Origin: a bacterium
GTDB lineage: Bacteria; Bdellovibrionota_C; UBA2361; SZUA-149; JAGRAN01
DNA length: 37,059 bases
Direction of reading: 5' to 3'
Assembly: GCA_030431555.1 (NCBI GenBank)
Contig: JAUIIP010000004.1
Location: 1-37,059, forward strand
In this document: positions 1-37,059 of the stretch, piece after piece
Position numbering within the stretch: the stretch's first letter is position 1
Layout of the letters: the number at the start of each line of letters is the position of its first letter
Translations under genes and position numbers: made by a program
The notes under the pieces: generated by a model
What the model saw: only the letters and a program-made list of their open reading frames with translations
The model's database searches: none
Told to the model about the DNA's origin: nothing

Positions 1-380
1 CTCTTGTTTAAGTTGTAGTTCCTGCTGCCGATGCTTTCACTCACAATAGAATCTAAATTTGCAGTTACCTGCTCAAAAGTCATCTTTGATTGCTCGAGAG
101 ACTGCTTGAGCTTTTCAAGTTTCGAATCAAGCGAACTCAAACGTCGGGAATAGTGGGATACTTCCTCCAATGCGCGAGCTCTGACGACCGCCTGTCGTCG
201 TGTTTCGTCAATATGCTCTTGCAGGGCACCGACCGGGATCGTAATCGCATACAAACCCAGTGCCATGCTGGTTATGACTACAAGGGTCTTTTCGCGGTGC
301 GTGAGCGAAGCGAACCAAGCGCTCAGCTTTCTGAACGCCGTAGTTCGACTAAGTCGTGCTATTTGCTCCTTTAGACCCAT
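1..380 (-). CDS. gspM: Type II secretion inner-membrane protein GspM-like (3' end outside window)
   Basis: The frame is open from an ATG at 380 to the window edge, giving 126 residues of an incomplete protein. It has a short cytoplasmic N-terminus ending in a THREKTL-type motif, one membrane segment at about residues 33-54, then a long charged helix likely to form a coiled coil (about 60-105). This is the GspM layout: a bitopic protein that binds GspL and stabilises the inner-membrane platform. It begins 2 bp after the gspL stop, so translation is probably coupled. GspM is poorly conserved, so the assignment rests on architecture and position. The C-terminal ferredoxin-like domain is not visible. 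Confidence 0.75.
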   Translation of the reverse strand, partial: MGLKEQIARLSRTTAFRKLSAWFASLTHREKTLVVITSMALGLYAITIPVGALQEHIDETRRQAVVRARALEEVSHYSRRLSSLDSKLEKLKQSLEQSKMTFEQVTANLDSIVSESIGSRNYNLNK

Positions 381-382
381 AC

Positions 383-1867
383 CTACTCGCAAAATCCCAC
401 TTCTGCCTGATATCGGATTCGATTAGTGCCCGGCTCCTTATTCCTGGAGTCGACGCGCACTTCACAGAAGCGATCCTTGCGCTGCTCAAGAGCGGTGTTC
501 AGTTTACCGACGGCGACATAGTCCGGAACAGTCCCGCTAAAGCTCAGTCCGCTGTCTCCGATGTTAATCTTACTGATAGTGATATCGATGTCTTTGCTAA
601 CCGCTACAGACAGCTCTTTGAGTGATTCAAGCGGTGAAAGCGAGGACAGGGAGCCAAGTCCTCGAAGTTGTTGTTCGATGTTGTTTATCTTATCCTGCAG
701 CACCGAAGCCTCTAAGCCGCGCTGCACCGGTTCTCCAGGAAGTGCCGCACGGAATTCTTCCTCAATTCCTTGCTCAATGCGCCCGAGTTGTGAATGGACT
801 GTGTATAGCTGTGTCCCGACCCAAGTACAGATGAAGAAGAAAGCGAGAATAATCCAGGTCAGTTCTTCTTTGAGAGCAGCAACGAAATTGCCCCAAAGTG
901 GTTTGTAGGCGTAGTCGCCCTTGCGGAAATTAACGAGAGGTTTGTTCTCGCTGAGTTCGCGCGCCATCAAGCCGAGTGCCCAACCGAGGTTTGCGTCCGT
1001 GCTTGAGACGTTCGCCGGAAGCGAATAGCACTCGCTGAGATCTATATATTTGGTTCGGCAATTCAGACTTCCCGCCATCCGCTCGCAGGTGCTGCGCTCG
1101 CCTTGAAGGTAAAGCGTCGAAATGCTGCGCGAAGTTTGAGACTCGAAACGCTTGATGCAGGTATGAACTCCCTGCAGAATCGCTCGGATTGCGGTCTGAT
1201 CTTCCAAAGAAATCGGTCCGGGGAACTCGCGCAGCACACAGGCCGCTCCTTCGGAGACGAGAGTTAAGGACGCATGATCCTCTGCAATAAGCAGCAGGCC
1301 ATAGCACGAAGCGGCATCTTCATCACCTAGGAAAACCGACAAACCGCTTGCGGCAGACGACGGAGTAGTCAAAATCTCCGGGTCTATTCCCAGCTGCTGG
1401 AGCCGCTGAAGTGAATTTGCGATATCTTCTCGAGGCAGCACCGAGGCGAGAATTTCAAATCGGCGATCAGCGCCTTCAGATATCGGCAGCGGATCGACGA
1501 CGACGGAGCTGACATCGAAGGGAACCAAATCTTGGAGCTGCAGCGGCACGACCTGGCCGAGATTTTTTGGGTCTTTAAACGGTAGATGCATGGTTTCGAA
1601 AAGAACCGGCCTTCCGGAAATGTAGGCGAACGTATGATCGACTTCCTCCGGGATAAACGGGGAGGCCGCGGCGCGCAGAGCCTCAAGCATTCTTGCAGTG
1701 CTGGGAGCCTGGTCTTCTTGGGGTTCGGCCGTTTCTTGTTCGCCGTTAAACTCATTAAAGTTGATGCTGCCCACCGAGAGGATGTCGATTTGCCCAGGTG
1801 CATGGGCATTGGCGCTGACAATTCGCGCTCTTTCCTCGGAAATATCAACGGCGACGAGTACGGACAT
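383..1867 (-). CDS. gspL: Type II secretion protein GspL (actin-like cytoplasmic domain plus periplasmic domain)
   Basis: The product is about 494 residues. The first ~330 residues resemble the PilM/GspL actin-like fold, starting LVAVDISEERARIV and ending with NFRKGDYAY, which matches the GspL 'NLRQGxFA' motif before the membrane. One hydrophobic segment lies near residue 340 (TWIILAFFFICTWVG). A coiled coil and a small periplasmic ferredoxin-like domain follow (DIDITISKINIGDSGLSFSG). GspL recruits the GspE ATPase to the inner membrane and pairs with GspM downstream. The start is uncertain: ATG at 1867, or in-frame TTG at 1876 with AAGAG close upstream. No gene lies between it and gspJ, where gspK is normally found. 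Confidence 0.88.
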   Translation of the reverse strand: MSVLVAVDISEERARIVSANAHAPGQIDILSVGSINFNEFNGEQETAEPQEDQAPSTARMLEALRAAASPFIPEEVDHTFAYISGRPVLFETMHLPFKDPKNLGQVVPLQLQDLVPFDVSSVVVDPLPISEGADRRFEILASVLPREDIANSLQRLQQLGIDPEILTTPSSAASGLSVFLGDEDAASCYGLLLIAEDHASLTLVSEGAACVLREFPGPISLEDQTAIRAILQGVHTCIKRFESQTSRSISTLYLQGERSTCERMAGSLNCRTKYIDLSECYSLPANVSSTDANLGWALGLMARELSENKPLVNFRKGDYAYKPLWGNFVAALKEELTWIILAFFFICTWVGTQLYTVHSQLGRIEQGIEEEFRAALPGEPVQRGLEASVLQDKINNIEQQLRGLGSLSSLSPLESLKELSVAVSKDIDITISKINIGDSGLSFSGTVPDYVAVGKLNTALEQRKDRFCEVRVDSRNKEPGTNRIRYQAEVGFCE

Positions 1868-1929
1868 GGCATCCAAATGCTCTTACTATTTCATATATTT
1901 ATCATCCGACTATTACCCCAGCAAGCTGT

Positions 1930-2685
1930 TTAGCCGCCTGAGAAGGGGTTAGTTGCGCCGGCTGTGGCGGCCTGTTTCGTGTTGATCGTAACCGCTGTTT
2001 TAAAGGTCTCTGGGCCGCCGCGTTCGCTGGCGAGCTTGAGTTCGATTTCTATCACCTCGGGAAACCCAAAGCGCCGGCCTCGCCAGGAGTCGAACCATCT
2101 TTCTGCTACGCGGTAGCGAAAATTAAGGGACAGGACGTTGTCGGCCAGCGGCAATACAATCTTGCGTTTCTTGTAAATCTCGGAGTCGCTGATCCCAGCA
2201 GGGTACTCTTCACGAACGAGCATGTAGCTGCGCTCCTCGCCGAGCTGAACGGCCGGGCTGTCCTCCGGTTCGACCAATTTGTATTCGATCTCTACCCGAC
2301 CGAAATTGTTGCGTCCGCCAATGACTGCCTGTCCGCTGCCTTCACTGACAAAGCGAATTTTGTCTTTATCAGCCTTGGCTCCCGATTCGTCTATGCCGAG
2401 CAGATAGCGTCGGCTGCTGATATTACCCGAAGTTTCTCCGGCGCTTTCCAGTGCTTCGGAGTTGATCGGTTCATCAACGGCGCTGAGCAGTTCGCGATTG
2501 AGGCGGCTGAAGAGAAGTGTTGCGGTCCGCTGGTTGTCCCGCCCGTCGAGCACAAGATTTCGCCCTCGGATAAAGCTGCCTACCGTGCCGAAGAGGATAC
2601 CGCCCATTAAGACTAGCAGTCCCGTTACGACGATAATCTCAAGCAGTGTAAATCCTCTTTCAGCTTGTAAAGTGCGAAACTTCAA
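1930..2685 (-). CDS. gspJ: Type II secretion minor pseudopilin GspJ
   Basis: The 251-residue product starts with a type IV prepilin leader, MKFRTLQAERG/FTLLE, with the conserved Glu at +5. A hydrophobic helix follows to about residue 40. The globular part is of the right size for GspJ and ends with a beta-rich region (VIEIELKLAS...TFKTAVTI). GspJ sits at the pseudopilus tip together with GspI and normally GspK. It lies 9 bp after gspI and 53-62 bp before gspL. The assignment to J rather than another minor pseudopilin comes from size and gene order. Confidence 0.9.
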   Translation of the reverse strand: MKFRTLQAERGFTLLEIIVVTGLLVLMGGILFGTVGSFIRGRNLVLDGRDNQRTATLLFSRLNRELLSAVDEPINSEALESAGETSGNISSRRYLLGIDESGAKADKDKIRFVSEGSGQAVIGGRNNFGRVEIEYKLVEPEDSPAVQLGEERSYMLVREEYPAGISDSEIYKKRKIVLPLADNVLSLNFRYRVAERWFDSWRGRRFGFPEVIEIELKLASERGGPETFKTAVTINTKQAATAGATNPFSGG

Positions 2686-2694
2686 TTCAGTTTC

Positions 2695-3138
2695 CTAAGT
2701 TCCCGGCGTTGTTCGCATGAAATAAGTCAGCACAAACTGTTCGTTTATTCGGTCGCCCCACCTGATAGTAATGTCGACGCGCCGCATAGCGTCTTCAACG
2801 AGCGGTAAATCCAGGGACTGAACCTCCTGTTCGTAGGTCCAGCCGGCATATTTTTCTTTTAGCTTTTGCTCAGCTCCAATTTCGTCTACGGCGAGGTCTT
2901 TCAATACATCTGCAAGCTCACGTTCTTCGCTGCCGACTCCCGGCGACTTATTGTCGGCTTCGATTATCGACATGATTTGCTTAGCTGCCAGCGCCGCCTG
3001 AACTCGGTTGCGTTCATTGATGTAAGTGCCCATGTTGTCGGTGTGCAGGCCGACCAGCGCAACTAGAGCTACGCCTAGGATGGCAATTGCCACGGCCACT
3101 TCGACCAGCGTAAATCCGCTATTTGCCCTGTTCATCAT
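2695..3138 (-). CDS. gspI: Type II secretion minor pseudopilin GspI
   Basis: The product is a short pseudopilin of about 147 residues. The leader reads MMNRANSG/FTLVEVAVAIAILGVALVAL, with prepilin peptidase cleavage expected after Gly and Glu at +5. The body carries the typical GspI phrase AALAAKQIMSIIEAD and ends in a strand-rich segment (VDITIRWGD). The adjacent ATGs at 3138 and 3135 put the leader at normal length; an upstream in-frame start at 3174 would give an unusually long leader buried in gspH. The gene overlaps the end of gspH by about 20 bp, so coupling is likely. Confidence 0.9.
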   Translation of the reverse strand: MMNRANSGFTLVEVAVAIAILGVALVALVGLHTDNMGTYINERNRVQAALAAKQIMSIIEADNKSPGVGSEERELADVLKDLAVDEIGAEQKLKEKYAGWTYEQEVQSLDLPLVEDAMRRVDITIRWGDRINEQFVLTYFMRTTPGT

Positions 3139-3889
3139 CCAGCAGCCATTCGTATTTCTTGTCGCCGTTCTCAAGCAGAACTTTACCGGTCGAGGGGTTC
3201 ATCATCGTGGTGTAAACTTGCGAGCCTACCTCGAAATGCATCACCGCAAACTCTGACGCGCCGCGTGGGGAGAAGCGGACATAGCCGATGCCTTCCGTGA
3301 TTTCACCTCGGGGACTGCGTAAGTCGCGGATATTGATCCCCGGACTCAGCTTTTGCTCCTCTGCAAGCTTTGGAAATTCGATCGGTGTGCCGAGGCGAAC
3401 ATTCCCGTTCGGGTCTGCGAATATCTCCTGGTAGAACAGCGTTTCCAGATCCTGGGCCTGACGCAAGTCTTCCCGGGCATATTCTTCTTCCATGGTAAGG
3501 CTGTCTTCGAGCTTCTTTTCCTCTCTTCGCTTCTTCTCTCCCTGGGTCCTCAGGTTTGCTAGGTAGTCTACGTTCTGAACTTCATCGTCGTTTGTTCGGG
3601 TGACTTCCCGCAGGACTCGGTATGAATTCTCGTCGAGGTTGATGCGAAGCTGGTAACCGGTGTTTCTGGAGATTGATTGGGTATAAAGGAACTCCCAAGT
3701 ATCAATGAGCTTTCGCAGATCGCCGCGCTGTCTCCAGCCCATCAAAGATTCGAAGCGCGTTACAACCAGTCCGCTCATAAAGACGAACAGAATTATAACC
3801 AGAATCATTTCAACCAGCGTAAATCCGCCGTCGCCGCGTCGGCAGCGACGGCTGTTTGAACGACTTGATCTAAGGTCGCATTGTAACAT
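3119..3889 (-). CDS. gspH: Type II secretion minor pseudopilin GspH
   Basis: The product is about 256 residues with a basic leader ending GDGG/FTLVEMILVIILFVFMSGLVV. The Gly/Phe cleavage site and Glu+5 are present. It continues with the GspH-type segment that follows the helix (LRKLIDTWEFLYTQSISRNTGYQLRINL). A charged stretch rich in Lys/Glu around residues 125-160 (EKKRREEKKLEDS) is longer than usual and is probably a surface loop. The ATG at 3889 is preferred because AGCAGG lies just upstream and it keeps a modest leader. It overlaps the end of gspG by about 20 bp. Confidence 0.87.
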   Translation of the reverse strand: MLQCDLRSSRSNSRRCRRGDGGFTLVEMILVIILFVFMSGLVVTRFESLMGWRQRGDLRKLIDTWEFLYTQSISRNTGYQLRINLDENSYRVLREVTRTNDDEVQNVDYLANLRTQGEKKRREEKKLEDSLTMEEEYAREDLRQAQDLETLFYQEIFADPNGNVRLGTPIEFPKLAEEQKLSPGINIRDLRSPRGEITEGIGYVRFSPRGASEFAVMHFEVGSQVYTTMMNPSTGKVLLENGDKKYEWLLDDEQGK

Positions 3890-4298
3890 CCTGCTTGCTG
3901 CCTTCGCCGCCGGGAATTCCATCAGAGCCCAAGCTCGTCAGGGAATAAGAGCGGCCATTGTTTTCGGTCTTGTATACGAACGGATAGCCGAATACGTCAC
4001 TTAGCTCTTCGTCGCTGATCAGCGCCTGAAAGAACTTACCGCTCTTCTGCACGTCAGCGTTTGGAGACATCAAATCCTGCAAGCTCGAAGGGTAGGTGTT
4101 GAATTCGAAGCGATATTGCTCGATCGCGTTCTTGACCTTTTCCATTCTTACGGTGTTCAGCCGAGCTTTAGCTTCGTCACCTTTTCCGATTACACCTTTG
4201 GCAACGACGCCAAAAACCAACGAAATCAGGATGATTACGACGATAATTTCGATCAGGGTCATCCCGCGATTCGAAGAAAGTACAGACCTTACTCTCAT
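3870..4298 (-). CDS. gspG: Type II secretion major pseudopilin GspG
   Basis: The 142-residue product builds the pseudopilus shaft. The leader MRVRSVLSSNRG/MTLIEIIVVIILISLVF has a Met rather than Phe at +1, which is tolerated in this family. The body KGDEAKARLNTVRMEKVKNAIEQY...YPSSLQDL and the C-terminal YSLTSLGSDGIPGGEGSKQD match GspG; the C-terminal acidic loop corresponds to the calcium site known in the family. The ATG at 4298 is chosen because AGAGG lies 5 nt upstream, whereas the longest open frame (4352) would run into gspF. It begins 43 bp after the gspF stop. Confidence 0.93.
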   Translation of the reverse strand: MRVRSVLSSNRGMTLIEIIVVIILISLVFGVVAKGVIGKGDEAKARLNTVRMEKVKNAIEQYRFEFNTYPSSLQDLMSPNADVQKSGKFFQALISDEELSDVFGYPFVYKTENNGRSYSLTSLGSDGIPGGEGSKQDVTMRP

Positions 4299-4341
4299 AA
4301 TACCTCTATTAATTGTCCGATACCTGCTTTGAGCGCGCAGC

Positions 4342-5565
4342 TTAACCAGCAAGCGATGTCATTTCGAGCATTGGAAGAAGGACAGACACTAGTATCATTC
4401 CTACAATGCCGGCGAGGATTAGTATAAGAATCGGATTCAACACCGCTGTCAACGCAGAAATAACAGTATTTACCTCAGATTCGTAGGCTCGCGCAGATCT
4501 GAGCAGCATCGACTCCAGTTCACCTGTTTTTTCGCCAATCGCCGTCATGTGCACCAGCAGTCTAGGGAATACTCCAGACTTATCGAGCTCGTCCGCCAGG
4601 TTCTTGCCCTCACGCACTCCTTCTCGTGCGTCGGCGATTGCTTTCTCTATGACGACGTTGCCGATGATATTCTTCACTATTGTTAGAGCGGTCAGCAACT
4701 CAACGCCGCTGGAGAGCATTGTGCCAAGGGTGCGCGAGAAGCGCGCGGAAGCAGCTTTAGTTGTAAGTGCTCCAAACACTGGAAGTTTTAACTTAATACC
4801 GTCTATTCGTTCTCTTCCTGCTTCAGTCTTGTAGTAGCGCACCAGTGAGATGATGATAAAAGCTACGAGCAGCACGCAGGGAAGCCACTGCGCCTGGATA
4901 AAGTCGCTCATAGCGATAACGATTCTAGTGGGAGTAGGCAGTACGCCGCCGTGCTCTTCGAAGATCTCAGTTATTTGCGGCACTACGTAGGTTAGCAGCA
5001 GAATCACTACACCAAGGCAGAGAACGAGCATCAGCATCGGGTAGGCGAGTGCCGCGAATACCTGCCGCCTCAGCGCTGCTGAGGATTCTAGTAAGTCGGC
5101 AAGTCGTTCAAGCACGATTTCCAGCGTTCCACTGGCTTCCGCTGAAGCGATCATGTTCGGGTAGAGTTTCGGGAAGACTCGAGGGTGTGCTCGTACAGCG
5201 TCTGCAAATGTAGAACCTTCGTTCACCCGGCTTGCGATGTCGGCGATGACGGCCTTCAGCCGAGGCTGGTCGAGCTGGTCGCCGAGAGCTTTAAGTGATT
5301 CCACGAGCGGCATGCCGGCACCAACAAGCGTCGCCAGCTGCCGCGTGGCTATTCCGAGCTGGGCCGCACCCACCCGGCGTTCGCCGAAGATACTCGCACC
5401 CTTAGCGCTCTTGCCGAGTGCCTTTGATTTTGTTTCTTCAAGCGAAGTAGGGAATACGCCTTGAAGTTTGAGCTTGCTGCGTGCAGCTCGGACGCTTTCT
5501 GCGTCGACGACGCCTTTGACCTTTTTTCCACTCGCATTGAGTGCAGTGTATTCGAAAACAGCCAT
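4342..5565 (-). CDS. gspF: Type II secretion inner-membrane platform protein GspF
   Basis: The 407-residue polytopic protein has two T2SF repeats. The N-terminus (MAVFEYTALNASGKKVKGVVDAES) and the repeats, each with ATRQLATLVGAGMPLVESL-type and FSRTLGTMLSSGVELLTAL-type helices, are diagnostic. It has three membrane spans, near residues 170-190, 220-240 and 375-398. GspF is the core of the inner-membrane platform and is thought to transmit motion from GspE to the pseudopilus. Length is normal. It starts 6 bp after the gspE stop. Confidence 0.96.
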   Translation of the reverse strand: MAVFEYTALNASGKKVKGVVDAESVRAARSKLKLQGVFPTSLEETKSKALGKSAKGASIFGERRVGAAQLGIATRQLATLVGAGMPLVESLKALGDQLDQPRLKAVIADIASRVNEGSTFADAVRAHPRVFPKLYPNMIASAEASGTLEIVLERLADLLESSAALRRQVFAALAYPMLMLVLCLGVVILLLTYVVPQITEIFEEHGGVLPTPTRIVIAMSDFIQAQWLPCVLLVAFIIISLVRYYKTEAGRERIDGIKLKLPVFGALTTKAASARFSRTLGTMLSSGVELLTALTIVKNIIGNVVIEKAIADAREGVREGKNLADELDKSGVFPRLLVHMTAIGEKTGELESMLLRSARAYESEVNTVISALTAVLNPILILILAGIVGMILVSVLLPMLEMTSLAG

Positions 5566-5571
5566 AGCAGC

Positions 5572-7233
5572 TTACTCGAGCAAGTCTTCTTGGGTGACTC
5601 TAAGCACTTCTTCTGCTGAAGTAACGCCGGATAGGACTTTCTCCGCGCCGTCACTGCGCAGACTTTGCATCTTGGTAGCTCGTGCGCGTATCTCGCTGGC
5701 ATTTGCGCGATCCATGATTGCATTCCGAATCGTATCGTTGATCACCAGCAGCTCGTGAATTCCGGTTCTCCCTTTGTAACCGGTAAACTGACATTCTTCG
5801 CAGCCGGCATCGCTCGCACGGTAGATTGTTGTTTGCTGCGTCGCAAAACCGGGGTCGATTCCCAGCTCACGGCATTCGCCTTCAGAAATCGGGTGCGGGA
5901 CGCGGCAGCTCGAGCACAATGTTCGAACCAATCGCTGAGCCATGATTGCGATTACACTTGATGAAATAAGGAACGGTTCGACGCCCATGTCGAGAAGTCT
6001 TGTCACCGCGCCGGGGGCATCATTGGTGTGTAGGGTTGAGAATACCAGGTGTCCTGTGAGCGATGCTTGAATCGCAATCGTAACGGTCTCTAAGTCCCGA
6101 ATCTCACCGACCATAATCACATCCGGGTCTTGGCGCAGAATTGAGCGCAAGCCCGAGGCGAAAGTGAAGTCAATCTTAGGATTGACCTGCATCTGTCCGA
6201 TTCCACCGATTTCATATTCAACCGGATCCTCAACGGTAAGGATATTCTTGTCGACGGAGTTAATCTCGGTCAAACAGGCGTAAAGCGTAGTCGTTTTACC
6301 GGAACCGGTAGGTCCGGTAACGAGGATAATGCCGTGACTTTTCCGAATGAAGCGCTCGAGTTCGGTTCGATTCGGTTTATTCAAGCCTAAGGTTTCCATG
6401 CTGAGCACGACTTTGGATTTGTCGAGCAGACGCATAACGATCCGCTCCCCGTAGCGCGTCGGCACCGTCGAGACACGAATATCAACATCCTGACCCGCGA
6501 TTCTCAGGCCGATGCGCCCGTCCTGCGGCAGGCGCTTTTCCGCGATATTTAAGTTCGCCATGACTTTTACGCGTGACAAGATTGCTGCCTGAAAGCGCCT
6601 GTCTTGAGTGTCGACGTCGTGCAGCACGCCGTCGATGCGAAAGCGAACCTTGAGGCTGTCTTCAAACGGCTCGATATGAATATCGCTTGCTCTTCGGCTG
6701 GCAGCTCTAAAGATCAGAGTATTGACATAGCGAATGATCGGCGCGTCATCGTCCTCAGCATCAGTTACATCAATTTTTAGACTAGTCGCGATATCGCTTG
6801 AGCTGCTTGAGTCGTCTTCTTCCGGCGCCAGCGAAGAGTCCCGGTCGCTCATTAGGTTTGTGCGGATCCCGTTAATTGCTCGGATGATTTCGGACTCGGG
6901 AGCAACGACTACGTTAATCGGCCGTTCGTAGCACAGTCTAAGCGCGTCTACCGCTTCGATGTGTAGTGGGTCGCTTACCGCAATTGTCACGCCGGTTTCG
7001 TCTTCGGAAATTGGGACAAGCTTAAACTGTTTTCCCCAAGAGCCGATTATCCGCGAGAACTCTCCGCGCACTAAAGTTCTCGGAGGATCGATTTGCCCGA
7101 GATTCTCGCGAAACTCATAGCCAAGCTGCTCAGCAAATTGTCGCGCACCATTAGAAATGGGGGAGCCTGCGGCTCCGGCCGCTCCGCTTGGGGCATTCTT
7201 CTTTGGCTGATCGTTTGACTGCTCCACAGACAT
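5572..7233 (-). CDS. gspE: Type II secretion assembly ATPase GspE
   Basis: The 553-residue AAA-type secretion ATPase has an N-terminal GspE/MshE-N domain (about residues 30-125) that would bind GspL. The C-terminal catalytic domain has Walker A GPTGSGKTTTLYA, the Asp box, Walker B DPDVIMVGEIRD and the His box GHLVFSTLHTNDAPG. A tetracysteine zinc module, CSSC...CEEC, lies near residues 440-490. It supplies energy for pseudopilus assembly on the cytoplasmic face. Size and motif set are complete with no sign of decay. An acidic Ser-rich linker (EEDDSSSSSD) precedes the catalytic part. Confidence 0.97.
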   Translation of the reverse strand: MSVEQSNDQPKKNAPSGAAGAAGSPISNGARQFAEQLGYEFRENLGQIDPPRTLVRGEFSRIIGSWGKQFKLVPISEDETGVTIAVSDPLHIEAVDALRLCYERPINVVVAPESEIIRAINGIRTNLMSDRDSSLAPEEDDSSSSSDIATSLKIDVTDAEDDDAPIIRYVNTLIFRAASRRASDIHIEPFEDSLKVRFRIDGVLHDVDTQDRRFQAAILSRVKVMANLNIAEKRLPQDGRIGLRIAGQDVDIRVSTVPTRYGERIVMRLLDKSKVVLSMETLGLNKPNRTELERFIRKSHGIILVTGPTGSGKTTTLYACLTEINSVDKNILTVEDPVEYEIGGIGQMQVNPKIDFTFASGLRSILRQDPDVIMVGEIRDLETVTIAIQASLTGHLVFSTLHTNDAPGAVTRLLDMGVEPFLISSSVIAIMAQRLVRTLCSSCRVPHPISEGECRELGIDPGFATQQTTIYRASDAGCEECQFTGYKGRTGIHELLVINDTIRNAIMDRANASEIRARATKMQSLRSDGAEKVLSGVTSAEEVLRVTQEDLLE

Positions 7234-7257
7234 GCTCGAGTTAATTGTCGGCTTCGA

Positions 7258-10200
7258 CTAAGAACTGCGCTTCCAGGGTCCTTTGCCGAGCGCAATCGTT
7301 TCTTTTGGCGATAGCTGATACCAGACTTCGGAAGATTGTAGTGACTGATGTGCAGCAGAAGCATCTGTCCGGGACGTGTAATTGCCTAAACAGACAAACT
7401 CCTGCATCTCGCCGTCTACTGCGAAGGAGTAGCGAGCTCCCGGGGCAAAGAATGCGCCGCCAACTGTACTATCGCTTCCCGCAACTACTAAGCCGATGGT
7501 TCCGTAGTCGTCCGCCCATTGAAATGCCATATCGCCTCCGCTTTCAGGCTTCTTAAGTGCGCGCAGGACGACCCAGCGTCTTGGGCCGCTTACGGTAGCG
7601 GGTTTTCTGAAAGCTGACGCCGAAGTTGAGAGCGACGGCCTTACCGCTGATTTGGCACTTGATTGCGTCTTGAGCGCCGCACTGCCCGGCAGCTTAGGCT
7701 TAACGGTGATGTCAATCACATCGTCGCTGCTCTCTGCCGCTTTAGCGTTTTGCGGCAAAGTTGCAGCTCCCGCGCCCGAAGCTGTTTTCTCAGGTTTTAC
7801 GATGATCTTCTTCGGCGGACGAATCGTGCTCGGAATCGGTGCCTCTTCCTCAGACGGCTCCACGACTCGATCTATCTTTCTGTCATAGAGCACGTCTTTA
7901 TAGCGCGGGCTCGCTTCAAGCTGAAGCATCTGCTTGTTCAAGCCGTCTCTATACTCCTTAGTTGAGTCTCGTGCCGCGAATTGGTCTTCAATAATTTTCG
8001 GCGTGATGAATATCAGCAGATTTGTTCGCCGTTCGACAATATCTTCGCGCTTAAATAGGTAGCCCAGTACAGGGATATCTTGGAGGAAGGGAACGCCTCG
8101 AGTTGACTCAGTGCTGTTGTCCGAAATTAAGCCGCCGGTCACAATCATTTGACCGCTCTTAATATCTACCGTGGTTTCGGTAGTGCGGATAGTAGTCGTC
8201 GGCCCGTTCGGATCATTTCTTGTTGAGTTCACAACGTTCGATATCTCAACGAAGATGTTCAAATTAACGAAATCACCGCTGCTGATTTGAGGGGTGATTC
8301 GCAATGTGATTCCCACATCCTGGCGCTCAATCGAGTTGAACGTGTTGTTGATGTTGGAGGTGTCAGTCGAGGTGCTTGTTACGAAGGGCACGTTCTCACC
8401 GACGATGATTTCAGCTTCTTCGTTGTCTGTCGTGACAATAGTCGGAGCGCTCAGCACGTTTACGTTGCTATTCCTGCTAAGAGCGGTAACAAGCACGCCT
8501 TGGGAGGGCAGTACGAGCCCGCCAGGCAGAGTTATGGTTCCGGTGCTTGCTGCCGCAATTGTCAGGTCGCTCAATGCGCCCGGATTAGTCACAAGGTCGG
8601 TCAGTCCGCCATAGTTGGTCTGAGCGAATATTCCGCCGTTGTCGTTGCCGCCTGAAGCCTGCCACTCTACGCCGACACCTTCTTCTTTGTTAAGCGTGAC
8701 TTCGAGGATCGTAGCTTCAACAATGACTTGCGGGCGTTTGATGTCGAGGTCCTTGATCAACTCCTTAACTCTCTCGTAATCGCTTCGCGAAGCGTTGATA
8801 ATTAAGGAATTAGTAGCCGGGTCGGGCGCAATCGAAACCTCGCCTTCGAAACTGACCTTTCCCCGGCCCTCGCCGCCGGAGCTGAGACCGGCCTGGGCCA
8901 GCCGCCGCCGTCTAAGCGCCTCGGCCAGACGAGCGGTTGGCGACTGAGTCGCCGACGAACTGCTTGAACTTCGCTGTGAGCGAGAAATAGAGCTTCCGCT
9001 GGAACGCTCGCTGGATGAGCCGGTATCGGTAGAATCGCTGCCTGAGATTACGTTGTTGATGATTTCTGCGAGTTCTTCGGCATCTGCGTGCTGAACACGG
9101 TAAACGTAGAATCGTCCGCCGCCAAGGTCGACAGGGCTGTCGAGCTGTTCGACCAAAGCTCGAACCCGGAGAGTTAACTCCGGATCGGCAAGCACGATTA
9201 GTGAGTTCGTGCGCTTGTCTGGAATAACTTTCAGCGGCAGCGTGCGCTTTGATTCGATGTTGGTGCCGGAACTACCCGCGGCAGCGGCTCGAGCCGCTGC
9301 CTGGCGTGTGCGGCGTGCGATTGCCCGAGATCTCACGCTGGAAACAGCGTCAGGTTCGTCGTCATCGTCGCCGAGAATTTCCTCAATCTTCTCAGCAATG
9401 TCTTCCGCGTCAGCGTATTGCACTGGGATAATGGTTAAATCTTGATCGAGCGCCGGAATATCCAGCTCCTTGATCATCTTCTTAAGCCTCGCGATGTTTG
9501 CCTGAGAGTCTATGATTATCAGCGAATTTGAGCCGGAGAATGAATTAACAACACCGCCCGTTGATACGTATTGCGTCAGCAGCTTCTGCATGTCAGCTGC
9601 GGCAACATGTGAAAGTCTGACAAACTCAGTTACGACCTGGTCCGATGGGATGCGGCTGCCGTCGGGTTTGATTGGTATGGTTGTTTGTTTAGCATCCTTG
9701 GAAGCTACAACCTTCCATGTGTTTTCTTCGATTGGAACAGTCGTATAGCCTTTGAGCAGCAGCACCGAATCAAAGATTCTAAGTGCCTCGGAAATAGTCA
9801 CCGGGCTGGGGAGGTGGATTGTGACTTTGCCCTTGACGCCGCTGTCCACGACGTAGTTGCGTTTGGTTAGTTTGCTGAAGGTCTTGATCAGCGCCGTTAT
9901 GTCGGCGTCTTTGACGTTTAGCAAGGTGGTCTTTTCATTGCCGCGCTTGTCAAGAAATTCGTCGGCTTGATCAGCTGCTGCGAATTCGTCCTCTGCGTCC
10001 GGGGCGGGCAGTTCGGTCTCGGATTCAGCTGTATCTTGAAGCTGCTTGTCGGTTATCTTGTTTGTGCGCTCGAGGACTTTGGTCAGTGGTTTGCTGCCGA
10101 CGCCTTCTTCGACGAGTTCAACCGGAAGAGCATAGTTCAGCGAGAACCGAATTCCGTCATCGTCGATCGTCTCTGAGCCGCTGTTTGATGCATCTTCAGC

Positions 10201-10320
10201 AAGAAGGCTGCCTGAAGTTAAAAGCAATGCAGAAGCAAAACAAAGTGCCAGCAAGCCCGCAGAGCCAAGAGTTCTGGGCAATGCGGCGATAGGGGGTCTC
10301 AGAGGTAAATACCTTTTCAC
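7258..10320 (-). CDS. gspD: Type II secretion outer-membrane secretin GspD with long C-terminal extension
   Basis: The GTG-started 1020-residue secretin has a signal peptide (about 1-41) and then a spacer. N0 (about 130-215) and the N1, N2 and N3 repeats follow, then the secretin core ending VPFLQDIPVLGYLFK...TNLLIFITPKII near residue 780. Typical GspD is 650-750 residues. The excess lies in a Ser/Arg-rich insert in N3 (about 425-460), a basic Arg/Ala-rich insert in N2, and a 240-residue C-terminal tail. The tail is a Pro/Ser/Lys linker (781-912) followed by a compact Trp/Gly-containing segment (913-1020) that I do not recognise. I see no lipobox or clear pilotin S-domain. It ends 24 bp before gspE. 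Confidence 0.96.
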   Translation of the reverse strand: MKRYLPLRPPIAALPRTLGSAGLLALCFASALLLTSGSLLAEDASNSGSETIDDDGIRFSLNYALPVELVEEGVGSKPLTKVLERTNKITDKQLQDTAESETELPAPDAEDEFAAADQADEFLDKRGNEKTTLLNVKDADITALIKTFSKLTKRNYVVDSGVKGKVTIHLPSPVTISEALRIFDSVLLLKGYTTVPIEENTWKVVASKDAKQTTIPIKPDGSRIPSDQVVTEFVRLSHVAAADMQKLLTQYVSTGGVVNSFSGSNSLIIIDSQANIARLKKMIKELDIPALDQDLTIIPVQYADAEDIAEKIEEILGDDDDEPDAVSSVRSRAIARRTRQAAARAAAAGSSGTNIESKRTLPLKVIPDKRTNSLIVLADPELTLRVRALVEQLDSPVDLGGGRFYVYRVQHADAEELAEIINNVISGSDSTDTGSSSERSSGSSISRSQRSSSSSSATQSPTARLAEALRRRRLAQAGLSSGGEGRGKVSFEGEVSIAPDPATNSLIINASRSDYERVKELIKDLDIKRPQVIVEATILEVTLNKEEGVGVEWQASGGNDNGGIFAQTNYGGLTDLVTNPGALSDLTIAAASTGTITLPGGLVLPSQGVLVTALSRNSNVNVLSAPTIVTTDNEEAEIIVGENVPFVTSTSTDTSNINNTFNSIERQDVGITLRITPQISSGDFVNLNIFVEISNVVNSTRNDPNGPTTTIRTTETTVDIKSGQMIVTGGLISDNSTESTRGVPFLQDIPVLGYLFKREDIVERRTNLLIFITPKIIEDQFAARDSTKEYRDGLNKQMLQLEASPRYKDVLYDRKIDRVVEPSEEEAPIPSTIRPPKKIIVKPEKTASGAGAATLPQNAKAAESSDDVIDITVKPKLPGSAALKTQSSAKSAVRPSLSTSASAFRKPATVSGPRRWVVLRALKKPESGGDMAFQWADDYGTIGLVVAGSDSTVGGAFFAPGARYSFAVDGEMQEFVCLGNYTSRTDASAAHQSLQSSEVWYQLSPKETIALGKGPWKRSS

Positions 10321-10323
10321 AAT

Positions 10324-11202
10324 CTAGCGGATCTCATAGTTCAGATTGCGTTCGCTGCCGCCGCGCTCAACGCGGACATTGATTGAGCGCTCGCTCTTCA
10401 GTTGTTCAAAAATCTTCAAGGCCTGTGTCGGATCACTTAAGCTATTGCCGTTAACTGCTTTGAGGATATCTCCGTTCTTCAATCCCAGTTTTTCGTAAAG
10501 GCTGCCGCGGCGAATTGCAAACAGCCTCATGCCAACGCTCTCGCCGTTCTTAAAGTAGGGAACAGCTCTGGCTTGGCTTAGCAGACGCGGTAGATTAGCC
10601 AAAGCCTTGTTAACTTCGCTTTCGGCCACGACGAACTCTGAGCCGTCGTCGCTTGAGGCTATGCCGGTATCAGGCTCCGCGCCGCCTGAGAGATCTCCTT
10701 CGGTGAGAACAAGCGTTTCGAGTTTGCCGCCAAAACGTATCTGAACACTTTCGGCCATCACTTTCACCAATGTAGCCTGACCGAACATATTTTCGTTCAG
10801 CTCAAAAAGGTCTTGTTCTTTAGTTTGTTCGTTCTCGACTATAGCAAATGGTGCAGAGCCCTTGCTGACGTTCGTACCAACTAGGCGCAGCTTGAGTTTG
10901 CTGACCGGAGCCGCGCTGACGGTCCGTGTAGGGGCGGGGGTCGCCACGGCTCCGAAAATGTTGCGAGTGGTGATAATCTTGTAGCTGTCCAGCGTAGAAT
11001 CTATTTGTTCGTCGATTTCGGCTTCGATTGCGCTCGGCAGCGAGGAGCTAAGCTGCTGGCGCTGGGCGTTGTGCAATGTTAATCCGGTTTCGTAGGCGAG
11101 TCCGACTGCGGCAACAAGGCAGACCTTACCGAAAAGAAACACCCCGCCTCTGATGGAAAGGATGTCGTCGGTGTACTGGGATGCTTTATCGAGCAGCGGC
11201 AT
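10324..11202 (-). CDS. gspC: Type II secretion coupling protein GspC with PDZ-like domain
   Basis: The 292-residue bitopic protein has a cytoplasmic N-terminus and one membrane span near residues 24-42. A linker and the homology region that binds GspD follow (about 75-165: TRNIFGA..., KLRLVGTNVSKGSAPFAIVEN). The C-terminal PDZ-like domain is at about 200-292 (GMRLFAIRRGSLYEKLGLKNGDILKAVNG). GspC links the inner platform to the secretin and takes part in substrate selection. It is the first gene of the operon and lies 3 bp before gspD. I see no convincing Shine-Dalgarno before its ATG. Confidence 0.94.
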   Translation of the reverse strand: MPLLDKASQYTDDILSIRGGVFLFGKVCLVAAVGLAYETGLTLHNAQRQQLSSSLPSAIEAEIDEQIDSTLDSYKIITTRNIFGAVATPAPTRTVSAAPVSKLKLRLVGTNVSKGSAPFAIVENEQTKEQDLFELNENMFGQATLVKVMAESVQIRFGGKLETLVLTEGDLSGGAEPDTGIASSDDGSEFVVAESEVNKALANLPRLLSQARAVPYFKNGESVGMRLFAIRRGSLYEKLGLKNGDILKAVNGNSLSDPTQALKIFEQLKSERSINVRVERGGSERNLNYEIR

Positions 11203-11361
11203 ACAACAAATAGGCGATAGAAATAGTAGACAACTTGCGGTTGTTTCTTCTTAGTTTAACGATGAACAATACAGGCTAGCAACCTGAAAATTCGAGTGTT
11301 ATCTAGCTTTGACGGCTCAGCAAGCCAGCAATTCAGTCTGCTTTTTACAGAAACAATTATT
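11203..11361. promoter_or_regulatory. Divergent intergenic region between the gsp operon and the cupin gene
   Basis: These 159 bp separate gspC (minus) from the DUF985 gene (plus) and must hold the start signals of both. The DNA is AT-rich relative to the flanks. I could not fix a credible -35/-10 pair or operator by eye, so only the location is asserted. Confidence 0.4.
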
Positions 11362-11829
11362 ATGTCCGAAGAGAGAGTTCAGCAGCTGATAAGAGAACTG
11401 GAGCTTCAGCCTCACGTCGAAGGTGGGTATTACTCGGAGTACTATCGATCATCACAGCGAATTTCTGTCCCAGGCGGCAGCCGTACCTGTTCGACGGCAA
11501 TCTATTTTTTACTCTGGGGTGAGGCTGTATCAAAGTTTCACCGCTTGAATTCAGACGAAATTTGGCATTTTTACGAGGGCGCAGCCTTAAATCTTTACAC
11601 CCTCGGCCCAGCCGGCCTTACTTTGACGCGCCTAGGAAAGGACGCTTATCAAGCGGTGGTTCCGGCGGGGACCTGGCTGGCCGCCGAAATGTCTTCGCCG
11701 GATTCCTATGCTCTGGTCGGCTGCACTGTCGCACCGGGTTTCGAGTTCGAAGACTTCGAACTAGCTGACAAGGATCAACTTACAGCGGACTATCCCAGTC
11801 AGCGTGAACTTATTCAGCGCTTAACCTAG
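11362..11829 (+). CDS. DUF985 family cupin protein
   Basis: The 155-residue single-domain beta-barrel protein matches the DUF985/RmlC-like cupin family. It has the EGGYYSEYYRS signature near the N-terminus, the YFLLWGEAVSKFHRLNSDEIWHFYEG core with cupin-type His/Glu residues, and the VGCTVAPGFEFEDFEL ending. The ATG at 11362 begins MSEERVQQLIREL, where the family normally starts; a longer frame from 11296 adds an unrelated tail. The family's substrate is not established, so no reaction is proposed. It lies 44 bp before a DUF4184 gene on the same strand. Confidence 0.88.
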   Translation: MSEERVQQLIRELELQPHVEGGYYSEYYRSSQRISVPGGSRTCSTAIYFLLWGEAVSKFHRLNSDEIWHFYEGAALNLYTLGPAGLTLTRLGKDAYQAVVPAGTWLAAEMSSPDSYALVGCTVAPGFEFEDFELADKDQLTADYPSQRELIQRLT

Positions 11830-11873
11830 TGGACTTGCTCTCGCCGGTTTGATCGCTCAAAATTATTAGTGCG

Positions 11874-12641
11874 ATGCCATTTACTCTTTCGCATGTTGCT
11901 GCGGCCTTGCCGTTTCGCAGGTCTGCAATCCCGTTTTCTGCACTCGCTATCGGCTGCATGGCCCCGGACTTTGTCTACTTTTTTGACTTTGCTCCGGGTA
12001 ATCAGCAGTGGCATAACCTGCCTGCCTTATTCACGGGATGTCTGCCTGCCGGGCTGCTGATGTTGTTCCTCTACGAGTATTTGCTGAAGGTAGAGCTGAT
12101 AAAGCTGTTCCCGCACTGGCACGAAGTTCGGCTGGCACCGCTGGCTGCACCAAAGCCACTGACGCAAGCGAGCACGTTGTCTCTAGCTGCTTTGGGAATT
12201 CTTGTCGGAGCTTTTACTCATATTGTCTGGGACTCCTTCACTCACGGCTATGGTTGGTCGGTGAGTCGATTAACAATGCTCCAGACATATTTGCTGACAG
12301 TGCGCGAGTACGAAATTCATGTCCACAATCTTTTGCAGCATCTAAGCACATTCTTCGGAGCCGTAGTGCTCGCGGCGTACTACGGAGCTTGGATTGAAAA
12401 ACAGCCCGCAAGTGACTGCCGCTCGTTTTTCACCGAACGGCAGAAACTGCAGATAGTCGGCCTTTTATGGCTGTTTGCCTCTACTGCGGCCCTGACCCAA
12501 ACCTATGCTTCTTACTGGCTGCTTGCCCAACCGCCGATTCCATTTCGTGCGTTTGCCAGGTTCGTAGTCTCGACCGGTACCTATTTGTTTTTCGGGGTCC
12601 TAATTTACAGCATCGCCAGCCGCTTATGCGGTAAATCTTAA
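11874..12641 (+). CDS. DUF4184 family integral membrane protein
   Basis: The 255-residue protein opens MPFTLSHVAAALPFR and continues SALAIGCMAPDFVYFF, the hallmark of DUF4184. About five to six hydrophobic helices follow. A conserved His/Asp cluster (GAFTHIVWDSFTHGYGW) faces one side and might bind metal, but no activity is known for the family. It is probably cotranscribed with the cupin gene upstream. Its TAA overlaps the stop of the convergent minus-strand gene by 4 bp. Confidence 0.87.
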   Translation: MPFTLSHVAAALPFRRSAIPFSALAIGCMAPDFVYFFDFAPGNQQWHNLPALFTGCLPAGLLMLFLYEYLLKVELIKLFPHWHEVRLAPLAAPKPLTQASTLSLAALGILVGAFTHIVWDSFTHGYGWSVSRLTMLQTYLLTVREYEIHVHNLLQHLSTFFGAVVLAAYYGAWIEKQPASDCRSFFTERQKLQIVGLLWLFASTAALTQTYASYWLLAQPPIPFRAFARFVVSTGTYLFFGVLIYSIASRLCGKS

Positions 12642-13033
12642 GGCTTGTTCCTTGCCAGGTAGTCGGCGATCATTCCGGCTGCTGCGGCCTGGGCCAATTG
12701 GTCAGCAAAGAATTCGTCGGCATCTGCAGTGAACTGTTTGGATAGCCCTGAGCTGTTAGAGAGTTCGACGCGAAGCACACCATCTTGCTTCTCGCAGCTA
12801 AGTGCTGTGGTGCCCGAGGCGGTGCTGGGTGTCAGCCAGGAAACGACAATGTCCGCCTCGGTGTCTTCGGCGACTAGCTTTGCGCCTAAGGCCAAAAGAT
12901 AGCTGCTAAGAATTTCGCAATCAGCAGGGACAGCAACTTTGAGCGCGCAAATTTGCTCCTGAGCTTCAGCCGACCAATCGCTTAAAATAAGCTGTCTGGC
13001 GAAGGTTTCTATTTGTTCTCTGCCGAGACTCAT
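12638..13033 (-). CDS. Degenerate E1/ThiF-like small subunit (N-terminal helix plus Rossmann remnant)
   Basis: The 131-residue protein is not a recognised family as a whole. Its start, IETFARQLILSDWSAEAQEQICALKVAV, resembles the N-terminus of ThiF/MoeB E1 enzymes (RYSRQILLPE...GQ..L..A.VLVVG), including the Arg that in MoeB-like dimers reaches the partner's ATP site. The glycine-rich nucleotide loop is replaced by PADCEILSSYLLALGAKLV, so it should not bind ATP itself. The upstream E1 gene lacks exactly this N-terminal segment, and its stop overlaps this ATG by 4 bp. I infer that the two form a heterodimer. The alternative is a diverged standalone remnant without function. Confidence 0.7.
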   Translation of the reverse strand: MSLGREQIETFARQLILSDWSAEAQEQICALKVAVPADCEILSSYLLALGAKLVAEDTEADIVVSWLTPSTASGTTALSCEKQDGVLRVELSNSSGLSKQFTADADEFFADQLAQAAAAGMIADYLARNKP

Positions 13034-13941
13034 GAACTGCGCCTCTCAATTACCAGTTCCCAGCGCTCGGCCTCAGGGATTGCGGCCGCAAGTTCTACCG
13101 CGTGTCCTTCTTTGCTGCAGGACTCACTGACTTCGTCGCAGGACTTCTGATTGCCGAACTGAACCCGAAGTTTTGCGCCGGGAGGGATTTTCTCCAGTGC
13201 AAGTTTCGTATGCAGGAATGTCATCGGGCAGGTTTCTTTCTTGAGATCCAAAACTGCGTCTTCCACCTGTGCGCAGACCGGACAGTCAGCGGCAGGGGGG
13301 ACAGAGCTGCTGCGCACTTGCTGCATGCCGATTTCGAATCGCCTCAGAATACTTGACGGCTGAATAGTCGACCCGGACAGGTATTCCAGCGCCGCACGTG
13401 CCTGAAGAATGCCGATTACTCCCGCCGCTGCGCCAACGATTCCCTGCTGCTGGCAAGCTGCACCAAGCTGCTGAATGTCATCTTCGCTAAACGAGCCGAA
13501 AAGACAGCGTACACATCCTCCGGACTTCGGATTATGAACTGCGAGGGCCATTCCGCCCCAGCCGGTGACGCCGCCGTAAGAAAAGGGAATTCTGTTGCGA
13601 ATACAGAAGTCATTAATTGCTAGCTTAGCGTCGACCGAGTCTGTGCCGTCGATAACGTAGTCGGAGCCGCTCAGCAGCGCCGAGACATTCTCAGAGCTAA
13701 GCTTCTCGCTAGTGCTCTCAACTTCGAGTGGAGCCAAGCGCTCGGTTGCGGCCTCAACTTTGAAGCGGCCGACATCTGCTAAAGAGAAAAGAATTTGTCG
13801 ATTGAGGTTCGAGCGCTCAACCCTGTCGGGGTCGATTAGCCGCAAGGCAATAGGGTGATCGGATAGCGAGGCTTTGGCCAGGCAGATCGCTGCCGGACAA
13901 CCAAGACCACCCACGCCTACAATTGTGATTAATCGAGCCAT
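13030..13941 (-). CDS. ThiF/MoeB/HesA-family E1-like adenylyltransferase fused to a TusA-like domain
   Basis: The 303-residue protein has an N-terminal adenylating Rossmann domain: GVGGLGCP nucleotide loop, DPDRVERSNLNRQ, the DGTDS aspartate, and Cys pairs CVRC and CPVC for a structural zinc. A Cys sits in the crossover-loop position (AACQQQGIVG). Residues from about 230 form a TusA-like domain with the sulfur-carrying motif ETCPMTFLHTKLALE, Cys about 238. E1 enzymes activate the C-terminal Gly-Gly of ThiS/MoaD-like proteins for thiocarboxylate formation, and TusA passes persulfide sulfur. No ThiS/MoaD partner gene is in the window. The usual N-terminal 20-25 residues are absent. The ATG is fixed because an in-frame stop lies 12 bp upstream. 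No Shine-Dalgarno is visible. Confidence 0.88.
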   Translation of the reverse strand: MARLITIVGVGGLGCPAAICLAKASLSDHPIALRLIDPDRVERSNLNRQILFSLADVGRFKVEAATERLAPLEVESTSEKLSSENVSALLSGSDYVIDGTDSVDAKLAINDFCIRNRIPFSYGGVTGWGGMALAVHNPKSGGCVRCLFGSFSEDDIQQLGAACQQQGIVGAAAGVIGILQARAALEYLSGSTIQPSSILRRFEIGMQQVRSSSVPPAADCPVCAQVEDAVLDLKKETCPMTFLHTKLALEKIPPGAKLRVQFGNQKSCDEVSESCSKEGHAVELAAAIPEAERWELVIERRSS

Positions 13942-13947
13942 AAACGA

Positions 13948-13992
13948 AAAAGCTCAGTTCCGAAGCAGATGGCCACTTGGAACTGAGCTTTT
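13948..13992 (-). terminator. Strong hairpin between the Rrf2 gene and the E1-TusA gene (terminator or attenuator)
   Basis: Two perfectly complementary 14-base arms (AAAAGCTCAGTTCC at 13948-13961 and its complement at 13979-13992) surround a 17-nt loop. Read on the minus strand, the stem is followed by TTTTTCGTTT, as in an intrinsic terminator. It lies about 90 bp after the Rrf2 stop and 6 bp before the E1 start codon. It could simply end the Rrf2 transcript or attenuate readthrough into the E1 gene. Confidence 0.75.
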
Positions 13993-14082
13993 ATGATCCC
14001 GCAGCGGCACCTAAAGTACGTTGGCGCCGCGGCGGAGCGCTCTTGATAACTACAGCCTAACTTCGGCCGAAATTATTCTGAA

Positions 14083-14586
14083 CTACAGGTTGTTGCTTGC
14101 CTGCGACGAAGTCGAGGAAGTCATCCCAGTAGTAGCTGACGATGCGGCTGAGTTAATTGCATCAGCGTCAGCATCAGAAATACCGAGCTCTTTCGCACGC
14201 TGACAAAGATTTGCCAGTGAAACGCCGCGAAGCGTCGAGTGAAAGGAACCTTCGATTTCAGACCAGACTGTGTCGATCAATTCCGCGAGCGCGGGAGCAT
14301 CAGTGCGGTTGTCTTCTTGAAGACGCGGGCGAAGAGCTCGCATTACTTCTTCGAGACGAATGTCTGATGGGTCCTTAGCGAGGGAATAACCACCGCGAGG
14401 TCCACGCTTACCAATTACTACGTTCGCCTGACGGAGTTTAGCGAAAATCTGCTCGAGAAATCGCTGAGGAATTCTCTGTCGCTTTGCGATCTGCCGTACC
14501 TGGGCAGGTCCACCGTTCAAGTTATAGGCGAGGTCAACGAGAGCCATAATCCCGTATTGCTCTTCTCTAGAAAGCTTAACTGCCAT
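14083..14586 (-). CDS. Rrf2-family transcriptional regulator (CymR-like, without the IscR cysteine triad)
   Basis: The 167-residue protein has the Rrf2 winged helix: MAVKLSREEQYGIMALVDLA, VRQIAKRQRIPQRFLEQIFAKLRQANVVIGKRGPRGGYSLA. The three Fe-S-ligating cysteines of IscR/NsrR are absent; the only Cys is near residue 130, in ANLCQRAKELG. This is closer to CymR, which controls sulfur metabolism with a protein partner. The last ~30 residues are a Ser/Ala/Thr-rich tail. It is the nearest upstream gene to the E1-TusA pair, so sulfur-linked regulation of that pair is a reasonable inference. Confidence 0.88.
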   Translation of the reverse strand: MAVKLSREEQYGIMALVDLAYNLNGGPAQVRQIAKRQRIPQRFLEQIFAKLRQANVVIGKRGPRGGYSLAKDPSDIRLEEVMRALRPRLQEDNRTDAPALAELIDTVWSEIEGSFHSTLRGVSLANLCQRAKELGISDADADAINSAASSATTGMTSSTSSQASNNL

Positions 14587-14841
14587 AGTAGCTAATCCAT
14601 CCTCTGAGTTACCAAAAACGCCAAGAAAATCTTGCGCTTAGCAGTGATTTTCTCTCTCTCATGCTCAACTAGCGATGATTTAACTAGCATAATCAAGAAA
14701 AATCAAGGCTCATAGGTCATTTATTTCTAAGCAACTGCAATTGCTAAGGAAAAATTCTTAGCTAAGTTGCCGTGCATACATAACCGGTACAATAAGTATG
14801 AAAAATTGAGTTAAACAAGGGGATAAGTAGGGTTTTAGCGC
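14587..14841 (-). promoter_or_regulatory. Upstream region of the Rrf2 gene with a candidate palindromic operator
   Basis: This 255-bp gene-free stretch is clearly richer in A and T than its flanks. It contains an 8-bp inverted repeat, AGAAAATC at 14624-14631 and GATTTTCT at 14646-14653, placed 38-67 bp upstream of the Rrf2 start. This is where an autoregulatory Rrf2 site would be expected. A second imperfect palindrome lies near 14729-14752 (CTAAGCAA...TTGCTAAG-like). Neither has been tied to a known consensus. Confidence 0.35.
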
Positions 14842-16059
14842 CTAGCGCTCAACGATCAGCAGCAAACGGTTCGGCCGGTCTAGCGAAAGCAAAGTCGCCT
14901 CCCTGGAGCCAATGCCCGTAGCTTGAAGCTCAATTGCGGCTTGCCCAGCGCTCAGGCTCTCCAGTGCACGGAAATCCACACCACCGATGGTGCAGCTTGT
15001 TGAGTTCGTCGGACGGACTTTAGACGCCGCGGTGGAGGACGTTGCTGCCCCGCTTACCGAAGCGTCGCTGCGGATTAAGTTTCCGGCATTTAGCTGCTCG
15101 CGGACACTGACTACGAACGCTAAGCCGTCGCCGAATTCTTCACAGGAACTGCTGCGAATTAGTCCCGGAGGCTGTGAGGGCTCCTTTGCCTGCACCTCGC
15201 TGCTGTCCGAAAAGTCCGCGTTCATCTTCAGCTGGGCGCGGGCTGTAGTCTCAGGCAGTTCTGCAAGCAACAGACTCGGCGCATCGGGAATTGGTGAATC
15301 GGCCATCGCGACTTTTAGCGGCAGGCGGCGATATTCCCTCCGGACTCTTCTAGGGATCTCGTCGTATTCTTCCTCGAAGAAGCGTGCAAATTTCTCCCGC
15401 ACATCTTTCGCGGCATTGCTTAGCGGATACTTCTCTTCGATGGTGCGGATTCTAGCTAGAGCAGAGTCATACTCTCCAATCTTCAAATAGAAAGCAGCGA
15501 CAGCCGCTTCGTGCTCGACTATTTCGTTCTCGGCTTCGGCCAGCCTGGCCTTAGCGCGCTCTGCGTATTCGCTTTCGGGAAACTCGCTAATGACCTTTCT
15601 AAACTCCTGGATAGCTGTCAGCAGTGGTCCCTGGTCGTGCAGCTCGTCTTTGTACTGCATCCAATGCGAGTTAGCGATTTGGTAGTAAACGTAGGGCAGG
15701 GCACTGTGTCCGCGGTGAAGGCGGATGAACTCCTCGTAAGCAACCAGAGCTTCACTGAAGTTGCGGCTGTAGAAGTGACAATCCGCAGATTTTATTTCGG
15801 CCAGGGTTCCGTAATACCCGGTGGGATAGCTATCTCTTAGCTCGCGCCAGGCTTCGCCTGAGATCGTATACAAGCCTCGGTCATAACTCTCGACGGCCTT
15901 CGTTAGTAAAATAAGCTCCGGTGCCGCAGCGACTTCGATGATGTGATGCGGTTTTGGTTCTTCTTCTGCTGAGCAGCCGAACAAAACAGCGCTAATTGCT
16001 GCCGCCGATAACAGACGAGCTGAACAAATAACAATCGACTTTAAAGGCATATACTTCAC
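14842..16059 (-). CDS. BamD-like outer-membrane lipoprotein with TPR repeats and a C-terminal extension
   Basis: The 405-residue protein has a lipoprotein signal peptide ending at a lipobox (VLFGC, Cys at about residue 29). TPR-type helical hairpins follow at about 45-235: YGTLAEIKSADCHFYSRNFSEALVAYEEFIRLHRGH, YVYYQIANSHW, ECAR-like SEYAERAKARLAEAENEI, and FYLKIGEYDSALARI. This matches BamD, which works with BamA in inserting outer-membrane proteins. BamD is about 240-280 residues, so the last ~165 residues are additional. They are low-complexity, then a short beta-rich end (LLSLDRPNRLLLIVER). It starts 3 bp after the lpxD stop. Confidence 0.82.
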   Translation of the reverse strand: MKYMPLKSIVICSARLLSAAAISAVLFGCSAEEEPKPHHIIEVAAAPELILLTKAVESYDRGLYTISGEAWRELRDSYPTGYYGTLAEIKSADCHFYSRNFSEALVAYEEFIRLHRGHSALPYVYYQIANSHWMQYKDELHDQGPLLTAIQEFRKVISEFPESEYAERAKARLAEAENEIVEHEAAVAAFYLKIGEYDSALARIRTIEEKYPLSNAAKDVREKFARFFEEEYDEIPRRVRREYRRLPLKVAMADSPIPDAPSLLLAELPETTARAQLKMNADFSDSSEVQAKEPSQPPGLIRSSSCEEFGDGLAFVVSVREQLNAGNLIRSDASVSGAATSSTAASKVRPTNSTSCTIGGVDFRALESLSAGQAAIELQATGIGSREATLLSLDRPNRLLLIVER

Positions 16060-16062
16060 CTT

Positions 16063-17097
16063 CTAAATATCTAACTTCTTCTCCAGCGCCCGCACTCGCC
16101 TAAACAGTTGCGGCAGTTTGCGAAACGAAGTGATGCTTCTGAACCATTCTGCCACCGGAAAAGCCCGTTCCCCGGCGACGTCCTGATCGCCCTCATATGT
16201 GCCCTGGACCCCGGAATTGCCGGCAATCCTCAAGCGGTCTCCGAGCACTGAGTGGTCGCCGACTCCCGTCATGCCTCCGATTACAACTTGGTTGCCGATC
16301 GTAGAGCTTCCGGCAATTCCCACGTTGCAGCAAACAAGTGTCGCTTCACCAATTTTCACGTTGTGACCGATTTGAACCAAGTTATCTATCTTAGTGCCGC
16401 GGCCGATAGTGGTTTTCCCAAGCGTTGCTCGGTCAACCGCCGAGTTCGCCCCGATATCGACGCCGTCAGCGAACTCAACGGATCCAATATGCGGGATTCG
16501 TCTGTGACCGAGCTTTGGATCCGGGACGTAGCCAAATCCATCCGAGCCGATGACAGCGTTCGGTTGGACCAAACAGTCGTCTCCGAGAGTGACCATTTCA
16601 CGCAAAACAGCACAGGCATGAATTACGCAGTTCTTTCCGACAGTCACTCTGGGGTAAAGCACCACATTAGGGTGTATGACAGTGCCTTCGCCGATGCTGG
16701 CACCGGCTGAGATGACCGCCCCAGCGCCAATGGACACATTGTCTGCAATTTCTGCGGATTCATGTACCACCGCTTTGGGGTGAATCCCTTCAAAGTCACG
16801 CGGTGCGCGGTAATACTTTGAGGCAAGCATTATGATTGCCTTCATCGGATCGGGAGTTACGATTTGAACGTTGTCGATTTGGTCTTGGAACTCAGGAACC
16901 AGCAGTGCACCGGCCTTGGAGTTCTTCGCAAACTCTAAGAGTTCAGTCCACTTATCGCGTTCGCGCGGCGCGGTGAGAAAAGATAAATCACCGCCCTGGG
17001 CGTCGTTTAAAGGCTTTATGTTTGAAAGTTTTACTGAATTGTCGCCGTGAAGTTCAGCTCCTAGAGCTGCGGCGAGTTCACCGGAAGTAATATTCAT
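16063..17097 (-). CDS. lpxD: UDP-3-O-acylglucosamine N-acyltransferase LpxD
   Basis: The 344-residue enzyme adds the N-linked hydroxyacyl chain in the third step of lipid A synthesis. The N-terminal uridine-binding domain (GAELHGD...INPLNDA-like IKPLNDAQGGDLSFLT) is followed by a left-handed beta-helix of hexapeptide repeats from about residue 105. The catalytic His lies in QIGHNVKIGE, and the GSDGFGYVPD and HIGSVEFADGVDIGANSAVDRATLG motifs are diagnostic. A C-terminal helix completes the trimer-forming region. The rest of the lpx cluster is not nearby, and the immediate partner is the BamD-like gene. Confidence 0.97.
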   Translation of the reverse strand: MNITSGELAAALGAELHGDNSVKLSNIKPLNDAQGGDLSFLTAPRERDKWTELLEFAKNSKAGALLVPEFQDQIDNVQIVTPDPMKAIIMLASKYYRAPRDFEGIHPKAVVHESAEIADNVSIGAGAVISAGASIGEGTVIHPNVVLYPRVTVGKNCVIHACAVLREMVTLGDDCLVQPNAVIGSDGFGYVPDPKLGHRRIPHIGSVEFADGVDIGANSAVDRATLGKTTIGRGTKIDNLVQIGHNVKIGEATLVCCNVGIAGSSTIGNQVVIGGMTGVGDHSVLGDRLRIAGNSGVQGTYEGDQDVAGERAFPVAEWFRSITSFRKLPQLFRRVRALEKKLDI

Positions 17098-17200
17098 TGA
17101 GAATTACAACCAAAATTTTACGCAGGCCAACAGAGGTCGTGCCGTAGCAGAACACTCAGCAAATGTTTAGCAGGAAAAGCAAGAATTGGCCACGGGGGCG

Positions 17201-17494
17201 CTAGTTGCTGTAGGTGTCTTCGGACTTAACGGCTTCTTTCAACGCTGTTCCGGCGCGGAAGGTTGCGACGTTTTGTTCCGCGATGGGCATCGGCTCGCCG
17301 GTTTTCGGGTTGCGCGCAACAGTTGCTTTTCGCCTGCGACGTTCGAACGTTCCGAACCCGGATAAAGTGATCTTTTCGCCCTTGGCCAAACGCTCCTGCA
17401 TTGTCGAGAGCATTAGACGAATAATTCTTTCGCTTTCTTTTGGGGATATGCCGGCGCGTTGGGCAACTTCGGCAACAAGTTCCGATTTAGTCAT
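17201..17494 (-). CDS. HU/IHF-family nucleoid DNA-bending protein
   Basis: The 97-residue protein matches the HU/IHF fold from end to end: MTKSELVAEVAQRAGISPKESERI, GEKITLSGFGTFERRRRKATVARNPKTGEPMPI with the DNA-intercalating Pro arm, and VATFRAGTALKEAV. The RxARNPKTG segment is shared by HU and IHF-alpha, so I do not choose a symbol. It acts as a dimer on DNA. It is separated from lpxD by about 100 bp in which I see no other feature. Confidence 0.95.
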   Translation of the reverse strand: MTKSELVAEVAQRAGISPKESERIIRLMLSTMQERLAKGEKITLSGFGTFERRRRKATVARNPKTGEPMPIAEQNVATFRAGTALKEAVKSEDTYSN

Positions 17495-17596
17495 TTGTTA
17501 GGCCTAGTGCATACAAAAGGTTAGATCCTGACCACTTTCGTCAACTTAGCGCTAAACAAATCTTCTGGCAAGGAGAAAAAATGAATAGTTTGCAGG

Positions 17597-18334
17597 CTAT
17601 GACTCGCCTCCGAGCGCAAGATCGACAATCTCAAGCTGCCCCACATACGACTTAGTTCGGTAGGAGTCGACTTCGTTCAGCCGCTTCAAGATATGGTCCA
17701 TGATTTTGCACTGTTTTTCGATCTGCTCCAGCACTCCCTGCAGCTCCGGCTTGGACTGCAGTTCGCTGCGCTCCGAGAGTTTTGTTAAGAGCTGGCAGTT
17801 AAGCAGCATGGCTGTTAGCGGCTGACCGAGTTCGTGGGCCGCTGCACCGGCCACTTGGGAGGCGACTAGTTCGCGCTCTTTGTGCGCCAGCAAGGATTGG
17901 GTTTCCTGAAGTCGGTTAGTCAGATCTTTTATGCGCAGCAGTGCGCGGGTTCTCGCTGCAAGCTCTGGTAGGGCGAATGGCTTGGTTACATACTCGTCAG
18001 CCCCACAGTCGAGACCGTTTACTTTATCGATAAGCTCCGACTGGGAAGTTAGCAGCATAGTTGGGGTGAAACATGAGGCATGCGATTTTACCCAGCGGCA
18101 GACTTCAATCCCGCTGGCACCGGGCATTTGAACGTCGAGTATCAGCATATCCGGCGCAAAATCATTGAACGCCTCCAATGCTTCATTGCCGTCTTCGCAG
18201 ATTTTAAGCTCATAGCCTTCTTCGAATAATGCTAGTTCGATTAAATTGCGGCTGTGCTCGCAATCGTCGGCGATAAGGATCTTTGCTGGTCTGTTTGATT
18301 CTTTCGACACCGTCTGAATTCCCAAATTTTTCAT
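17597..18334 (-). CDS. Response-regulator receiver fused to a HisKA-like dimerisation domain, no ATPase domain
   Basis: The 245-residue protein has a complete receiver (residues 16-135): acidic pair D23/D24, phosphoacceptor D67 in LILDVQMPG, T96, and K118 in VTKPF. A coiled coil leads to an H-box, AGAAAHELGQPLTAML, with His at about residue 167. A second helix ends near 225. The HATPase_c domain that normally follows is missing; the protein stops 20 residues later. The ATG at 18334 begins MKNLGIQTV; the longer frame to 18508 adds a tail unrelated to any receiver. It could be a phosphotransfer or adaptor protein served by another kinase. The gene order gives no partner. Confidence 0.85.
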   Translation of the reverse strand: MKNLGIQTVSKESNRPAKILIADDCEHSRNLIELALFEEGYELKICEDGNEALEAFNDFAPDMLILDVQMPGASGIEVCRWVKSHASCFTPTMLLTSQSELIDKVNGLDCGADEYVTKPFALPELAARTRALLRIKDLTNRLQETQSLLAHKERELVASQVAGAAAHELGQPLTAMLLNCQLLTKLSERSELQSKPELQGVLEQIEKQCKIMDHILKRLNEVDSYRTKSYVGQLEIVDLALGGES

Positions 18335-18551
18335 GCACCCATAAATGACACATGGTGAAGTAGCAAAAGCTGTGCCTCTTAAAACGGGAAAATGATCTGT
18401 GTAAAAACAGACAGTTATCGCAAGCAGGCTACTGCTGCAGTATGTCCCTGGGCTGCTAACAGCCTGCAATTCTTTCGTAGCAGCCAAACTTGCGCTGCGG
18501 ATTATCATTAACTAAGCTCCCGGGGGTTTGGCGATATCCGTGGAAAGAATT
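18335..18551. promoter_or_regulatory. Divergent intergenic region between receiver gene and lipoprotein gene
   Basis: This 217-bp divergent region contains a separated inverted repeat, GCAGGCT at 18424-18430 and AGCCTGC at 18459-18465. The plus-strand gene has a GGAAAG ribosome-binding site just before its ATG. I could not identify promoters with confidence. Confidence 0.3.
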
Positions 18552-19244
18552 ATGAAAATCAGTCGATTAGCAGCATCAGCCCTTTGTCTTCTAGCAACTT
18601 CCTGCAGCGGTGGCGGCGGCGGAGGGGGAGGAGGCGACGGACAGTCGCTCGTGCGCTCCAAGAGCACGGCGGTGCGGATAATCCACGCAGCAATCGATGC
18701 TACTCCTGTAACGGCAGTGATTGGTGACGGGGAAGAGCGCGAGCTGGTTCAATCTGCGCGCTACGCGCAGCCTCGATTTTACTCTCCTATTCCCAGCGGC
18801 TCAGTTGACCTCAAAGTGGAGCGAGCCAACACTCCGGGTTCAGTTATCCGCTCCTTTGCAGGAGAGTTCGCGGCAAATACCGAATACACGATCGTGGTTT
18901 ATGGGCAGATCGATTCTACCGGGCTTAGGTTGGCCCTGCTGGAAGACACGACAGAAAGACCGGAGCCCGGGATGGCCCTTGTTAACGTCTTTAACGGCTA
19001 CATCGAAGACAGCATATCCGTAACCGTAGGCGACGCATCTTATTCCGGCGTTTCCTTCGGCGCATCCGGCGGGTATCAAACAATCTCAGCCGGCGAAACC
19101 GTAGTAACGGTGCGAAACGGCAGCGGCGGACTGCTTGGAAGTTTCACCACAGAGCTTCCCGATCAAGGCGAGGCTACGATTGCTGTGGTCGGCTCCAGCG
19201 ATTTGGGCGTTCGCTTTTTCCCGGTCTATTTGGATTTAGATTGA
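18552..19244 (+). CDS. DUF4397-like secreted lipoprotein
   Basis: The 230-residue protein has a lipoprotein signal peptide (MKISRLAASALCLLATSC) followed by a run of nine glycines, a flexible tether common on surface lipoproteins. The body has two beta-sandwich-like repeats, VRIIHAAIDATPVTAVIGD... and LVNVFNGYIEDSISVTVGD..., of the DUF4397 type. Function is unknown; this fold is usually extracellular. The ATG at 18552 is preferred over 18528 because it directly precedes the basic N-region of the signal peptide. Its end overlaps the convergent tatC end by 19 bp. Confidence 0.8.
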   Translation: MKISRLAASALCLLATSCSGGGGGGGGGDGQSLVRSKSTAVRIIHAAIDATPVTAVIGDGEERELVQSARYAQPRFYSPIPSGSVDLKVERANTPGSVIRSFAGEFAANTEYTIVVYGQIDSTGLRLALLEDTTERPEPGMALVNVFNGYIEDSISVTVGDASYSGVSFGASGGYQTISAGETVVTVRNGSGGLLGSFTTELPDQGEATIAVVGSSDLGVRFFPVYLDLD

Positions 19245-19972
19245 TCGCTCTCCTTCGGGCGCTCTACGGCTCTGGCGATCATAATGCACAAGCCGTAGAG
19301 GAATATCAGCGGAAGCGCCAGCAGCACCTGCGTCGCTACGTCAGGTGGGGTTAGAATTGCCGCGACTATAAAAATCCCGACAACACTTACTTGGGCCTTC
19401 TCAATAAGAAATTTGCTGGAAATCAAGCCCAAGCGAGCAAGAAAAAACGTGCCGACCGGCAATTCGAAGACAACTCCGAAGACCAGCAGCAGCTTTGTAA
19501 CGAAACTTAAATACTCCCCGATGCGAATTGTCGGCGTGACTTCAATCGATAGAAACTGGCTTTCGAAGAACTGAAAGGCAAACGGCAGCACCACGAAAAA
19601 ACAAAAGCTTATTCCGACGAAAAAAAAGAAAGATGAAGCAGCGACGAACGGAAACGCCAAGCTTCGTTCATCCTCATAGAGGCCGGGTGAAATGAACCTC
19701 CACGCTTCGAGGAAGCAATACGGCGCAGCGAAGATTATTCCTCCGACGAGCGCTACCTTTAATTTGACGATGAAACCTTCAGCGACGCCGGTTCCAATCA
19801 GCTGAGGCTTTTCAAAGTTTGCTCGTAGCGGCTCTGTTAGGAAGGCAAAAAGCTGCTCGGAAAACATAAAGCAGACTATTGAAAGTACGAAGACCGCAAT
19901 AACAGCGCGCACCAGTCTGTTGCGAAGCTCCTCGAGGTGCCCCGTCAGCGGCATTTCTCCGGTTTCGCTCAT
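19226..19972 (-). CDS. tatC: Sec-independent protein translocase TatC
   Basis: The 248-residue six-span membrane protein opens MSETGEMPLTGHLEELRNRLVRAV, containing the conserved HLEELRxR motif that recognises twin-arginine signal peptides. It continues with FVTKLLLVFGVVFELPV and AILTPPDVATQVLLALPLIFLYGLCI, both conserved in TatC. It is the core receptor of the Tat pathway for folded proteins. It overlaps the tatA/B gene by 4 bp (ATGA). Confidence 0.97.
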   Translation of the reverse strand: MSETGEMPLTGHLEELRNRLVRAVIAVFVLSIVCFMFSEQLFAFLTEPLRANFEKPQLIGTGVAEGFIVKLKVALVGGIIFAAPYCFLEAWRFISPGLYEDERSLAFPFVAASSFFFFVGISFCFFVVLPFAFQFFESQFLSIEVTPTIRIGEYLSFVTKLLLVFGVVFELPVGTFFLARLGLISSKFLIEKAQVSVVGIFIVAAILTPPDVATQVLLALPLIFLYGLCIMIARAVERPKESDQSKSK

Positions 19973-20277
19973 TGCGGTAAGTCTTTACTCTCTGTCGCGT
20001 TGGATTCGCAGCTTTCGCTGTCCTCGCAGTGTTCGCATGCATGCTCTTCCAGTGGCTTTTTTTGAGCATTCTCGGTGCGAAGCTGCGCCTGGGTCGACTC
20101 ACGCTCCTGCTCCAAGTCACTCAGAGCAATCTCGCGCCTAAAATCGTCGGCGGTTCTTCGAAGCTCTCCAAGCGCTCTTCCGAGTGAGCGCGAAACTTCT
20201 GGAAGTTTCTTGGGGCCGAAGACCAGTAGAGCAACGACGAGAATAAAAAGAATTTCCGTAAAACCAAGTCCAAACAC
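19969..20277 (-). CDS. Tat translocase pore/adaptor protein TatA/B with cysteine-rich tail
   Basis: The GTG-started 102-residue protein has the TatA/B form: an N-terminal membrane helix (GFTEILFILVVALLVFGPKKLPEV) with the FGPKKLP hinge, then an amphipathic helix (SRSLGRALGELRRTADDFRREI) and an acidic tail. The tail ends with HACEHCEDSESCES, four cysteines, which is not typical of TatA or TatB. No second tatA/B gene is present here, so it may serve both roles or another copy lies elsewhere. It starts 3 bp after the apt stop. Confidence 0.9.
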   Translation of the reverse strand: MFGLGFTEILFILVVALLVFGPKKLPEVSRSLGRALGELRRTADDFRREIALSDLEQERESTQAQLRTENAQKKPLEEHACEHCEDSESCESNATESKDLPQ

Positions 20278-20280
20278 GAC

Positions 20281-20823
20281 TTATGAGCCCTCGTATTGAA
20301 TTATCGAAAATGCCTCGACCTGTCCGAGCTGGTCTCTGCCTTTCAAGTCAGGCAGCTCCACAACAAAGCAGCACTCAAGCACCTCAGCGCCGATTCTCTG
20401 CAGCAGCTCTACGGTGCCCTTGGCCGTTCCGCCTGTGGCGAGCAGATCGTCAATTACAACAACTTTATCGCCAGGACTGACGGCATCCTTTCGGATTTCC
20501 AGCTCACCTTCGCCGTATTCGAGTACATAGTAGATTCGCTCGACTTCCGGAGGCAGTTTGCCTGGTTTGCGAACCGGTACAAACGGCTTATTCAGCTCAT
20601 AAGCGAGTGCGGCGCCGAAAATAAAGCCTCGAGCATCGATTCCAACAATCGCATCGATTTCTTTGCCGCTGCAGCGCGAGGCCAGCGCCTGTGTAACGTG
20701 ATGAAACAATTCGGGTGCCCGCATCACCGCAGTTACGTCATAAAATAATATTCCTTGCTTAGGAAAATCCGGTATCGTGGGAATCGCAGAGCGGAGTTCT
20801 TCTCTAAGTTCTTCAAGCTGCAT
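20281..20823 (-). CDS. apt: Adenine phosphoribosyltransferase
   Basis: The 180-residue purine salvage enzyme converts adenine and PRPP to AMP. It has IPDFPKQGILFYDVTAVM at the N-terminus, GIDARGFIFGAALAYEL, PVRKPGKLP, and the PRPP-binding loop VVVIDDLLATGGTAKG. Length and motifs are standard. It heads a short minus-strand operon with the two Tat genes. It is divergent from dnaG across about 114 bp. Confidence 0.96.
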   Translation of the reverse strand: MQLEELREELRSAIPTIPDFPKQGILFYDVTAVMRAPELFHHVTQALASRCSGKEIDAIVGIDARGFIFGAALAYELNKPFVPVRKPGKLPPEVERIYYVLEYGEGELEIRKDAVSPGDKVVVIDDLLATGGTAKGTVELLQRIGAEVLECCFVVELPDLKGRDQLGQVEAFSIIQYEGS

Positions 20824-20937
20824 GCTATTTTGTCCAAAAGGTCTTATCGGCTAACGTTTCGGTGACTTGCTCTCTCATTAGACCAGATGGGAGCGTTTTG
20901 CTAATCTTAGTTGGTCGTTTTCCTGGGTGAAAGTCCA

Positions 20938-23025
20938 TTGGCCATTCCTTCCGAAATTATTGAAGCAGTTCGCGAACGCACCAGTCTGGTCGACGTGGTC
21001 TCAGAGTCGGTTAAGCTCAAGCCAAGCGGAAAGAATCATCTCGGGCTGTGTCCCTTCCACAGAGAAAAAACCCCCTCGTTCAACGTACGGGAAGAAGAGG
21101 GGACTTTTCACTGTTTCGGCTGTGGAAAGCACGGCTCTGTTTTTGATTTCGTTATGGAAACTCGAGGATTGAGCTTTCCCGAGGCAGTTGCTTTTCTTGC
21201 TAATCGTATCGGAATTAAGATACCGGAGCGTGGTTCATGGAAGCGCAGCGAGGCGGATTCGCAGGCCAAGGAGCGCCAGAAGCTGCTTAGAGCAATTACC
21301 GCAGTAGCGAGTTCTGTGTTTAGTGACGCCCTATGGCGCGATGAACGCGGCAAAGAAGCCCGCAGATATCTCGAAAGACGCGGCATTACCGAGGCGGCCA
21401 GCCGCAAGTACATGCTCGGATTTGCGCCCGCCGGCTGGGACTTCATCCTCGAGGCTGCTAGAAAGCGGCTCGAAGAGCATCCCTCAGCTCTGCTCTCGCC
21501 GGCGCTTGAGGCGGAAGGCCGTCTAGAGGAGCTTCTGCTGGAGGCAGGGCTTGTGCGCCTAAAGCGCGAGCAAAACGAGAAGTCAGGCGCCAAACAACGT
21601 CGTGTCTACGATACCTTCCGCGAACGCCTAATGTTTACCATTTCTCGAAGTGACGGCGCCCCTGTTGCGTTCGGCGGTCGGGATCTTTCTGGAGCTGAAA
21701 AGGTTCCCAAGTACATCAACTCTCCGGAAAGCCCGATTTACCTCAAACGCAAGACTCTCTACGGCCTTAATCAGGCACTTCCCATGATGCGCAGCGAGCG
21801 GCGGGTTTATCTTGTGGAAGGCTATTTTGATGTCATTTCTATGGTGCAGCGAGGGTTCGAAAATACAGTTGCCAGCTGCGGCACCGCTATCGCCCCTGAC
21901 CACGTCTCAATTCTTAAGCGTTTCGTGGACCGAGTGACGATTGTTTTTGACGGCGACAGCGCGGGGCGCAAGGCTGCAGCGGGCTGCGCCGATTTGTTCG
22001 TTAACAGCGGGATCGATGTCACTGTCGTGATGCTCGAAGAAGGAGAGGACCCCGACACTGTGTGCCGCCGCTGCGACCGGGAAACGGTTCTAAGCCGCTT
22101 CGCTGAACGCGAGCATAGACTCTTCGATATATTCGTCTCTCAGCAGTTCGACGCGCTCGGCAGCGATGCAGAGAGCGCCAGCTCAGTTGTTCGCGGAAAA
22201 GTCGGCGAGGCCTTCGCGTCCTTAGCTTCGCGCGTTACTAACAGCGTCGAGCGCGAAGCGCTGACAAAGCGCGCGGCCGAGCAGATTGGAATTAGTTTTT
22301 CGGCGCTTGAAGAGCTGGTGAAAACGAAGAAGGTCAGCCAGGGCGCCAAAGCCCCATCCTACGGATACTCAAAAAGCAGCTATTCGCGCGGTTCTGGCGC
22401 AAACTCCAGTTCTACAGGCCGCCCTCAGTCAAACGCGCCTCAGTCGGCTGCTGACTTCGAGTCAGCGAGTGCTCCAACGGCTGAGCTTGAGCCGCCGGCC
22501 TGGCTGAGGGAAGCCAACGAGCAAATTGGCGGCGCGACGGCCAAACCTGCCAAGAGTCGCGGAGCGGTCGCTGGCGACTATATCCCCTGGTGGCGCGATC
22601 TACTGATAGCCGGCTTGGTCAGACCCCAAATTGCGGATAGACTGTTAAAAGTGCTGACCGGCGGAGATTTGTCAGTTCCAGACAATGTGTCCGCCTTGCT
22701 CAGACGAGCTATGGATCTTGAGCTGGCCGAAGATTGCAGCTGGGAGGACATAGAAGCGCTGCTAACAGAGCATCAGCTTGACGCTAAGTTATTCAAAATA
22801 CACTTTGCGCGGGCTAGATATGTAGGAGGATTGCAGTTTGAACGCCTACTTAGCAGTGTGACTCAAGATGCTGTTCGCTCAGGATTGCGTGAAGAATTAC
22901 TGCGCCTGAAAGGTGAGGAGGCCAATGCGGCAGACGAGGAAACACTCCAGCGGCTGGTGCAGGAGAAGCTTGCTCGTAAACGAGCTATGGCAATGATGGG
23001 TCGCAAACGCGAAGACGTAGAATAA
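20938..23025 (+). CDS. dnaG: DNA primase DnaG
   Basis: The product is about 695 residues. The N-terminal zinc domain has CPFHREKTPSF...FHCFGCGKHG (Cys/His/Cys/Cys ligands). The central RNA polymerase domain has TOPRIM motifs VYLVEGYFDVISMVQRGF and VTIVFDGDSAGRKAA. A Ser/Gly-rich linker (about 475-510) leads to a C-terminal helicase-binding-type helical domain. It makes RNA primers at the replication fork. The TTG at 20938, with GGTGAAAG upstream, gives MAIPSEIIEAVRERTSLVDVV, the normal family start; a TTG at 20911 would add nine unrelated residues. It precedes rpoD, as in the classical macromolecular synthesis operon. Confidence 0.97.
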   Translation: MAIPSEIIEAVRERTSLVDVVSESVKLKPSGKNHLGLCPFHREKTPSFNVREEEGTFHCFGCGKHGSVFDFVMETRGLSFPEAVAFLANRIGIKIPERGSWKRSEADSQAKERQKLLRAITAVASSVFSDALWRDERGKEARRYLERRGITEAASRKYMLGFAPAGWDFILEAARKRLEEHPSALLSPALEAEGRLEELLLEAGLVRLKREQNEKSGAKQRRVYDTFRERLMFTISRSDGAPVAFGGRDLSGAEKVPKYINSPESPIYLKRKTLYGLNQALPMMRSERRVYLVEGYFDVISMVQRGFENTVASCGTAIAPDHVSILKRFVDRVTIVFDGDSAGRKAAAGCADLFVNSGIDVTVVMLEEGEDPDTVCRRCDRETVLSRFAEREHRLFDIFVSQQFDALGSDAESASSVVRGKVGEAFASLASRVTNSVEREALTKRAAEQIGISFSALEELVKTKKVSQGAKAPSYGYSKSSYSRGSGANSSSTGRPQSNAPQSAADFESASAPTAELEPPAWLREANEQIGGATAKPAKSRGAVAGDYIPWWRDLLIAGLVRPQIADRLLKVLTGGDLSVPDNVSALLRRAMDLELAEDCSWEDIEALLTEHQLDAKLFKIHFARARYVGGLQFERLLSSVTQDAVRSGLREELLRLKGEEANAADEETLQRLVQEKLARKRAMAMMGRKREDVE

Positions 23026-23193
23026 ATCCCGTTTATATTTGTATTAAAATCAATTGCTTAAGTTTGTCGCTCTGACACTTTGCGTAATTGACTATTACAT
23101 ATTAGTGTTACTCAGTTTTTGGCGCCGTGTTTGCCGGTTCTGCGGAATCGGGTAGCGCCGAAGGATCGCTCAGAGGAGTATTTCGTAAATATT
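23026..23193 (+). promoter_or_regulatory. dnaG-rpoD spacer, probable site of an rpoD promoter
   Basis: The 168-bp spacer is AT-rich in its first half and holds TTGACT near 23086, a good -35 match, but no clear -10 at the proper distance. A GAGGAG at about 23172-23177 lies 16 nt before the chosen rpoD ATG, farther than ideal. A separate rpoD promoter is plausible but not proven. Confidence 0.3.
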
Positions 23194-25068
<1,875 letters not shown>

Positions 25069-25120
25069 GAAGCCTAGTCAGTTGACGGGCACTGCCCCTA
25101 CGGGTAATTTCAGCGCTTCT

Positions 25121-25194
25121 GGCCCCATAGCTCAGTTGGTTAGAGCACCCGGCTCATAACCGGATGGTCCTAGGTTCAAGTCCTAGTGGGGCCA
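25121..25194 (+). tRNA. tRNA with CAU anticodon, probably tRNA-Ile2 (lysidine-modified)
   Basis: A complete cloverleaf is visible: acceptor GGCCCCA/TGGGGCC, D arm GCTC...GAGC, anticodon loop CTCATAA (CAT), T arm CTAGG-TTCAAGT-CCTAG, discriminator A. CCA is not encoded. The anticodon stem has a C-A mismatch at its outer pair (27-43). The acceptor and T-loop (GGTTCAAGTCC) look more like E. coli tRNA-Ile2(CAU) than elongator tRNA-Met, so Ile2 is favoured. It sits between rpoD and the zinc-ribbon gene. Confidence 0.95.
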
Positions 25195-25254
25195 CTCAGT
25201 TGCGGATGATTTTTGGGGAACAATTGTTTTATTCACATCAACTAAAGGCTTATC

Positions 25255-26001
25255 GTGGCTAAAAAATCCAACGCAGACGTAAACCAGCTCCTTCGTGAAC
25301 TTTGCGATATCGACGCTAAAATCTTTGTCGCAAGCAAGCGCAAAAAAGAAATCGAGCGCGCTACAGCTGACTATGAGGCGCAGCTTGAAATTCAGCGCAC
25401 AAAGCTCCAGGAAGCCGAGGATGCAGCTAAGGAAGGCAATCTTCAGCAGGTGCTTGAAGAGCAGCGTCTTAAGGATGAGCAGATCGCGATGGTTCAGCGG
25501 CGAAAGCAGTTGACGACCGTCGGTGGTGCTAAAGGCGCTAAGCTAATGGAGCGCGAGCTGGACACGGCCACCAAAACGATCCAGGCGATGGAAGAGCGTG
25601 CGATGAAGGCCATCGAAGACGCCGATGAGCTTGAGGAAAAGCTGGCGACGCTTAGAGATGCGGTCTCAGAAATCGAACAACACCACAATGCTCATGTTGA
25701 CGAGACTAAAGATGAGCTGGGAGAGCTGAACTCCACTTTAGAAAAAGACACTAAAGAGCGCGATAAGGTCCTGAATGGTTTGGACGACCGCCTGCAGCGG
25801 CTTTATAACCGTGTGGCCGGGCGCTATCCAGGTGATGCGGTGGCTTTTGCCAGCAAGGGCTCCTGCCGCAGCTGCTACCGTTCGCTGCCGCCGCAAACCT
25901 ACAACCAAGTCCTTGCGGGGAATCTGTTGATTCAGTGTCCCGGCTGCCAGCGGCTGATTGTTGCCAGCCCCGAAGCGCTGGCCGAAGTTTCCGCAGCGTA
26001 G
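25255..26001 (+). CDS. Coiled-coil protein with C-terminal C4 zinc ribbon (DUF164/CT398-like)
   Basis: The 248-residue protein is mostly a long antiparallel coiled coil (about 10-190, rich in Glu/Lys/Ala/Leu). A zinc ribbon follows with GSCRSCYRSLPPQ and LIQCPGCQRLIV, four Cys in two CxxC pairs. This is the widespread DUF164 family (Helicobacter HP0958/FlgZ, Chlamydia CT398), linked to sigma-54 or flagellar proteins in some species. No such partner is in this window. The start is GTG at 25255 with AAAGG upstream. It is followed 9 bp later by hemL. Confidence 0.9.
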   Translation: MAKKSNADVNQLLRELCDIDAKIFVASKRKKEIERATADYEAQLEIQRTKLQEAEDAAKEGNLQQVLEEQRLKDEQIAMVQRRKQLTTVGGAKGAKLMERELDTATKTIQAMEERAMKAIEDADELEEKLATLRDAVSEIEQHHNAHVDETKDELGELNSTLEKDTKERDKVLNGLDDRLQRLYNRVAGRYPGDAVAFASKGSCRSCYRSLPPQTYNQVLAGNLLIQCPGCQRLIVASPEALAEVSAA

Positions 26002-26010
26002 GATTCAGTG

Positions 26011-27321
26011 ATGGGATCGCGCCTCGACCAGTCCCGGCGCTGTTGGACCCGAGCACAGCAATTTATCCCGGGAGGTGTGAACAGCCCGGTTCGAGCGTTC
26101 AAGGGCGTTGCGCATGACGGGATAGACGTTGTGCCGCCGTTCATAGCTTCCGCAAGCGGGGCAGAAGTTCGCGATATCGATGGGAACAGCTACATTGATT
26201 ATGTAGGTTCCTGGGGACCGATGATTCTCGGTCACGCTAACCCAATAATTTCTGCTGCGATTTCAAGTGCTCTTGAGCGAGGGACTAGTTTCGGGGCACC
26301 GACTGAGGCAGAAGTAGAGTTCGCTGAACTGCTGACCCAGTTGGTACCTCCGCTAGAGATGGTGCGTCTCGTTAATTCTGGGACGGAAGCCACGATGAGC
26401 GCTTTGCGCCTGGCCCGCGGCGCCACTGGACGCGATTATGTCATCAAGTGCGAAGGCTGTTACCACGGACATGCAGATTCTTTTCTGGTTTCGGCTGGCA
26501 GCGGAGTCGCTACCTTTGCGATCCCAGGAACTCCCGGTGTGCCTAGCGCTGTTGCTGAGCTGACAATCAGCGTCCCATATAACGACCTGGAGGCAATGGA
26601 GCATGCAGTTGCCGGTGCAGGTGCTGACAAGGTTGCGGCAATAATCCTTGAACCGGTTCCGGGCAATATGGGGCTGGTCCTTCCTAAGGAAGGATATCTT
26701 GCCGGATTGAGGTCACTTTGTGACAAGCACGGGATTGTGCTGATTTTCGATGAAGTAATGAGTGGATTTCGCGTGAGTCTCGGCGGCGCGTCGGAGCGTT
26801 TCGGAGTCATGCCGGACCTCGTCACTTTGGGTAAGGTTATCGGCGGCGGTATGCCCGTTGGAGCCTTCGGCGGAAAGTCAGACTTAATGCAGCAGCTCGC
26901 TCCTGCGGGCCCCGTTTACCAGGCCGGCACTCTTTCAGGAAACCCGCTTGGCGTGGCCGCGGGAATCGCCGCACTGACTGAACTTAAGCGCATCGATCCC
27001 TATCCGGCATTGGAGGAGTTGGCGATCCGTTGGCAGGGCGGAATGCAGCAGGCCGCCGATGACAACTCGGTAGATTTTCAAGCGAGCAGCCTGGGTTCGA
27101 TGGTTGGCTTTTTCTTTTCTGCCAAAGCTGTCGAGAACTACGCAGATGCGAAAGCCGCCGACAGTGCCAGGTTCGCCGCTTTCTTTCATGAGATGCTCTC
27201 TCGCGGGATTTACCTTGCGCCGTCTGCATTCGAAGCTGGGTTCTTGTCGACCTCACATACCATGCAGCACGTAGACCGGACTATTGCTGCGGCGCAGGAG
27301 AGCTTCGCCGCGTTGGCGTAG
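26011..27321 (+). CDS. hemL: Glutamate-1-semialdehyde 2,1-aminomutase HemL
   Basis: The 436-residue PLP enzyme forms 5-aminolevulinate in the C5 haem pathway. Family marks are FIPGGVNSPVRAFKGV, FVNSGTEATMSALRLAR-type VRLVNSGTEATMSALRLARGATG, CYHGHADSFLVSAGSG, and DEVMSGFRVSLGG. The PLP lysine lies in LVTLGKVIGGGMPVGAFGG. The ATG at 26011 has AGGA 7 nt upstream, better than the GTG just before it. It overlaps no gene and is followed by mutM after 11 bp. Confidence 0.97.
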   Translation: MGSRLDQSRRCWTRAQQFIPGGVNSPVRAFKGVAHDGIDVVPPFIASASGAEVRDIDGNSYIDYVGSWGPMILGHANPIISAAISSALERGTSFGAPTEAEVEFAELLTQLVPPLEMVRLVNSGTEATMSALRLARGATGRDYVIKCEGCYHGHADSFLVSAGSGVATFAIPGTPGVPSAVAELTISVPYNDLEAMEHAVAGAGADKVAAIILEPVPGNMGLVLPKEGYLAGLRSLCDKHGIVLIFDEVMSGFRVSLGGASERFGVMPDLVTLGKVIGGGMPVGAFGGKSDLMQQLAPAGPVYQAGTLSGNPLGVAAGIAALTELKRIDPYPALEELAIRWQGGMQQAADDNSVDFQASSLGSMVGFFFSAKAVENYADAKAADSARFAAFFHEMLSRGIYLAPSAFEAGFLSTSHTMQHVDRTIAAAQESFAALA

Positions 27322-27332
27322 CGCCAAACATA

Positions 27333-28178
27333 ATGCCGGAGCTGCCCGAGGTTGAAACTGTCGCCAGGCGCCTGAACGATACGGCAGCCGGTGCTGCGCT
27401 TGAGAAGATAATCGTCCTTGATAAGAAACTCAGTATCCCCGACCGTAAGAATCTTCGAGGAGCTGTGCTGCGTCGTGTCGTGCGCGCCGGCAAAACAGTA
27501 GTTCTCGAGTTAAGCGGCCCTGAGTCCCAGCGCCTGCTGCAGATTCACCTGCGAATGTCAGGGCGGCTGTTCTGGATCGATAAGGCTGAAAACACTATTC
27601 ACACCTTCGACGGCTACGTCAGCAACGTAAAAGGTGTGGGACGCAAGCACTGCCGCGTTCGTTTTCTGTTCGACAGCGGCACGCTGCTGTTTGTCGACCC
27701 GCGTAGATTTGGAACTGTTAAGCTCGTGCGCAGCGCTCAGGAGTTGGATATCCCCGGGCTAGATCCGACGGGTTCGGACTTTACTCTCGCGGTATTTAGA
27801 AAACTACTGGGTGAATCAGCGCAGAAAATAAAGGTATGGCTGCTGCGCCAGGATAGGATTACCGGACTGGGTAATATCTACGCGTCGGAAATTCTATTTG
27901 ATAGCGGGATTGATCCGGAGCGGACGGTCGGAAGTTTGAACAGTGCCGAGATTAAGCGCCTGCACTCTTCAATCCGCAAAATCCTTCGTAATGCGATAAA
28001 GCACTGCGGGACAACCTTTTCCGACTTCCAGTCGAGCGAGGGTTCGCTTGGTGAATACCAAAACTACTTGAAGGTTTACGGAAGAGCGGGGGAGAAGTGT
28101 GCCGACTGCGATGCAAAAATTCTGCGCGTTGTTCAAGCGCAGCGCAGCACTTTTTATTGTCCGCAGTGTCAGGCCTGA
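27333..28178 (+). CDS. mutM: Formamidopyrimidine-DNA glycosylase MutM/Fpg
   Basis: The 281-residue base-excision enzyme removes 8-oxoguanine. It begins MPELPEVETVARRL with catalytic Pro (N-terminal after Met removal) and Glu. The beta-clamp Lys lies in RAGKTVVLEL, and the helix-two-turn-helix has RITGLGNIYASEILFDSGIDPER. The C-terminal zinc finger is CADCDAKILR...TFYCPQC. All key residues are present. Its 3' end overlaps the convergent LSm-like gene by 10 bp. Confidence 0.97.
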   Translation: MPELPEVETVARRLNDTAAGAALEKIIVLDKKLSIPDRKNLRGAVLRRVVRAGKTVVLELSGPESQRLLQIHLRMSGRLFWIDKAENTIHTFDGYVSNVKGVGRKHCRVRFLFDSGTLLFVDPRRFGTVKLVRSAQELDIPGLDPTGSDFTLAVFRKLLGESAQKIKVWLLRQDRITGLGNIYASEILFDSGIDPERTVGSLNSAEIKRLHSSIRKILRNAIKHCGTTFSDFQSSEGSLGEYQNYLKVYGRAGEKCADCDAKILRVVQAQRSTFYCPQCQA

Positions 28179-28393
28179 TTCGGGTTTTGCTCGAAATGAA
28201 GCGGAGTCAGATATTGAATATTGCCGTATCTGATAACTTCCACACCGGACTCAGCGTTTAGCAGGAAGCAGTCAAACGATGCGAAGCGAACATCGCCGGA
28301 AAGTTTCCGACCGTCCATCGTCATAACTTCGATTTTCGAGCCGACGAGGCTTAGTAGTTTTTTGAACCAATTTTGCTCATACACGTCAGTCAT
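28169..28393 (-). CDS. Small LSm/Hfq-like candidate protein
   Basis: The 74-residue protein is not assigned to a known family by me. Residues about 13-57 follow the Sm pattern: a short N-terminal helix (NWFKKLLSLVG), strands SKIEVMTMDGRKLSGDV with G at the beta1-beta2 turn, RFASFDCFLLNAESG resembling 'xxFDxFxxxL' of Sm1, and VEVIRYGNIQYLTP resembling the Sm2 'Y.HAI..I.P' end. This could be an RNA-binding ring protein related to Hfq, or another small beta-barrel. It has AAGGAA before its ATG and follows the zinc-knuckle gene by 11 bp, so the two are probably one operon. Confidence 0.75.
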   Translation of the reverse strand: MTDVYEQNWFKKLLSLVGSKIEVMTMDGRKLSGDVRFASFDCFLLNAESGVEVIRYGNIQYLTPLHFEQNPNQA

Positions 28394-28404
28394 TGCCGGC
28401 TTCC

Positions 28405-28692
28405 TTAATTTTTAAATAGATCGTCAAGCTGTTTAAGCACGTCTTCTTTGCTCGGTTGGGATTCCTTTGCTGCCCCGCCGGTGAAAGAAAAATAATCGCA
28501 GAAATTTGCCCGCTCTTTATCGAGAACTCGCTCAGCCTGAGGCTCGTTGCATTCATTGTAGGCTTTAACATCGTAATGACGGCAGTTCTTGCAGACTCTA
28601 ACGTCAGCTCCACAACGCGGACAAGTCTCAGAACGCGCTACGGGAGCGATGATCTTGTCTAGCGAAGTTCCGCAGTTAAAGCAGTCCGGCAT
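28405..28692 (-). CDS. Small eight-cysteine zinc-ribbon-like protein
   Basis: The 95-residue protein has cysteines in CxxC pairs: CFNC, CPRC, CKNC, then single Cys in ECNEP and FCDYF. That suffices for two zinc sites. The second half has AYNECNEPQAERVLDKERANFCDYF, which I recall as a conserved phrase in uncharacterised proteins of delta-proteobacteria-like bacteria; this is from memory. The acidic tail ends in a short helix (VLKQLDDLFKN). AGGGAG precedes the ATG. It is the first gene of a two-gene operon with the LSm-like protein. Confidence 0.8.
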   Translation of the reverse strand: MPDCFNCGTSLDKIIAPVARSETCPRCGADVRVCKNCRHYDVKAYNECNEPQAERVLDKERANFCDYFSFTGGAAKESQPSKEDVLKQLDDLFKN

Positions 28693-28863
28693 GCTGATCT
28701 CCCTGGTTCGTCCTCTGATAGACTATATCAATAATGCCTCTGCCCGCGAAATAGCGAGTGCGCACAAGGAGGGATTATTCTAAATTCTTAGCTGCACCCT
28801 GGCCTTAGTGCCGGTGTGAAGTTAAAATACTATATCAGTCCCCAGCACCAGGAAGCAGCTTTA

Positions 28864-30102
28864 ATGAGTGCAAACATAAGAGTCCACACATTCGATAACG
28901 GAATTACTTTAGTCGGCGAGCAGCGCCCTCATATGTCGTCAGCGGCGTTTGCAATGCTCGTTGGAATCGGCGCTTCGACTGATCCGGCTTCGCAGATTGG
29001 CTCAGCATCGATTCTCTCGGAAATGTTTAATCGAGGCGCAGGTCCATGGAGCAGTCGTGAATTGAGCGCGGAGTTTGAATCGCTCGGTGCTCAGCGCAAC
29101 CATACCGCGGGGATAGAAGTATCCGTATTTTCCTGCGCGGCACTGGGGACTAACCTTGCTGCTATTTTAGATCGCTACGCAACTGTGTTGCTTTCGCCGA
29201 CGCTCGACAAAACTGAATTAGAGAATGTTCGCCTGCTTGCGCTTCACGAACTCCATTCACTGGAGGACGAGCCTTCAAGCAAAGTCATGGTCAATCTAAC
29301 AGGAGCATTTTACCCCGAGCCTTACGGCAGACCGCAGATGGGTACTGTCGAAGGGGTTAAGTCGGTAACTGCTGAGTCGCTGCGCGATTACTATAAATCC
29401 TGCTTTAAGCCCAATCGCTGTGTGATTGGGGTTGCGGGGGACTTTGACTTTGATGAGGCAGTGAAGGTAATCGGCGATCGCTTTGGTATGTGGAGCGGAG
29501 AAAATCCGCCGCCGCCGCTTGCTCCGCTGCCTACTAAACCATCGGTGCATCATATCCATCGCGAGACGGCGCAGCAGCAGATCGCCCTTGCATACCCCAG
29601 CGCACAAATTGACGATCCCGATTATTATGCGGCGCGCCTGGGAGTCGGTATTCTCTCGGGCGGAATGGCCGGCAGGCTGTTTATCGAAGTGCGAGAGAAG
29701 AGGGGCCTTGTCTATAGCGTTCGTGCATCGCATAGCGCATCAAAAGGCAGGGCTGCAGTGTTTTGTTATGCGGGAACTACTCCGGACAACGGCGAAGAAA
29801 CTCTTTCAGTAATAATGGAGCAGCTGCGAGGTTTGCCCGATGACATCAAGGACGAAGAACTCGCTCGTGCCAAGGCGGATATTAAATCCAGGCTGGTGAT
29901 GCAGTCTGAGTCTTCAATCTCTCGCGCATCACAGCTTGTAAACGATTGGTGGTCGCTTGGCCGCATCCGCGACATCGAAGAAATTAAGAGCAAAATTGAC
30001 GAAGTGCAGCAGGATGATATCCGGAGAGTATGCGAACGCTACCCTGCGAGCGCGGTAACCCTGTCAACTATTGGACCCAAGAGCTTGGAGATACCGAATT
30101 GA
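28864..30102 (+). CDS. M16-family peptidase-like subunit lacking the zinc site
   Basis: The product is about 412 residues with the two-domain M16B fold (FDNGITLVGEQRPHMSSAAFAMLVGIGAS... and FKPNRCVIGVAGDFD). The HxxEH zinc motif is replaced by SASILSEMFNRGAG, so it should not be catalytic. It keeps the C-terminal R/Y substrate motif, FIEVREKRGLVYSVRASH. In mitochondrial-type M16 enzymes such a subunit pairs with a catalytic partner, which is the next gene. The ATG at 28864 has AGGA upstream and starts just before the conserved domain; the 28816 start adds 16 unrelated residues. Confidence 0.9.
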   Translation: MSANIRVHTFDNGITLVGEQRPHMSSAAFAMLVGIGASTDPASQIGSASILSEMFNRGAGPWSSRELSAEFESLGAQRNHTAGIEVSVFSCAALGTNLAAILDRYATVLLSPTLDKTELENVRLLALHELHSLEDEPSSKVMVNLTGAFYPEPYGRPQMGTVEGVKSVTAESLRDYYKSCFKPNRCVIGVAGDFDFDEAVKVIGDRFGMWSGENPPPPLAPLPTKPSVHHIHRETAQQQIALAYPSAQIDDPDYYAARLGVGILSGGMAGRLFIEVREKRGLVYSVRASHSASKGRAAVFCYAGTTPDNGEETLSVIMEQLRGLPDDIKDEELARAKADIKSRLVMQSESSISRASQLVNDWWSLGRIRDIEEIKSKIDEVQQDDIRRVCERYPASAVTLSTIGPKSLEIPN

Positions 30103-31310
30103 GTTTTCATCAGAAAAAGCTTGAGAACGGCCTAACTGTCGTCGGAGAGCATCACGAATCGTCTCAGTGCGCTGCGATTGGCTTCTTCGTGAAAACTGGT
30201 TCGCGCGATGAGCCTCAAGAGATAGCAGGTGTTTCGCATTTCCTTGAGCACATGATGTTTAAGGGAACAGAAAAACGCTCAGCGTTGGATGTCACTTATC
30301 AGTTGGCGGCAATCGGCGCACAGTCCAATGCTTACACTAATGAAGAAAACACAGTCTATTATGTATACGTATTGCCGGAATATTTCGACAAAGCGTTTGA
30401 GATTCTCAGTGACATGCTGCGTCCGGCGCTCGACGAATCAGAGTTCAATACCGAGAAGAAAGTTATTCTCGAAGAAATTGCGCTGTACGAAGATCGTCCG
30501 ACTTTTAAGCTTTATGAAGCAGCGATGAGAGAATATTTCCATCAACATCCCTCGGGAAACTCCGTGCTGGGTACGACCGAAACCGTCGGTGGAATCAGCC
30601 CGAAGCAGATGCGTGACTATTTTGATGCGCGCTACTGCCCGGATAACATAACGCTCGCAGTTAGCGGCAAGTTCGACTGGGACAGGGTAGTCGAACTGGC
30701 CGAGATCCACTGCGGACATTGGGATAAGCGAGATGCCAAGCGTGAGTGCGCTCCCTACAAACCGACTCCAAGTGAAAAGGTGCTCAAGAAAGAAGACCTC
30801 AAAATGTCTCATTTGTGTTTTGTAAGCGAAGGCCCATCGGCCGGCGACGAAATGCGTTACGCCTCGTATGTTTTGGCCTGCATCCTGGGTGACTCAACGG
30901 GCTCGCGTGCTTACTGGGAGATTGTCGATAAAGGGCTTGCCGAAGCTGCCGCAGTCGAGTCCGAAGATATGGACGGCGTCGGGCTCGTTTACTCTTATGT
31001 TAGTGCTCGGCCGGAAGAGCTGGATGCGGTAGGCGAAATACTGCGCGGAATTATGCTGAGCCCTCGAGAATTCTCCGAGGATGATCTCGAGCGTGCCAAG
31101 ACGAAAATAACTACGCGCCTGGTGCTGCAGGGGGAAAGTTCGATGCGCCGCTTGATGGCTGTTGGACTCGATTGGACCTACCGGCAGCAGTACCATTCGA
31201 TTGAGGACGAATTGAAGAAGCTTCAATCGGTCAGTAGGAAAGATATTGACTCATTGCTTGAGCACTATAGCTACGAACCGGTGACTAAAGTTACGATGGT
31301 TCCGGCTTGA
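30099..31310 (+). CDS. M16-family zinc metallopeptidase, catalytic subunit
   Basis: The product is about 403 residues and has the inverted zinc motif HFLEHMMFKG and the downstream Glu region ENTVYYVYVLPEYFDKAFEI...EKKVILEEIALYEDRP. The second domain lacks the clear R/Y motif found in the preceding gene, so the pair has complementary halves of the active site. The TTG start at 30099 overlaps the upstream TGA (TTGA) and has GGAG 8 nt before it, indicating coupled translation. Cleavage targets are unknown; no secretion signal is seen. Confidence 0.92.
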   Translation: MSFHQKKLENGLTVVGEHHESSQCAAIGFFVKTGSRDEPQEIAGVSHFLEHMMFKGTEKRSALDVTYQLAAIGAQSNAYTNEENTVYYVYVLPEYFDKAFEILSDMLRPALDESEFNTEKKVILEEIALYEDRPTFKLYEAAMREYFHQHPSGNSVLGTTETVGGISPKQMRDYFDARYCPDNITLAVSGKFDWDRVVELAEIHCGHWDKRDAKRECAPYKPTPSEKVLKKEDLKMSHLCFVSEGPSAGDEMRYASYVLACILGDSTGSRAYWEIVDKGLAEAAAVESEDMDGVGLVYSYVSARPEELDAVGEILRGIMLSPREFSEDDLERAKTKITTRLVLQGESSMRRLMAVGLDWTYRQQYHSIEDELKKLQSVSRKDIDSLLEHYSYEPVTKVTMVPA

Positions 31311-31337
31311 TAGAGGTCCGGTTACCGGCCTTCGCCG

Positions 31338-31634
31338 TTAGCTTCTAATTAGTTTGTAAATGTGAGCTGCGAGTTTGTCTGCTGATGCGCTTAGAGGAGA
31401 ATCCGGGGCATTTGCTAGGTCAATGATTGCTTGGCATTCGCGCAGGCTTGCGAAGGCGATTCTGTAGAACCTTTTCTTGTCATTTTTAGAAAACCTTCCG
31501 GCACCTTCCGCTAGATTCAGCGGAATGCTTGAAGCTGCTCTGTCTAGTTGGTTCTTCAAGTGAGCAGGTAGTGGTTGCGCAGCTGCGAGGCGGTAAAACT
31601 CAACGGCTAAGTGATATGTTCTAAAATTTCTCAT
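31338..31634 (-). CDS. Four-helix-bundle protein (S23 / 23S rRNA intervening-sequence family), copy 1
   Basis: The 98-residue protein opens MRNFRTYHLAVEFYRLAA and contains NQLDRAASSIPLNLAEGAGRFSKNDKKRFYRIAFASLRECQAIIDLA, the signature of the four-helix-bundle family encoded in 23S rRNA intervening sequences and related to DGR protein Avd. Function of free copies is unknown. The ATG at 31634 is chosen because the longer frame reads through the inverted repeat. A GGAG inside the repeat arm lies 10 nt upstream. Immediately after the stop the coding strand shows GCTAACGGC, a trace of the heptamer found after copy 2. Confidence 0.88.
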   Translation of the reverse strand: MRNFRTYHLAVEFYRLAAAQPLPAHLKNQLDRAASSIPLNLAEGAGRFSKNDKKRFYRIAFASLRECQAIIDLANAPDSPLSASADKLAAHIYKLIRS

Positions 31635-31643
31635 GTCAGCAAG

Positions 31644-31720
31644 GCTCCGTAGTTTGTTCAGAAAAAATTGGCTTACACCCTCGGTCGACAAGCCAATTTT
31701 TTCTGAACAAACTACGGAGC
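31644..31720. repeat. Perfect 31-bp inverted repeat between the divergent four-helix genes
   Basis: Arms at 31644-31674 and 31690-31720 are exact reverse complements over 31 bases, separated by a 15-nt loop (31675-31689). The outer end of each arm carries GGAG, the probable Shine-Dalgarno for the gene on that side, so the stem would hide it in any RNA containing both arms. The repeat nearly fills the 91-bp space between the two start codons. No direct duplication flanks it. Confidence 0.97.
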
Positions 31721-31725
31721 ATCCG

Positions 31726-32028
31726 ATGAAGAACTTCAAAACATTTGATTTAGCCGTTGAGTTTTACCGCCTCGCAAGCTGCCTCAAACTTCCCAGTCAT
31801 GCCCAGAACCAGTTGACGCGAGCCTCGCACTCAATCGCCTTGAATCTGGCAGAGGGCCGAGGAAAGCGAACTACAAAGGATCAAAAGCGATTCTTCCACA
31901 TAGCATTCGGAAGCTTGAGAGAATGTCAGGCAATACTCTCCATCGAGCAAATGCAGGACACAGAGGAATGGAGAAAGCTCGACCAACTCGCCGGCTGCCT
32001 CTATCGCCTAATCGAGCGAGCCCGGTGA
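31726..32028 (+). CDS. Four-helix-bundle protein (S23 / 23S rRNA intervening-sequence family), copy 2
   Basis: The 100-residue protein opens MKNFKTFDLAVEFYRLAS and contains NQLTRASHSIALNLAEGRGKRTTKDQKRFFHIAFGSLRECQAIL. It is clearly a paralogue of copy 1 on the opposite strand, with the same LAVEFYRLA, LNLAEG and SLRECQAI blocks. The ATG at 31726 has GGAG (31716-31719) 6 nt upstream, in the right arm of the inverted repeat. Its stop lies inside a hairpin loop, and the heptamer array begins 47 bp later. Confidence 0.9.
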   Translation: MKNFKTFDLAVEFYRLASCLKLPSHAQNQLTRASHSIALNLAEGRGKRTTKDQKRFFHIAFGSLRECQAILSIEQMQDTEEWRKLDQLAGCLYRLIERAR

Positions 32029-32035
32029 CGGGCTC
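32018..32035 (+). terminator. GC-rich hairpin over the stop codon of four-helix copy 2
   Basis: GAGCCCG (32018-32024) and CGGGCTC (32029-32035) form a perfect 7-bp stem with a GTGA tetraloop, a GNRA type. The TGA stop overlaps the loop and stem. It is followed by CGTTTCC, a weak T-run, so termination is possible but not strong. A protective 3' hairpin is the alternative. Confidence 0.5.
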
Positions 32036-32075
32036 CGTTTCCACTTGACTGATTGGAGTTGGCAGGAGATTCGTC

Positions 32076-32194
32076 GGCTAACGGCTAACGGCTAACGGCT
32101 AACGGCTAACGGCTAACGGCTAACGGCTAACGGCTAACGGCTAACGGCTAACGGCTAACGGCTAACGGCTAACGGCTAACGGCTAACGGCTAAC
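32076..32194 (+). repeat. Tandem heptamer array, 17 perfect copies of GGCTAAC
   Basis: GGCTAAC repeats without a mismatch from 32076 to 32194, 17 units and 119 bp. It is bounded by TCGTC on the left and AGTAAT on the right, and ends 11 bp before the xthA stop. The unit is not a multiple of three, so it is open in no fixed frame and is non-coding here. There are no spacers. Arrays like this expand and contract by slippage, so copy number is likely variable between strains. Confidence 0.99.
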
Positions 32195-32205
32195 AGTAAT
32201 CTAAA

Positions 32206-32994
32206 CTATAAATCCAATTCCAATGTTATTGGGCAGTGATCAGAACCGCTAATGTTGGCGAGAATCTGAGCATCTTTAATTCTTGGAATAAGTTTCTTTC
32301 CTACGAAGAAGTAATCAATTCGCCAGCCGAGATTTTTCTTTCTGGAGCCGGCTCTAAACGACCACCAAGTATACGCTTTAGGCACATCACCGTGGACATG
32401 GCGAAATGCATCGGTAAAACCGGCAGCAGTGAATTTATCCATCCACTCGCGCTCTTGCGGCAAGAATCCGGACAGTTCACGTTTCGTCGCGGTCTCAGGA
32501 TGATGAATATCGATTTCTTTGTGACAGATATTAAAATCCCCACAAATAACGAGCCGTTCACGATCAGCTTTCTTAATTCGCTTAAGATGTGCCAAGAAAC
32601 GATCTAGAAATCGGTATTTAAAGCTTTGGCGCGGTTCACCGCTCGTTCCTGATGGAATATAGATATTGAAAAGTTTAAACGGACCGTGGTCTGAGATTAG
32701 GAAACGTCCCTCAGAATCAAATTCCGCGGCTCGAATTCCGCATGTCGTCTTCTGAGGCACAAATTTGCAGGACCGCGAAACGAAATTAGCAACTCCGGAA
32801 TATCCTCTTTTGTCGGCACAGCTATAAAGTGGGGAATGTCCTTCGATCTCCGGAGCGACCTTCTCAAGCTGGTCTTTGCCGATTTTCGTTTCTTGAACAG
32901 CGAAAATGTCCGGCTTCTGGTCAGCCACGATATCGGCAAAGCCTTTGTTCATCACCGAGCGCAGGCCGTTTACATTCCAACACATTAATTTCAC
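32206..32994 (-). CDS. xthA: Exodeoxyribonuclease III / AP endonuclease
   Basis: The product is about 262 residues, EEP-fold, cutting 5' to abasic sites and degrading 3' ends. Motifs: MKLMCWNVNGLRSV (Asn), IFAVQETKIG (catalytic Glu metal ligand), LVICGDFNICHKEIDIHHP (Asp/Asn), WRIDYFFVG, and the C-terminal SGSDHCPITLEL with catalytic Asp-His. The GTG at 32994 with AGAGG upstream gives the family-standard start; the longer frame from 33027 adds 11 residues. It forms a base-excision theme with mutM but is not in its operon. Confidence 0.95.
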   Translation of the reverse strand: MKLMCWNVNGLRSVMNKGFADIVADQKPDIFAVQETKIGKDQLEKVAPEIEGHSPLYSCADKRGYSGVANFVSRSCKFVPQKTTCGIRAAEFDSEGRFLISDHGPFKLFNIYIPSGTSGEPRQSFKYRFLDRFLAHLKRIKKADRERLVICGDFNICHKEIDIHHPETATKRELSGFLPQEREWMDKFTAAGFTDAFRHVHGDVPKAYTWWSFRAGSRKKNLGWRIDYFFVGKKLIPRIKDAQILANISGSDHCPITLELDL

Positions 32995-33078
32995 TGGATA
33001 ATAGCCTCTTAAGCTAACAGCTTGCATTTATCTCTAAAATAGTAAAGAATGGCTCGTCTTTACCGGAGAACTTAGCAT

Positions 33079-33429
33079 ATGCGCTCGTATTCAAAGAAGC
33101 TGATCCTAATTGCCGCACTTGTGGCGCTTCTTTCCGCTGCTCCCGTCTGCGCAGACTCTTCTAGTCCTAGTCTGACCGAAAGTGCTGTGAGCTTTGACTG
33201 GGAAGACGATAGTCTTGATGCCTCGTCGCTGGGAACTGATGTTGGGATCATAGTTAAAAGCGGAATCGGCGAAGAACAGCACGGAGCCCTGGCTCCTTCT
33301 GAAATTGAAGGCGCTTCGGCAGTTGATCCACATCACTTGCCGAATATCTCGGCTGAAATTAGCGCGCCCGATCCTGTGAACGCCGAGTCAGAAAAAGGTG
33401 CACCGAGCGTCGGCACGGGCATTTGGTAA
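33079..33429 (+). CDS. Small secreted protein of unknown function
   Basis: The 116-residue protein has a clear signal peptide: basic MRSYSKK, hydrophobic LILIAALVALLSA, cleavage near VCA/DSSS. The mature ~90 residues are acidic, Ser/Glu/Ala-rich and probably disordered, with no cysteine and no motif I recognise. GGAG lies 10 nt before the ATG, supporting it as a real gene. It is divergent from xthA and convergent with the next gene, 15 bp between stops. Confidence 0.6.
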   Translation: MRSYSKKLILIAALVALLSAAPVCADSSSPSLTESAVSFDWEDDSLDASSLGTDVGIIVKSGIGEEQHGALAPSEIEGASAVDPHHLPNISAEISAPDPVNAESEKGAPSVGTGIW

Positions 33430-33444
33430 AAGAGCCGGGAAAGG

Positions 33445-34785
33445 TCAAAGTCCGGCGTCGCGAATAAGATCACCTGTCTGGATTGTACCTGTTTGAGTGT
33501 TGTCATCGACAATAATCGTAAATGAGTGTGACTTGGCTGAGGTCACGCTGCCGCGGGCGCGCACTGCATCTATGTTCTGAGCAGGAATGCGAAAAAAGAT
33601 TTCCAGTTTTCTGCCGACTCGGGGCACGGGAGCGTTAACCGGAGCAGCTACGACTTTCCCGTTGCGGTTGGCTCGAACAACTGTCCAGAGTGCCTCCTCC
33701 GAATCGGCCAAAGTATTACCGGGAAAATTCGCGGCAAGTCCCAGTGGGGCCTGGCCGGCGGGGCGCTGTTTGGAGTCGAGTGCAATCAGTTTGGCCCAGT
33801 CGCTTCGCGCGAAAGCGCCGTAGTTGTCGGTAGTTCGACCGTCAAGCGGGATATGCCCAAGCGAGAGCACATTTGGCTCCGAATCGGCTTTGGCAAACGT
33901 GAGCAGGAAAATCTCTACAGCGAAGCGCAGCGGCGAATGTACTCGCTTAACTTGTTCGATTGAGGACGGCTGGTATAGGTCCGTAAACGAAGGGGCCAGC
34001 TGTCCGGTTGTGTTCTCTACGACCGAGTAGGGGAGAAAGAACTTCCCGGACTTCGTTAAAAAATCTTTATCTTGAGCGCTGGTCAATTGCTCGCTTTGCA
34101 GGCGATAAAGACGAGCCATCGAAGGAAGTCCAATCGGCCATGCTTCATCGGGACGTTCCTTCCAGGAATTGGCAACGAGGAATGCAGCTAGTGTCCAGTC
34201 GTAGACTGTAGCATAGCCGCGAATGCTCACCTCGGCGCTCACTTTCAAGCCTTCTTGCCCCGCCGGATGCTTTACGTCGTATTCCACCCAACCGCGTTCA
34301 AGAGTTACCGAAGGCGGGTAGAACAGCAAGGTTGGTGCAAGTCCCACCGGAAGCAGGAACAAAACTGCCAAACCAACCAACGCGGCGCCTAATGTGGTCC
34401 CACTGTAGTTCGGCCGCATTGACGGGTCTTCTTCTCCGAGCCAGGCTGAAACTCGGCGAAGAACCAGCGCACCGATAAATACGCCGCAGCTTGCTAAAGG
34501 ACCAATCAATAGCACCCGAACTTCGCGGGTCATAACAGAAGCGTAGTAGCACATCCCGATGCCGAATAGCGCAAACAACACCGCGAAGCGCAAATAGGAG
34601 CGCTTCGCTGCACGATCCAACAACAAAAGGATGCAAAGGACTGAAAACAGAAGAACAAGCGGCCAGGCATAGTCGTGCTGCACGGAAGCCGCCCAATAAG
34701 TTCCGACGTACAGCATTGCAGCAAGCGCGCTGTGGGCTACGGCGATGCTTGTGAACATCAAATTAATTGCTGAAACTTGTCTCAT
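33445..34785 (-). CDS. Unknown integral membrane protein with five N-terminal spans and a large C-terminal domain
   Basis: The 446-residue protein is not recognised. About five hydrophobic helices occupy residues 1-165, including YAWPLVLLFSVLCILLLLD and LGAALVGLAVLFLLPVGLAPTLLF. Then a ~280-residue soluble part follows with beta-rich stretches (VEYDVKHPAGQEGLKVSAEVSIRGYATVYDW...) and an ending of strand-like repeats (GSVTSAKSHSFTIIVDDNTQTGTIQTGDLI). The ATG at 34785 begins MRQVSAINLMF; the longer frame to 34881 overlaps the previous gene heavily. It overlaps the PASTA gene by 23 bp, so a joint envelope role is possible. Confidence 0.7.
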   Translation of the reverse strand: MRQVSAINLMFTSIAVAHSALAAMLYVGTYWAASVQHDYAWPLVLLFSVLCILLLLDRAAKRSYLRFAVLFALFGIGMCYYASVMTREVRVLLIGPLASCGVFIGALVLRRVSAWLGEEDPSMRPNYSGTTLGAALVGLAVLFLLPVGLAPTLLFYPPSVTLERGWVEYDVKHPAGQEGLKVSAEVSIRGYATVYDWTLAAFLVANSWKERPDEAWPIGLPSMARLYRLQSEQLTSAQDKDFLTKSGKFFLPYSVVENTTGQLAPSFTDLYQPSSIEQVKRVHSPLRFAVEIFLLTFAKADSEPNVLSLGHIPLDGRTTDNYGAFARSDWAKLIALDSKQRPAGQAPLGLAANFPGNTLADSEEALWTVVRANRNGKVVAAPVNAPVPRVGRKLEIFFRIPAQNIDAVRARGSVTSAKSHSFTIIVDDNTQTGTIQTGDLIRDAGL

Positions 34786-35995
34786 CAGTGCTTGCTGCCT
34801 GCTTCTTTGTCTGCAGTCTGATTTCTGAACCGACCGGCAAATACTGCCCTGCCCCTGGGCGCTGCGATGACACGACTGCACCCACAGCTTTCGAATCTCC
34901 TTCGACTATTACGTTAAACCCCATTGAGCTTAGCATTTCGTTGGCAGCCTTTACGTCTGCTCCGAGCACTTTGGGCACGATCAGAGGAGGATTAGGGGGA
35001 CTGTAGACGATAATCGTGACTTTCTTATCTTCCGGAACGGGCATACCGGCAGCCGGACGTTGGAGCTGAACATGTAATGTTTTCGACTCTTCCGGAGCAG
35101 TCTCTCCGCCTCTCAGCGCAGGAACGAGGCCTGCTTTCTCTAGGACGTCCTTCGCTTTTTCAAGGGGCAGGGAGACTACGCTTGGAACACTAAGATCTGC
35201 CGGATCGGCTCTTTCGACGATTGTAGGCTTTGCATTCTCGAATGCGAGCGCTGAGAGCTTAGTGCGAAGCTCTAAAGCCGATTTTTCATAAGGCTTCACC
35301 GGTGATTCTTCAGCACATTCAGCGCTGTTGCTGTCGTTCTCAGACTGCGCAGTCACTGTAATGTCATCGAGGGCTCTAATTATTTGGTTAGCTTGGGATT
35401 GCTTGACTGAAGATGGATCGGCAAGAATCGTCTTTGCCTGGTTTATCACCTTGTCCCACTCAGTTTGATGCTGCTCGAGCAAATCTCTTTGCCTGCGCTG
35501 TCGTTCCTTCGATATTTCAAACGCTTTACGACCAGTGTCTATTAGGTCGCGGATTGAGTTTACTCTTGGGCTGTCTAAACAATTGGAAGAAAGATCTAGT
35601 GAACGAAACGAAGATTCGAGAGATGCTAGTGCGGCCTGCTGCTTGCTTAGGTCGCATGAGTCGTCGAGTTGCTTTCGAATAGAAACCAAATCCAAGGTAG
35701 CCAGCATGCGCGAGATTTTCTTGTCGTCGTTCTCGACAGCCTGCACTCTAGGCTGATAGCGCTCGATTAGCGAGATGACCGTATCTCCATGCAGCTCGCT
35801 GTTAGCAAGAAGCTTCAGGCGCTGGAACCAGATTTGTACTCCCTGAGGTCGGCACCGGCTGATGTTGGCTTCAAGGCGCGCCATCGCGAGCTTTAAATCC
35901 TCAGTGTCATCTGCAGCCGCCACCGCAGCGAACGTGCAAATCTGCAGAAAAAACAGTAACAGTGAGCAACCAATACACTTGAGTGATGTGTTCAC
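34763..35995 (-). CDS. Secreted protein with coiled coil and two PASTA domains
   Basis: The product is about 410 residues. A hydrophobic signal segment (KCIGCSLLLFFLQICTFAAVAAA) is followed by a ~220-residue helical/coiled-coil part with four to five cysteines. Two PASTA-type domains lie near the C-terminus: VPSVVSLPLEKAKDVLEKAGLVPAL...VQLQRPAAGMPVPEDKKVTIIV and VPKVLGADVKAANEMLSSMGFNVIV...SSQRPGAGQYLPVGSEIRL. PASTA domains bind muropeptides or act as spacers in Ser/Thr kinases and penicillin-binding proteins; here there is no kinase or transpeptidase. The GTG at 35995, after GGATGAG, is preferred to the long frame at 36091, which would overlap DUF423. Confidence 0.82.
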   Translation of the reverse strand: MNTSLKCIGCSLLLFFLQICTFAAVAAADDTEDLKLAMARLEANISRCRPQGVQIWFQRLKLLANSELHGDTVISLIERYQPRVQAVENDDKKISRMLATLDLVSIRKQLDDSCDLSKQQAALASLESSFRSLDLSSNCLDSPRVNSIRDLIDTGRKAFEISKERQRRQRDLLEQHQTEWDKVINQAKTILADPSSVKQSQANQIIRALDDITVTAQSENDSNSAECAEESPVKPYEKSALELRTKLSALAFENAKPTIVERADPADLSVPSVVSLPLEKAKDVLEKAGLVPALRGGETAPEESKTLHVQLQRPAAGMPVPEDKKVTIIVYSPPNPPLIVPKVLGADVKAANEMLSSMGFNVIVEGDSKAVGAVVSSQRPGAGQYLPVGSEIRLQTKKQAASTDETSFSN

Positions 35996-36023
35996 CGAAA
36001 ACTCATCCACATAGTTATGGCTT

Positions 36024-36404
36024 TCAAACAGCGCCCTGTTTCCAGCTCGAGTATGCAAGCCAGAGCCAGGACACAATAAAGCCTGTACCACCGATAGGAG
36101 TTATTGCTCCGAGCCATCGAATGTCTGTTACCGCAAGGCCATACAGTGAACCGGAAAAAAGAACTATGCTTGCGAGTAGAAGAGAGCAGATCCTTTCGGC
36201 GCTTGCTAATGGAATGCTCGCATTGGCCGCTAGGGAGGAGACGAGCAAAATCCCGAGAGCGTGAATGAAATGGTACTGAGCTGCTTTGTGGAATACATCC
36301 AGATGGTATTGATCAAGGCGCTTAGCCAAAGCATGAGCTCCAAACGCTCCGGCCATTACGCCGAGGGCGAGAAGGGCAGCTCCAATTGCGATCCATTTGC
36401 TCAC
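36024..36404 (-). CDS. DUF423 (YgdD-like) small membrane protein
   Basis: The 126-residue, four-span protein has the DUF423 marks: GAALLALGVMAGAFGAHALAKRL near the N-terminus, FHKAAQYHFIHALGILLV, and VLFSGSLYGLAVT...LGAITPIGGTGFIVSWLWLA. Function is unknown. It precedes the PASTA gene by about 28 bp on the same strand. Confidence 0.93.
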   Translation of the reverse strand: MSKWIAIGAALLALGVMAGAFGAHALAKRLDQYHLDVFHKAAQYHFIHALGILLVSSLAANASIPLASAERICSLLLASIVLFSGSLYGLAVTDIRWLGAITPIGGTGFIVSWLWLAYSSWKQGAV

Positions 36405-36493
36405 TGTGTTTGCCGATTAGTTCTCTTGTCAGACCTAGAATTAGCACAAGCTAATGCGACCGCAAATATAGACTAGCGACGTCAGCGTTAATT

Positions 36494-37059
36494 CTAGTCG
36501 GCGAGCACTGTTCGAGCTTCTGCCCAGCGTCTGAGCTCGTCTATTTTCTCGGCCATTACCACCGATAGCGGGCGAGTTTTCTCCAGCTCGTGCTTAATCG
36601 CTTCTGTGTCCGGCTGGGTCCCTGCGGACAGGCTCGAATATACGGCGGAAACAATTGACTGCTCGATTTCAGCTCCTGAGAAGCCTTGGCTCGACGCAGC
36701 CAGCGAGTCGCAATCGAAGTCTAATGGGCTCAGTTCCCGCTTAGACAAATGTATTTCAAAGATGCTGCGGCGCACCGACTCGGCGGGTAGATCAACAAAG
36801 AATATTTCATCAAAACGTCCCTTGCGAACAAGCTCTGGCGGCAGTGAGCTGATATCATTGGCGGTGGCGACGATGAATACCGGCTCATCTTTTTCGGCCA
36901 TCCAAGTAAGCAGGGAGCCAAGTATTCGCCTAGAGGTTCCGCCGTCGACATCCCCGGTTGACAAGCCTTTCTCCAGTTCGTCCAGCCAAAGCACGCAGGG
37001 GGCCATTAGTTCGGCACTCCTGAGAGCCGACCTAAGATTCTTCTCTGTCTCACCGATGA
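36494..37059 (-). CDS. AAA ATPase, Ycf46-like (N-terminus outside window)
   Basis: The frame stays open to the window edge, so the first part with Walker A is missing. Visible are IGETEKNLRSALRSAELMAPCVLWLDELEKGLS (Walker B DE), sensor-1 region IVATANDISSLP, and the second region of homology LVRKGRFDEIFFVDLP with arginine finger. A C-terminal lid domain with GFSGAEIEQSIVSAVYSS follows. The 'APCVLWLDEIEKGL' phrasing is that of Ycf46-type AAA proteins rather than FtsH; no protease domain follows. Function of bacterial members is poorly defined. Confidence 0.88.
   Translation of the reverse strand, partial: IGETEKNLRSALRSAELMAPCVLWLDELEKGLSTGDVDGGTSRRILGSLLTWMAEKDEPVFIVATANDISSLPPELVRKGRFDEIFFVDLPAESVRRSIFEIHLSKRELSPLDFDCDSLAASSQGFSGAEIEQSIVSAVYSSLSAGTQPDTEAIKHELEKTRPLSVVMAEKIDELRRWAEARTVLAD

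Follow-up and report, generated by a model that had tools for sequence, protein, structure and literature searches.

A conserved two-gene E1 with a fused TusA domain, a candidate ThiF variant of an uncultivated bacterial lineage

The stretch of DNA analysed here (hereafter designated the window; 37,059 nucleotides) carries, on its minus strand, two overlapping genes related to the E1-type adenylating enzymes. The first (13030–13941) encodes a 303-residue ThiF/MoeB-type protein lacking the N-terminal arginine helix and bearing a C-terminal TusA domain, and the second (12638–13033), which overlaps it through the tetranucleotide ATGA, encodes a 131-residue protein that appears to be a degenerate pseudo-E1 and would form the small subunit of a two-gene enzyme (hereafter, the small protein and the split E1). 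Directly upstream of the E1 gene lies an Rrf2/IscR-type regulator (14083–14586, minus strand), which is almost unchanged across families where the adjoining E1 drops to about 40% identity. On the other side, a cupin_5 gene and a DUF4184/zinc phospholipase C-like gene (11296–12641), the latter with a convergent end and a 4-bp overlap, separate the small gene from gspC in the window, unlike in its relatives, where gspC directly follows the small gene. The window also contains a BamD/YfiO-like lipoprotein gene (14842–16059), the product of which has a long extra C-terminal region with a terminal 'LDRPNRL' motif common to the relatives.

Enzymes of the ThiF/MoeB type normally function as homodimers, in which the active site of either subunit receives an arginine from the other. 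The E1 protein of the window belongs to this family by its Pfam match (PF00899; 162.6 bits, curated cut-off 28.1), which covers residues 5–221 and enters the profile at position 23 of 238; its score against the ThiF equivalog TIGR02356 (139.6 bits) falls below the cut-off of 275.25. The N-terminus, MARLITIVGVGGLG, brings the intact nucleotide loop GVGGLG (residues 9–14; 13900–13917, minus strand) immediately after the start, and the N-terminal arginine helix found in the same chain of ThiF/MoeB proteins is absent. An in-frame stop is situated five codons 5' of the ATG, the frame reading ...HLLRN*AFSFMARLITIVGVGGLG (asterisk, stop codon). This stop and the late entry into the ThiF profile bear out the claim of the preliminary description of this DNA that the E1 starts at its nucleotide loop with no preceding helix. 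A missed upstream start or a frameshift was excluded by the same stop, together with the absence of the helix from every upstream frame in every relative. In a low-GC relative (G005; L006:1444-2391), the split E1 has no ATG, GTG, or TTG before the nucleotide loop and an AAGGA-like site precedes an ATA, which suggests a non-standard start codon.

The missing helix was found in the downstream gene. The small protein begins with MSLGREQIETFARQLILSDWSAEAQEQ and contains E1-type N-terminal helices at residues 5–30 (REQIETFARQLILSDWSAEAQEQICA; 12944–13021, minus strand), including Arg13 (12995–12997, minus strand), which is invariant and aligned with Arg14 of MoeB and Arg11 of ThiF. At the position where E1s have VGxGGLG, it reads VAVPADCE (12914–12937, minus strand), and the GxGGxG loop is replaced in every member of the small-protein family. 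As a single sequence, the small protein gave nothing significant against Pfam, NCBIfam, or the PDB. The profile of the small proteins, compared with that of full-length E1s, gave an alignment with E=1.7e-13 and a probability of 98%, running from the N-terminal helices through the first strand and helix into the region of the second strand; a permissive setting extended the match to a C-terminal helix, an extension carrying no statistical weight. The small proteins range from 131 to 196 residues across lineages and are poorly conserved in their C-terminal half; relatives of 158–196 residues retain the first strand-helix-strand unit, and their C-terminal helix can be aligned, though weakly, to a helix late in the E1s. 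No alignment was obtained between the small proteins and their helix-less E1 partner.

Furthermore, a helix HMM was trained on full-length E1s from the phylum together with E. coli ThiF and MoeB only, with the small proteins excluded. When it was used to score the 1,761 six-frame ORFs of the loci, ranks 1–10 were all small genes (ten loci in eight genomes) and nothing scored upstream of any E1. Over 46 genomes of the class, the small-protein profile matched nothing but small genes and, in full-length E1s, the N-terminus. A chance similarity of the small protein was excluded by the profile comparison and the helix HMM ranking. These sequence comparisons support the interpretation of the small protein as a decayed E1 that has kept the arginine helix and lost the ATP loop, and both corresponding claims of the preliminary description, that the gene overlapping the E1 by 4 bp carries the missing helix and that its own nucleotide loop is gone, held. 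At 131 residues, the small protein of the window may be too short to stand in for a complete E1 half.

The catalytic chain is otherwise complete. All seven split E1s examined keep the equivalents of MoeB G41, D62, D64, N70, R73, Q74, K86, and D130, as well as C172, C175, C187, and C244; C247 is kept in six of the seven, and one of the four zinc cysteines is a serine in the split E1 of G011. The sole active-site residue absent from the split E1s is the arginine contributed by the other subunit (MoeB Arg14, ThiF Arg11); R29 of the G011 protein, which aligns at this column, lies ahead of a probable later start, in N-terminal sequence that is itself doubtful. The small proteins, in turn, have Arg13, Gln14, Leu15, and Gln25 as invariant residues, with Arg13, Gln14, and Gln25 among the few such positions of an otherwise fast-evolving protein. 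In human UBA1, Arg57 is found with Arg515 at the pyrophosphate site (PMC12355090).

The TusA domain of the E1 protein (PF01206; 51.3 bits, cut-off 28.6) occupies residues 230–300 (13042–13254, minus strand). It retains the Cys and the first Pro of the TusA motif CPxP, the second Pro being replaced (CPMT), and this Cys238 (13228–13230, minus strand) is conserved in all six fully read TusA-bearing copies; the split E1 of G007 has no TusA domain. The fused domain is the only TusA match in five genomes, that of the window (G000) and G001, G003, G005, and G011. Proteins of the SirA/TusA type have been proposed as rhodanese stand-ins in E1 operons (PMC1779556), and no ThiF-TusA fusion was found in a limited collection of papers.

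The E1 gene followed by the small gene was found in 8 of the 15 genomes of the order (G000, G001, G002, G003, G005, G007, G011, and G013), spanning five of its ten families; the contig of G013 covers the E1 only at its TusA end, and a ninth genome, G014, shows an E1 start at a contig end. In every member, the two are separate genes that overlap or lie almost end to end, the extremes being 16 bp of overlap in G007 and ~21 bp of intervening DNA in G003. The split E1s form one clade relative to the full-length E1s (support 100/99), which by this tree is monophyletic. The order regulator, E1, small gene is constant in all split-E1 genomes with the DNA present, mostly continuing into gspC-gspD. Thus, the adjacency that the preliminary description had proposed to seek in other genomes exists in seven genomes besides that of the window, and an E1 of this family without the neighbour, which it had named as evidence against the pairing, was not encountered in genomes with downstream DNA present. 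The named relatives among public sequences come from MAGs whose labels read Bdellovibrionales (HKST-UBA19), Pseudomonadota, or unclassified bacterium; the whole-collection scan for them used two short peptide patterns, and the spread beyond these may be wider.

Between the window and G001, dN was 0.27 for the small gene (first 32 aligned codons) and 0.26 for the E1 gene, with dS saturated; thus, the small gene appears to be constrained to the same order as the E1 gene. The small gene of G001 (L002:60-120) has an in-frame TAA six codons in, before the arginine helix, and its later codons look constrained. This TAA sits within about 100 bases of the contig end and may equally reflect an assembly error, an unusual start, or a genuine interruption.

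As for the function, the split E1 occurs together with thiazole synthase. Among 46 genomes of the class, 16 have a bona fide ThiG, of which nine have the split E1 (one of them represented only by an E1 start where a contig ends) and the other seven a full-length E1-rhodanese, which in several cases lies just a few kb from thiG on one contig; none of the ThiG-less genomes among these 46 has the split E1. The hypergeometric probability of the 9/9 overlap is 1e-5 over genomes and 0.011 over families, both counting related genomes as independent, so that the association is weaker than these values. Each split-E1 genome has one ThiS, the only carrier over the ThiS/MoaD family cut-off, and its gene lies with trxA and thiG in a cluster that in most cases includes thiE and lacks thiF. 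This trxA-thiS-thiG(-thiE) cluster (L124, L122-L130) is conserved in the taxonomic order, with thioredoxin directly beside thiS. The split-E1 pair sits outside the thi operon, and no TPP riboswitch was detected in the window, in five related E1 loci, or in eight thi loci.

A single PF00899 match was found in G000, G005, and G007, and neither G005 nor G007 (96% complete) has any ThiF-family gene besides the split E1. G001 and G003 encode a full-length E1-rhodanese as well as the split E1, which makes the assignment as ThiF weaker there. The second ThiF-family genes of G002 and G011 were rejected as ThiF by their appearance, one being TcdA-like and one adjoining a radical-SAM-type gene. The E1-like protein of G011 (L039:293-1105) lies beside a B12-binding-type radical SAM gene and has a degenerate SNLxRQ motif (PDINRQ). 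Since ThiS is the sole carrier over the cut-off, no thiF is beside thiS, and no other ThiF-family gene exists in G005 and G007, the split E1 is the best candidate for ThiF in its genomes.

In structure models, the E1 protein (pLDDT 85) gave ThiF of the ThiS-ThiF complex (1zud) as the best fold match, with E=3e-20 and an rmsd of 2.5. For the small protein, the AlphaFold model had a modest pLDDT of 66.7, and its matches to the folds of MoeB, ThiF, Uba4, and SAE1 were weak (best E 0.008); among eukaryotic heterodimeric E1s, it matched the inactive subunits SAE1 and APPBP1, weakly and consistently. These fold matches to E1s are supportive only.

Collectively, the gene-level evidence makes a conserved, two-gene, TusA-fused variant of ThiF a well supported interpretation. 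Our preferred reading, to which we assign a probability of about two in three, is that the two genes encode one heteromeric ThiF, with a catalytic subunit, a pseudo-E1 as arginine donor, and TusA in place of rhodanese. The physical complex, the catalysis by an arginine in trans, ThiS as the substrate, and the route of sulfur are what we infer from these data, and the heterodimer and the trans-arginine mechanism are to be taken as predictions. In the proposed mechanism, the 303-residue protein, as the sole catalytic half, would bind ATP and the sulfur carrier ThiS and adenylate the C-terminal Gly-Gly of ThiS. The 131-residue degenerate E1, which presumably binds no ATP, would sit in the position of the dimer partner and place its Arg13 on the phosphates in the pocket of the catalytic half, reproducing the arginine exchange between the halves of a ThiF, MoeB, or Uba4 homodimer. 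The fused TusA domain would then take persulfide sulfur from a cysteine desulfurase and pass it to ThiS-AMP, a role that rhodanese domains fill in the related E1s of full length, and the ThiS-thiocarboxylate produced would be delivered to the thiazole synthase ThiG. The overall interpretation of the preliminary description is thereby kept in its active/inactive logic, with the obligate heterodimer that it proposed staying a prediction, and extended in function, for which it had missed the TusA fusion and the link to ThiS/ThiG.

The stoichiometry may differ from that of a heterodimer. The shortness of the small protein (131 residues in the window), its poorly conserved C-terminal half, and a best-supported homology confined mainly to the helix and the first Rossmann units would also suit a 2:2 fragment complementation, in which two small proteins dock onto a homodimeric E1 core, each bringing an arginine helix and using the remainder as a docking tail. 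We regard this arrangement as rather unlikely, however, because the relatives of 158–196 residues keep the strand-helix-strand unit and a weakly aligned C-terminal helix, as in a shrunken E1. A further alternative assigns to the small protein only a stabilising or regulatory role, the catalytic half being active without the trans arginine. The inactive subunit APPBP1 of the NEDD8 E1 has been reported to accelerate rather than enable activation (PMC6031683), but the invariance of Arg13, Gln14, and Gln25 in a protein that otherwise evolves fast argues against such a role, which we consider improbable. Least of all do we expect the small gene to be a functionless decaying remnant or a chance frame: the TAA before the helix in G001 would fit such decay, whereas conservation across five families and a dN close to that of the E1 gene over saturated silent sites speak against it.

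The split E1 might also be real and act on something other than ThiS, that is, another carrier or a small molecule, perhaps in Fe-S or cysteine metabolism under the Rrf2 regulator. This regulator always adjoins the pair, the pair lies outside the thi operon, and TusA-type (SirA) proteins stand alongside E1s in sulfur-assimilation operons (PMC1779556). Against this substrate assignment, which seems to us doubtful, there is only one carrier of the ThiS/MoaD family over the cut-off in each genome, no JAB protease was found in the order (its absence also argues against a conjugation role for the split E1), and the co-occurrence with ThiG is strict and complementary to that of the full-length E1-rhodanese. 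If the heteromeric ThiF is correct, it fills the apparent gap in the vitamin B1 pathway of this uncultivated lineage left by a thi operon without thiF, and TusA has taken over the role of rhodanese within one polypeptide.

Eukaryotic E1s are thought to derive from a MoeB/ThiF-like homodimer, one half of which decayed to a structural partner; SAE1/UBA2 and NAE1/UBA3, which activate SUMO and NEDD8 in human cells, are two-part enzymes of this kind. Should the heteromeric reading hold, a bacterial ThiF would have taken the same step independently, providing a natural experiment on that transition in which sister lineages show the small subunit decayed to different degrees (131 to 196 residues), and a minimal system for asking what the inactive half of an E1 does.

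The split E1 shares with E. coli ThiF and MoeB (PF00899) the fold, the catalytic residues of its own chain, the CxxC...CxxC zinc motif, and the crossover cysteine, and a ThiS is encoded in the same genome. Unlike these homodimers, which carry the arginine helix in the same chain, it has the helix in a second gene, the product of which has no ATP loop, and its catalytic chain bears a TusA domain. A sulfur-transfer domain at the C-terminus of the E1 is a feature in common with Uba4/MOCS3 and the bacterial E1-rhodanese proteins, and Uba4 uses Arg18 of the second subunit; these are, however, homodimers with rhodanese and a same-chain helix, as opposed to TusA and a helix from the second gene. The sulfur-assimilation operons of E1 and SirA/TusA (PMC1779556, row 4e) similarly have a rhodanese-less E1 working with a TusA-type protein, but those operons encode TusA on its own and include a JAB protease. 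BilD, the bacterial E1 of the Bil operon (8tyz), contains one inactive and one active adenylation domain in one chain (PMC11354881); the split E1 does not combine both in one chain, and differs from BilD, which has a Cys domain and serves ubiquitin-like conjugation, in its two genes and TusA. The limited collection of papers contained no two-gene bacterial E1 that acts on a sulfur carrier.

The closest parallel in architecture is with the eukaryotic SAE1/UBA2 and NAE1/UBA3, in which the active half likewise starts at the nucleotide loop and the N-terminal helices are kept by the inactive one; alignments to the window E1 start at residue 20 of UBA2 (SAE2), 38 of SAE1, and 31–34 of ThiF and MoeB. 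Unlike them, the split E1 lacks the catalytic-Cys insert and the ubiquitin-fold domain (303 residues, ThiF and TusA only), its inactive half is reduced to 131–196 residues, and its likely role is sulfur transfer instead of conjugation. By sequence it is placed outside the SAE1/UBA2 group with a working logic that looks alike, and the comparison with Aos1/Uba2 drawn in the preliminary description gains from the five-family conservation, the profile comparison, and the residue mapping. On balance, we lean slightly toward the wider view that a two-gene E1 arose independently in bacteria, pairing an active half with a minimal ATP-dead half that mainly hands one arginine across, and was coupled to a fused TusA as the built-in sulfur donor for thiamine synthesis, which would make it a convergent and simpler counterpart of SAE1/UBA2.
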